From Fragilaria crotonensis (Eukaryota; Bacillariophyta; Fragilariophyceae; Fragilariales; Fragilariaceae), in assembly GCA_022925895.1 (NCBI GenBank), contig JAKSYS010000126.1:48566-112565 (forward strand): a stretch of 64,000 bases of DNA. The letters run 5' to 3'. Position numbers and translations under genes: made by a program. The number at the start of each line of letters is the position of its first letter. Within the stretch, counting starts at the first letter, position 1. Below, piece by piece: positions 1-64,000 of this stretch. The notes below the pieces were generated by a model. The model had not been told where the DNA came from. It saw nothing but the letters and a program-made list of their open reading frames with translations, and made no database searches.

Positions 1-838
1 TAATTATTTCGCTGCACAAATCGAGGTGAATCAGGCTTGCCTATATCGCTCTCTGTTCTGTGCTCTCTATATCTCCAGTCGGGTACAAGTATTGTGCAAG
101 TAGGGCGTGATAGCGTTGTGCATATATGATAGAATTTGCTTTCCCCCTAAAATTTATGACGTCGACACTTACGCGGCATCACTCGTGCTGCTGATTCGTA
201 GAAATTGGGAAGGGAATTGCTCACTCGAACCGAAAATTGTCCTCGTTTTCCGTAGGTTTCTACTTACATCTAATTTTTATAGAAGTTACTACGTACGTTC
301 TTTTTGGAAATCAGTACCTGGTACTCAACGCACGCACTCACACTACTTGGGAAGGCCCTCCTCGCAAATCGCAACTCGCTACTCGTAGACGCGCAAGTCG
401 CAAGTTTATAATTATGTCGAAGTGTATACAAGACTGGCGTACTTGAGTACGTACAATGAACTCCTGAAGTCCACGAACTTGTGCATACAGTATGTACGAT
501 ACGATGTAGTAGTACTCTCTAGGTCGAGCACCATCATATGCATACATGTACATTGTACATACTTGGATGCTCAGTGTGCATAGGTACTCCGGCACTCTAC
601 TACGCATTTCTATCGCAGTTAGCAGGTACAGTACCGATTGGAAGTCATTCTCTACTTTGTGTGGTCGGAAGTCGGAGGGTGCATTCTTGACGCACCTGTA
701 CTTCCAACATCCCGAGCAGTCGCTGAAGAGGTGATAACGTTGTTTATGATTCTGGCCATCGAAAGATTTCATTTGAGACTAGTGTGATTTATTATTGTGT
801 CTTTTGAGGAGGACGCCGACTACTCCTTATTTGCAATC
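1..838. other. Intergenic spacer, no gene recognised
   Basis: Only short open frames without family resemblance lie here. The stretch is rich in short GTAC/TAC words, for example around 430-600, as in other spacers of this window. It presumably holds the promoter of the PHD/PWWP gene that follows, but no defined promoter motif can be named. Confidence 0.5.
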
Positions 839-3430
839 ATGGACGTGGCCCATGATGGTACGCAACCAAGAGGGCTTTTAATCGTAGGTCAAACTCATTG
901 CACTCCGTTGCTGACAGACACATCAAATGATGATCGAATTGTTCAGGAAACCAACCCTTCAATCAATGCCCATCAATTATTTGAATCCGCTGATGATGAG
1001 CAGATACACGTGTCAACAAGTAGATTCGAATGTGACATTGCCAAGGGGGATGTACCACCAAGATTCGAAACCGATTCCGAAAATCAGGGTTCGGTAGTGC
1101 TTCAATCGAGTTCTGAACGGCGCGCTGTAGCGGTGAAAGTGGACATTAGTGAAAGCGTGACCGGTTCAAAAGAGCACAGAGTTTCAGAGAACAAGCCTAA
1201 CCAAGTTTCCTCGAGGGCTTTCTATACTAGTGAAGACATGCGTGCCGTCGCACGACGAACGCAGCATGGGTGGGTCAACGCATCTCACAGAGATATCTTA
1301 TTTGGGCTGTTCCTTCACTCCGATGCATCGGATCTTGAGGATTTGGCAAAAAACACGCGTGTGCGCCTTCTCGGGAAGACCACCGCCAAGTGCAAATCAA
1401 GTCGAGGGCATGCCTTTGGGAGTGAGAAACAGGACACGTCTCTTCGTTCATCCCCGTTGTCTGTATTATCTCTCGTTCCTCTGGCTTTGTCAAAATCAGC
1501 ACTTTCTTTGTCTAGTTGCGACGAAGCCCGGTCTGGCATTGGTCAGAACCGTAGTGACTTCCAACGACCTAACCTTCAAAGGCTATCGCTGTCGGAGCTC
1601 GAAGCCAAAGTAATTGCAAAGTTTGAAATCAGCTCTACTGGGCAGAGTGCAATTGCGACAGAAAACCCCCAATATGCATGGCTCTTCAACCAGATTGGCA
1701 AGGAATTATCGCGACCGCTTGTTCCGCAGAAGACGAAGAGGTTCACCGCCATGCCCATACAATATAACGAATGTTCAATGAGTGCATTTGCAAAATGGGC
1801 CTTTTCGTCTCCTGATACCCACATGCGCAAGGAGGATGTAGTGGGTCCACCTGGTGCAATGGGCACTGACTTCCCTTCGTCTCCTCCAATGTTCCACTTC
1901 TGTCACATATGCAGACATTGGGGGCACTTCGAGCTAGATTGTACAGATTTATCTCGATCAGAGCTACGGACTGTGTTGGATGTGGAAGCGACTGCGTGTC
2001 AAGGTCTGCATGGAATGGAAGGGCACTCTGACATCGGCAAAAAGGAGTACTTGAGATCATCGAGACCACCAGCTTCTTTACCTCGAGGATGTGTTTTTTG
2101 TAAATCGTGTTTGCCGGCGCCTACACTTGTTTGTAATGAGTGCGCGTCCCTCTGCCATCCCGGATGTGTGGAAGCCCCTTTAGAGCGAACATATCTAGTC
2201 GAATGGTTGTGCCCTTCGTGTGAAACGAACGACAAGAGCAGAGAACTTGACTCTGTGGTGGAGTTAGAAGGTTGCGAAGGGTATGTTATTGAGCAAAGGA
2301 ATCTTCCATGTTATCTTTCAGTGGGCGGTACTCCGTCAAAATCTCGCGGAATATCCTTCAACGAGAGATCATGGTCTAGAGTAATTGCAATTTTGGACAA
2401 CAAGGTGATGACAATCGCCCCGAAACCTGCAGAACCAAGCACTGTGGCATCAAAGAGTGTTAATGAGAAACAATTGCTTCCTGTCGGAGAGTTCTGTTGG
2501 GCGAAACGACAGCACGCTTCAATCGGGACAATTGGTCGCGATGAGTGGTGGCCGGCTCAGGTGATTGGAATCGTGGCAAATGATTTGAGACAAATCTCTG
2601 GTGATTCGGTCGAGGTGACGCCATACTTGGTCAAGATGCTCGCCGTTAGTCGAGCTTCTCGTGTGCGAGCGACATCAACCCTTCCTTTCCTAACGAATTT
2701 TCGAACTGTTGGCTACAGGAGGTTGTCTCACCGAAAGAACTCTAAATCATACGTGGAAAAGAGGTTTCGTATTGGAGTTCAGGAAGTGATCGAAAAAATG
2801 GGTTTCAAAACAATTCATAATGCGTTGACTGAGATTGACGAGCTCCTTAAAACAAATCAGAATCCTGAACACCAAATGTCGCCGCCGGCGAAGCGCGCCC
2901 TTCCTTTAAAGGATCAGAATTCTGAGCACAGTACATCGCTGTCTTCAAAACGTGCCCGTCCGGACAGCGAAGTTGCCACCTTCAAGCAAGACGGGTTCGT
3001 CATACGTGCTCGGATCTCAGGAAAGTCCGAAGAAATGCTTGGCGCGACCCAGCATGAGAGCTGCGACCTCGGTCGTGGGATCCAAAATTGTGCGAAGGTT
3101 TATTCCCGAACAAAGCTCACAGGTTGTCTAGTTGCTTGGCTGTCAGTAGACCAACCTGATGTTCAGATGAGAGTTGGAACCATTCTCGCTGCTGACATCG
3201 AAGCCAAGATGGCGCTTGTGAGTGCTATTCCCCAGTGGGAAACCAAGCTCAGGCCCGCGCGTTCTAATAACGGAGTCGTCCTCTGTGCCTACCAAACCAC
3301 AGCATCGGTATGGATGCCCATGCATAAACTACATATGATCTCCAATGGACCAGAGAGACACTACGAACGTGAATTATCACAGACATTCGTTGACGAAATG
3401 CTGGAAAAGCTCAGTGTCCAGTCAAAATAG
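839..3430 (+). CDS. PHD-finger / zinc-knuckle / PWWP-like chromatin protein
   Basis: A probable nuclear chromatin-reader protein of 863 residues. I chose the ATG at 839; the frame opens further upstream but has no earlier ATG. In order it shows: a long low-complexity N-terminal half; a CCHC zinc knuckle near residues 353-367 (C-x2-C-x4-H-x4-C, beginning CHICRHWGHF); a PHD-like Cys/His cluster near 417-460 (CVFCKSC, LVCNEC, CHPGC, WLCPSC); and a PWWP-like segment near 548-610 that starts VGEFCWAKR and carries EWWPAQVIGI. PHD and PWWP modules usually bind histone tails and nucleosomes. The combination with a zinc knuckle suggests chromatin and nucleic-acid binding, which is inference. The frame is unbroken over 2.6 kb, unlike many genes here. 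No catalytic domain is seen. The exact family is not recognised. Confidence 0.8.
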   Translation: MDVAHDGTQPRGLLIVGQTHCTPLLTDTSNDDRIVQETNPSINAHQLFESADDEQIHVSTSRFECDIAKGDVPPRFETDSENQGSVVLQSSSERRAVAVKVDISESVTGSKEHRVSENKPNQVSSRAFYTSEDMRAVARRTQHGWVNASHRDILFGLFLHSDASDLEDLAKNTRVRLLGKTTAKCKSSRGHAFGSEKQDTSLRSSPLSVLSLVPLALSKSALSLSSCDEARSGIGQNRSDFQRPNLQRLSLSELEAKVIAKFEISSTGQSAIATENPQYAWLFNQIGKELSRPLVPQKTKRFTAMPIQYNECSMSAFAKWAFSSPDTHMRKEDVVGPPGAMGTDFPSSPPMFHFCHICRHWGHFELDCTDLSRSELRTVLDVEATACQGLHGMEGHSDIGKKEYLRSSRPPASLPRGCVFCKSCLPAPTLVCNECASLCHPGCVEAPLERTYLVEWLCPSCETNDKSRELDSVVELEGCEGYVIEQRNLPCYLSVGGTPSKSRGISFNERSWSRVIAILDNKVMTIAPKPAEPSTVASKSVNEKQLLPVGEFCWAKRQHASIGTIGRDEWWPAQVIGIVANDLRQISGDSVEVTPYLVKMLAVSRASRVRATSTLPFLTNFRTVGYRRLSHRKNSKSYVEKRFRIGVQEVIEKMGFKTIHNALTEIDELLKTNQNPEHQMSPPAKRALPLKDQNSEHSTSLSSKRARPDSEVATFKQDGFVIRARISGKSEEMLGATQHESCDLGRGIQNCAKVYSRTKLTGCLVAWLSVDQPDVQMRVGTILAADIEAKMALVSAIPQWETKLRPARSNNGVVLCAYQTTASVWMPMHKLHMISNGPERHYERELSQTFVDEMLEKLSVQSK

Positions 3431-4900
3431 AGCCAAAAGTGACGAATGAATATGTTATATAAGTAAGGTCTGGACTTCTAGCAGAGGTGGCAACTGGTGC
3501 ACCTTGTCCGCGAAACTCGAGTTCGCGAAGGTAAATTGCATTGCGTGCAAGTACAGCCAACGAAACAATATGCTGTAGAATGATTTCCTTTTGCCTCATG
3601 ACGTATGGACTTGCGACAAAGGCCGAAACTGCAGCGTTTCCACGAAAACTCGTCATCACCATGGTGAACATGTATTTGGCTGCAAGAGTATCAATCAATC
3701 ATCACGTGTCGAATTCTATGTCACTGCTGTCCACTTTGCTATAGAAGGTCTGAAAAATGATTGACACGTTTACATTGTCGATGTGAAGTGAAGCCTGCTC
3801 GTGGTGAAATCGTCACTGTCTTTACTTCCTCTTGCTTGTCGAAACGTGACCATGGGAATCAATCACAAACAATAAATATGGCGGCTGAACGAAAACACCA
3901 CAAATAACCATACGTGGCAGATGTGAAGATATCACGCTGCGTTGGATACAAAGAGAGGGGCAAGGATCGTTTTTGTTTACAACACCAGTCCTTATTTGCA
4001 CTCCAGTACGTAGAAGAAGAGGAAAGTGATATCATTATTATGGAATTTGTGTCAAAACTGGATTGCAGAACATTCCGCTCCGAAAATATGTTGATAAATG
4101 ATGAATGATCAACATTTCACGCATAACATCTGACATCCATGTGACGCTTTTTGAGTGGTATCACGTCGTGAGATTTTGTTGCGGGGTCAAGCGTCTATTT
4201 TTGTTTCGACCAAAATGATCGTAAGGTCCGGGTTATATTATGTAGAGTCTACATCAATTCTCTAATACTGCTGGCGTAAGTGCGTTCGTCGAGATCGACC
4301 CTGCAGCCCCCCATCGCCAGAATTGAGTGTAAACTGTAAACGGAACAGGACTAAAATGTCGTATAGACACGTGATAAACGTATGTCGCAGTTATCATACG
4401 ACGATACGCGGTTGGGTTTGCACATCCACGAATCGTATTCAATGTTAGAAAAATTAATAGCACAAGGTACAAGTATGCAATGATACAGACTCCAGAGGAA
4501 GTACGGAGTAGTACTACGGGAGGTCCGGTAAAATCACTTTCCTTCTCGTAGCTTCTACATGCAATTAATACCAAGCAGAGGTGCGTGGCCGGACCTTCCC
4601 TGGACAACCCTGTACTTAGTACTTCGAGTACCATAGTACCACAAACACCTGTCCAATATTGTCCTTTGTCCACGGTAAGTTTTTGAGCAGGGTTCTCATC
4701 TCATTTTCTCGGTCATTTCTGTAGAGACTTAGTAATATCCAACGCGTAGGCGATGCTGGCGTCTGGCGGAGGGCATTTAGAATTACTGCCCCTGCATATT
4801 CTGTATACATTTTTTTTTGAATGAACGTCAGTGAGATGCAGTGATCTGATTATCTTTGCAATCAAGCCTTTAGAAATTTATCTATGTTGACCAGTGCACT
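3431..4900. other. Intergenic spacer with GGAAGGTCCGG-type motifs
   Basis: No convincing gene. Small open frames at 3914-4108 and 4254-4673 lack any family signature. The word GG(A)AGGTCCGG appears at about 4523 and in inverse orientation at about 4584-4594. It recurs elsewhere in the window and is probably the footprint of a dispersed repeat. Confidence 0.4.
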
Positions 4901-7900
4901 TCTACTACTAGAAGGTCCGGTATGTCTCTTCTTGAAATGTGTCCGGTTTTTTTTTCAACATCCGAGTTTGCAAGTACTCATAACCAATATATCGGGGTTC
5001 CAGTTCCTTTTTGATTGGATCAAGTATTGCCCATTTGGGAAAAGGAAATTGAAGTCCCAAGAGTTCCAATTTCAACCGTAGTTGAAGCAATGGTGACAGT
5101 ACTTGGTAGGGTCCTAAGGCCATGAAATCCATTTGTCAATGCTTGCATGCACCTTCAAGTGCAATGAGTGGAAGGAGGACACAGAGGATGTCATATTCTG
5201 TCAATGAGTTAGCATCAACGCTTAATCCTGTTGTGAATATGTCTACTTTGAGTGCACATCAGCTTATTCTTCGGCAGCACTGTCAAAGAATGATCAATCA
5301 TGGCAGTTCTTCCCTCCGATGCAGTGCTTGCAAGTATCAAAATTGTCAGTTTAGGACATCTATGAAGAACTTTGATACATCTATTTCCTACATGCAAATC
5401 ATTTAAAATTTGATACTTTCACCTGTTGTACCTGTTGGTAAGTATTAACATAATTGCATCATATGCTGGCAAGAAACAAATGAAGTATTGAAACAACAGA
5501 GCAATAGTGGCAGACGTTTGCCTAGTATTGTGCATTGTACACCATGACATCATTTGGCACCAGTCACACCAATGCCATCAATAGCAGCTGGCTTGTTGTT
5601 GATACCATCAACTGGCATCCATGTTTGCTTACAAGCAAGTACCCATAAATCTACAACCCAATACTCTGTTGCAGAAGGTTTCTGACAAGTTTTAAGTCTT
5701 GATTTTTGGTGCTGCTATGCAGCGGTCAATGATGAAGTACTGATTTGAATTCACATGCCAAACATCTAAAGATTGCATCAAGCCCTGACATAGCAGCAGT
5801 GTGTGATACTTGGTGATGGTTTGTAATTTGCTTGTTGATTGCAAAGCATGGCTCGCTCACCCTTGGATTGCCTTACATTTGAAGAGGTATTTCTCCTTCA
5901 AAAAATGAAAGAGGGAAAATGCCAGTGCTAGTTGAACATGCCATACCTGGCAACAACATCAGATGCTGCTATGATAACAAGAGGGACAGAAGGTGTGAAT
6001 ACCACAATTATTCACAATGCTCACACACAAGTATGCAATTCTAAATGGAGACAATTGCTGCACATGTGCTTGCTCTGGTTGCTAAGCAGCACAACTTCTG
6101 CTCCCATCACCAATGATATCAACACTCTTGTTCTACCTGCCACTGCAAGGGATCAGTGGAAGACAAGCAAGGTAAATGGTGTTGTGCTGTTGGTCCACTT
6201 TACTCAAGATCCTCCTGAGCCCAGTGGTGTCATGGAGAGAAAACATTATCATGCTGGAAGCAAGGGTTCCACAATTGTATTTCACGCCATTGCTTCTTGC
6301 AATACCTGCACTCTTCACAATCAACCCAGCCCCAACAGCAGCCCTCTCACTATTCTTGAGAAGCCAACTGACGACTTAGAGAGGTTGATTGCACACATGT
6401 CTGAAAAGGCATCCAACACATCATTTTGTTTAGTTTATCATGATGTTGCTTTGTGCCGACAATAAGTATGAGCCTCGCCGAATGTCAAATTGTTGGCTCC
6501 CTGCTGTAAACTGGGAAAAGCAATAAGGAAGTCTGGTCACGTGGATGATTCCGTCATGATTGATGTGCAAAAAACAGCAATGTCAAAGTCAAGCTTATTT
6601 GAAGAACTGGTGACAAAGTTTCTTGATGGCTTAAGGTATCTGGCATGTTAGCTACCTAGGTATCAATTACCTACACCAATAAGTCTACTATTTCATCAAG
6701 GAAACAAGACAGGGGGCTTTCCCGCGGCCTTTAAATGTTACAAGCAAGAAAGGGTCCAACCAAATGCTGCAAATGTACACATAATTTCTTCAACAAGAGG
6801 GAGATAGAGTACTGTCAAAAGTGCACCAGTTCTGCTATTGACAAGATTGGGCATTCTGGTGCGCACCAATCAAAATGAGAATGAGAAAGAGGGTTCTTGA
6901 TAATGTTGCTGATCCAATAGGTTGGTATTGGCTTGAAAGTCCAGAAACATGATATAAACTCGCTCTTCAATCAACAAAGGAGCGAATGCAGTGGAGTTGC
7001 CAATGTGGTGAGCAACATCACTGATAGTACAACCACTATTGAAAGTCCCAAGGAGTCCTAGGAGCACTGTATCATTCAGCTTCAGGGTGTTCACAAGAGC
7101 AAAGGTAGCTGGTGTGGTAGTTTTTGAGATTTGACAGAGGGCTGCGTTTCTCTGTTTGGCTTACCAACTGGCACTTGCCAACATGAAAAAATGGACACGG
7201 TATCACGGCTGCAAAGTAGCTTATCAAACTTAGAACATAGCCGTAGGAGCTCAAACGATTTCCTCATCCAAAGCCATACATCCATTGTGGAAAAATCCCC
7301 TGCCAAGCTGATGGAGATGTTTCCCCGATGCATAAGACCAGATTGTTGTTTTCGGACTTAGAAATTTGGAAACACTAACAACCTTACACGACTTCTTTGC
7401 TTCTTCTGACTCTGATCCCAGTCTTGGTATCAGAGTGGCTGAAGGATGAGGAGGTCATCAAGGCAGCAGATACTATAACTAGTAGTACTACCGAGAGCAA
7501 CACACGACTGCAACTGGTGATCACAACCACACCAACCATGAAGTTCTTAAAAGATAGTACTTTCTTTGGGCTCATAGACTTCAAAAGATGAGCTTCTCAA
7601 CAGCATGGCACTGGATCCGTCTACTAGGCTTCGGTTTGATGCATGACAAAAGAGCTCCTTGATGGTCATGAGCGGGACAAAGTTGTGGCTAATTGCTCAC
7701 ACTTGAACTAGTATCTGACAGAGTCAGAACCCCATAATTATCAGTTGATACAAGTATCTACTATAAGAGAAGCTATGACCGGTTGTAAAGATTTGGTCAT
7801 TGGATTAGGACACAGCTAGTTTGACATTGTGGTAATGAACGACGACTCATAGAATTCCACATTGGCTGACTACTGACATTACATCCGAGGAGGCACTGCT

Positions 7901-7950
7901 GGTGCATTGATATGAAGGCTGGAAGATGCCAAAGCAACAACCGGCATACA
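4901..7950. mobile_element. Eroded transposon-like region, 5' part
   Basis: This three-kilobase stretch has no intact gene but differs in texture from neighbouring spacers: longer partly open frames (for example 5932-6465, 177 residues, and 7131-7361) broken by stops. It lies directly upstream of the recognisable transposase remnant at about 7950-9270 and is on the same strand, so it is most simply the decayed 5' part of the same element. The 177-residue frame is not recognised. A GAAGGTCCGG word at about 4911 may mark the left edge, with the inverse word at 10391-10402 on the far side, but the intervening length and the lack of a clear target duplication leave this open. Confidence 0.35.
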
Positions 7951-9270
7951 AGTGTCTTCAAGAGCAAGGCCGCTCATGATTGTTGGGCAGCAAGATGAAA
8001 GCATATTTGTACAGTATTTGTTGGGAGCTAAGACTTGGATTGGCCCAAAAGGTCAGAGACTGCGAGTACTCCTGAAGTCTGAAGAAAATGGTTACATACT
8101 GTCGGTATTTGCTGTATCAAGAGAATTTGGATTTGGCAGACTGTTGATGAATCATGAGTTGGAAAAGATCATCTCCAAGAGGTGAGCAAGCACAGCATCA
8201 TACACCAATAAGAATGCAACAATGGAGATTTTGGGAACTTTCAATAAACTAGTCCTGACAGAATCTCCATTCATAAATACTTACTTATTGGAATAAGCAA
8301 TCAAGGCTGAAATCTGTATCACATGAGTCTTCAATTTGAAGACATGATTGTTGATTGTTTGCGAACTGTACCCCAACTATGACTTGGTATTCATTTTTGA
8401 TCACACGACGCGGGGACATGCTTGCCAGCAATGCAAGCATTTACTCAGTGCTCAACAAATGTTGAGTTCCTATAGAGAAGCACAGCCAAGAGAGAGATAA
8501 AACAATCATGACAGATGAGGGGTCTCTCAGTCCAATTAACACCATGCAAACATTCAGTCTTTGGTATTTCAAGTTGATGATGTTGGTCCATGTTATCTAT
8601 CTGAACATCAACATAGTAGTAGAATTTTTCAATGTCATGACCAACCAACAGGCAAAACCAAAGTTGTTCTAAGGTGCAAGAATGTGCTACTTGAGGTTCT
8701 GAAAGATAGTTCTTCAACAGTAACAATGAGGGCATATGAAAAACAAGCTCAAGATTTTGCAAGAAACAGTGGCATCAAAGTAGTTGATATTAAGGAACAA
8801 ATTGCTCCCGGATAGGAGGGAAAGCCTTAAGGCCTCGTCCTGCAAGCAAGTTCTGGGGGCAAGGACTAAGTGACGACGGAGCATCATTAGAACAATACAT
8901 GCTTGAAGAAAAAGATGCAATCACAGGCATTGTAGACTTACATTTCTAACTTCGGCACCTTATGGCCGAACGTTGTGATTTCAAAGAGTTCAAGAGAAAG
9001 GAAAGTGCTCTTCATTATCTAGGGTCTTGCTTGGGCATGTTTTGGTTAATCTCATGCCAATCACAGTTTCATGCCATATTGGCTGGTGAGGATATTGGCT
9101 GAGTGCAGCTGGGCACACACCAAAGTATTCATCCAATCCATGAGATTATCAAGGAAATGAGGTTATGACAACTTTAAGCAGCATGATAAAGATGCAATCT
9201 GTAAATCTGCTCACAAAAGTGCAGATTTATACATATGCACTTGCCAACATCTTGAACATCAGCACCAGCA
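7951..9270 (+). pseudogene. Degenerate DDE-type transposase-like gene (diatom repeat family)
   Basis: Broken coding sequence of a transposase-like family that I recall from many diatom genomes as repeated hypothetical proteins. The frame at 7952-8185 carries IVGQQDESIFVQYLLGAK and then REFGFG near residue 60, matching the family pattern GQDE-x-IF-x-QY ... SREFGFG, where the first Asp would be a DDE catalytic residue. Around 8561-8690, in two frames, FQVDDV and a degraded counterpart of the FDHSxGHxK block can be followed. Around 8970-9200 remnants of the C-terminal block (AILAGEDIG, then SWAHTK) correspond to the family's HxELAGxGIEYxWGxxK pattern. Several stops and frame changes intervene, so it is inactive. 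The family assignment is from memory and of moderate certainty; the decay is directly visible. Confidence 0.5.
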
Positions 9271-9931
9271 AGCTGCTGCTGCTGCTGCAAATGATGGTAT
9301 GAATTCCTTGAATTCCTCTTCTGCCGGCAGTTTGACTCGTGTTACTCTGATTCCTACACACCCAACAGGAACTCCTAAGGGCTCTACTCAGGTATACCCT
9401 ATTTGCATTAAATGGGTCATCCTTGTCATTTCACCATACAGTACTCATACACAGTAAAGTAGGAATTTTTGTACAGTACATGGTTTAATGCAAACAAGCT
9501 GAGTGTGATGCATCTTGGGTATTTAATGACTCTGCATCTTGGGTATTTAATGACTCCTAAGGCTGCTGAAGAAAGCCTCCTTTATGAGTCACAGGTGTGC
9601 TCACCGCTTTGACAGCAGCTTTGTTCATTCCAAGTTGAGGAATGCGAGATTCTTAGGTGACTTATTGTGAGAGCAGCAACTGTATCATGAAATAATAATT
9701 CATAACGACAGATATGGATTGCAGAATTATTGGGCGGGATTTTACTCTTGGACTTGTAGATTCACATATAATGTACAACTAGTGGGTTCCTCACAACTGA
9801 TCGGAGTAGTATGATACATACCACAGGATGCAGGATAGAGGACGCGCAGTACAGTACCCCAACCCCAAACTTGTCAATACTCCGTAAACACACCATTTAA
9901 GTAGCATACATTTTTTGTTCTACAGTACCCT

Positions 9932-10402
9932 GGAAGGTCCGGCAATACGGGCGAAGTCCTGAATAAAGGAAGTATGCGCGCCCGCCGGGAGAAACAAGTT
10001 CCGATCTATGTCTGGCTGGCGCAAATTGGATGTGCCGGCGTGGTGGTGACGGCGGACGTCTGTATTTGCTTACAGCGATTGCTTACGGATGAAATTGCTT
10101 GTTACTACATTGTAAGCAGAAATGCTTAGCTACCCTGTCTTTCTACGTAAAACATACCAATTTTCAAACACCTAAATAAAATTTACTTACAGCAAAGAAC
10201 GAAAATCAAATTTGCTTACAGAAAAATTTGCTTACAAATTTGCTTACCGGCATAATTTGCTTACTGATTTGCTTACTGTCAAGAAAATTTGCTTACGATG
10301 CAGCAACCTTGCCGGCTCGGACATTACGATTGCTAAAATTCCCCAAATCGGAGCAAGGCTGGCGCGCAAACTCAACTGCCCCTGGTACATGCCGGACCTT
10401 CC
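9932..10402. repeat. Inverted-repeat-bounded segment (GGAAGGTCCGGCA)
   Basis: GGAAGGTCCGGCA at 9932-9944 is repeated exactly in inverse orientation at 10390-10402, 471 bp end to end. No convincing target-site duplication flanks it, only loosely similar GTACC words. The same core word occurs at about 4523, 4585, 4911 and 46871. It may be a small nonautonomous element or a pair of solo repeat ends. Confidence 0.45.
10065..10298 (+). repeat. Cluster of TTTGCTTAC repeats
   Basis: The nonamer TTTGCTTAC occurs seven times exactly: once at 10065 and six times between about 10209 and 10298, spaced irregularly by roughly 10-25 bp. Relaxed versions lie between (ATTGCTTAC, TTTACTTAC, and GTAAGCA in inverse). 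It is AT-rich, non-coding and lies inside the inverted-repeat segment 9932-10402. Function unknown. Confidence 0.75.
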
Positions 10403-10727
10403 TGGTACCAACTACAAACGGCGGAAGCTACTACATGACGAAAAGTACACAGTACAGTACCCCCAATGTTGTGGTCATCCGCCCCAGTATTGCAGTTCAT
10501 CGCACGGTATGTTTTACAGTAGCATCTGTGAAGCAACCTGTTAACAAGACGAATTCATATGACTATTCCATCCAGTAACTTTGAATACGTACAGTACATT
10601 ACTACAGTAAGGTAAGACACTGTCGTTTCAACATAAATTACTGTCGATTTATGTACTGTAGACCTGTAGTACATGTACTCCACGTAACAGTGCAACAGTA
10701 CCCCAGAGTGGTCATACTCCGTAACAG

Positions 10728-10758
<31 letters not shown>

Positions 10759-10762
10759 CGCA
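10728..10762. repeat. (AC)n microsatellite
   Basis: An uninterrupted (AC)12 run at 10728-10751 is followed by an imperfect ACACG-containing continuation. It is non-coding and about 360 bp upstream of the PAN2 start. Confidence 0.95.
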
Positions 10763-11120
10763 CCAAGCAAATTTAAAAAGGAGTAGGATATACGGTACAA
10801 GTACCAAGCTGTACGCTAGGATGGTTAGGCTGAAACCTCCCATACGGATCTTCTTGGAACTTCGAACTCGTGTGATATGCAAACTTGCATACTCGTACCA
10901 GGTACCAGGTATTGTACTATTGCGAGTGCTCTCTCGATTAGTGGTACTTGTACCTTGTACAGTACAAGTAGCAGGTATGATATGATATGCACATAGCAGT
11001 ATGCTCTTTTTTACTCCTACTTAGCTAAGTAGTAGAGTAGACTGCAGTAGAATCATACTCCGAGTATCTTGATTTCAGGGAACACGCCACTCAAAAGGAC
11101 CCCAGTATCTGAGCCTGAAC

Positions 11121-14100
11121 ATGAACCAGCTTGGTGACGGCTTCGGCCCATCGGCTGCACCAAGATTGTTCTACCCAGATGCTGATGAGGGCACACTTCC
11201 CTACCAACACCAAAATCATTATGATGGAGCTGAATTCTATGATCAGGCTCGAGCTATTCAAGGCGAACACTTCGGTGGAACTCAATATGGAGCCGTGTGT
11301 CAGGCAGAATATGTTGGATGGGATGCTGCTGGGATTTCACAGATTTCAGATCCCGGATACTACTTTCCACTGCCTCATTTGACACCGGCTATTTATTCTG
11401 CGCCTGTCAGTGCCATTGCTTATGATTCTCACAGCGCCGCAATGTACGTGGCTTCGCATACGCAGCCTTTCGGGAATCGTCCCACAAGGCCTCTATGTTG
11501 GTCACCCACAACACTCTGGATGGGACCCTCTACTCGTCGTGTGCCGGGCACCCAGAAGCTGAAGCAGAGACTCTGCAATCAGTCTACAGAACGTTCTACG
11601 ATGGCCGCAGCCAGGTGACTTCGAAGCAAATACGACCCCAACATGTCATACCACCTCATGCATACCAACCCTCGTTTGGCGCTGGCGGGCAACAACTCCG
11701 AGGGGCTCACATGGGCATCACAAAGCTATTATCCATCACGCCCGGCTTTGTGACCTCAGTGTCACCAGCCGGAGTCCGTGTTCACACTATTGGCGGCCTT
11801 TGCGTCAGCGACAACGATATCACTGGAATGGTTTGCGGCACGCCTCATCCCGAAGTTGGATCCACTCACGTCTCTGTGGGCGGACACAAGTCACAAATTC
11901 ATTGTTTAGATCTCTATCAAGATCTTCAAATAGTGTCCTCCCATACCTTTCCTGGGGACCTGGGGGTGATGGATCTAGACAGAAACGAGCTCAAGCGAGC
12001 ACTAGTCGCTGGCTGTTCTGATGGAACTCTGCGACTGCTGGATGGGAGAATGCGAGGGGCGGAGGTAGCCAAGATTAAGAGCCACGCTGGAGGGATATGC
12101 GCGGTAGCAACATCGCATGATGGTACGCTGGTCGCAACTACTGGGTTCACTGCCAAGTCAGGGGCCGCATCCACAAATTTAGGACCTTATGCCTTCCCTG
12201 ACCCCAACGTGCTCATCTACGATATTCGTTACTTGGGGCGAGGAGGAATTGCCCATTTTTTCTCCGGGTTGAAAAGCAGCCCTCGTTTTGTGTCATTTCT
12301 CCCCGCCATGCACGACCAGCCGAGCAATCGATTCCTTGTTGCTTCAGGCCAGCCTAATGGCGGCCTCCAAATTCTTACACCATTCGAAGACACTACCGAA
12401 AATCAATCAAACTTCATCTTTCCACTAGTTGATCAAGGTGTATCTATTACTTGCATGACTCTTTCGGAACAACACGTTGCGTTGGGTACGTCACAAGGAA
12501 ATGTGCTCCAATTCGAACTCGCTGGGTACATCAAGCATCGTACCCAGGGCCCTATCAACCTAACGGTAGACGCAGCAGCTTTTCCGAGTGCGAGAGAAGC
12601 GAATTTCACTTCCCCATCAAATACACCAAGCGATATTCCACCAGGAAAAGATTCCTTAGTGATGCCTTCCTCGATTGCAGCTTCGCCATCAGTTTTGATT
12701 TGTCCTACCGTTCTCCAGTCCACACACTTGGGTGGAATGACAGGGTTTAGTTCGTTCATCATGTGCGGGAACCCAGTTGTGTCCAAGGTGGGAAGTCGTG
12801 CCGAATCGAGCTTTGGTCCGATGGCAATTAAGCCGATGATACCATCGCCTAAGCGAACCGTCGCCGAAACAATTCTCAGCGCTGGTTCAAGGAAGGACGG
12901 CGACCGAGGACAAATCATTGCAACAGCGGCGGTGGATGTATCGCTTCATCCCAGAACAACAGCTATGGTTCGTAAGGGACGTAAACCATGGGCGCTAAGA
13001 GAAACCCGAACAAGTTTATCTTTTCGGAAGGCTGTCGTCTTCATGCTACATGCCAGATAGTAGACGGACAGGTAGAGCTGGGAAGTTGAGTTCCGCAGTT
13101 TCAAATGCTTTGGTGAGTACGCACGTATATTGGACGCTCATGTGGAACGTTTGTGATAACGCTTATATGTGTCTTGTCGTCGTTGCAGCCTCATGTTGAC
13201 GGTGTAGTTGACAATCGTAGACGGCCGGTCGTTCCTGATCGGTATAGACTGACACTTCGACCACAGCGTGTTACAACTGAGCATTTCAAGCATAGTACGC
13301 ACAATGCAACTGGAATGTGGCCAGGATGGGATTATCCGCCATCCATGCCGAATGCTCACGTCCCCGCTGTGCTGGTGTTGCTTTACTTTGAACCCGAGGT
13401 TAGGACGGCGATGCTCGAGCGCCAATTTGACAAGCGACTGTACACGTCTAAGACAGTCGAGCAAGTACCTATTTTGAGTACTGAACTTGGGTTTCTTTAC
13501 CATTACATGGAAAGCATCTCACACAACGCCATGATACACCCTGGTGATGAGGTGGATCCACAAATTGGTGTGTTTACACCCGTCAATTTTCTTGCCGCAT
13601 TCGCTTCCATGCCGGAAGCCGCAAATCTTGCGCTTCTTGACGACAACCCCGCTGTGGCGGTTACTGCCCAACGACCTGAAGCATTCTATCGATTCTTGTT
13701 ACATCACCTTGATAAGGAGGCTGGCTCAAAGAAGAGCCCGAAGAAAATTTTGGATTCTGTTCATGGAATCAGCTTTATAAGCTCAAATGAGTTCGTCAGT
13801 GGGAATGGGAAACCAACCGTATCTCAGTCAAGAGCCCTCACATTGATTTGTCGTACAGTGTTCCTGTTCGCTCTAAGGAGACGAAATTGCGATTTGGTGA
13901 GATCCTCCGTCATTCTTTGCGAAGAGAGACGAAGCTTCGCGCATGGAACAACACCACACAGTCTTATGAGACAGTAGTACAACGAAAGGTTGCTACAACT
14001 CTACCAGCCATACTTTCTATTTCGTGCGCTTGCGCTGGAAGACAAGAAGGGGAAGGCCTTTCGATATGGCGCACATGTTTCCATGATCATAATCTTTGGC

Positions 14101-15488
14101 TCCCTGAGATAGTGGAGATCGAACTCGACGAGGGCGATGACGTCGTAGTAAGAGAACTAATAGACTGTGGAGAGTTAGAGGAGAAGTGGATCACTTTTGA
14201 TGCTAAGTCAACCATGGCGCCGAAAATGTCGACCCCACTTGTAAAGGATCGTGCGTCGAAAAATGCGAAGGTGCGGTATCGACTAGAATCTGTTCTGTCG
14301 TTCGTTCGTGACGATTCTGACTTCAGAGTTGATAAAGAAGGGAAATCGGAAGGGCACCATGTTCTCCATGCACGCGTTCCTCTTGATTACCGGAAAAGGG
14401 CATTGTCGAAGCAACTCGAGCATGTTGAGGAATTATCGAAACTTCTGCAGCAGGAAGGTGGGAAAGGAAACCACGAATTTACCCTGACATCAAATCTCAC
14501 TCATGATGTAATCGCGAGTCGAATTGAACGATTAAAACATTGTCGCAAAGTGATTCCAAACCAACCTGAGTGGGTGCTGTTCAATGGGTATGTTGTCACG
14601 CCCACCTCTGTGGAAGACGCACGTTCGTTCCATGTTGGCTTCAGGGAGCCATGCATACTGGTGTATCGATCAATTGCTGAGAGCGCAAGAGTCAATCCTA
14701 GAGTCAACGCGATGCATGTCGCACCAACTGCCAAGATATCATGAACGTGATACAATCCAAGTCTTTGTCTTCTGGCCACCCTCAAGCATGCTATAAAGAG
14801 CATTAGTGGTAAGTTCTTAGTGCTTCCTATGTTCATTCTCTAGGTTGCTGACACTTTAGGACTTCCATCGCAGACCTGCCTGGCGAAGGAGATATTGTCG
14901 CTCTGGATGCCGAGTTCGTTTCTGTTCAAGAGGAGAAAATTGTAATCGGCGACACCGGCGACAAGATTATCTTTAACGAGACTCGCCATGCACTTGCCAG
15001 AGTTTCTGTTGTTGACTGCCGGTACAACAGTGTTTTGATCGACGACCATGTGCTCCCAAAGGAGCCGGTGGTGGACTGTCTGACTCGCTTCAGCGGCATT
15101 CGACCGGGCGATTTGGACCCCAAAACAAGTCCACATCATTTGGTACCAGCGCGAACAGCATATCTGAAGCTGCGATCGTTACTGGAGCGAAGATGCATAT
15201 TTTTGGGTCACGGTTTATCCACCGACTTCTTGACTGCCAATCTCTTTGTTCCACCCCATCAGATCATCGACACAGTTGAGCTGTATCACAAGATCGACAT
15301 CGATATATTTCTTTGCGCTTCTTGGCCAATTACGTTTTGGGGAGGGACACGCAGCAGGAAGTTCATGATAGTGTGGAAGACGCCATGACAGCATACGAGC
15401 TTTCCAGCGAGCCAAAGAGCTTATGGCGAACGGCTCCTTCGCCAGGTTCCTGGACGAACTTTATGAAAACGGCCAGCGGGTCAATTGA
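11121..15488 (+). CDS. PAN2: PAN2, catalytic subunit of the PAN2-PAN3 poly(A) deadenylase
   Basis: Cytoplasmic 3'-5' exonuclease that starts mRNA poly(A) shortening with PAN3. The N-terminal WD40-like part (11121 to about 13000) begins MNQLGDGFGP and contains PVSAIAYD and HKSQIHCLDLYQDL. A pseudo-ubiquitin-hydrolase domain follows (about 13189-14740; ILSTELGFLYHYM, VPVRSKETKLRFGE, SCACAGR). Last is a DEDDh exonuclease (14876-15488) with all four acidic ligands and the histidine visible in ALDAEFV, GHGLSTDF and HDSVEDAMTAYEL. Introns are seen at 13113-13188 (GTGAGT...GCAG) and 14809-14873 (GTAAGT...GCAG). The frame must change near 11466, 12990, 13022, 13843, 15307 and 15402, each as if one base were missing, and the order between about 14740 and 14808 is unclear. 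The end is set at the TGA at 15486; if that stop is an artefact, the frame runs on to 15707. Conservation to the last domain argues for a live gene. Confidence 0.93.
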
Positions 15489-15771
15489 GGCTCGGTGTCG
15501 ATGGACAGCCTCCCAACTCTACTAGTCGGAGGTCAATCAAACCTCTCTGATCCAGCGAGTACCCTCGAGGCTAACAGCCATCCAGTCGCTTCGCAATCAA
15601 TCTGGAGTGTTTCCTACACAAGAAATTTGCCGAGTGTGGAGCATAATGCACGACAAGATTCAAATAAGCTCGAAGTAGTTTGCAATAATGACGTTTCGTA
15701 TTGGTAACTTGATTTAGCGCAAGACGCTTTACATAGTAACACTTTCACATAATATGTACCTAAACCCGATT

Positions 15772-18093
15772 TTAGGCGGACTTCTTCGTTTTGGACGACA
15801 TGATAAATGCAGTTGCAACCAAGATCAAGAGGAGTGCCGGACTGGAGATAAGAGCTTCAACCGCAGCGGCAAGGAAAACAACAGAGAACGCTGGGACGAA
15901 GACAACAGTCATAACAACAGGGTTCTGCTTGACCAGCCAGAGCGAGACGGCGAGCGGCGTTTCAACCCACACGGAGACCCCCTTACTGTAGGTCTCGGAA
16001 GCACAGAAAGAGGAGCTGATCTCGCACACAAGACGGTGTGGGGCTTGGGACAGGTGAGCAAGCCAGTGAAGGTCGAAGGCAAAGATGCCTCCGATGAGAA
16101 GCGAGTCCTCGCCTTTGAGGTTGACATAAGAAGAGGCAACAACAGAGTTGACAACAATGGTTCCGTCCTTTGTGAAGGGAGCGAACACCCCAACGTCAGT
16201 GACAGCCTTGATCATCTTCACCGTCGCAAACCCACTGACAAGGGACAGCTTGTCACCAACCGCTAACGTTGACGCAGCGACGGCTTTGTTGTCGACGAAA
16301 ACCATGTGGTCGCCACTGAGAACGAGAGGCTTCTCAAGCCCGGCATCAATAGAAAGGAAAGAAGCCTCAACATCATGCTCGTAGTGACCGAAGGAATAGA
16401 TCTCCGAGAACTTGCCTCCTGAAACCTTGACCATGTCCCCGATCGCGAGGTCTCTCATGGCGACTTCTCCTCTGCCCTTCACTTCAGCGGTGTTGCTGCC
16501 CGAAAAACAGAATCCACCAGGTTTCACGATGCGGTTGTTGAGCATATCGTTGTTGACCGCAAGCGTATTCGCTGTGAGGGAGAGCTTGCCAAGAAGGGTA
16601 GTACCCTGAGGGCTCAGGCAGAATCGAAGGAAGCCGCGACTGATGGGAAGGACGGCAGCTGCATTATTCACATACGCGAAAACTCCAGGGGATACGACCA
16701 GCTCAATGAGTTTCTTGACAGAAGGTGATGGACAAGACAAGACGTAGTCCTTATCAGTCACCTTGTAAACGGAATTGTCTGCGAGTGCACTGGTTGCTCC
16801 GACCTCTAAAGAGTTCACGCCTGTGGCGCAAGTGCGCGATAGAGCCTGTCCATTGGCAGTTGCAGCGGGGGCGATGCTGCTGAGGATGACATCCACTTTA
16901 GGGCACTTCGCTGTGTAGAGTAGACTCCAGGCGTTGAAGCGTGCACGTTGAGCCGCATTGCCAGTTCCAACTCTCACAATGCCATTCGTTTCACACACAA
17001 TATCGGCAATTTTAATCCCACTAGCACTTCCGAGTCTGGAAAGCATGAGAATTTGGTCAGCCGCTGGGACTGCGTCATTTCCAGTATCTTCCACTAGTTT
17101 GTCTCCAGCTGCGGTGTATCCGTATTCCAAGAAAGGCAAGGTCTGTGCCAAGCTGGCTTTGTTCACGTTCATGAAGATCCTGCGAGTAAGAGGGTTGTAC
17201 TCATTACTGAGGATCGTTGCCTTCGACGGGGCCACATACACGTTAAGTCTGTTTCTAATCGGTGCAGCAAGGACAACTCCAGCATTACTGAAATAGTATG
17301 AGTAACCGAAGAAACCAATGGCGGCATCATTGTTCCTGACGTAACTCAATGTGTCTCCATCACTCACAAATCCCTTGTAACCAAGAGCTCCAGTGTTATC
17401 GAACAACTCAGCAGTATTTTTCAAAATCTTCTCCTTGAAGAACTCAGATGTTCCTGAGTTCGACTGATCAGGTCCTGATAAATTGAACTCCTTGTCCTCG
17501 CATCTTTTGTCTAGAGTGCTCCACAAAGGGGAATCTCCTCCTTTTCCCGCGGAAAGGGAACTTGCCGACCATCCTCCCTGGATGAGCTGCTGTCTGGTGA
17601 GGCTGGAGTACATAAAACGGAGCTGATCCGGTGTCAAGCCCCTGAGAAAGCCGATGCACGTACTTCCAGGCCCTCCTCTCTTGACAACGACGGTAATGCC
17701 ATCGATGGCAACCTCGACGCGAGTCACCAAACGGTTTCCGGCGGAAACGCACCTGAAGTTCCAGGCATCATCGGAAGTTGCCTCGGTAGCCCTCCATTCT
17801 CGAGACATGGTGCCAATTTCAACACCACCATTGCAAACTCTGGTGGCGCCCTGGCCAGACCCACCCCCAACGACAACAACATTATCGTTAGCCGCGGCCG
17901 GCAAATTACTGACATCCTCACCGATGGTGGTTGCTTTGCCGCACTTCGTAGCGTAACCCCTACCCCATGCGACGGCAACTGGGTAGACGGTTGAGGATCC
18001 AGCAAGTCTGAAACCTGAAGACCCACATCCGGCAGGTTGGGCGGTGGCCGCGCCAAGCACGAACGCAGCGACTGTAGTACGAAGGATCATCAT
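15772..18093 (-). CDS. Secreted PstS-like phosphate-binding protein fused to a Hedgehog/intein (Hint) domain
   Basis: A 773-residue single-frame protein. I start at MMILRTTVAAFVLGAATAQ (ATG at 18093), a good signal peptide; the frame extends upstream to 18240 without support. Residues about 20-500 resemble the periplasmic phosphate-binding PstS family: RLAGSSTVYPVAVAWG, GGGSGQG, IGTMSREW, SNSGTSEFF, IGFFGYSYY. At Cys529 a Hint domain begins (GGFCFSGSNTAEV) and continues with MRDLAIGDMVKV, LSGDHMVFV (the S/T-x-x-H block, His about 595), LAVGDKLSLV and VNSVVASSYV, ending near 690. The C-terminus holds one or two hydrophobic segments (about 720-765) and the basic end SSKTKKSA. In Hedgehog-type proteins the first Cys of Hint makes an internal thioester and the chain is cleaved there; here that would free the binding domain. 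Cleavage and phosphate binding are inference. No intein-like C-terminal His-Asn is seen. Confidence 0.85.
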   Translation of the reverse strand: MMILRTTVAAFVLGAATAQPAGCGSSGFRLAGSSTVYPVAVAWGRGYATKCGKATTIGEDVSNLPAAANDNVVVVGGGSGQGATRVCNGGVEIGTMSREWRATEATSDDAWNFRCVSAGNRLVTRVEVAIDGITVVVKRGGPGSTCIGFLRGLTPDQLRFMYSSLTRQQLIQGGWSASSLSAGKGGDSPLWSTLDKRCEDKEFNLSGPDQSNSGTSEFFKEKILKNTAELFDNTGALGYKGFVSDGDTLSYVRNNDAAIGFFGYSYYFSNAGVVLAAPIRNRLNVYVAPSKATILSNEYNPLTRRIFMNVNKASLAQTLPFLEYGYTAAGDKLVEDTGNDAVPAADQILMLSRLGSASGIKIADIVCETNGIVRVGTGNAAQRARFNAWSLLYTAKCPKVDVILSSIAPAATANGQALSRTCATGVNSLEVGATSALADNSVYKVTDKDYVLSCPSPSVKKLIELVVSPGVFAYVNNAAAVLPISRGFLRFCLSPQGTTLLGKLSLTANTLAVNNDMLNNRIVKPGGFCFSGSNTAEVKGRGEVAMRDLAIGDMVKVSGGKFSEIYSFGHYEHDVEASFLSIDAGLEKPLVLSGDHMVFVDNKAVAASTLAVGDKLSLVSGFATVKMIKAVTDVGVFAPFTKDGTIVVNSVVASSYVNLKGEDSLLIGGIFAFDLHWLAHLSQAPHRLVCEISSSFCASETYSKGVSVWVETPLAVSLWLVKQNPVVMTVVFVPAFSVVFLAAAVEALISSPALLLILVATAFIMSSKTKKSA

Positions 18094-19140
18094 CTTAGTC
18101 GAGTAAGAAATATGAGAACGTATGGATTCGTGCACAACTTCGGAGTAAAGGGACACCCGGGTAAAGTTGACACAGACCTCGGAGGAGCCTATCTCGAAGT
18201 GAATCTTAAAATGTTGCTGAATCTTTCTACTTAACGACATTTAGCAGTTGAATCTTCGCTCGTAAGAATTGGGTGAGATGCCGCCATGCTGAGAAATGTG
18301 TATAAAAAATTTGGATCACAAGCACATTTCTTTTACGACGATAAGCCAGTATCTCGTTGATTCTACGCTGGTACATTTGGATATAAAACGTGTTAATGTT
18401 GGTAGGATCAATGTTATAGAAACGAAACATGTGTCTGAACATCTACTTAGGAGTTGGCCTTAGAAGCCACACGCAAAGCATTAGGTAGAAGATTCAGAAT
18501 AGATTCATTCCAAAACATGAGAAGTCTGCATCAAACTTCGACGCCTTTGGGACCTCACGATTCACGACCTCAAATCTCGTGCGTTCAAATTGCTCAACAA
18601 GCAAACCAGAGCAGCCAGCATCATTTCAATCGGACATTCTGGGAGTTGTGAGTTGTGTAACCACGTATGTCATCCTGTGCTCGGAGTACCAGGTTGTACC
18701 ACCTACTGGTACCAGGTACCAGGAATCCCATGCATGCATACTCATGTACTAGGTAATAGGTACTCAAGTACAGGTTGGTACATACTGTACATGATACATG
18801 TGTATGCCTAGATGTTGTAGTCGGAGTCTACTTGCACTGTATTCTGATAGTGGTACCGGCACTAATATGCATACCGAGTTCTTTAGATCATTGAGTATGC
18901 ATACAAGTATCATACATCATACTTGATTGTATGGTACTATGATATACTCGGAGTATTGTACTCCAGTATGTCACAAACACTCAAACAGTACCAAGTACCT
19001 GGTCCTCCAGTACCCTGTACTCGGTACTCGGAGTACTACTATGTGAGTACTACTACACCGTAAGCCCAAAGACCCCGGTAGAAACTGTAGAGGAACTTCT
19101 TTACACCAATCAATATAGAGAAATAGCCAAATTTATCAAT
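18094..19140. other. Intergenic spacer, GTAC-rich
   Basis: No gene recognised. Between about 18690 and 19050 the sequence is dense in overlapping palindromic words such as GGTACCAGGTACC, TACATGTA, GCATGC and GAGTACTC. These recur in other spacers of the window but seldom in coding parts. Confidence 0.5.
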
Positions 19141-19611
19141 TTCTAACCTGCGTCGATGCAATCGATGGGAAGGTGTCGGACAAAAATTGGCCGTTCGATC
19201 CGCATGCGATCGACGAATGGCTCAATGCTCAAGCAACCAAGAACGGGAATACTCCTGCTTTTAGCTCACCTGTTATTTCGACGACTACCACTAGCTAGTA
19301 GTGCTAGTAGAGTGGATTCCGTTGACTCACCGCTCACCACGAGTCTCGGGAAGGTACCGGTAACTGAGCAGCCAAGAAGGCCCAGGTTGTAGGAGTTGTA
19401 ATGGGTTGTGACGTTGAAGCGGGACTATGTTGGCAACGACTTTGACTCATACGGCTGGTCTGGGTACGTTCGACAATGGTCCAGCGTTGAATTAGACAGT
19501 TGAGGAAACGAACTGATCCCTCGATGATTCTGCCATCAGCGGAAATGCCAAGGAAGATACCAACAACGATGATGTTGGAAACATTAACCTTGATTGGCCA
19601 ACGTAACAACT
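19141..19611 (+). pseudogene. Possible coding remnant, unrecognised
   Basis: Codon-like reading can be followed in pieces. About 19160-19300 reads DGKVSDKNWPFDPHAID followed by EWLNAQATKNGN, ending in TTTTS and a stop. About 19515-19607 reads SLDDSAISGNAKEDTNNDD and ends NINLDWPT before TAA. Both pieces look like polar protein sequence rather than spacer, but they lie in different frames with stops between. It could be a gene with indels or introns, or a relic. No family is recognised. Confidence 0.25.
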
Positions 19612-20258
19612 CAATGGAACGGTGCTGGAGTACCAGAGGTAGCAATTTCGGAAAATTGTTGCCTTGGCTTTGCGTCAGCTCGTGTAAAGTTGAAGTTCAC
19701 CGTCGCAGGTGCCGATGTCCGATTTAGGTACCGAAGGCGATTGTCTGCGAAAGGAACTCGATGTACTTGGTCTGCCAACCATGTGTCAATAAAGTGGCGG
19801 CCAACAGCAATGAGTGAGCGCAGGGTTACAATTGTTACGCTAGTTGAACATGGTTGTTTTATCTGACGTGGATCCATGAAATCATCGAATTGCATATATT
19901 GATTCGGCCTTCGCTGTCGTGTGGACACGTAGAAACCTCACTTGAACTAATGGTTTCAATACAGTCTTATGGTGAGCTTTCGTCTTGCTCAAGCTTAGAC
20001 GTACACAATGAGTAGAAAGTAAGTAAAGCAATGACATCAGAATCTAATAAGAATGTCGGATACCATTATAGTGCGATGGTTGGAAGGGTCATATTGTTCG
20101 GGTGGAAATTTTGTCGCGGCCGGGCGTAGACGTCGATAGGATCCAGAGAGCAATTTTATTCCCATCGGCGACCAACACAGCACTTTCGCGCTCGGTGGAT
20201 GCGTGAGAGATGCAACATGAACAAAAACATTTGATGAGAACATCAATGAACGTCTTTT
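19612..20258. other. Intergenic spacer
   Basis: Short overlapping open frames on both strands but no family resemblance. It contains the 3' flank of the beta-helix gene read from the minus strand. Confidence 0.4.
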
Positions 20259-21689
20259 CTACTCGAAGAACAAGTATACAAGGGCTGTCGCACCCGCAAG
20301 GAAACCCCACGTTGTAAGCGTAAGTAACGACGATGCCACTGACGCTTCCCCACATTTCGAACCAGTTAGCAGAATGCACTGTCCTGTGCAATTTCCCCCA
20401 CTGAAACACGAGCTGCCTTCGTCCTCGACCAATATCCCAGGGCAGAAATCTCCAACAATATCTTGTCCGAAGACATTGTGAGTCAACAAACGTGAAGTAG
20501 AACTCCGAAACACTGGTGTCATGGTTGTGGAGTCGATGATACAGGAGTCATTAAGTTCGACACTGCTGGCGAAGGCGAGAACTTCTCCGCCTCGTGGTGC
20601 GCGGCGAATTGGCAGTTTGAGATGGTGACGTTGGATTTTTATGGCAGTGACCATTCCCTATCGCGAATGTTATTAGAGGAATGTTAACTCTCAACTCAAT
20701 CCATGCCTCCCACAACAACTTACCCAACCGGTATTGTCTAAAAACTTGGTATCGCGAATCTCGATCATTCTACTTCTAACGGCTCGAACACATGAAACCG
20801 AGTCAATCGTTTCGAAGGTGCAAGACTCTATCGTGGCATTCCCAGCCATGATGTTGTTTAGTACGCCAGCTTGGATGTTCTTCATCGATACATTAAACAT
20901 GTACAGATTTCCAGTGTTATAAGTTGCCTGAAATTCATACGTCCATAAGTGTTGAATTGTAGATGCGCACTGTCATTCCCGAATCTGCAATCGTCGATAG
21001 TTCACGATGAGCAAACACATTGTCAATCGTCTCGTTGTTCTCCTCCGGTGACAACGCAGCGATCTCTGGATACAAAACTTCTTCGTCTGCTTCTCCTACG
21101 TCAGTATTTTCAGCGTAAGCTTCGTAAACAATATGAACTCCAGACACGCCATGGCCGTCCTGTAAGAAAAAGGGTATGTTGAGTTCGGTGGGGGTGACAA
21201 GTGTGGGGGGGGGGGGGGGTCCTATGTACATAAATGGCAACGTACCACCCACTGGCAATCGAAGAAGTCTGCAACAACGCCGCTGCGACTCTGAGCAGCA
21301 ACCCCAAATTCCTCACTGTCGGATAAAGTGATCCCTCGGAAAGAAATATATTCCATGCTCGACCCTGGATAGTCTGCAATGTATATTTGATGTTTTCCTC
21401 CAGAAATTGTGCATTTGTGAGTAGGATCCCCGTCATACCCACAGACAAAATGTGAATTATTAAGTAATGGAGTCAATCGCTGGCTTCCATCGAAGATAGT
21501 GTGTGGGCAGAGCCGAAAGACGTGCGACCTTGTGCCTAAATGTTCTCCTGTTTCGAAGATCGCCTTCATGTCCTGATTCAGCGCGTCAATGGAATCGTAT
21601 CCGAACACATTGGCATCCTCTGGACAAACCACCTTTTTGTCAGAGGCAGCAGCAACAATCCAGGCGAACCACAGTGCTTTTCTGATCAT
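20259..21689 (-). CDS. Secreted, membrane-anchored beta-helix-like (pectin-lyase-fold) protein
   Basis: Probable cell-surface or vesicular protein. It starts at ATG 21689 with a signal peptide (MIRKALWFAWIVAAAS). The body has many short repeated stretches with N-glycosylation-type sequons and isolated Cys, such as MEYISFRGITLSDSEEFG, VRIYNSTL, GNLYMFNVSMKNI, ATIESCTFETI and MIEIRDTKFLDNTG, the rhythm of right-handed parallel beta-helix proteins that are common in diatoms. A Cys-rich segment (FCPGILVEDEGSSCFSGG) precedes a C-terminal membrane segment (LLTLTTWGFLAGATALVYL). Introns: 21160-21245 (GTACGT...ACAG), containing a run of 15 G, and 20658-20723 (GTAAGT...ATAG). Frame changes are needed near 20935 and 20600. 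There are no catalytic residues I can name, so the beta-helix call rests on repeat texture and the function is unknown. Confidence 0.6.
21205..21219 (+). repeat. Poly-G tract of 15
   Basis: An uninterrupted run of 15 G (C on the transcribed sense strand) inside the first intron of the beta-helix gene. It is long for a eukaryotic intron, and its length in the assembly may be inexact. Confidence 0.95.
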
Positions 21690-22685
21690 GGCAAGAAGAA
21701 GGAGAGACCGGGAGGAGTTGGTCGCGCCGTTCGCGTGTTCTGTGACAATATCACTGATGACACCTGAAGCAGTACATACCAATATTCTTTGGATATATCG
21801 AGTATCGAGTATACATGTATGTGCATCTTATAAAAGCAAGAATTAACAGTACAAGCCGAGTACAAGTAGCCAGGCTAAGAAATTTGGAAAGCGGTTACTA
21901 AAATAATTAACCCTTCCTGTTTTCATTTTTCACGTCATGATGCACACGTCGTATCAACAGTTGATAACGTACTTTTAAGAAAATGAAACATCTATACACT
22001 TCATCAATGATGGCAGTACATCCCACATCCCACATCCCACATCCCGGCACACTGATCAGCAGTTCAAACGTTATCTGTACGCATACAACGCGCATACGCT
22101 TCTGGAGGATGGAGAATTTTGTTTCGGATCGTTTTGAGTCACGTTCTGCGCGCCAACTAAAAAGTGCGGTCCCGCAGAAATCCTGAATTGACTGAACCGC
22201 TTGTGATGTTCTCGTCACTATATTAGCTGAGACAAACCTGTCGCTCCGACCCGCCAACACGATGGGTCTGTCATGGCGTCGCGGAGGTGTCTATAGAGAC
22301 CGATTCTAGTAGCCGTAAAACAACGGACTAACCCCTTCGTGGAAGACATAGCGGGATCTAACTACTAACTACAATAGAAGTAAGTCGTAATCGTCGTGTT
22401 TACAAGCCTTATTCTGATACGCTCCATTAGATAACTTATTCTGAACAGGAATAGTAGCCATCACAACCTACTCCGTGTTACTGATGCCGATACACGGGAT
22501 AGTAGAGTTGTGCGCCAATCCATCAACAAGATATCCTACAGTACATGCAGTTTCAAACAACTACACTCCGAGTAGATAGCATACAACACACCATTAACGA
22601 CGGCATCACTTACGCACCACGTGCACATTTCCACGAACGGATTGAGGTGCCGAGGGAATGCCATCGCTTGACTCAAGAAGCACGC
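21690..22685. other. Intergenic spacer with a short 7-bp tandem repeat
   Basis: No gene. ACATCCC is repeated four times in tandem at 22018-22045. The rest is ordinary spacer between two minus-strand genes and includes the 5' flank of the beta-helix gene and the 3' flank of the ABC transporter. Confidence 0.5.
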
Positions 22686-25600
22686 TCACACTCTGGCAGA
22701 CGCAGGGATTTCTTCAGCTTTCTTCGCTCCACTTTTCTTGTTTCGGCGATCTTGCATTACCAGCCGACTGAACTCACCATTTCTTTTCTCCAAGAGATCG
22801 CTTGGCGAGCCGTATTCAACAAGGTCCCCAGCGCCGAGAACAGCAATTTTATCGTACCCAAGTACTGTGTCTAGCCTATGGGCGACGGTGAGGACTGTCA
22901 CGCCCTTGTTAACGAACTCTCTGCGAATCGTTTCTTGCACATTGGCATCGGTTCGTGAATCAACACTGGACGTAGCTTCGTCCATGACAAGAATCTTGCT
23001 TTTTCGTAACAAAGCACGGGCAAGGCAAATGAGCTGTCGCTGTCCGCTTGAAAGGTTTTTGCCCCCTTCACTTATATAAGTATCCAGACCACTTCCAGCA
23101 GCTCTGAATTGCATAGCTAAATCAGGTGACGCAGCTTCCAGTGCAGCCCAAGCGTCCTCCTGGCTTGCCGTTCGTGTTGCGTCGAGATTGTACAAAAGTG
23201 TTCCTGTGAAAAGAACCGGATCCTGCGGTATGATAGATAAAGATGCGCGAAGAGTGTGGAGGGGCACTGATCGTATGTCTATGCCATCAATCTTTATGGA
23301 ACCTCCTGCTTCTAGTTCGAAGAGTCGGAAAAGAGCGAGGAGGAGACTGCTTTTGCCGCTTCCAGTTCGGCCCACTATGCCAAGAGTGCTCCCTGGCGGA
23401 ACTGTGATCGTAACGTTCTTCAATACGAGCGGGGAAATTTCGTTGTATCTCATCGACACTTGATTGAACTCGATGTTGCCTTTCCACGGCCATCCAGATG
23501 TTACAAGTGCAGTGCTTGAAGCTGGGGCAACAGCGGTTCTCGGTGGACCTGAGTACAGCGACAAGAGTGCCTCGCCGGCGTCTTGTTTCTCTTTCGGCAT
23601 CTTTAGTCCCTTGGCTCCGTCGACTGCGCCATCCACGTGCACTGAGTCAAGATCAGTCAGTTCTTGCACTCTCATCATGCTCATCATGTGAGTCTCTAAA
23701 TCGGTCAAGGTTCGAACAGCCCATGTAAGTAGACCCGTGATTGCCATAGCTTGTGTCAAACCCCACCCGGCAGAGCCAGCCTTCAACTTTCCTGCTCGCG
23801 TTAGGAAAACCGAAACAACGGCAGCCACGAAGACGATAACATTTCCGAGAGATTCGAGTCGAATTGAGAGCCATCTATCAAGTGCCTTTGCGGAGTAGTA
23901 AACTGAAAGGTTCTGGTCGGTCAATCCCTGATGTTGCGACGACCAAATTCTGCTTGCACCAGGCATCGATCGGATGGTCTCTTTGCCCCTTAATGCCTCA
24001 CCAAAATGAGTGTAAACTGGAGCGCGTACGCGACTCGCTTCGCTTCAAGTCACGAGCTGCAGGTCGAAAGCGGCCCATCGTGTTACTGTAAAAGATCCCG
24101 ACTACAGTGAGGGGAAGGAGCATCGCTGGAGTGATCACTCCGGCAAGGGCTGCTGTAGACATGCCGATTTGCAAGAAGCAAAACAAAACAGATCCAATTC
24201 CATCGGGGACAGCACTGTCGATGATTTCCATTTCCTTCCCGAACCTAGACAGTAGCTGCCCTGATGGTGTGGAGTCGAAGAACGACATCGGGGCCTTAAA
24301 GACTGAGGTCAACATTTTGTTGTGTAGAAAGTCAGAGGCTTCAATCCCAACGCGCATGGTAAAGAAACTCCGAAACCACAGAAAAACGGACACGATGCCA
24401 GCGGCCTTCACGAGAGAACTAAGGTACTGTCCACCCAGGGCCGTGGCCAGGGCATCACCTCTCCCAAGCTCAGTCCACTTGGCGACAATATACTGTTGAA
24501 AGAACTGGGCTCCATTTGACGTAACGAAGGAAAACCATGGCGGCAAGGAGAAGCGGGTTCCTGACTGATTTCAAGTATGTCGTAAGCAGAGAGTGGAACA
24601 GCTCCTTTGGACATCAAATCGTCCGCGGAGACGAGACCAGTAGTACGCCGGTCGGACGAAGAACCCGCAACCGTTGGAATCGCAGTGACTTGGTTTTCTT
24701 CCGCACCACTTATTTCGTGGTTTGCCAATACTGAATTAAGAATTGGATATTCTTCATCCTCCACGTCGGGAGTCATCGGGATAATTTTGTCAGGAATATA
24801 ATTCTCCAGACCCCTCATGCACTCAACACAGTCTGGATCAGCATGCTGCGTAAGCGTCGTACTGTTATCGAACTCTCCTAATGCCTGATTGTATCCGTAC
24901 GTTGCATTGGACACTTTCAGCGGAATCACTTCGCCGTCGTGTAACAAATCATGGAATGTATCCTGGTCGAGTGCCTTAGACGGCACTTCCGGGGATGATA
25001 AGCTCCGGAGATCGTGCCCTCTAGCTAATAATTCGTCGTATGTACCAATGTCGATCACTGTTGAGCATGAAGGAGATGCTGGATTGTACTTCCCCATCAG
25101 TGCGACACGATCGCAGCGCCTCGGGATGTTGGGGTCGTTAGTGACGAGCAGCGTCGCAGACTTTGACCTCCGAAGACGCTTGGTTAGGCGCTCGAACACG
25201 GTCGACCCAACGGCGGCATCAAGCGCAGCAAGCGGGTCATCTAGTAAGTATACTTTGGCATCATCGCCAGAATAAAGGGCCCGAGCTAATGCAACCCTCG
25301 CCCGCTGACCTCCACTGAGATTCGAGCCGCCTTCGCCAACATCGGTATCGTGACTCAAAACACCCCTAGAAGCAGCTTCCTTAGAGTTCATTCCATAGAT
25401 GCTCCCATCAATATCTTCATCCAGACCTGCGTCGGTCAACGCAGCCCGATATCGCGCCTCGTCGAATTCTCGTCCGAAGACGACCGCATCTCTGAGTGTC
25501 CCCTTTGGCAACCAGGCTTCTTGTGAGCAATAAGCTATTCCTCCTTGTGCAATGACGACCGGCTTTTCCAAAATACCCAGCGTCTCTGCTTTTGACTTCA

Positions 25601-27484
25601 TCGACGGGTCGATGACTGCTGAAGGAACTGGAGATAGCTCGCCTAGGAGACCCTTGATGAGGGCTGTCTTCCCAGAACCAACAGACCCGACGACGGCAAC
25701 GATTTCTCCTGGATTAATTGATATGTCAACACCACAAAGAGCAGGGGCGGCCCCATGTCCTGATTGTCCGTCTACGGCGGGGTTTGCTGATGACCAAAGG
25801 AAGTTACCGTTCTTCATCGCGATGGCACCGCCACCATCGACCGACTCCAGGGATTGCACATAGGGCGTGATTTCTTCCGCGGCAAGGTATGACGAAATTC
25901 TACGAAGGGAACTCTTCCCGCTGGCAAGGGAATCGATGAGCATAGGGTAAAAGAAAAGGGCTGGGGAGGGGCTTGTGAGCAAAGATTTTTCTGCAGGACG
26001 GAGGCTTAATTGCCCAGCGGTAACTTACGGAATCGCAACTGATTGAACAAGGATATAGCCGTAAAAATGGTGCTTGCGACAATCGGTCTTCCAGATTTCG
26101 CATAAGCCATAAGTGTCACCACAAGCACCAACGCCGGAACTGCATTCGATATGGCTTGGTTCAGCGCTCGAATGACACCTCTTGACGAGCGACGAACCAG
26201 TTCCTCGCGACGATACCTGTTTATATCATCAGCAAACGAGTTTTCCCATCCCTGTAGTTTGAGAAGTTTCATGTTGGAGATAGCTTCAGTCGTTCGTTTT
26301 GTTCTAGCATCTTTGGCTTCATTCTCGAAACGTCGCATGCTATTCAGAATTCGCAATGTTGTACTGTTTAGAGGAATCACCAAAAGTAAGACACCGATTC
26401 CCCAAAGCACTGATGGACCAAGGTATCGAAAGAGTAACGAAGTGTACATGATAATCTGCAAAGGACCGTCCCAGATCGTGTGCAATTGCATGGCGGTGGA
26501 TTCGAGGACTGACGCATCGGATTGCATTAAATTCAAGACGCCTCCATCGCCTAAACTTGTCTTGCTATCCCTCGACTCCTTCCCTCCCTCGCCTCCAGTT
26601 GGGAGTCGAAGGCTCTTGTCGAAGATGAGGCCCCCCAAAGAACCCCGTACTTGAGTTGCCATGTCAACAACCCTGTGAAAGTATTGATTCTCAATAATCA
26701 TTTTCACCGACAGGACGCCAACGAGCGCAACCACGGCTAGAAGTGACTTTCTGACAGGATCTCGATCTCCTGACTCGACAAGACGAAGCAATCGAGCGAT
26801 CAGGAGTGCCGGAAATGCCTGAATCGCAGTGTTGGCCAATCGTAAGATCCCCGTCACTATAAGCGTCCGACGTTGGTGCAAAATCAAGGCCTGCAATAGC
26901 GTTCCCGACTCAGACGCCACAGCCTCATCGTCGCCGCCCTTTGCACGATCTTGTTCAATTGTCCTCCGGGCCTTGGTTCTGCATTTGTGGTACATGTCAC
27001 TAAGCTCAGGAACGGCGGATCCCATCTTGTGCGACTTGGGTATTGCGAAAGCATCGGATTCCTCAAGCTCCCGTACCGACGCCAGGTCCACCAGAGGGGA
27101 GGCGTAACTGAAGAGCAACTTCGAAACTAATGTAGCATTATACTCGCCACTTTTCCATGCAATGGAGGCATTCGGCGAACCAGCCCGATTCAGGTACGTC
27201 AGTACTTTCGTGAGGAGGGGTTTTCGCTGTCTGGATGACTGAATCTCCTCTGCGGTTGATGTCGCTGCCAACCCAGAAGACGCTCCAACGCCTGGAGGAC
27301 GGAGGTGGTGGAGAGCAGAGGATGTGCCCAAATTTGTTGTCGCGGATGTGGTGCTGGCATAGGTGCCAACGGCAAATGGCGATGCAAAGGGTAGAACAAT
27401 ATGTGCCACCAGCAGCGCTAAAAAGCCAAGGGAAGGGACGAATTGTGACGATCCGCCACGACTGTTGCCACCAGTTTTGATCAT
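22686..27484 (-). CDS. ABCC-type full ABC transporter (TMD1-NBD1-TMD2-NBD2)
   Basis: Membrane exporter of the multidrug-resistance (ABCC) type. It starts at ATG 27484 (MIKTGGNSRGGSS) with a hydrophobic N-terminus (LGFLALLVAHIVLPFASPFAVG). TMD1 lies in 26029-27484. A 68-bp intron at 25961-26028 (GTAAGT...CCCAG) joins QLRFP to LFFYPMLIDS. NBD1 has Walker A GSVGSGKT, signature LSGGQRARVALARAL and Walker B VYLLDDPLAALD, with Asp in place of the catalytic Glu as is usual for ABCC NBD1. TMD2 covers about 23700-24600. NBD2 has GRTGSGKSS, LSSGQRQLICLARALL and ILVMDEATSSVD and ends KKAEEIPASARV. Frame changes are needed near 24575, 24535 and 24030. For example, the reading LKSVRNPLLLAAM lies in a frame between its neighbours. 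The substrate cannot be told. The FASPFAVG stretch vaguely recalls a diatom plastid-targeting motif, but I would not rely on it. Confidence 0.92.
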
Positions 27485-28522
27485 CGTTCAATGTTTCGCT
27501 GGGTCAAAGTCGTGAGATATTGAGGCGTTCAGGAACCTTGACTGTCCTTTGGATGCTTGCTGACCTGGCGTACTTGCAACGGTGACGCTGACGAGCGGAG
27601 ACAACAGTTCCTTTTCGTGGACTCAAAAGTCAAGTCTGGATGCCTACTAATGTAAGATCGCGCGGTCACTGTTAACGTCAGATGATGTAGTTGTCAATAG
27701 CCAATACCGTCGCTCCTATTCCTCTCTTGACAGTCGCTGACTAATCCGATACTTCGGTGGTAAAATTGGTTCGTCGTGTCATGTCGTCATGTCACACCCG
27801 CAACAGCACAGTTTCACCTTTCCACGCACAGTCGCACGTGTCCAATATCTCAAATCTGACTTCATTTCTGTTCTCTCGTTCAACATAGCAGGTACAGTAG
27901 GTCTACTGTTGTACTTGTAAAGCAGTTGGGGGCCAGCAACATGTAGAGGTACTGGACAGTCATTTTACTGTATGCCTACATACTTCGACTACTACAATGA
28001 CATTGCTATGGAATATGAAATATGAACAATGTCGTATGTCGTATGTCCTCAAAGGATTCAACTGTATATAAACCACAGTGCCAGTACTGAACAAGAGTAT
28101 GCATCGCTTGCACGGTTGTACTCGTAAGGAATTTCCACTCTACCAGTAGTAGTATTTTGAAGGTACTGTAGTACTACGTATTTAGTATCGTACGAGGTAC
28201 GACTACCGGAACCAGGTATACAGTATACACCATTTTTATCGACATCAAGAGACTCGGCTCAACATCTCCTGCACTATGGTAGTGGGCATTGTGGGCCTAC
28301 TTTTGTAGGCCCACAATGCAGAATATATTGGAACAAAAATGTAGTAGTCGAAGAAATTAATAGAGAAGTAGTATGGTGGTATTGATGTAGACTCAAGTTC
28401 GATGCCTGGCATTGGAGCAGCTGAGAGATAGACGAAGACCATAACAGCACATCGCCCATCTTTTCCGCCAGTTGCATTGGAATAGTTGAGCGAGGTAGAG
28501 AGGTAGACGAGTTCAGCCCATA
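27485..28522. other. Intergenic spacer
   Basis: Separates two minus-strand genes and includes the 5' flank of the ABC transporter. No gene is seen. Apart from the hairpin at 28286-28319 it shows only GTAC-type words (27890-28230). Confidence 0.5.
28286..28319. repeat. Perfect hairpin with 14-bp arms
   Basis: GCATTGTGGGCCTA at 28286-28299 and its exact inverse complement at 28306-28319 enclose a 6-base loop CTTTTG. The hairpin lies about 200 bp beyond the stop codon of the CASP gene. It could form in RNA from either strand; no role is known. Confidence 0.9.
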
Positions 28523-30813
28523 TTACGCGCCCGACATGGCAGCAGCGATTTTCTCATGTTGGTCGGGAGCCAAGTGCGCCAACATTTCGTGGTGGCTATC
28601 GTCGCATTCTCCGTGGGATCCACTGTACGTAGTGAAGAATACCAACAAATGCATTGCGCACACGTAAACAAAAAGAGCAGTTCGCATCTCCTTGGTTCCA
28701 AGGGCGGTCTTGGCGACGACGAAGACAATGCGTTCCATAGGAGACATTTCTTTCATCTTACGCTGACGTTCGGTGCGATTGAATTGCCGGAAAGGATCTA
28801 CTGAGGCTTCGTAGCGTTGTTCAAGGGCCTCCAGATCTAAATCACGGTCTGGCCCTCCCAGACGGGTCTGGTACGTCTGTAAATAGCGTACCTTTTCGTA
28901 CAGCTTGGTGTTGTCGATCTTCAGCGATTCTGAAGCTTGGACTTGTGCCTGCAGCTCTCGCTTGAAACTATCCCTTTCAGCTTCCAATGTATCGCATCTC
29001 ACCCTCAATCGATCGCGTTGGGCCATCACAATCGTGGCCACCGAGTGATCATCGTTGGCCTTCTCAGAAGCGCTGTAGGAGGCAGGCGTCATGAGACGAG
29101 GAGACCCTGGTTCAAGGATTTCCTGAAGGACAACAGCGCCTTCTCCAGTCTTAGCTGCGCTTGCAGTGATCCTTTTAGTCAAGTGAATTGGTGAATTAGC
29201 CGATGCATCTAAAGCGAGGTGAAGATCTTTTTCCAAACTGGCAACAACCCCTTCAGCTTCAGCTCTAGCCTTGTCAGCTTCTATCAACTCTCGTTTGAGT
29301 TGATCGCATTCGCGAGAAATTTCGACTTTGAGATTTCGTTCCGAACAAGATCTGATTCTACTCGCTTCAACTTCGATACCAATACAGCCTCAAAGTCTTG
29401 TTCGTCACCATCTCCAGTAAACTCAGGATCGCGTTCTCCGTCCTCAGCATTGTATTCCAAGCGCTTGAGAATGCGCAATTCTCGTTGAATGCTGTCAACA
29501 TACTTTTGAGAAGGAGCCGCGGACAACTGCGTCTGCAATGATCCAAGTTGTGCGACGAGGGTGCTTCGCTCGCGTTCCAAGCGATCAATAGAAGCCTGGA
29601 GAGTGCGCCTTTCATCTTGAGAGGCTTCTTCCTTCAAACGAAGCTCTTCACGAAGCGCATTTGCAGTATGCGATAGCTCACTAACTTCTGCCTCGTATGC
29701 TTTGCGTTCGAGAAGGATGTCAGCTACAGCCAATGCTCCTGATGGAGGGGCTGACTTACCGCCAGATCCGCCCTGAGTGGCGGCGACCTTGAGACGTAGT
29801 TCATCACGTTCGCGATTCGACTCGTGAAGCGTCTCTCGGAGGCGCTCTGCGTCGTCGACTAAAATTCGTCGCTGAGCTTCCCAAGCTGCCTCACGTTCTC
29901 CAGCACCCTCATCGGCTTCCAACAAGTGAGTCTGTGTGGCTTCACGACCAGCTCGTTCAGCCTTGAGCTGGAGTTCCAGCGTCTGCACTCGACGTTCCAT
30001 GGCGGCCTCACGTTCCAGAGCCTCGGCAGCACGTCGGCCTTCAGTTTCGGCAAGTTCAGCGTGCGCTTTTTCGAGTTCTTGCGCTAAGGATTCTTGAGCT
30101 TTTTCTTCAAGCTCCGCAATCTTGGCTTCGAGCTTGCGAATAGTAATGTCTTGGTTCTTTAGGCCACGAAACTCAACTTCATATTCAGCGACTTCTCGGC
30201 GAAGCTGAAGCAGCTCTTCCCTATCGTCCCTCGACATGGACGGAGCCGAGGGAGTCGGGGTATTAGCCTCCATGTTGTTCATTTCCCTATTTACGTGCTC
30301 CACAGTTCGAAGAAGCTGAGCGATCTGACCTTGTTGGTTGCGGATCTGGTCCATGGCTGCGCTCATCAATGCCACTGGATCAGGAACTTCCATAATTGAA
30401 GTATGCACGGATAAAAACGCGTTTTCAGAAGCCTTACAACGACGTGTAAGATTATCGATTTCTTCCTGATATGATTTGATAGTCTGGCGGCAGTCCTTTG
30501 CCAAACTGTCCATCGCCTTGACAGCGAGATTGTCTGCATCAGGTGCTTTCGATTTAAGGGATGCGGATGCCTGCTCCATCGACTTGACTGACTTCTTAAA
30601 CGTCTTTGTTGTCTCCGCGAGAAGCTTGCGAGCAGCAAGGGACAAGTCTTTTTGCTCCCGAGTGACAGCTGAAGCTTTCTCCAACTGCGCCATCTTTCCA
30701 TCCCAGTCGAAGGCAACCCATGCTTGAGACGCTATCTGTAATGACTGAAGAAGTGCAGCATCTTGCAGCTCAGCGGCTGCCGGTGCGGAAAGCGAAGAAG
30801 ACCGCATCATCAT
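28523..30813 (-). CDS. CASP-like Golgi coiled-coil tail-anchored protein
   Basis: Homologue of CASP (the CUX1 alternative product), a golgin-like protein of Golgi membranes that tethers vesicles. It starts at the first of three consecutive ATGs (30813, 30810, 30807; MMMRSSSLSAPAA). Nearly the whole chain is heptad-rich coiled coil with the family N-terminus (AWVAFDWDGKMAQLEKASAV). The C-terminal block is diagnostic: QRDRLRVRCDTLEAERDSFK, LKIDNTKLYEKVRYLQTYQ, YEASVDPFRQFNRTERQRK and MSPMERIVFVVAKTAL, then a single membrane span (RTALFVYVCAMHLLVFFTTY) near the end. The two halves are in different frames. The switch is needed near 29345, where SDLV passes to ERNLKVEISRECDQLKREL in the next frame, as expected for one missing base. 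No intron signals are seen there. Confidence 0.9.
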
Positions 30814-32219
30814 TTTCTGTTCAGCGAAATTCTGAATGTTGTTTGTGCACTGCACATGTACTCGTACATAAGTAAGGCATACTGGTACCAGGTAGCGTGA
30901 GACTTTCATACACATCCGGCCCTGTTGCCGGTACTGTACACTGTACTACAGTACATGTAGTTCTGTAGTACTACTGCTTCAGTAGCCTGTACGTTGCATG
31001 TCTCACATCTCGCACCAGTACACCAGTACAACACTTTAGTAGGCTTGATTGACGAGATGGGCGTACTAATATTAAGATATTAAGCCTGTATCTGAAGCAG
31101 GATGAATCAGTTGGACAGCTGACACTTCTGGGGTGTGGTACATCACCCGTAGAAATCCCTGTAGAAATTGTTCATTTAATTTCTCATTCAATTTTGATAT
31201 TGCAGTATATGTGAAGATGGTAATGAATAGCTCAAAGCATGCGCTCTGCAGTAACATAGAGCTCTTTGTAGTCCTGGAGGGGTTTCATTTCAGCTTGTCG
31301 AGTCCAACCGTACGTAGTCACGTGATACAGAGTACTACTGTAGTACAGTACTAGGCGTAGTACTTAGTTCGGAATGTCGTGTGCGTCTACGTGCTATCTC
31401 CTATTAGTTGTACCTCCCATCTTCATTTGCGTATTTCTTTTCAAATACATGTTTTCAATTCATATTTCACCCAGTTGCTTTGTTGGAGCGCAGGCGCTGT
31501 TCTACCCAAAAATGCAATAATATGAGCAAATTGGCGGACAATTTGATGTGCCTGCAGCACAGTAAACAGTATCCACATTTTACTAGTAAAATCGTCGCGG
31601 TCCAATTGATTCAGCTTAGCCAATTTGGACCGAAATTGAGGATTTCACGGGAACTGAACCGAGATCTATCAAATGGCCAACTCAAAAAGTGAAATAAATG
31701 TCAAGGGGATGGGCAGGATTTTCTCAAAAAAGACTGGTCCAACCATTCATCCTGCATCTACTCGTAGCCTCGTCGGTATAGAATGTCGAATGCTGACGAC
31801 ATTGGAGTGCCACATTCAATTTGGATACAGTACAAGTACCGGTACTACCCCAAGGTACTCGTAGTACCTGGTACTTGTACTTGTAGGTCCAGTAGTCTAA
31901 TACACCGGTAGAAGTACAACTAATATGCTTCTACTGGGTCTAACAGTAGACTTGCGATGTCATGTATTGGAAAGCAATGACGAAGCCAGAGTTTGGCTAT
32001 TTGGCTGTGCTAGCATTCGTACTGCTAACAAGCACTTTGTCATCGGACATCGGCACATCGGATTGAATGTTTGCAAATACGAACCAAGTTAAACCAAACC
32101 CGAAGCGTCCAACTTTCCAACTTCCAACTTGCAACCACAGAAACGGAAAGATTTGTTGACAGCTTGAGCATCCTTGATATCTAGTCGGTAGGTGTTGTTG
32201 CCAACAACGTGCAAGGAAA
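30814..32219. other. Intergenic spacer between divergent genes
   Basis: Lies between the CASP start (minus) and the P450 start (plus), so it presumably holds both promoters. No motif can be assigned. GTAC-type words are dense at 30930-31050 and 31850-31900. Small open frames (31408-31692, 31997-32341) are not recognised. Confidence 0.5.
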
Positions 32220-33957
32220 ATGAATGGTGGCGGCATGTCAAAAGCAAACCAACCAATGCACATCGGAACCACGGAGAAATGCGTCCTTGTTGCGCTTTTG
32301 GGCTTTCTACTTTCCGCAATAGGATCGACTGCCTTGCACATGTTTGGTGAGATGAGTATAGATACTCAGAAACCGACTGAAGTGGATTGGCAACTTATCT
32401 CCTTGGTCGTAGTATCATTAATCTCCTTGTTCTTGACGTTGTTGCATATGAAGTTGAGATTTCGCCTGGTCGCCCTCAAGATGCCGATCGTGCACTCGCC
32501 GATTCCTTTCTTTGGACACGCGTTGGCTTTCATCGTTCAGACACCGTGGGACACCATGATGCAGTGGCATAAACAGTACGGGAAGTATTCACTTTCTCGT
32601 TGATGGGACGCACCATGGTGTCATTATCCAACCCTGACCACATGAAACTGGTTCTGCAGTCGAAAATAAGTGCTGTTAAAAAGGATGTGGGCTTCTCCTA
32701 TCAACCATTTATGGTTATTCTCGGCAAGGGCATTGTCACGTCTGAAGATTCTGATTGGATGAAGCAGCGTCTCAAGATGAGTACAGCGCTCCGCATCACT
32801 GTGTTGGACATAATCCCTCAAATCACATTGAAGGCCGTGCAGCGTCTCATGGCAACATTGGATGACGCAGCGGAGACAGGGAAAGCTGTCGATCTTGTTG
32901 AAGCACTTCGATGTCTGACTCTACAAGTCATTTCAAATACCTTTTGAGCATTTCTTTGATGAATCAGACTCCACGTTTGCAAAACTCTACCTGCCTATCG
33001 TCGATGAGTGCAACACAAGAGTGTGGCACCCGTATCGAGCAATCTGCTTCTTTCTACCCTCCTGGTGGTTGCACTTGTATCATGTTCGTCAACTGAATGC
33101 ATATGTTTCAAACTTGATTCAGAATCGTTGGACGGACAGAAGGGAAGGCAGACCAAGAAGGGACGACATTTTAGACTTGGTCCTGGATGCCTACGAGAAG
33201 GATCACTCCACGTACGATGTCATTCCGCCGGTGCTCTGAAGCAGATACGCGATGAATTCAAAACCTTCATGTTGGCTGGGCACGAAACGAGTGCTTCCAT
33301 GATGACCTGGGCTCTATATGAAATGATGGCCAATCCTGCTTTGATGAAGGAATTGGTAAAAGAGAGTGAAAACATTTTCGGAAGGGATAGGGACTGGGCT
33401 GTTGACTCTGATCTGCCTTCGAGAGACAAGCTTGCAGGACTCGTATATTCCGAGGGATGTCTGAAGGTGAGTGAGTAGTGCGCACGAAAATTGCGTGCAG
33501 CTTGATTATTCATTCAACACTCTCGTCGTAACAGGAGTCCCTTCGCAAGTACTCGGTTGTTCCCATGACCATTCGTCGTGTCGTGTCGAATCTAGATTTG
33601 GGTGAATATCAGGTCCCGGCGGGCTCGACGCTCGCTCTCAACCTCCAAGCAGTACATCACAACCCTAAGTACTGGCCCAGTCCCATGTCTTATGATCCCA
33701 CAAGATTCGTAGACAGAAAACCTGCTCCCTACACGTTCTTGCCCTTCTTGGAAGGTCCTCGTAACTGCCTGGGTCAGCACTTAAGTCTCTTGGAAAGCAA
33801 GATCGTCCTAGCGTTGTTGGCAGGGCGGTACAACTTTGAAAGTGAAAAAGAAATCGTGACGGAGCTCGGTTGTAAAGAAACAGATCCACGACACCAGTAC
33901 ATAGTTCCTGTTACTCCAAAAGAACAGCTGACTGTGTTGGTGAAGAAGAGATTGTGA
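32220..33957 (+). CDS. Cytochrome P450 (membrane-anchored, CYP4-like in general form)
   Basis: Haem-thiolate monooxygenase anchored in the ER by an N-terminal span; two hydrophobic segments occur before residue 85. It starts at ATG 32220 (MNGGGMSKANQ). Recognisable blocks: the proline-rich start MPIVHSPIPFFGHALAF; I-helix FMLAGHETSASMMTWALYEM; K-helix ESLRKYSVVP (ExxR); PERF-like YDPTRFVD; and the haem-binding loop FLEGPRNCLGQHLSLLESK with the Cys ligand. One intron is at 33467-33534 (GTGAGT...ACAG), placed just before ESLRKYS. Frame changes are needed near 32592 and 33228 (one base missing) and 32942 (one base extra, at a TTTT run). With them the protein has the usual P450 length of about 550 residues. 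The substrate is unknown and the clan call is loose. Confidence 0.9.
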
Positions 33958-34363
33958 GGGGTTAAATTATTTGGTCCTAAAGTGATTGCTAACCTTAACA
34001 TCTCGGCCGTGGGCTTGAAAGCAGGGGTCAATTGGTTTGTATTCTTTGCTAGACACTTTGGATACCTCTCTTTGGGACGAAGCTCCGACTCCTATTCCTA
34101 CAGTTGTTATCTACATCTGAAACACTGGAAGTACAATTTTCATGTTGTATGTTGTGTCCCTGCGCGTTTCATCGTCAATAATGACGGCGAGATGCCTAAC
34201 CTCAGATGTAAAGTCCTTTTCTGAGCGCTGTTATCCTGTTATGAAACGTAGTGCAGAACTTGTAGAAGAGTACTCCTACTCTAGTAGAGAATGTCTACGG
34301 TATCATGATGCGAGACGACTGTGAGCACCTCCTCTTCATGTTACAGGCGGTAATTGATGTTCT
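33958..34363. other. Short spacer between convergent genes
   Basis: Shared 3' flank of the P450 (plus) and the prolyl 4-hydroxylase (minus). No gene or clear structure is seen. Confidence 0.5.
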
Positions 34364-35940
34364 TCAACTATTGGAATATACAGGGCTCCACACCCATAGA
34401 TTCACCAACCATTTTTCGCCAACCAATACCTTCTTAGCTTCATGCTGACTGAAGTCATCCATGTTTCCATCAGGAAGCTGTGAATAAAACAGAACTGCTT
34501 TGCCAACTTGAGGCTCTACCTTTAATTCTTCAAATGTTTCAGCATTGACCCAGCGAGGAAAGCTCGTGGCACCTCCTTGCATACCTTCATTGAGGTACAG
34601 GAGCAGTGACGCAAATCGTTGTGCTTGATAAGGGTCATTCAATTCATTATATCCAAAATCATGGTGCGCTGTATACTCCTGATCGGGATCGTAGTGCACG
34701 AGCTGCAGCGCCTCGGAAATAGAATAGTCGGTTCCGAGGTCGGGGTACTCTCCGTCTCCACGATACCGCAACAGCGCCTCGTCGATTCGCAAGAGATCTG
34801 CCGCTCGTCGGTATATGACATCAACAATCGGAGACCGTTCTCGGTCCAACCACGAGTTGTAGGAGGTTCGTGTGGCACTAATATCCTTATCCGTTTGGCC
34901 GTCGCCGGTTGTACTGATAGCCAGGGTTTCGGCGGCGGCCAAGTCCAAGAGGTGCTGGACTTCCACCTCGGACAAAAAGTCCAGCACTTCAAAGGCACGA
35001 GGGGCACACGAAATGACCTTGAGAGTCATGTTGAATACACCTTCTTCGCGGTAGGCGGCGAGGGGTCGAGAATCAGTGTCGCGGAGCGCGCGAACTTTGC
35101 CAAACTGTGTGAGCTCGGGAAGTGATTCCTGGGGTGGTTTGGTAATAAAGCGAGTTTCGTTTGTTGTCACCCAGTGTGTCTGATTGAAGTAGTCAGCTCT
35201 CCACATGAAATGTGGGGGTCTGGGACGAGGATAGTTGGCGAGGTAAGAGCGACCAGTGAATTTTTTGTACTCGAGACCGAACAGGTATGATTTGCGCATC
35301 TTGCGATAGCTTTCCTTTTCCATCTCATCAAGTTCTTCTAAATTCTTCTGCGTTTGTTCCTCGTCCCCCTCGACGTGGTAGGGATCGTACACATATACAT
35401 TCTCTGGATAGTCTTGCACTGTGAAGCGAACCAAGATGTTGCTGAGGTCGTCGTCAGGAGTAAAAATGAAATAATGACCAGGAAACGTTGCAGTTCCTCC
35501 AGAAGAGAAGGGCTTGATGAGCTCAATGAACGAGGAATCTGCGCCCACGTACGGCTCCCTGGGGTTTCGAATTGTCAGAAATGACCAAGAGCTTTACGGC
35601 AAAACTACACGTATCCCATCCGAACGTACCAAGAGCACCTCACTGGCTTGTTGGACATGTTTACGAGCATCCCACCGAAACCAGTAAATTTAGGTGTCAC
35701 GGCTTCGGATGCCGGGGGGTCGATATCCTTGTAAAATGTTGTAACATCGGGCTGAACGTAGGCAAGAAATGTTTCAGGTCCATCACCAACGTCAAAGGTC
35801 ATTTCCTTTAACGCCGGGTCAAGGTCCGGCTCGATGCCACCGAGCGAACAAGTTTGAGGCGCATTACTGCCCAGTGCATATCCTGCCAGAACGGCAGCTA
35901 TAACGAGAACCTGCAATCGGATCATTGGATTATTGTTCAT
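34364..35940 (-). CDS. Prolyl 4-hydroxylase, 2OG-Fe(II) oxygenase, secretory
   Basis: Hydroxylates proline residues of proteins in the ER/Golgi using 2-oxoglutarate, Fe(II) and O2. It starts at ATG 35940 (preceded by GCCGGCC) with a signal peptide (MIRLQVLVIAAVLAGYALG). One clean intron at 35559-35629 (GTACGT...CCAG) joins NKPVRCSW to EPYVGADSSFIELI in frame. The catalytic domain is in the second half: KVISCAPRAFEVLDFLSEVE opens it, AHHDFGYNELNDP gives the HxD iron ligands, and SQHEAKKVLVGEKWLVNLWV gives the distal His and the Lys that binds 2-oxoglutarate. Sequons (NQT, NET, NMT) fit lumenal exposure. The N-terminal third is not a domain I recognise, but it is continuous with the rest. This is one of the few genes here needing no frame correction. 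Confidence 0.9.
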
Positions 35941-36266
35941 GGCCGGCACAAGACAGGACTCCAAGCTATATGAGTGAATTATGTCGCGACTTCAATAATT
36001 CAAGGTGTATTACATATTATGCATACCTGTACGAGAATTTGCCTCAGTTCATGAGAGTTTACTCGGAGTCCCGTTTATTCTGTACAGTACTTGTAACATG
36101 TAATAGTGTACGCGTACTTGTAGTACTCTTGCCTCTGGAGTACCGGTACAAGTATGCATAATACTTCAGTACTGGCGTTCAAGGATTTTGCGGCCAGAAG
36201 AATTTTACAGAGATTAGCTTTCCGAAAGCCCGAATCCGAACTCCGAACTCGATCCAACCTGTGCAC
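35941..36266. other. Spacer upstream of the prolyl 4-hydroxylase
   Basis: Nothing beyond GTAC-type words (36080-36160) is seen. It runs up to the target duplication of the MITE that follows. Confidence 0.5.
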
Positions 36267-36587
36267 CAGAGACGGGAATTTCTGAAAATATCAAACCCAT
36301 GGGTACCCACGTAAAGCTACGCTCACGGAAGTACCAGCCCAAACCCACCCAGAACCCATACGATCTACCAAGACCTACCCAAACCCACCCAAACCCAGTA
36401 GTTAGTACTGGAGTATATGTTTCTACTACTACCGGTAGCAAACATCTACTGTCATTTTTTGCTATGATTTGCCGGCCCACCCAGACCCACCCATGAAGTC
36501 CTGAGCTCACCCAAAACCCACCCTTAACCCAATGGGTTTGGGTGGGCCGTGGGTTTGGGTGGGCTGGGTTTGAAATTCCCGTCTCTG
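36267..36587. mobile_element. hAT-like MITE 'CAGAGACGG' with 8-bp target duplication
   Basis: A 321-bp element with perfect 16-bp terminal inverted repeats, CAGAGACGGGAATTTC at the left and its complement at the right. The octamer CTGTGCAC is duplicated directly outside both ends (36259-36266 and 36588-36595). A CAG-starting terminus and an 8-bp duplication fit the hAT superfamily. The interior is built of ACCCACCC/AAACCC words: C-rich on the left, with G-rich complementary words at 36530-36570, so the strand could fold extensively. It has no coding capacity. Confidence 0.88.
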
Positions 36588-36870
36588 CTGTGCACTATGA
36601 TATGATAACCGGTATGTATCATACAAGTACTGCTACATCAGCATACGGCTGCACTCCGCACTACAATTTAGCGAGTTAGTTAACTACGAAATTCTAAAAA
36701 AACTTCATACTGAAACCGAAAAAAGGTATTCCCTGCGAGCAGCTACTCAGAATAGCGTATTGCAGAATTTGCATATTGCAGTATTCAGCAACTACCTGGT
36801 ACAACTTCTCACTGATGAACTCATGAATGATCAATGATTCAATGATCAATGATCAATGATCACTGATCAC

Positions 36871-37238
36871 CAGGGGTGTATAATTCAGGCGATCCGGCCG
36901 GCGCCTACTGACGCCTTAATTACTTAATTAAGGCGCCAAATTCGGACCTCAAGAAGGTGCAGGGGTTAGGGGTTGGGAAACCTAGGGTTTTAAGGTGTTA
37001 CTGTAGTAAAATACAACGGTACATTGCGACAGTACATTAGTATCTGATGGTACAGTGCGGATCTCGCACAGTAATACGATAGGCTATTACTTCTGTCATA
37101 CTATGCTTTACACGTACGATTTCTACGCTAGTATGTTGACCTCGTAGATCGTACGTGATGTCGCAAGGCGCGATTTTGAGGTCTATAGAAGGCGTTTGTG
37201 CCTTAACGGAAGGCAGGCGCCTTAATTAAACACCCCTG
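36871..37238. mobile_element. hAT-like MITE, CAGGGGTGT family, copy 1
   Basis: A 368-bp element with terminal inverted repeats CAGGGGTGTWTAATT and an exact 8-bp target duplication CTGATCAC (36863-36870 and 37239-37246). Subterminal GGCGCCTTAAT-type words occur at both ends, and telomere-like GGGGTTAGGGGTTGGG lies near 36961. No open frame. Two related copies follow at 37261 and 46254. Confidence 0.88.
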
Positions 37239-37260
37239 CTGATCACTGATCACTGATCAC

Positions 37261-37805
37261 CAGGGGTGTCCTATTTAAGGCGACCGGGCCGGCGCGCCTA
37301 GCAGCGCCTTAATAAGTTAATATAGGCGCTTTTTTGGACCTTGAAAAAGGCGGTGTAAGGCGGTGGGGGTTAGGGGTTAGGGTTTTGGGGATTTAGAGTT
37401 AAGGTTAACAACAGTAGAGACCAGTTGCAATGCTTATAGCCAGGTCAGTCAATCAAGAAAGTGACACTGTTGACAGACCCCCCACCTCCCCATGAACAAT
37501 CATGGAAGTAACTTCAATTGTTTCAGCTTTTTCACTGCAATAATTGAGTTCCAAGTCCTAGCACAGCATCCAGGTACTGGCTACCAATATACTGGAGTAC
37601 TGAAGAAGAGGGTACTGTATCCATCTCTACTGTATGTTGTTTGTTACCTACTGGAGTACTGTCGTACTATGCTACTAGAATTCTCCGTACAAACTTGCAC
37701 GTACAATTCTACGTTTTGGTATGTTTGTAGCGTAGAATCTACTGGACCTTATTTAAGGCGCTCTTTCAAGGCTTCAAAAAGGCGATTGGCCCCAAAATTA
37801 AGGCG
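37261..37805. mobile_element. hAT-like MITE, CAGGGGTGT family, copy 2 (right terminus lost)
   Basis: A 545-bp relative of the element at 46254, in inverse orientation to it. It begins CAGGGGTGTCCTATTTAAGG and holds GGGGTTAGGGGTTAGGG near 37370. It ends in the family's subterminal AAAATTAAGGCG without the last about 24 bp (no CACCCCTG). The octamer CTGATCAC still abuts both ends (37253-37260 and 37806-37813). It lies 22 bp to the right of copy 1, in the same TGATCAC tandem array. Confidence 0.82.
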
Positions 37806-37813
37806 CTGATCAC

Positions 37814-37990
37814 CATTCACCATAACGGTACTGCTACCGGTAGATACGTAGATACATACGGTGACTGATCCGGTGATCCATGCATATCATGCTCCCGTTG
37901 GTGATGCCAGTGCTGTAGACTGTATGATAGACCCCATTTCAAATTCGCCGTTGCGTGTTAACCGTTCAATTTCTCCACAAGAAATTGTTA
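37814..37990. other. Short spacer between MITEs
   Basis: Nothing recognised. It ends in the TTA that is duplicated around the next element. Confidence 0.4.
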
Positions 37991-38761
37991 GAGCATGCGC
38001 ACCGGTAGCGCTATTTTGTAGCGTCTTTAGAAACTTAAGGTGTCTTTAGGAACCTATTTTGGATATTTCGGAAATGTCCTGTGTGGGTCCTATCCCACAC
38101 CCGTAACGCTATTTTTTCGTCAGATTCAAAAACTGGCGAGGACCCGTGCCCAAAATTACGAAGGTCGGACCCGCGCCCCGCGCCTAATTACGAAGTATGA
38201 TTCATACTTCACTCCGTTCTTATAGTGGGCACTGTCGTCTCTCGACGCATCTTGTTTCGAACTTTTATCATGAGTCGTACAACCAGGTACATGTACCACT
38301 ACAGGAGCAGAAGACAATGGGGTACTAGTAGTACCTGGTCTGGGTGTAAAATGTATGCCAAACTTCATGGCTGAGGACATTGTCGTCGAATAGATCCAGG
38401 AGGAAAAGAAACATCCATGTTGATTGGTGTCGGTTTTCGTTTTTTGCATCCTTCCCAAGACATGACATACGGCGCACGATCGCACGATCTATGGAAGCAA
38501 GTCAATCGAAGTGATCAAATAGAGGAAATGCTGCAATCGAGCTAATCGAATAGGACATATTTCGACACGCTACAATCTGACATTTGGTGACCAAACGCTA
38601 TTCCAACGTCTACATGTAGACGTTGGAATAGCGTTTGGTCAGAAAATTGCGTCGCAAAAGTTACAATGTAGCGTATCGGGCCCAACCGGTGGTTATAATT
38701 TTACATTTTTTCCGTCAGATCTGACCGAAATCAGAAAATAGCGTTACCGGTGGGCATGCTC
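37991..38761. mobile_element. PIF/Harbinger-like MITE with TTA duplication
   Basis: A 771-bp element with inverted repeats of about 27 bp. The left begins GAGCATGCGCACCGGTAGCG, the right complement begins GAGCATGCCCACCGGTAACG, and both continue CTATTTT. TTA is duplicated directly outside (37988-37990 and 38762-38764), the 3-bp target typical of PIF/Harbinger elements. Variants of the AACGCTATTTT word recur inside. It carries the 54-bp palindrome at 38588-38641. No transposase is seen. Confidence 0.8.
38588..38641. repeat. Perfect 54-bp palindrome without spacer
   Basis: Every base of the 27-bp left arm, starting TGACCAAACGCTATTCC, is matched by the right arm; the centre is ACATGT. It lies inside the Harbinger-like MITE and could extrude as a cruciform or encode a perfect hairpin RNA. 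Confidence 0.95.
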
Positions 38762-38955
38762 TTATACGTCGCGAAGTGCGCTGGCGTTTCTCGTGCTCTT
38801 TGTACGTACGTCGTAGTTTCTGTACAGTACCTCTGTCGTGATTTCAAGGTACTCGTACTCCTCATTTTGTTTTCAATTGGAAGATCGTGTAGACGTGTCG
38901 TGGTCGCGGATTGAGAATTGTCTGATGGGCGTTTGTTAAACATTGAGGCTGGACC

Positions 38956-41172
38956 ATGGCACCTACTGAGAGCCGCAGGAAAGCCGTGCATCCGGCCAAC
39001 CAAGAAGGCCTGGATCGACTTTATGACAAGTGTGAACAAGCGAGCACGGCGCAGAGTTCGAAATTTGTATTTGCCGTTCGAAAAGCAGCCAAAGCACTTC
39101 AAGCGTGTCCCACGGCCGTAACCACTATGAAGGAAGCCAAGGCCCTCCGCGGAGTGGGAGATTCATTGGCTCGAATCATTGTCCCGAAGCCCACGGAAAT
39201 GAATATTGCCTTGTCGAGAGCATCCTCTGTCGCAACAACTGCAAGTACAACGGCAAATGATGCCGAGTCTTCCACCACCACAACAGCAAAAACGAAGAAT
39301 TTGAAGCCACGAAACAAAGCACTTTCTGATGGAAAGATGGATGCCCCCAAGCCTTCTGAGAAACTCAAGGCATACCAAAATGCTGTCAAGGAATCGGAAT
39401 CACTGATCCTACCCAGCGGCGACTGGAGAGTCGTTCTAATTGTGGACGGGCGTGAACACGGCTGGGAAAAAGTGCTTGCGGATTTGCAAATGAGTGGTAT
39501 ACCAAGTGAGAAACGAAACTTGCCCATTGGGGATATGGCCTGGATTGCAAGATCAGGAACGCTCGAAATCATGTTGGGAACTATTGTGGAGCGAAAGGAA
39601 GTCAACGACTTGGCTAGTTCCCTGTTTGGCACGCGATATAAGGAACAGCGATTGCGGTTGCAGCATTGTGGGTTGCCCCAAGTCATCTTGCTGGTTGAAG
39701 GAGACACCAAGGAAGTTTCCAACTGCTCTCATGAATCGTTACACATGGCAATGATGGAAACTCGGGTACAGCTCGACTTTCAAGTAGTGCGGACCAGGCA
39801 TTTGGAGGAAACAGTTCGATTCCTCAAAAGTGTTCATCGACGGATTTTGCAACGGGCTTTCCCATCCGCATTTTCTGATGGTGTGACTTCAAGTTCATCG
39901 TTGCCAACCTTTTCATCTTCAGGAGTAAATCGAAAGCGAAGACGAATGAGCATTAAAAAGAGACATACTAGTGATAGAAGGTCCTTTGAGGAGATGGTTT
40001 TCGACACGCCGCCATTACCACCATTTGGAGCATCAGGTTTATTACTTACAACGAGCTCAAATGCAAGGTTGAAAAGGACCGGGAAGAAGGCACCAAGACC
40101 ATTGGCGGAATCTTTTGTAGGATGCTCAAGCAAATCCCCAGAATTTCCAACTCCACTGTCCCCCCACTTGTTCATGCGTACCCAACACCAGATGCACTCT
40201 TTCGTGCATTGGATGGCCTCAATGTATCCGATGGCAAAAATTTATTGGCTGATTTGGAAACAGGTACCCAAAGAGTGGGAGAACTGAGGGCCCTAGAAGT
40301 GTACTATACTTTCATGGCGGGTGGCGACGATTCCGTGATTACGGGCTCACCGCCTCGCGCTACATTGACGGAGAACCTTCCAAACTGTGATGCGGACATT
40401 TCCAGTTCTCAAGAAGAAACAACCATCGTTGAACAGGGTGATCCCGAATCAACGAACGTGGTTTTTGCGGCACATCCCAAGCTCCCAGAGACACAAACAT
40501 TGACAAGTCGCACTTTATCGAAGGACACGCCTTCCATACCTTCTGCCGAAGCCATTGATCTTCTCGACTCACCATCACCATCGTCTGATGAAAGTGACGG
40601 GTCGTTTCCTTCGAAGATCGAGTCGAGTAAATCTGACCACGCTTCATCACCAAAGCAGCGCCCGCTTTTGGGTCCCTGCACATCTTGGAAAATTAGTGAG
40701 ATTAGAGGATCACCGAGCCTTCTTATGCCCTCCACGAGTCCCTCACCAGGATTTGCAGGTCGCTCAGTCCTGGAAGCATGGAATCAGGCAGAAAGCATCC
40801 CCGTCCATCGGCCCCGGCACGAGAAAGTATAGACAGTTTGGACATCGAGATTGCCACTCTCAAGAAACCAGAAGGGCGCTCAGCTACGTTGGACTCGCAA
40901 AGCAGCAAAGATTTCGGCATGGCGTGCGGGCAAAGTGCATTAATTCACAAGGCGCAAACTCGTCTGATTCTGAGGAGGAGGAGGAGGAGCCCCTTGAGGA
41001 AAAGCTTAACCTGGTTAATGAGGTTGTGGCGACGAAAGTCAACCCTTCTGCTTTGATCAGGAAGAGTACGCGACCCAGGGTCACGTCTCCAGTTGCTCGA
41101 GAAGTGTCGATTTCAGAGGATGACGACTACCTTCATAGAATTCAGCAGGAGATTATCGAGTTGTCTGACTAA
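38956..41172 (+). CDS. MUS81: MUS81, XPF-family structure-specific endonuclease subunit
   Basis: Nuclear endonuclease that, with an EME1-type partner, cuts branched DNA such as replication forks and Holliday-type junctions. It starts at ATG 38956 in an ACCATGG context. The N-terminal helix-hairpin-helix region (HPANQEGLDRLYDKC ... ALRGVGDSLARII) is followed by a Ser/Thr-rich linker and the nuclease core: VVLIVDGREH, then VERKEVNDLASSLFGTRYKEQ with the ERKxxxDLxxS active site, and RFITYNELKCKVEKDREEG. A C-terminal helix-hairpin-helix follows (LVHAYPTPDALFRAL). An acidic, probably disordered tail ends at DDDYLHRIQQEIIELSD. Frame changes near 40035, about 40815 and about 40960 are needed, each as if one base were missing. 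The tail frames are the least certain part. Confidence 0.92.
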
Positions 41173-41280
41173 TAGATAAGGTGTTATCGCTTAAAATACT
41201 ATTCAAAGTCAGGCTCTCAATTCAGACTGCTGTCGGTTCACAGAAGTATTTTGAATGGATCACGTTCGTGCAGTATGCGT

Positions 41281-42355
41281 TTAAAACAGCAATGCATTCG
41301 GCGCTTGGATTGGGCGAATATAGTCCCTCGCCTCCTCCACTTTGACCTTGTTTAGCTCCTCGTCTTCCCATTCGCATGCAAGAAATGCAATCATCAGACG
41401 ACGAACACCCGAAGTGATCTCTGCTCCAGCGTGTTCAAGATCACCGAGATGAATCAACATTTCGCCTTGAGTCAACTGTATGGTTCGATCAAGGGCCTTG
41501 ATGTAGGTTCCACCACCTTCAAAATCCTGGGTATCAGAGAGCATGCAATTCACTGTGATGTATACATACTCGGAGTTGTCCTTGTGCAGTTCCGTCCCTT
41601 TCGCTAGACCGTTGTATTTGACGAGGTGCGGCTCGCCACTGTTTTCAAAACATATTGTGCCTGGACGGATCCGACCTTGCAATAGCTTATACAAGTCGCG
41701 AAAAAGGTGCTGAAAGACATCTTTGATCAGCGACGGTAATCCTGGCACATCCTTGCACAATAAGCGCTGAGCTGTAAGGGTGTAAACCTTGTTAGTCCAT
41801 CCATCATCATGTTGGGTTGAGTACGCGTGATACTCCGCCATTCGATTGATCTGCAGGCATTGCTCTTCGGTAAACAACCTTCCTTTGAATACATCATGTT
41901 CTTCGGATACGACTTCCATGCAGAAGTCTGGCTTTGGCACCTGGATTCCAGATCCCGGACTGAACGTAAGAGATTGTCGCGTGAATGCACCGTGAAGCGC
42001 GCTTGAAAGCTGAGGTACAGCAATTTCGCATCCTCTTAGGCTATCTGCGACGAGCACAAGGTTGGTGAGGTCCTTGTCACTTGCTCTCATGTCCACCATC
42101 ATGGATGACGTGAGTGCCTTAATGTCGAAATCTGTCGAATTCAGAGGCATGAAGCATGCCGTGGCATCCTCGAGATCGAGGCCATCGAGCTCGCTTTGAA
42201 GTGCCAAGGCGCCTTTTAGACTTGAACTTTGATAACGTTGCGTGCGAAATGGAGTCCCGTGATGTTGATAGCCCACTTGCGACAGGCCAGAGACACAAGG
42301 AAAGAATAATGGAGCCAAGATAGATTATCATCATGGTCGTAAACTTCCTTGTCAT
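41281..42355 (-). CDS. 2OG-Fe(II) dioxygenase with probable signal peptide
   Basis: Predicted Fe(II)/2-oxoglutarate oxygenase, prolyl-hydroxylase-like in fold. The iron-binding HxD is in TELHKDNSEYVYITVNC, the distal His in HLGDLEHAGAEITSGVRR, and the Arg after it (GVRRLMIAFL) would bind 2-oxoglutarate. The long frame opens at a TTG (42318). The best ATG is at 42355 in the neighbouring frame and encodes a signal-peptide-like start (MTRKFTTMMIIYLGSIILSL). Joining the two needs one frame change near 42235, where ISHAT meets QRYQSSSLKGALALQ. It is not closely similar to the prolyl 4-hydroxylase at 34.4-35.9 kb, so it does not look like a recent duplicate. The substrate is unknown. Confidence 0.75.
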
Positions 42356-43498
42356 GTGGCTTCCTTGCAACCAGCGATCGATCGATTTGTTGCCTCTGTT
42401 CCTGCAAAAATCTCAGCAACACGCATGAGTACGGACACCCCTTGTCACCCCCTCCCCTCACCCCTCCCAATCTGCGTGTTGGAAGCCGTCGGCGCAGGAT
42501 CGAGAATATCACAAATGCTGTCTATGGCCGTCATTCCTTATCCTTTCCACCCACTTCGGACGTTTTCTCGTCATTTTCCTCGTCGATGGGTTGTTGAAAT
42601 TGCGTTAACGTGTGGGGGGCAGGGCGAACCCTGCTCCTGCTTCAAAGTTATTGCTGGGGGGTGGGGGGACGCGTGTGTGCAGTTTGCAGTTCACAAAACC
42701 TTGGGAATGAATCCTGCTGTAGGTCCTCAATTCTGCAGGTGGCCACGTTTTTTTTTCGCCATCCGGGGGGTCGCACGCACGTTGCTTTCATGCTGTGATT
42801 TCTACGCATGAATTGATGTATGTATGACTTGATACAAGGACTGTGACTTCTGTGACTCTTCCAACATCTTCCAGCAGGTCTGAAGCCCGAAGACTGTGGC
42901 GTTTGCATAAAATGTTGATTTGATGGCATTAATGTAGACTGTTGTTGTATCGATAGAAACAATGCGAATACACATTGGGCCATGTCAGCTCTCGCCATAG
43001 TGTCGGCGTGACAGTGGAGATGTCTTTCCACGTTTTCATGTTAAATCCCTGAAAACATCAGACAGTAAAACCAATCTTAATGCTGTATATTTTTATAAAT
43101 TGTTTTCATTAAACTGCTGTCGTCCGCAGCGAGGTGTATCAGTTTTTATTTAAATGCATATTAACATATCACTGCGCAGCGACGAAATTCCGGCAAAGTC
43201 TCGCAGCAGTGTTTAGCTGATTTCACAAAACATGAAGCCAACACGTAGTTCAATACCAGGTACGTTGTGCTGTGTGTCTTGGCTATACTATGCATAGTAG
43301 AGCCGATTCACACATGTACACACACATGTAGACATTCAAGTCAAGACCTTGCCGCGTGAAAGATTGCCATTGTCCTCCTTCGTTGTTCTCTTTCTTGCTG
43401 GTGACTACCGGTAGTGACTTCATGACTTGGGCGACTGAAAGCACCAGCCCATCGTTCGAGGCGGAAGTGGCGGCAGGATTCGACGTTGAAATCATTTC
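42356..43498. other. Intergenic spacer
   Basis: No gene recognised. It contains homopolymer-rich stretches (GGGGGGTGGGGGG around 42655, a T8 run near 42748). It is the 5' flank of the oxygenase gene and the 3' flank of the SET gene, both on the minus strand. Confidence 0.45.
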
Positions 43499-44152
43499 TC
43501 AAGTCAGCAGATAGCCAACCGTGTTGTGCTGCAACCAGTATCCCGGTCCATACGACACGAAGAGCTCCTCTCCTAATTGAATATCCCTTGTGGCTACCAC
43601 AGCAGCCCTGCTCCGTTCCGGGACAAACTTGCAATTGACGAGCCTTTCATTGAGAGGGTCGTTGATAAAGCGTGCCTTGATGTGCAGAAGTGGACCCGAA
43701 TCGACTAATACGTCGCCAAGAAGCAGCAAAAGGTAGTTCTGGTTGGCAAGAGTCTTCGAGGAACGATGGTTATGAAGGTGCCCTGTCATGTAACAGAAAG
43801 TCTCGCTTTTCGTGATGACGGTAGCGTCTTGCGATTGGCAAGGGTCATAGTAGAGGCCCAGCCCAGCTCCAGGGATAGTGCTCATCCGAGCGACAAGTTC
43901 ATCGTCTCGAGCTTTCTCATGTAAAGGCAACATACTATTCATCAAAGCTCGAGCCCTCAGGCAGTGTTCTGATAAAGCAGCAAGATCATCGACGGTGTCA
44001 TCCAAAAGAATTCGGTCGTCGGGGTGACTATCACGTCGTGTCGGGCGCACTGCCAGTTCTCGCCAACGCTCCAGCTGTGTGAGGCGGAATTGCAGATCGT
44101 CAAAGGAAGGTTGTCGTCGGTTAACATTGGTCATGGTAAGTATCCTTGTCAT
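43499..44152 (-). CDS. SET-domain protein (putative protein-lysine methyltransferase)
   Basis: A 217-residue single-frame protein. An N-terminal coiled-coil-like stretch (FDDLQFRLTQLERWRELAV) precedes a compact SET domain: IPGAGLGLYYDP, then ETFCYMTGHLHNH, KARFINDPLNERLVNCKFVP, AAVVATRDIQLGEELFVSYG and GYW at the end. GxG, the NDxxxxNxxF-like block and GEELxxxYG are the SET cofactor- and substrate-binding motifs. No pre- or post-SET Cys cluster is seen and the protein is short, so the substrate (histone or other) cannot be told. ATGs at 44152 and 44134 are both possible starts. Confidence 0.78.
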   Translation of the reverse strand: MTRILTMTNVNRRQPSFDDLQFRLTQLERWRELAVRPTRRDSHPDDRILLDDTVDDLAALSEHCLRARALMNSMLPLHEKARDDELVARMSTIPGAGLGLYYDPCQSQDATVITKSETFCYMTGHLHNHRSSKTLANQNYLLLLLGDVLVDSGPLLHIKARFINDPLNERLVNCKFVPERSRAAVVATRDIQLGEELFVSYGPGYWLQHNTVGYLLT

Positions 44153-44859
44153 GTGAGGAACGTGGATTGAAGTACAGCGCTTGACTAAATTATTGCTGCT
44201 GGGGTGTTTATTTCACGTTGCTTTGCATTGAATCGTGAGCTTGCCGTTTCAACGGAACAACGCACTATTCATCAAAATGACTCAATCAATTTGCGACAGA
44301 ATAATTTACCTTTTCAGATTCTGAAAACAACCTGCTGTGACCTGGCCGCAAGTGATTTTCGGCAGATTACAGATAGCATGTCAGCATTAAATCGTGGCGT
44401 TCTGGTTTGGTTTCTGTGCTTTGTTACATGCGAAACAGACGTGATATCCTATGGACGAGCCATGGAGGAACACCTCAACTAACTGACATCCCAGCACTAC
44501 CTGTAGCCCACACATTCTACGTGTGCGCTCAATGCGACGACTCACGGCTAAGGCGACACGCTTCAACACGATCATCAGCTGTCATGTAGGAACACTCCGA
44601 ACCTCGATCATGGAGGCATATGTACCGGACGCCACGCATTTTCACGAAGACGTCGTCTCAGCAGAGGTGCTGATGTCAAAGACCGAGGCGTCGCCCGGAG
44701 TCCTGATTGTGAGAGACGCAATACTAGATCTCGAACCTTGATCTGCCTAAACATTCAAAGAATTTCAACCCCTCGAATGCGGGAGGTCTACCAACGAAAT
44801 ATGTTCCTAGTCACGTAGATGAGCAGCTATGATTGGATTCCTAGCTACTAAGGAAAGAA
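44153..44859. other. Intergenic spacer
   Basis: Small plus-strand frames (44204-44482, 44523-44741) have no family resemblance. I see nothing that supports a gene. Confidence 0.4.
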
Positions 44860-45997
44860 TTATCTTTCAACCATAACCAGTCGTCTCTTGATGTGATCCC
44901 AATAGTGTTGTTGTACCTCGTTTCCTTCAATGAGGCGTCGAGCTGCCTGACACTCCACCAAACACAAATTTCCGGCCATTGTGTTCGGATGGAGCGCATC
45001 GTTGGCGTTTCTGCGCCAAACACAAAAGTGTCTACAATCCGAGTCTTCTTCCATACCTTCAACTGACTCCATGTACAAACATCGAAGGCACATGGGTGGC
45101 TGTAAGAAGCCGAGGCGAGCGAAAAAGCACATCTCTACAAACAAGCTCTCAACGAAATCTTCGTCTGCTTGGTCAACGATATCCCTGACGTCCAGAATAA
45201 CTTTATTGTTTGTGAGAGTTTCTTGATATGAAGCCAGTGGCTTGAAACGATCCCCTTCGTCTGGCAATGGATCGTCCGGCTCTTCGGATGAGTCCTCCTC
45301 ATACAGACGCTTCACCACTCCGTGCTTGCTTCTAATTGGTGGATCTCCAGCGAACTTGTCGACAATCTTACTTGTTTCACGATCGTTCGGAACTGTTCGT
45401 TGCCTATTCTCATTCTGCTGAAGCTGCTCAAAGAATTGCTTCGCGTTCTTCGGTTCTCGCGCAACGACCGTTCCCTGGAAATTCAGCTGCGCGTTGGGCT
45501 CCTTCAGGTTGCCTTGCAACCAAAGCCATCTCTTTGTAATCCTCCAACTTCTTCTCAACCTCTTTGACCGTTGAATTATCAAAGGGATTGACTTTGTGCT
45601 GCTGTAGCCGCGTGTAAAGTTCGCGCTCCTGTTCGTCATTTAAAAACCCTTTGCAACGATATTCTGCGATCTTGGGCATGAGGCGCAGTTTCTGTTCTCC
45701 CAATGGTGACATAGGGGCAAACATGTCTGTCTCTGCTTGCACTGGAAGCTTAGAGGAGCCTACGGGGGTCATGGGGTGAAAGGCACCTATCTCCAGCGGT
45801 AGAAGATCACGAGGCGAGGACTCAGTTGAACACGGTGACTTGACTGCCTTTTTGTTGGACCGGAAGGCATTTCGAATGCGAATTTTCGGCATTTTACGGC
45901 TCATACTGCTAGCGGTTGGAGATATCCGGTCGTTGTCATGCCTGTGGTTGCTGTACCCTGGGGGCCGGAAGCTGAGGCGACTCTTGCTGCTGAACAT
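44860..45997 (-). CDS. Unrecognised hypothetical protein
   Basis: I do not recognise the family. I start at ATG 45997 (MFSSKSRLSFRPPGYSN), the first ATG of the frame. The N-terminal part is basic and Ser/Pro-rich with two echoing segments, IGAFHPMTPVGSSKLPVQ and DMFAPMSPLGEQKLRLMP. A charged helical part with NDEQERELYTRLQQHKV follows. The second frame (to 44860) continues with LNFQGTVVAREPKNAKQFFE, an acidic stretch (EEDSSEEPDDPLPDEGDRF) and a Cys/His-bearing C-terminal part (MCLRCLYME, DCRHFCVWRRNANDALHP, LCLVECQAARRL) that may bind a metal. The two frames appear to belong together with one frame change near 45500. The composition is like real protein throughout. The location in the cell is unknown. 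Confidence 0.55.
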
Positions 45998-46253
45998 GGC
46001 GAACCAATTTCTGTAATTGCTGATATTTTTGTATGACAAGTGAGCCGAAAAAACGGTCGGAAACCTGTTGGCTTGCGGACAGTGACTGATTTAGGATGTA
46101 CTCCATAGTACAGTATGTAGTACTCCGAGTACACCGTATATGCTTTGATTTATGCATATCATTGGATTTTGGTTAAGGGGTCCGCGATCTTGAACTTTTA
46201 TTACAATATACCATTGCTGATATGATATACACTTGGAATAGATGTCACATCTG
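45998..46253. other. Short spacer
   Basis: Upstream flank of the hypothetical gene. It ends with the octamer CACATCTG that is duplicated around the following MITE. Confidence 0.4.
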
Positions 46254-46808
46254 CAGGGGTGTCCTATTTAAGGAGGCCGCCTTAATTTTAAACCAATCGC
46301 CCTGGAAGCCTTGAAATAGCGCCTAAATAAGGTCCTGTAGATTCTACGCTACAAACATACCATCATGTAGAATTGTACGTGTAAGTTTGTAGAACATTCT
46401 CGTAGCATGGTGACAGTACTCAGTAGATAATAAACAACATACATTAGACATGGATACAGTACTAATCCAGCGCAATGCTCCAGTATATCGAAAGTAACCA
46501 GTGTAAGATGCTTTGCTTGGCTTGGAACTCAACTGTTGATCAAAAGCTGAAACAATTGAAGTTACTTCCATGATTATTCATGGTGAGCTGTGAAGTCTGT
46601 TGGCATGTTATTTTCATGATGGACTGAAGTGGGATGGCCCATTTGCAGCTGCTCTGTACAGTCATGAACCTTAACTCTAAATCCCCAAAACCCTAACCCT
46701 AACCCCACTTATACACCGCCTTTTGAAGGTGCCAAAAGCGCCTATATTAACTAATTAAAGCGCTGCTAGGCGCACTTCGGCCCAGTCTTAGCAAATAGGA
46801 CACCCCTG
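46254..46808. mobile_element. hAT-like MITE, CAGGGGTGT family, copy 3 (intact ends)
   Basis: A 555-bp element with terminal inverted repeats CAGGGGTGTCCTATTT and its complement, flanked by an exact 8-bp duplication CACATCTG (46246-46253 and 46809-46816). The interior matches the element at 37261 in inverse orientation, including GTAGATTCTACGCTACAAACATACC-type sequence near 46337 and the telomere-like CCCTAACCCTAACCCC near 46688-46704. No coding capacity. Best-preserved member of the family here. Confidence 0.9.
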
Positions 46809-46816
46809 CACATCTG

Positions 46817-47087
46817 TAGTACTCTCTACTATAACCGGTATGACATAGTACATTGTACTTGTAATCCAGGAAGGTCCGTTAATCTCCGGTAGAGCACCGC
46901 AGGGCTTGGTATTAATTTGTGCTCCGGACACCAGACTCCGAGTATGTATATGCACTTTCTACGCTCTACTAAAAGTAGAGTATGCATACTTGTATCTGGT
47001 TGGTATTACATACAGTATGTGCCAGGCATGTTTATTTAAGGCGATCTCCCGGGTTCCCGCCTCAACTTCCTAAAATAAAGGTTGACA
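46817..47087. other. Spacer with a truncated MITE end next to the retrotransposon
   Basis: At 47030-47055, GTTTATTTAAGGCGATCTCC resembles the left end of the CAGGGGTGT family (GTCCTATTTAAGGCGA). It is cut off where the retrotransposon begins. No matching right end is seen past 57060. No gene. Confidence 0.4.
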
Positions 47088-47570
47088 CTCTGCGTACCCC
47101 CAGGTTAAGTCGGATGACAGTTAAAGCAGAGAGCGAGGAACTGGTAACTACGTAAAAATTCATTCACCTCTGATATTACGGTTACTAACCAAATTCGCTA
47201 CTGTACCCAATCAAGCTTCGTGATTCAAAATCATCGACACTGGATTGGCAGTGTGTTTCAATGTCCAAACTTGACGTTCATCCGGATCGGCCATTTCATC
47301 GGAGTTTTATGATCCATCACTCCCACGATCACCTTCACCACATCAGATGAGTCCTTGATTGATTGAAGACCGCGGATCACCATGACACCCGATGTAGCTG
47401 CCGCTGATCCTACAGCCTGGTCACCACGACATCATCTTGACCAGGTGTCAACAACAGAATGTCTCTTCACGGTGAGAGAGAATCTCTCTCACAAATCAAA
47501 AGCATCGACTTTCATCCTCGGACCGTTCAGCCAAGGCCTGAAGTCGTATATTTCTTGAGGAATTTCTTTC
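47088..47570 (+). repeat. Split direct repeat A1
   Basis: Begins CTCTGCGTACCCCCAGG and ends ...GGAATTTCTTTC. It matches A2 (56021-56511) almost base for base; the visible differences are four small insertions of 1-3 bp in A2. Confidence 0.95.
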
Positions 47571-47577
47571 TTTTTCA

Positions 47578-49927
47578 TGTCGCTCGATGATCTCTTGCAG
47601 GAGGCTACTGCTTCGCTCTCTCTGCTGCCCCTCGGGGCTTCTGTCTCTTTCGCCTCGCCTGTCGCGGCGTCGCCCTCTCCGGCGAGTATGGAGGGGTTGT
47701 TGGCTCTACTGAAGGTATGGTTGATACTAAGCGTTGCTACTCTGTTGTTTTGATTCCGGGCTCGGATCGTTCTTTGTGTTTTGGTTTGATTGGCGTCGGA
47801 GCTCGTCGTTCTGTGTTCGCAAGGGTTGCAAGATCAAGTCCCATGGGACGAACAAGATACCAGCATTCGACGATTCCAGGTTCTTCATCTTCAGAGTCAG
47901 CGGCGCGACCGTTTTCTCCCAACCCTCGGTACCTATGTCAAAGGTACCGAGTAGCACTCAGGCAGAGTGGGCAGGAAAGGAGTGGTCTCTTCCAATGTGG
48001 GTTAAGGCCTTTCGTGCTGTCACAAATGCTGATGACGAATTGGCATCGGAAGACGACATCAAGTCCGAGGTCAAACTGCTAGACGAAGCTGAGGTTTTCA
48101 GGACTCCCGCTAAGAAGAGGAAGGCACAGGTCAGTCTCTCCGAAACCTCTCAGTACTATCGTAGTACCAAATTACCGTCGCACCCTGCCAGTGGAAGGGG
48201 ACACCGGTTTGGAGGCTATGATTGAGGGTGGATCTTTGGGGAGAGGTGGTCTGACAAGGATTGTCTCGCGACTCGAATCTGTCGTTGTAGAAATGGGTCG
48301 CACGCTCGAGGAAGTGGCCTCTCTATCGCACGGTCGCTTCTTGGATAATGAACAAACTGCAATCCTCATGGCGGGGGGCAGTTCAGAACCTCATGTCTTC
48401 GCTCGGATCCGCAGTAGAAATGGACCCGAAATTCGAAGCACCCACCTTATGGGGCACAACGTCGTTCATTGGTGAAGAAGTGGACCGCCTAGGACTGGAC
48501 GTAAATCAGTCCAAAGTGGAAACGTCAGAGGCAGTCACCGAGATGAAGTCCGTGGTCGGAAGAATGGATCAAGTTGAGAAATCCAAGGTTGAAGATGAGG
48601 CCAAGATCGTGGCGGTTCTCACGTCTGTCATAAAGCGCATTCAAGGTGTTGGGTCAGAAATAGAGGCAATCAAGACCGATGTTGCTAAACGATCAAGATC
48701 TTGAAGGCATCCCCAGGCTCAAGAAGCAGAGGTAAACCTGAAACAGGACTCAAGGAGGATCGCCCGGTGGTGGACCACCTCATGACCTTGCTAAACAATG
48801 ATACGAAGAAATCGGAGGTCGAAATGGAGGAAGAAACGAAAGCCTCGGGGTGTCTGACGCTTCAATCCGAACGGAAGAAGAGCTTCGCCGGTTCATAAAC
48901 GAGATCAGAATGCTATCACGCGATGTCAGTGTTGAAAGCAAACACCGAAGACAAGTCCATCAAGTTTGGAGGGCTCGGTATTCGCGACTTATCTGAGTGT
49001 TCCGAGTGGGTCGTCAAGAATTTCTCCTCCTATCGCTATGGTCTGGTAATGGACCCCTTCTGATGCTTGATCGCATCTTCGGTTCGGACGATATGGATGC
49101 GGACACCCAGTTTAAAGTTTTGGAATCTCGGGTCAAGCTTAAGATCAAGACCGGAGCTGAGGCAGCAGCCATCAAAGCTCTTCACTTCAATCGTCCTCGC
49201 CTGTTCCACAAGGGTCGAGTTGCGATGACAAACGAGAAACACCTCAAAGCTATCAAAACTTCCTCATTACAAGAGCTGGAAATCCGGCGGAGAAGGTGTA
49301 ATGAATCATGTGATCAAGCAGATGAACTTAATTCATTCAACTGTGGCACATGACATCGAGTACGCATTTGGACACGATCTCACCATGATTGCGGCCAAAG
49401 CAGTGGCCACTGCCAGTCTGAACTCGACAGTCACGTTCTTGACCCAACTCCTGGGTTTCGTTGACGCTATTTACCAGAAGCTCCACTCTGATTCGAAGTT
49501 TTCCGCGGACCAGGCGTGGTCTTTAACTACCCAGATTCTTGACCGTGTATGCGAAGACCTTTATGCTCCTAAAGAAGGTGTAGCCGATGCAATGACAGTG
49601 GAGGAACCGGCGTCCATTTGCTCGCACCTCCTTTGGGCCTGTTTCCGGACGCACGATGTGATGAAGTCGTACATCGATCACCACTTCGAGAATCACCCTG
49701 CCATCTCTGCCGAGTATGTAAAATTTCTTGCGACTAACTCAGGGTTCGACAAAGTTGAAAAAATGGAGGTTGCTGTTTCGCAAATGAAGGAGAAGGTCGA
49801 GAAGGCCCTCGATATCGCCGAAAGAGCTCTCACCAAGGCATCAACAATTACCGACAAGTTCTCGGCGGCAAACAAGGAAATCGAAACATTGAAGAGGGCG
49901 ATGGGAGGCATGACAAAGGGAAAGTGA
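47578..49927 (+). pseudogene. Gag-like region of the retrotransposon
   Basis: It starts at ATG 47578, seven bases after A1 (MSLDDLLQEATASLSLLPLG). A probable intron or frame switch (GTATGG at about 47715 to AG near 47821) leads to the frame CKIKSHGTNKIPAFDDSRFF. The protein then continues in changing frames as a helical, partly coiled chain (FIGEEVDRLGLDVNQSKVE; KTGAEAAAIKALHF) and a last clean frame 49301-49927 ending EIETLKRAMGGMTKGK. No zinc knuckle is seen. The position in front of the reverse transcriptase and the helical character support a Gag-type nucleocapsid role, which is inference. At least five frame breaks are present. Confidence 0.6.
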
Positions 49928-50029
49928 CGGTTAGGAAACGAGGAGGAGACCTCGGATGGCAATTCGCCACACCAGGGTAATGCTAGTAGCATCGAGGATT
50001 CTACCAAAATTACCATTCTTCCTCGTTTC

Positions 50030-53000
50030 TTGACCTCTCCTGACATCCTGAGTGCAGCATCATCAACCCCTACCAAGCTCGGAACTCCTGTTCAATCTCG
50101 CTCGGAGCCTCCGAAAGAATATCGACCGCTCAAACTTGTAAAGAGAGGTTTTCAGGGGCGTTCGGAACCTTTATGCTGTGGCGTAATGTTCGAAGACGTC
50201 CCAGCATGGTTGTGGGCTATTCGACCTTCTGATTGGAAAGACATCTATATCTTGGACACCGACGAACTCCGTCTTCGCCAGTACTATACTTCAACGTGGT
50301 CACACACCAGGAACGGCTCAGAATCGTGACTTCTCTTTCGGATGTAAAACATTCGGATGCCATCAATGTGTTTTTGAGCGGCTCTCGGAAGTTTTGGAAA
50401 TGGTATCGCTACCGGAAGGCGTGCCTAGGGTGGTGTGGGCGGAGCGTTGCGGCCGGCGACGGCCACCCGATACTATCAAACATCGGTGGTTCAGTGTTTC
50501 CCACGAAACGGTGGGCGGGTCTACAACAGCCAGAGGAGTGTTCGGTCAGGGTCACCTCGATTCCTTGAAAATTGAGACTGATCCCCTCAGCGAGTCATTT
50601 CACACATCGTGAAATTCTCAATTCGTCCCACACCGTGTTCAGTCCCTCATCCGGAGCCTCATTACCTCCTGGGGCATCGGCTTTCGGTTCAACACATGAA
50701 GCAACCAGTACTGTATGAGTCTTGCTTCTCAAGATCCGGCTGGGGAATCCGAAAACTTTCGGATGAGGAATTCGCTCAGGCGTTTGATTTGCCGTCTTTT
50801 GTTCAGTGGAAAGACGATTTTGCCACAAAAATTGTGCCTATTCAGGTCTTCCGGGTCATTATCGACGCTACATTGAGAGTTATTCGGTCCCCTCAGACGG
50901 ATGAACAGGCACGTTCGTCTCGACCGAAATTAGCAATCAAGACCGCCTCGCCCCTCCCGTTGGACGCCGAATGGCTCGACGACTTACAGATGTGGCTTCC
51001 AGGGTCATGGGCCAACATCTTGATTGCTGACAAAGCCGTCAAGTCGGATGACGCAGCAATTGAGCAGTTCCCATGGAATCAACGGGTTCTGTTGATCTTT
51101 CCGAAAGCTAACATTACGGCTATCCGTGGCGTCGAACGCTTATGCCTTCGTGTATGGTTTCGACGTCTCTCGAAGTCTTTCTTCGAGTATCTCGTCGCGG
51201 AATATGGGGCGTCTTGGAGACGCGATGTTCAGCGATATGCTCGTTCGTTTCACGAGCGAGGTGAATCTCCAGCCCTTCAGCTCGGCAAGCGTAAACGTAG
51301 CGCTCCTCCACCGAGCGCCTGTGCGGGATCTCACATAATGGGGGTTGGGGTGACAACACCCGGGTCCGGGAATGTTGAGCTGGGGGCGGCCATTGCAGTA
51401 AAACATCGACGTCACCACGTCCGTTCCACCCAACTGCTCCAAGATGTCCAGTGCGGTCTCCGCGTCCTGCGCCAAGTTTCTTCGAGCTCGTGGTGGGAAT
51501 GGACGGGAGGCTCAAGCCTATTCTTTTGGCGCTGGAATGGCCAAGAACAAATTCGGGCTTCTCGAGATGGGATCAAGATTTTTGTGGCAGCGGCTCTGCC
51601 AAGCCAACGCCGACAAACGGCGCCACGGCTCCCTCAATCCCAACAAGGGCTCGTGGCTTCGAAATTGGACACCATGGTAAAGCGCGACTATTTAGAACCC
51701 GGTCATGTCACAAACACCGTTCACTACTTTGCGGTTCCAAAGGGTGATTCTGACGTTCGAGTGGTGTTCGATGGTACCTCCAGTGGTCTCAATGCCACAC
51801 TATGGGCCCCAAACTTCTTTCTCCCTTCGGCAAGGTCAGCGGCCATGTCCATGAGCTTTGGAACATGGATGGCCGATATGGACTTCGGAGAAATGTTCCA
51901 CAACTTTCATATGGACCCTCGCATTCGTCCTTTCTCCGGAGTGGAATTGGGCTCGCTGGCCCCCTTCTACCAAATGTGGCGCCAAAGGAAATCAAAGGGA
52001 CAAAGAAGGCAGGACATGCCAGAAAGTTACGATGGACCCGGCTCTTTATGGGAATGAGACCCAGTCCCTACCTGGCAATCCGACATTACTATTGGGGCGA
52101 AGAGTTCGCTCGTGGGAACCCCTCAAGGTTGGATAATCCCATGGGATATGACAAAGTGATCATGAATCTCCCGGTATGGCCAACTATGATCCGTCAAATC
52201 CAAAAGTCATGAAGTGGAGGAGTGACCCAGAAGCCGGCACTTGCGGAGGTCACGTGGCAGGGGATGTTGTCACGTTCGTAGACGACGTGAGAATCACCGG
52301 CTACTCTAAATCGAATTGTTGGAAGGTGTATCACCAGTTTGCCTCCAGGATGCAGTACCTTGGAATGCAAAATGCTCCTCGGAAGTTCCGCCCCCTTCTC
52401 AGACCAACGCAGGCGCGTGGACAGGGACAATCTTCAGGATAGGATCCAGTCACATCACCAAATCGGTCTCGCAGGAAAAATGGGACAAGGGCAGAGAAAT
52501 AACTAGCAGGCGTCTCAAAGAATGAAAGCGACCACGGACTCTCGCCCATTCCTGGATCGTCGGTCATTAGAGAAGGAAACAGGTTTCTTAAACCACCTCT
52601 CCATGACATTCGAAACGATGATTCCGTACCTAAAGGGGTTATACTTAACTCTGAACTCTTGGAGAGAGGGAAGAGATGAAAATGACTGGAAGCTATCTGC
52701 GAAAAAATGGAGAATGATCTTGTGCGCAAGAGCGGAAAGAGAAGGAATTTCGGAGGAAGAGTTGGACTTCGCCTTGAAAGGACAAGAAGACGCCGAAGCG
52801 CCCTTGCTCGTAAGAGCAAGCCCAAGTCTAATACACGACCTCTCGGCTTTATGTTTCATGATGGAACGAAAGTCGGCCCCGCAAGTCAGCATTCGATCGA
52901 GAACCGTGGTGACCGTTGTATACGGGTTCGGAGACGCTTCGGGGTCTGGTCTCGGGGCGACGTTCACGTGCGGAAGTGGATTCAATTTTAGGATCGGTGT

Positions 53001-53843
53001 TTGGGGCGCAGATGAGGGCCCTGAGTCATCAAACTGGAAAGAATTTACCAATGTGGTTGAAGCCTTGGAAGACGAAGCGAGGGCCGGAAACCTTGAGGGT
53101 CGGAAGTGTACATGTTCACGGATAATTCGACTGTAGAGTCGTGTGCATCGCGGGGCACATCATCGTCGCCTAAGCTCTTGGGGCTAGTCATTCGGCTCCA
53201 AGGATTGATGACCAGGAGTGACGTGAAAATCCACATATTCCACGTCTCGGGTACAAGAATGATTGCTCAGGGGACTGATGGAGTCTCTCGCGGTTATCTC
53301 GGTCAAGGAGTTATGGCGGGAGAGTCGATGGTGGCTCACATCCCCATCCACATTTCCGCAGTGGACAGATCAACGAATCTTGTGCCCTGGATTCGAAGCT
53401 GGTGCGGCGACGACGCCGTTCTGCTGGACGAGAAGGGGTGGTTTGAAGCAGGGCACGGTATCGAAGGATGGGAAACGGGAAGGGACGGGTTCGAGAGGCC
53501 AAAGCTTGCGAAGGGCCGAGAGACATACATCTGGTCTCCCCCCCCGATAGCGGCTGAGGTCGCTCTCGCAGAACTGAGGAAGGCAAGGATCAAGCGGCAA
53601 ACCGACTGTCATATAATCGTGTGCCCCCGACTGTGTACAACACAATGGGCAAAGCAACTTTACCGAGCGTCAGACTTCGTGTTTGAATTGCCTGTTGGTT
53701 CCTCTTGCTGGACTAGTTGTATGCACGAACCGTTACTAATTGAATTCTTTTCCCCTTTCTCAGCGTCCGTCCTTGGCAGATCAAAGGCACCCCAAAATGT
53801 TCGCAGTGGGTCGGGAGTTGCGGAAAGTGCTCGAGGAATCTGA
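50030..53843 (+). pseudogene. Reverse transcriptase and RNase H region of the retrotransposon
   Basis: Pol-like part, interrupted. After an N-terminal segment (50609 onward; AFDLPSFVQWKDDFATKIVP) the reverse transcriptase palm starts at about 51700. HYFAVPKGDSDVRVVFDGTS, then LWAPNFFLPS and WMADMDFGEMFHNFHMDP contain the first catalytic Asp, and TFVDDVRITG at 52272-52301 is the YxDD box in the form FVDD. The RNase H domain follows: YGFGDASGSGLG (Asp near 52933), NWKEFTNVVEALE (Glu), MFTDNSTVESC (Asp near 53116), and HVSGTRMIAQGTDGVSRG, a DIRS/Ngaro-type signature. Frame breaks occur near 51960, 52140, 52400 and 53105. No protease or integrase is seen. Confidence 0.8.
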
Positions 53844-53887
53844 AGTGGGCACACGGGATCTTCTGTGCAAACTTTGGACACTCGGTT

Positions 53888-55312
53888 GTGACCTCTCGAC
53901 CATGCCAGAGCACATGGTGCGGCAGCTGTTATTCCTTTGATGAATCGGTCAAGTTCTTTGTGGCCACGGGTGACCTCCCGCAAGCAGGAAACGGCGACGA
54001 GGACAGACTTCTGTCAGGCTGGCTTCCTAAGAAATCCGATGCGGGAAAGTTCTGTCGAGCAAGAGACGGCGATGACCTATTGGTGTCGTTCGAGTGCGAT
54101 ACCTGCATCTTTCACAAACTTTACGAGAGGCCGCCAAACAACCAAAATTCCAAGGACATGTTCAGCCTGGCGTGCATACGCCGAGTGAACCTGGATGCCT
54201 TTTGGAGCCGGGCCACCGATACTGTAAAACAAAACACGAGAAAAGTTAGAGAGGGCTTGAAGATTTCAGAGCAACTTGGGCTAAGCGGACCCTACCTCGC
54301 CCCAGGCCCCTACCGGCGCACGACCACTGCGGATACGAGGTCGCACTTCAGATTGTGGTGTCGTCTCGGGAGGGTGGAAGGTACGCCACGGATCACAAAC
54401 AATGGGACACCGTGAGACGTTTTCGCACGTGTTATTCAAACCAGATCAGGGCCGCTCGAGACGCAAACTCAAGTCCGCTGGTCCTCGCAGACAACAAGGG
54501 TTCGGGATACCAACGCCTCGCCATTGATCCTTGCGGGTCGTTGTGGTTCCAAAGGTTTATGTTGGGGTGTTGTAGACGAATGGGCCAGGATTGGCGGCCA
54601 AATCAAGCCATCGGGATCCAGATTGTTCATTTACTGTTACAACGAGTCGAGGAAAGAGCTCGAGCTGCACCCACCGTGGAAGAGCGACATACGTGGGTGA
54701 TGGCAGGCGGTTATTATTGTATCTGTTTCGTGCTTTCTCTGAGGAGTCCAGAAGGACTGATGGCGGACCTCGAGGGACTCCTCAGGTTTCACGATCCGGC
54801 ATCGGACGAGGTTGTCGTTCCGCTACTAGGGCGCTTTAAGGGCGAACATCACGCAAAGCAACACCTCCTGATCTCATGCGCGACTACAGGTTCGGGAATC
54901 GAGGTGAAGCTGTGGCTTTCACGTGTGATTGCGGTTCACAAAGCGAAGGGGAAGGTCCACTGGACCAGCGTTTGTGGACCCTCATGGATACCAGTCTTCC
55001 ACAGCTGACATGAATGCACTCTTTCTTGACGTGCTGACCGACATATACGAGGATCACCCACACTTATTCGGTCGTGACATTGTTGACGCCAGTACTCTTG
55101 TTGACAAGTACAACGTCTTTCGATCCTTCAGGCGAGGTTCAGAGTCAAGGGCTGTGGCAATGAAAGTCTCGGAAGCCGACCGCTATGTCGTAAATCGGTG
55201 GAAGAAGAAAGAGGCCGCAGGAACCGGAAAAGTTTCCCATGCCATCGATCAACATTATGTTGACGTCAACATGGTCAAGGATTCATTCATTCGGTACACG
55301 AATGCCATGTAA
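53888..55312 (+). pseudogene. Tyrosine recombinase region of the retrotransposon
   Basis: Catalyses strand exchange of the circular cDNA in place of a DDE integrase. After an N-terminal part (54118-54420; LYERPPNNQNSKDMF, QLGLSGPYLAP) the catalytic domain shows the first Arg in FVLSLRSPEGL (near 54742). The second motif is FRSFRRGSESRAVAMKVSEA (55120-55180), the counterpart of HxxR with the first His replaced. NRWKKKEAAG follows, and the presumed nucleophile is in DQHYVDV (Tyr codon 55256-55258). The frame ends at 55312, about 210 bp before B1. Frame breaks occur near 54350 and 54985. The assignment rests on motif order, which agrees with DIRS-order recombinases. Confidence 0.72.
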
Positions 55313-55525
55313 CTGAAGGCTGTCGAGCTCGTGATTGAGTTCCAAATCTGAAGGATAACCAGAATCGGGACTCTATCAGTCGACAGGAAGGAGCTTATGC
55401 AAGAGCCCTTCACAAGAGTCGGAATGCGTCTATCCGGACTTGTCTCTCGGTGTCGTTTACTTGGCAATCAACGCAAAATTTTTCCTTGCATAAAAGGCAG
55501 GGTCGGGGAGTTCTCTGTGATGGGG

Positions 55526-56020
55526 GGGTTTTAGTCTTCGAGATGCAAGACCGCCAGCCCAAAGCCGGTGGCCTTGCATCTGCGATTGATTTAAGTTGTG
55601 TCAAGATCGACCGAAGGAATTCCGAGATGAAGGAATTGCACTTCGAACAGGTATATCTTCTCTGCCGAACTTACCGCCTTGGCCGATGACTTTGTTCCGA
55701 CTAGGCGGAGAGAGACGACAGGACAAAGGAGAACAACCCTTTCAAGACTATGACTTGGTCAATACAAGAAGCCATGCGGATACGCATGACCTGGGGAGGT
55801 ATCACTACTGTGCACTGACTAATTCGTGCTACTGTGCCCCCATTATGCGAGCGACGATGCATCACCCGTGCATCGTCGCTTATGAGACACCTGCTGACTG
55901 CATCATTGCAGCCGTCTACTCTCTTCCAGACGGCGATGAGTGCGGTCAGTTTCACTAAGATTATTGAGGTTAATAAATTTTTCTGTGGCCCATTTTCTCG
56001 TCGGCAGATTAACTGTAATC
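55526..56020 (+). repeat. Split direct repeat B1
   Basis: Starts GGGTTTTAGTCTTCGAGATG and ends AACTGTAATC, directly abutting A2. It is nearly identical to B2. It contains the 12-bp-arm hairpin at 55850-55880. The open frame inside (105 residues or so, repeated in B2) is probably incidental. Confidence 0.95.
55850..55880. repeat. Hairpin in B1
   Basis: AGCGACGATGCA (55850-55861) and its exact inverse complement (55869-55880) around the 7-base loop TCACCCG. An identical copy is present in B2 at 56881-56911. Confidence 0.95.
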
Positions 56021-56511
56021 CTCTGCGTACCCCCAGGTTAAGTCGGATGACAGTTAAAGCAGAGAGCGAGGAACTGGTAACTACGTAAAAAATTCATTCA
56101 CCTCTGATATTACGGTTACTAACCAAATTCGCTACTGTACCCAATCAAGCTTCGTGATTCAAAATCATCGACACTGGATTGGCAGTGTGTTTCAATGTCC
56201 AAACTTGACGTTCATCCGGATCGGCCATTTCATCGGAGTTTTATGATCCATCACTCCCACGATCACCTTCACCACATCAGATGAGTCCTTGATTGATTGA
56301 AGACCGCGGATCACCATGACACCCGATGTAGCTGCCGCTACCGATCCTACAGCCTGGTCACCACGACATCATCTTGACCAGGTGTCAACAACAGAATGTC
56401 TCTTCACGGTGAGAGAGAGAATCTCTCTCACAAATCAAGAAAGCATCGACTTTCATCCTCGGACCGTTCAGCCAAGGCCTGAAGTCGTATATTTCTTGAG
56501 GAATTTCTTTC
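56021..56511 (+). repeat. Split direct repeat A2
   Basis: Internal copy of A, fused to the end of B1 with no spacer: the B1|A2 junction reads GTAATC|CTCTGCG. It is followed by 47 bp of unrelated sequence before B2. Confidence 0.95.
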
Positions 56512-56558
56512 CCCACCCACCATCCCTTTCTTTTCTCTGCTTACGTTGGGCGTATGCA

Positions 56559-57056
56559 GGGTTTTAGTCTTCGAGATGCAAGACCGCCAGCCCAAAGCCG
56601 GTGGCCTTGCATCTGCGATGATTAAGTTGTGTCAAGATCGACCGAAGGAATTCCGAGATGAAGGAATTGCACTTCGAACAGGTATATCTTCTCTGCCGAA
56701 CTTACCGCCTTGGCCGATGACTTTGTTCCGACTAGGCGGAGAGAGACGACAGGACAAAGGAGAACAACCCTTTCAAGACTATGACTTGGTCAATACAAGA
56801 AGCCATGCGGATACGCATGACCTGGGGAGGTATCACTACTGTGCACTGACTAATTCGTGCTACTGTGCCCCCATTATGCGAGCGACGATGCATCACCCGT
56901 GCATCGTCGCTTATGAGACACCTGCTGACTGCATCATTGCAGCCGTCTACTCTCTTCCAGACGGCGATGAGTGCGGTCAGTTTCACTAAGATTATTGAGG
57001 TTAATAAATTTTTCTGTGGCCCATTTTCTCGTCGGCAGATTAACTGTAATCCCTCT
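56559..57056 (+). repeat. Split direct repeat B2 (right end of the retrotransposon)
   Basis: Terminal copy of B. It ends GTAATCCCTCT before flanking AAAACTAAG. The hairpin at 56881-56911 is conserved with B1. A 2-bp difference from B1 lies near 56618. Confidence 0.93.
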
Positions 57057-57925
57057 AAAACTAAGTAGACGACCACAAGTATATAGTCATTTCCGGTGTG
57101 GGTATCTTACGAAGTGATCATGCCTCATCCTTCACCTTCAACATGTCACATTCATTATCTGTGTACTGTGACTGGTAGGAAGAAACGACATAGCAACGAT
57201 TCGAAACACATACATAGAAATACCGGTACTTTGCTCACTATGGCTACGTAGTACTTTTGTACCGATGCGACAGATGTTATTTAATCGAATGTCATTCAAC
57301 CTTGTCTTTTAAGAGAACTCGTTCCGTATGCCTGAAAGGTCAGGTACAGAAACTTACTTACATTCATTTTCATGTTTCATATTTAAAAAAGTTGTTCCTA
57401 CTACAAAAGTGGATCCTACCGGTGAAAGAAAATAGAAGTTGATTAAGGCTAAACAAATAGCACAATTTTAGTATCAACTCTCTTTTTAACAAAACGCGAG
57501 AAGGGACATGCGCGAGGCAGATATGGGACATCCCGAGACGCACCTTTGAATGGTGTTCACAGTATTAGTGTTTTCGAAGTAGACCCTCCAATATGTTTCA
57601 TTCGTAGCCATGATTCCCTGATAGGTCATTCCCCTAGCTTCAAGTAAAATTGACACGTCAATTAAGAAGAAAGGTTCCTACGTTGATGATGAAGTCATGA
57701 GACCATGTCGCTTATATGTACGTACATATCATACGGATCAGACGTACCTAGTATTGAACGGTGTTGAACTTCTTCGATGATACACCAACTCGCCGTTTGA
57801 AGTTTGAAGGGAGTCGCTACAAGTACCGGTAATAACGGGGCATATAAGCGTGATCGAGGGTAAGTGCTGAAAACACACTCCAACTAGGATTGAATGCAAT
57901 CAACTGCACATCCTGAAGGATCGAC
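57057..57925. other. Spacer between the retrotransposon and the heat shock factor gene
   Basis: No gene seen; only short unrelated frames. It must contain the promoter of the heat shock factor gene. I see no clear array of NGAAN heat shock elements. Confidence 0.45.
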
Positions 57926-59065
57926 ATGATCTCACTGGACAACGTATTCGATATCATGGAAAGAAATCGCACCGATACTGAGATGTATGGAGACGAAGTT
58001 GTTCACAACTACATTGACTACGGGAACGAAAAGAACGACTTATTCGCGTTGCGTTCAAATGAATTCATGGGCTCTCTTGATGTTTCCTACCCAAATAATC
58101 GCAACCCAAAAGGGGTGATGGCTGTTCCCTTTCCTGTCAAGTTGCATGAAATGTTGGATCATATTGAACAAGATGGACTTTCACACGTTGTTTCATGGCA
58201 ACCCCATGGGCGATGTTTTGTGGTCCACAATCAGCAGCAATTCGTCGATGTGATCATGCCACATTACTTCAAACAGACCAAATTTCCAAGTTTCCAACGC
58301 CAGCTCAACTTATATGGATTCAACCGATTAACCTCAGGACCAGACAGAGGCGGATATTATCATGAGTTCTTTCTCCGCGGAAAGAAATTTCTCGCCCTTC
58401 GCATTCAGCGACTCAAAATCAAGGGCACGGGCGTGAGAAAACCAAGTTCTCCGGATACGGAACCACAGTTTTATGTCATGCCTCCAATACTCACTGACGT
58501 GCAGGAAGACGATGGAGTTACGGCAAAGAACACATCGACCATTCATCAACTACCGATGGAGGGATACCACTGTTTGGTTCTCTTCCGCCAGCCCTGCTCA
58601 CACGGCAGATGACGACCGAATTCAAGCCATCAATCGCATCATTTTGAACCACGCCCTTGCAAGTAATCAGATGCATGGGCTACCCACAGTTTATCCGAGC
58701 TGCAAAACATCATCTTGAAACAGCAGTACAGCTTTGGTCACTTGCCCTCTGTAATGAAGGGCAGCACAGTGCTTCCGAACCATCAGAGCTCACTATCATC
58801 GTTGCAGTTACCAGCATACACCTCCGAGTGGATGACAGCGTTCTCGGAGCCACAGGCTATACCATCGACTCCTATGGTCACAATTCAGTGTCAGTTTCAA
58901 AACACGAACCAAGTCGATGTTGAATCTGATGACGAATCAGAAAACGAATTCGATCGTATGCTGCAGACTCTTGGTGAGCTTCCCATCGAGATGACTACCA
59001 CGACAGTCAACCCATTGGCAGCGGACCATTCTTTAGCGAACCTATTAGATACGATAACAGAGTAG
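57926..59065 (+). CDS. Heat shock factor (HSF-type transcription factor)
   Basis: Nuclear DNA-binding protein. It starts at ATG 57926 (MISLDNVFDIMERN). The winged-helix HSF domain covers about residues 69-165: FPVKLHEMLDHIEQDG, VSWQPHGRCFVVHN, FVDVIMPHYFKQTKFPSFQR, QLNLYGFNRL, and the wing and YYHEFFLRGKKFLALRIQRL. In diatoms this family is greatly expanded, and members with a short tail such as this are common. The tail continues through frame changes near 58565, 58605 and 58700, each as if one base were missing, via TADDDRIQAINRIILNHAL to the acidic end ESDDESENEFDRMLQTLGEL and LANLLDTITE, stopping at 59065. No clear leucine-zipper trimerisation repeat is seen, which is usual for the diatom type. 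Its targets are unknown. Confidence 0.92.
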
Positions 59066-59309
59066 ATACGAGAGTACATGCTGTTCTGAAAACGTTACTG
59101 CGTGCACCTATCTTTACACTTGTACCGTATCAGCCTCCATACGTCGACGAGGACAGGTTACACTCGCTCTCATTTTTCTCATCACCAAAATCGTTCATAT
59201 TGACATCACTGAAGAAGATAAGTCTTTCACACTCGTATGTCTTGATATCCTCAACTGGCATGCGCGATCGCCACACGCACACTCTTTCAAAAATCCATAC
59301 CTGCCATGG

Positions 59310-60867
59310 CTAAATACTGGTCTTTCGCACCAAATGTCGCTTTGGCGCGACAAGAGTGCCCTGATTGTGATGTTGATGTTGAACAGCATTGTAGTCTCGG
59401 CTGTTGTCACGCCGGTGTTTGCGTGCGGCAGGAGATTTCTTGATGCGACCGGGACTCTCCAATACATTATCAGAAGGAGCTGTCTCTCCAGTGACCCAAG
59501 GATGACGCAAGGCCTCGGCAGTGTACCGCGAACCTGGAGTAACATCGAGCAACTTGGAAAGCAAATCTTTGGCGGATGCTGACAGATTCTTCGCCCAACG
59601 GGGAAATCGTAGGACAAACCGAGCTCGAAGCAAAGCATCGGAAGCTGCTCCTGGGAATCATCATCAAAGGGCAAACAGCCGCACAGGAGAACAAAGACGA
59701 TGACGCCCAGAGCCCAGGTATCAACTGCTTTCGAGTATTCCAACCGTTGTAGCAAGGGCCAAGTACCCTCGTGTTCCCAGGAAACTGACGTGACTGGTTC
59801 GATCATGCACTTGGACAGTCCAAAATCAATGATTTTGACTTCCAAATCCATGGGAGTCTTGGGTCTGTGGTGGAGCAATAAGTTTTCTGGTTTCAAGTCA
59901 CGATGAATAATGTTCTTGGAATGCATGTAGACAATGGCTGACGTAACCTTCCGGACAATAGCTGACGCCTCCTCCTCCGTCAAAGTACCCTTTTGTACCA
60001 CATAATCAAAGAGTTCGCCTCCGTACATCAATTCCATGACAATAAAGATTTTTTCATCCGATATAAACACATCATACAATTGTATAATGTTGTCATGCCG
60101 TAGTGATTTCAATGCCTGAATTTCTGTATGGAACTGATCCATCATACCGTGAAAACTTTCTGAAATATGGCGCTTGTCCACAATCTTACAGGCATAGTCG
60201 CGAAAGGTTTTGCGATCGGTGCAGCGGTGAACTGTTGAGGTTGCGCCCACACCCAGAACCTCGAGGAGTTCGTACTTGGCATTCAACAATCGTTCCGCGT
60301 CCTGGTGTCAAGAAAAGAAAAAGGGCAGGTGATCATGATCAGAAAAACACAAACGTTTCGGGGAGATTGAGTGTAAGCAACAATGTATAGTGGATCGCTT
60401 TGAACAATTCATAGCGCATTATGTTGAGACACATTGACATTGCAAAGAAGACAACATACCTTGCCTTCGTAGACTTGAGGTTGGTGTTGGGGAGGTTGGC
60501 TGGGAGAAGGTGCAGCAGCAGCAGCAGCAAAATTTGAGTTTGGAATCAACAAATCGCGTGAATACAGTCCTTGGGATGAATTTTCCTTCTCCAATCCCCC
60601 CTGCCGACCGTTGTGCTCGCCGGGACTGTTGCGCACTGCTTCCGAGAACCGTTCTCGCTTCCGCCGTTCGTGTACCGGAGTGAGAATCTGAGTGCCCATG
60701 GGATCGGATATCGACGATTTGAGCTTGGCATAAGGCCAGTTTGCCAAAGGGACACAAGCAACAATGTTGATCGTCCTTGTCATCATATTCATCGTCAATT
60801 TCAATCCCTTCTTGTGAGTTGTTGCTGTGCTTGGACTGAGAGTCAGAGCCGATTGTTTCGCTCCCAT
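59310..60867 (-). CDS. CaMK-type Ser/Thr protein kinase, predicted N-myristoylated
   Basis: It starts at ATG 60867: MGAKQSALTL, where Gly2 and Ser6 fit N-myristoylation and therefore membrane attachment (inference). A 158-bp intron at 60302-60459 (GTATGT...CCAG) joins QPQVYEGK to DAERLLNAKYELLEVLG in frame. Kinase motifs: glycine loop LGVGATSTVHRC, YACKIVDK (Lys), IHRDLKPENLLL, KIIDFGLSK (DFG), FLGTRGYLAP, VDTWALGVIVFVLLCGCLPF, and near the end RYTAEALRHPWVTGE. These are CaMK/CDPK-like. No EF-hands or obvious calmodulin helix follow; the short tail ends VAPKRHLVRKTSI. The activation segment (59760-59795) needs two compensating frame changes and the C-lobe another near 59640. The frame of the N-terminal 60 residues is uncertain. 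Confidence 0.88.
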
Positions 60868-62519
60868 GATGCTGTGTTTTCGGAGTATAGAGTATATTGT
60901 ATGCTGTATTACGTTGCGGTGATGTTGCACTTATGATTCTGCTAGAATCAGTCCTTTTTCAGATACAACGAGTGGGAGACACAGAGTCGTCAGTACAATA
61001 CCAGGTTCTTGGTGAAAGTGGGGAGGTTACCTGCTCCTACAGTTCACAGTCTCTCACCCCCGGTGCTGAATCTTCAGTTTCCGGTTTGCAGTATGCAGTA
61101 TGCAGTACAACGTCCAACTCGCAACGCACTACAAGTAGAGATGATGAAAGAAATGGCGTACGAGGGGATTGAATAGTCGTGTGAATTATAAACCTGATGA
61201 ATGATGTCGAACGATGAGATCGCATGTCTGGTACAAATGCACCCTGTCGGCCATAAATGACGACCATGGACATCATGTCATGGGGACGATTGAGTTGTAC
61301 CAGTGCTGAGTACCGTGGTATCCCGTCCTGCTGCCACGGATGGTGCACTGCCAAAATTTGAGGATCGAAAATCTGACGCTTCTCGTATGTTCGAAACGAG
61401 AAAGATCCAGAGTATCTCTGTCACTGTGTCCATGAATGCTGCTTCACAAACAGGTTCCAGTTTGTTATCCTCCGCAGCCGAGTGACATCGCCATGTCCTC
61501 AACCAGGGTTGGCAGGCAGGTGTTTTTCCTGAGTGTTTTTTGGTTTATATTTTAAAAACCACCTCGTTTTGGGCGGCGGTGGTTTTTATTTTCGAGCTAA
61601 AAAGGCGTTTTTTCAAAGAGTGCGTACGTGATGACCAAGTACTGTATACTGCATCCCACTGCATCCCACTTCATACTTTTTACTGTATCACAAAACGATA
61701 CTACGCCTCCACCTTCAGATTTTCAGATATGCAGTTGCGAGGTTGCGACCTATTGGAAAGGTTGAATAGGGATGTTAAAACGTAATAAAGAACAATTGAC
61801 TTGGTTATATTACAATCATTCAATGTAGAATTTTGGGCCAAACGTCAAATGCGTTGAATGGTAGAACGATAGACCTGTCCGAGTAAAAATCGCTAGTGTT
61901 TTTAAGATGTTTTTTGGTGTTTTTACAAAAAACACCTTGCGAAAATCGGGATCGGTGGTTTTTCGAAACTCACAACCGCCTGTCATCAACCGTGTCAGAC
62001 ATCAGATACTTGTATCATACCCTATTCACGTGATAGAGCTCAATACATCAAAAATTGCAGTGCCTATACAGTATCCAAACATGGAGTTAGGTTATTGCTC
62101 TGGTCGCAATGGTTAGCTGGAATTAGTCCTACAGTAAAGGTACGGGTACTGTTACTAGGATGTAGCTGCACATCTTGGGTTTGAGGCTACGCTATCTTCA
62201 CCTGCCATGCTTTCGAAATACAGACTCACAACTCTACTCTCTCATTTTCTGTTTTTCAATTATCAACCAGGCTAAACACGCAGTGGCAGTTTCCAACGTA
62301 ATCGCTACGTGGCGCAATCTTGGATCAACTCTCTAGTAGAGGGTGCATTCTTTGTGAGGCTCCATGACAAAGACGAAAGCAAATTTACGGACCTATTCAT
62401 CCGAGACCGAATTTTCTGGGTGCAGGTTTGGAATCAGAGCTGCATTAAACAAATGCAGTACACAAGCCATGTAGCATTCATAGCCGTACTTTCGGATAAG
62501 CCAGACAGCCAGACACGCC
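60868..62519. other. Intergenic spacer with two short hairpins
   Basis: No gene recognised; frames at 60897-61172 and 61037-61354 lack signatures. TAAAAACCACC at 61553-61563 pairs with 61578-61588. GGTGTTTTT at 61916-61924 pairs with 61928-61936. Both lie in T-rich sequence that shares GTGTTTTTTGGT-like words. Confidence 0.45.
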
Positions 62520-63934
62520 TCAATCCCCTTTCTTTGCCGCAGCCGTTGTTGTTGTTTCGTCGATTATGGACATTTCCAATTCCTCGGGCGACTTGATCCC
62601 GATGATGATAAAAAGGTGAGCCACTTGCAGGAGCATGGAACTGGTCGGCGTAGCAGGAAAGACGTTGAAGGCATACTCGACCATGCCCAACAGCAATACC
62701 CTAAGGATGACGTGGTAGGTTGGAGAGATCCACAGGAACAGAGGCAGAGCATGAAAGTACCAGGAGTAAAATTGATAATGCAGCGTTCTTGCAAAAACTA
62801 CCCCGACAAAATTGGACACTATCATGGTATACACCACGTAGTCAGCCGACAATGGTTTGCCAATGAACAAGAAAGGGTGCGATTGTGACTTGGCTGACTT
62901 GAGCCATTTGACGCAAAAGAAAGCAAGGGTCCCAAGGTGAAACGCCAGCAGTATCACGGCAAGAGGTTTGCAAAGAAAAGTCTCCTCGGACAGGAACTGG
63001 ATGATAAGAATGAAAGACAAAGTGATGAGGATAGACGAACGCGCCTCTCGACCTGCCCACAAGCTTCTGCTCCTCACTAACCTTCAAATTGACAGTCCAC
63101 TTGTAGAAAAACACTCGATCAAGTTCAAACGCCTTGCGTAGATACGATTCTGGATACGACAACAGAAACGGCGCTCCAAGAATAAGTTGCGAACTCGCGC
63201 ATACGAGCAAGCAGAGGATGGTTCCTTTCAGCGAACTCTGACTCTGTAACAGTAGCAGGAGCAAACCCGGTGCAAAGAGTAAGACATTCATCTTGACGGA
63301 GACTCCCAACGAGAACCACAAACATCCCCACTTCCAGGAGTTTTTCATGAAGAGATAGATGGAGACGTATAAGAAGAGCATGGCGATGCCATCATTGAAT
63401 AATCGAAGGACGAAAATTGAGTGGATCCGTTTACTGAGGCAAAGCAATCCCATGGCGAACCTCCAGCTCCAGATGGACGCCACGCTTCGTTGTTGTCGAC
63501 ATCTGAGGACCCTTGTATAGATCAGCAAGACAATTGTCAATTGTACAAGATAAAAGGCTGCAAATAAATATTGAGCTCTGCGTATGTTTCTGCCGTTGTC
63601 AGTGAGGTATCGAAGGATACAAAAGAAGTAGAGAAATCCCGCTGGATAGACCAGAGGTCCAGTATCACCACGAAGCAATCGATAATCATGTTCGCCATGA
63701 AGCCACCACCCTTCGACTTCTTGCATGTAGGCAATCCAGTCGATTTCGGTGTAAGCGACCATCCGGATAATTGCCAAACAGAAGACAACTTCTGCAAGGC
63801 ACAGGAGCGCAATGAATGGTCCATCGTAACGGGGTTCTGCCAAGTGATGCAATAGTTTGAACAAATTCTGGCTCCAAGCGAGATATAAATGGCGATTGAG
63901 ATGATTGTTGCGGTGGTGCTACAGTGACAGTCAT
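62520..63934 (-). CDS. ALG3: ALG3, dolichyl-P-mannose:Man5GlcNAc2-PP-dolichol alpha-1,3-mannosyltransferase
   Basis: ER membrane enzyme that adds the first lumenal mannose to the lipid-linked N-glycan precursor. Family blocks are clear: [99 protein letters not shown], and [13 protein letters not shown] near the middle. About ten hydrophobic spans follow one another. The end ([16 protein letters not shown]) has lysines near, but not at, the usual KKxx position. The first frame opens at a TTG; the ATG at 63934 ([16 protein letters not shown]) is the likely start and joins after one frame change near 63885. Another change is needed near 63060, between [11 protein letters not shown] and [18 protein letters not shown]. 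The length of about 470 residues fits the family. The whole gene lies within the window. Confidence 0.93.
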
Positions 63935-64000
63935 CTCAGGAGGCAGCAGTCACTGATGACTTCAATGCTCAGAGATAAGAGATGAAGAGAGTCAGAGCTC

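Follow-up and report, generated by a model that had tools for sequence, protein, structure and literature searches.

In the diatom Fragilaria crotonensis, a PstS-family periplasmic-binding-protein (PBP) domain, a Hint domain of the Hedgehog ("Hog") type and a hydrophobic tail are joined in a single open reading frame. We predict from the sequence that its product is a non-Hedgehog Hog protein that cuts itself and passes its ectodomain to a nucleophile in the membrane, a reading to which we assign a probability of roughly 55%. The gene lies within a window of 64,000 nucleotides (the whole stretch of DNA that was analysed) on a contig here termed C33, and the genome searched with it comprises 62.1 Mb in 881 contigs. 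This is a photosynthetic genome with 61 light-harvesting matches, some of which are pieces of one gene; the nearest PDB entries to one of these light-harvesting proteins are the diatom photosystem I structures 6ly5 (1.4e-87) and 6l4u (1.4e-86).

Gene structure and domain architecture

The gene is an uninterrupted frame of 773 codons plus stop on the minus strand (15772-18093), running from a Met codon at 18093 to a stop at 15772-15774. An earlier in-frame ATG at 18240 would yield an 822-residue version; we prefer the start at 18093, because a signal-like stretch begins there and because a 55%-identical copy on another contig (C413) lacks the upstream part by eye. The signal-peptide-like start, likewise read by eye from the sequence, comprises residues 1-19 (MMILRTTVAAFVLGAATAQ; 18037-18093). 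Upstream of the gene, the stretch 18690-19080 is GTAC/TAC-rich and repetitive by eye, and two neighbouring frames (11495-15400 and 57926-58612) resemble by eye a PAN2-type deadenylase and a heat-shock transcription factor, respectively.

Residues 20-360 (17014-18036) form a PstS-family PBP domain. Pfam PBP_like_2 (PF12849) matches residues 20-314 at 9.7e-9 (35.8 bits versus a 27-bit cut-off), NCBIfam TIGR02136 matches residues 9-339 at 9.3e-28 with 97.3 bits, far under the model cut-off of 206.6 bits, and PDB entry 4jwo, a phosphate-binding protein, matches at 1.8e-14. The query used in the Pfam, PDB and NCBIfam searches (P0001) had one extra N-terminal residue, and its numbering is one higher than that of the gene. 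Of the phosphate-contact residues, the letters SGT are kept in the four copies read (C33, C121, C413 and C12). The site aligned with the phosphate-binding Arg of E. coli PstS is Pro in C33, C121 and C12 and Arg in C413; this site does not settle the ligand of the PBP domain, because 4jwo has Ala there. A search for relatives of the PBP part among bacteria and archaea yielded 57 pattern matches, of which none was confirmed; with only two short patterns behind it, this search says little about the origin of the domain. The genome of F. crotonensis also holds two PBP_like_2 genes (L039, C250:57328-57726; L040, C659:98628-98957) whose frames, as far as read, showed no Hint; the last reading frame of each ends by eye in a hydrophobic stretch, and this PBP type is possibly anchored directly.

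The following 168 residues (361-528; 16510-17013) constitute a conserved region of unclassified kind, as judged from the copy alignment and substitution counts, with no match in Pfam, NCBIfam or PDB (best E 0.89, to an unrelated protein). A second PBP module (a half domain) was considered for this region and is unsupported, given a profile-comparison probability of 15% and the same unrelated best PDB hit.

The Hint domain occupies residues 529-660 (16114-16509) and begins with Cys529 (16507-16509), its Cys1 and predicted nucleophile. It is matched by the Pfam Hint model (PF01079) at 3.5e-20 over residues 528-662 and, in a single-sequence PDB search, by 6tyy at 3.7e-4; when 17 of the genome's Hog regions are combined into a profile (see below), the fly Hedgehog structures 6tyy, 6td6 and 1at0 are recovered at 2.6e-21, 6.4e-21 and 1.4e-19. 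The S-x-x-H motif extends from Ser593 to His596 (16306-16317) within LSGDHMVFV. The region after the Hint, residues 661-723 (WLAHLSQAPHRLVC ... GVSVWVETPL; 15925-16113), is conserved in the Hog alignment and appears adduct-recognition-like; the Pfam Hint match extends into it as far as model position 200 of 213, and the part beyond may resemble the Hedgehog SRR. The protein closes with two hydrophobic, probably transmembrane segments found by hydropathy (approximately residues 726-742 and 748-764; 15802-15918) and with KKSA, a C-terminal dilysine tail of the KKXX type (15775-15786). A sequence-only reading of this DNA had proposed just such an unbroken frame uniting a PstS-like domain, a Hint domain with Cys529 and the LSGDHMVFV motif, and a hydrophobic C-terminus; these elements are confirmed, with Cys529 and the motif at the positions claimed. 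The family E-values, the two intact copies described below and further damaged copies elsewhere in the genome speak against a chance resemblance. The strand, the gene family and the conserved stretch ahead of the Hint are additions to that reading.

The same reading had termed the Hint self-splicing, and here the comparison went the other way. On the profile evidence, the Hint is of the Hog type and not a splicing intein, because the Hedgehog Hint structures match far better (6tyy at 2.6e-21 versus 8.3e-4 for 2jmz, listed as MJ0781, which we take to be an intein, and 0.009 for the highest-ranking chain that carries an intein label) and because a membrane tail stands in place of a second extein, the conserved region and two hydrophobic segments ending the protein. 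Attachment of the ectodomain to another molecule had also been suggested earlier, and Hint chemistry could permit a one-sided intein that links the ectodomain to another protein; with the Hog-type match far above any intein-type chain and no extein after the Hint, we regard splicing or ligation as very improbable. Nor was a Hedge signalling domain found, a Pfam search to E 10 having returned only PBP_like_2 and Hint. Structure prediction, which had been put forward as a check on the fold, speaks neither for nor against it: two single-sequence jobs gave mean pLDDT values of 35.3 and 30.8 and no usable fold. Within the otherwise poor 251-residue model, helices are predicted at positions 213-228 and 230-250, with pLDDT 65-77 over the last 30 residues, in keeping with the two C-terminal hydrophobic segments.

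Copies of the gene and divergence of its parts

By our count from sequence comparison, the fusion occupies about four loci, on C33, C121, C413 and C12. The C121 copy (94% identical to that of C33) and the C413 copy (55%) are intact; the C12 copy carries small indels, starting near codon 505, that put it out of frame ahead of the Hint and within the first part of that domain, and its identity to the C33 gene is 79% over residues 1-548 and 94% over residues 543-773. C12 also shares part of one flank with C33 at 94%. C313 shares both C33 flanks (99% over 2061 bases on one side; 93-94% in three pieces on the other) and differs inside the gene by only 2 mismatches and 7 short deletions; hence, we take it to be the other allele of C33, with assembly errors or decay. 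In the copy on C411, about 7 kb of sequence interrupts the gene near codon 387; this copy may be an allele of C121, because both have the junction letters KGFNPC and the same short matches to the C33 flanks. The C411 insert (approximately 24970-31925, between L005 and L028) is other sequence, possibly a mobile element.

These copies bear on whether two genes were read as one or joined in assembly. The small indels that separate the near-identical contigs C313 and C33 are of the sort that would favour such a join; however, the same junction is open in C33, C121 and the divergent C413, and it can still be made out in C12 and C313. Because the fusion recurs at three further loci, frame-shifted at one of them, and because whole-protein dN/dS against C413 is 0.24, we do not regard it as an accident of assembly, and we give a false join next to no credence.

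Set against C413, the C33 protein as a whole has a dN/dS of 0.235; taken by part, the PBP domain has 0.30, the Hint 0.13 and the membrane tail 0.46. These ratios are rough because dS is near saturation (1.5 overall, and beyond correction in residues 361-527). By these counts, the PBP and Hint domains have plainly both been kept, together. The closer copies provide three comparisons (C33/C121, C33/C12 and C121/C12) that share copies and are not independent. Between C33 and C121, there are 5 silent and 22 replacement changes in the PBP domain and 6 and 3 in the Hint, with dN of 0.029 and 0.010; the PBP dS of 0.021 is lower than the Hint dS of 0.066, and the bootstrap range of the PBP ratio is 0.68-4.40. 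Most of the change in region 361-528 in this pair falls within residues 501-528 (16510-16593), just ahead of the predicted cut, where pN is 0.31 versus 0.025 for residues 20-500. When this segment is set aside, the counts, in the same order, are 9:27 for residues 20-500 versus 11:9 for residues 529-773 (Fisher p 0.041); when it is included, they are 11:45 versus 11:9 (p 0.0044).

Between C33 and C12, dS is alike in the PBP domain and the Hint (0.130 and 0.119), but dN is 0.095 versus 0.012, about eightfold, and dN/dS 0.73 versus 0.10 (Fisher, residues 1-500 versus Hint, p 0.0015), which argues that the Hint sequence is guarded. Between C121 and C12, dN is 0.080 in the PBP domain and 0.016 in the Hint, a fivefold excess, at dS of 0.123 and 0.162. 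Across the close copies, ectodomain dN exceeds Hint dN three- to eightfold, no region is shown above a ratio of 1, and the Hint dN/dS is 0.10-0.15. As far as substitution patterns tell, selection guards the Hint, and the ectodomain either drifts or adapts. The sequence-only reading had named nutrient scavenging or signalling as possible roles; an ectodomain that changes so fast is not what a strict phosphate-uptake role would lead one to expect. The tail (residues 661-773) is less guarded than the Hint, its dN/dS in the two comparisons with C12 being 0.65 and 0.44, and this counts against our reading of a Hog that cuts and transfers. Gene conversion of the Hog between copies, suspected from the split identity of C12, was rejected for the Hint on the C33/C12 dS values; in the tail, where dS in this pair is lower (0.062, from few changes), conversion may have taken place.

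Catalytic residues and the predicted reaction

The genome contains 29 Hint places, counted in 32 Pfam matches, of which 31 lie over the Pfam cut-off, one of these only together with its neighbours. The 17 rows of the Hog alignment were taken from these places. The 12 left out (C113, two of the three on C368, C12:268337, C411, C444, C376, C152, C753, C313, C626 and C560) are, C560 apart, duplicate, broken or partial as far as viewed; the C113 Hog is identical by eye to that of C291. None of the 17 rows departs from Cys1, Phe2, the Ser and His of the S-x-x-H motif or one Arg in the region behind the Hint. The first position of the motif is Ser and never Thr in all of them, and C376, outside the alignment, reads TEDH.

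The residue preceding Cys1 is variable (Pro in 4 of the 17 rows, Thr in 3, Phe, Gly and Ala in 2 each, and four others once each). Pro at this place is unfavourable in inteins, and its presence in four rows, including the 94%-identical copy on C121, weighs against cleavage. It would suit a Hint that no longer cuts and serves only as a stalk, the binding protein then staying anchored for good; the PBP-type genes on C250 and C659, with no Hint seen and a hydrophobic end by eye, point in the same direction in that direct anchoring may exist. Against such a stalk stand the catalytic residues, kept in 17 of 17 rows, and the Hint dN/dS of 0.10-0.15 in close copies whose ectodomains change faster, and we consider it improbable. 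Cleavage at Cys529 is, by contrast, quite likely on the sequence evidence, and the earlier idea that a Hint cut before this residue frees or transfers the binding domain is supported as a prediction.

The family motif SFGH aligns with LFMH of 6TYY and LFMD of wild-type fly Hedgehog, and the profile alignment places His570 (16384-16386; Hint residue 46) at the fly residue D303. This position is His in 16 of 17 rows and Tyr in one; the Asp that activates cholesterol is thus absent, which counts against sterol transfer. According to passages of PMC9163320, cholesterol is activated in fly Hedgehog by D303 acting as general base, a D303H version retains structure and activity and gains activity on coprostanol and epicoprostanol, and 6TYY is the structure of this laboratory variant (Zhao 2019, cited there). 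Since the fly D303H protein is active and 16 of the 17 members have His at this site, the substitution engineered in the fly protein may be the natural state of this family. By analogy with the fly protein, we infer that the family Hint uses a sterol. Further points weigh against a sterol-transferring, Hedgehog-like reading: the motif J Cys position is Ser in 13 rows, Asn in 3 and Thr in 1, and a six-frame, exon-by-exon search of the genome gave no match to the Patched family.

The same substitutions could indicate cleavage without lipid transfer, in which the thioester is hydrolysed and the Hog is a self-acting sheddase that frees a soluble binding protein. The replacement of the general-base Asp of the fly by His and of the motif J Cys by Ser, Asn or Thr would accord with this, as would reports, in the passages of the respective papers, that several changes at D303/D46 ease cleavage by DTT (PMC9163320, PMC13060885) and that vertebrate constructs undergo spontaneous hydrolytic processing (PMC13060885). 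Nevertheless, sterol transfer is retained in fly D303H per the former source (PMC9163320), and the conserved region and membrane anchor after the Hint would be superfluous for a plain hydrolase; we judge the sheddase unlikely as a complete account, albeit a serious one. Taken as a separate question on the sequence evidence, lipid transfer as opposed to plain hydrolysis is close to an even call.

In our preferred reading of a Hog that cuts and transfers, the precursor would enter the secretory pathway and the Hint would convert the peptide bond before Cys529 to a thioester. A membrane nucleophile, most likely an algal sterol activated by His570, would then take over the ectodomain (the PstS-family domain together with the conserved 168-residue region), which would depart from the Hint. 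The Hint would remain in the membrane via its C-terminal helices, perhaps retained in the early secretory pathway through the dilysine tail. Hydropathy finds two C-terminal hydrophobic segments in 15 of the 17 rows and one in the remaining two. A KKXX or KXKXX end is present in 8 of 17 rows and lacking in 9, whereas shuffling the last ten residues gives an expectation of 0.89; these ends may represent only two independent cases, as all eight fall in two clades of the Hog tree. The dilysine signal acts in the cytosol, and retention by it conflicts with two full membrane crossings, because with these the tail and the Hint would share one side of the membrane.

The Hog family and its known relatives

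The Hog domains of this genome are preceded by varied ectodomains. Besides the PBP forms (C33, C121, C413 and C12), there are M43 peptidases (L055, L057), trypsins (in one frame with the Hog in L062 and in an upstream frame in L060, two near-identical loci by eye that may be alleles), PT repeats (L045 and L054 by Pfam; L053 and L056 by eye) and a Cys-rich ectodomain (L051, by eye). In L046 and L047, an M14 peptidase lies upstream of the Hog in a separate frame, joined to it only via a presumed intron. In the Hog tree the PBP forms cluster, the PT forms cluster with L049, and one starred clade contains the M43, Cys-rich and short forms. Such variety ahead of one cutter is what a Hint indifferent to its passenger would lead one to expect, and passenger-independent action is stated for SHhC in a passage of PMC13060885. 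Among individual loci, L046 and L047 (C291 and C113) have near-identical M14 peptidase and Hog frames and are alleles or a young duplication, and L051 (C368:32500-42499) holds two tandem Cys-rich Hog genes with a third, cut-off copy on the opposite strand. Searches of viral contigs gave 7 pattern matches with the full protein and 30 with the Hog alignment, none of them confirmed.

More tentatively, the Hog family might represent a natural "base-swapped" form of non-animal lipidation. In it, a membrane-anchored His-for-Asp Hint would add algal sterols to, and so release, exchangeable secreted proteins (binding proteins, peptidases and mucin-like repeats), and the retention tail of some members would hold the ectodomain until it is cut.

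The family type is already known, namely that of non-Hedgehog Hog proteins with odd N-termini; the PstS-Hog architecture was not found described in the literature searched. The sections of Burglin 2008 (PMC2362128) on such proteins of protists and algae report new N-termini for Hog genes generally, and, at the motif J Cys, Ser, Thr or Asp in mosses and red algae but Ser in a few alveolates. The C33 protein shares with these a Hog that follows an N-terminal part, here putatively secreted, the variety of N-termini and the replaced motif J Cys (as in many algae, mosses and some alveolates), but differs in the PstS-family domain ahead of the Hog and the hydrophobic helices after it; the words "phosphate" and "diatom" each occur 0 times in the main text of that paper. 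The Hog proteins of Cyanidiophyceae, as portrayed in passages of PMC13353863, are similarly a multigene algal family whose function is unknown, with trefoil- and kelch-like partners in place of the PBP, peptidases and PT repeats seen here. Large Hint families also occur in two other diatoms: passages of PMC12803021 count over 290 Hint (IPR001767) genes in Pleurosigma pacificum and 112 in Seminavis robusta, giving counts and remarks on expression without architectures. In the part of PMC3879662 that concerns them, Hint proteins are mentioned in connection with sexual reproduction in Seminavis and with female gametes of Ectocarpus.

In the literature searched, with subscription journals mostly outside the search, no Hog was found in print that combines a PstS-family ectodomain with hydrophobic helices in the tail and a natural His46. 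Sterol transfer by the Hog is established for Hedgehog, and, to our knowledge, whether many protist and algal Hog proteins transfer sterol is an open question. The present family makes this question testable, as it offers a natural D303H-type substitution together with several ectodomains as reporters.

With animal Hedgehog the C33 protein has in common the Hint by profile, Cys1, the x-x-H motif and the APxT..GTI.VN..AS.Y motif; in contrast to it, no Hedge domain was found by Pfam, the Thr of T-x-x-H is Ser, D303 is His, the motif J Cys is Ser, and membrane segments have been added. The engineered fly D303H protein has the same His at Hint position 46, which is natural here in 16 of the 17 aligned members. 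The likeness to the bacterial PstS proteins (the TIGR02136 group and 4jwo) is that of a family match over residues 9-339, under the curated cut-off of TIGR02136; what sets the C33 protein apart from them is that the domain is part of a eukaryotic precursor with a Hog and a membrane tail. A bacterial-type solute-binding passenger shows the reach of Hog coupling, which extends to a part without a known signalling role.
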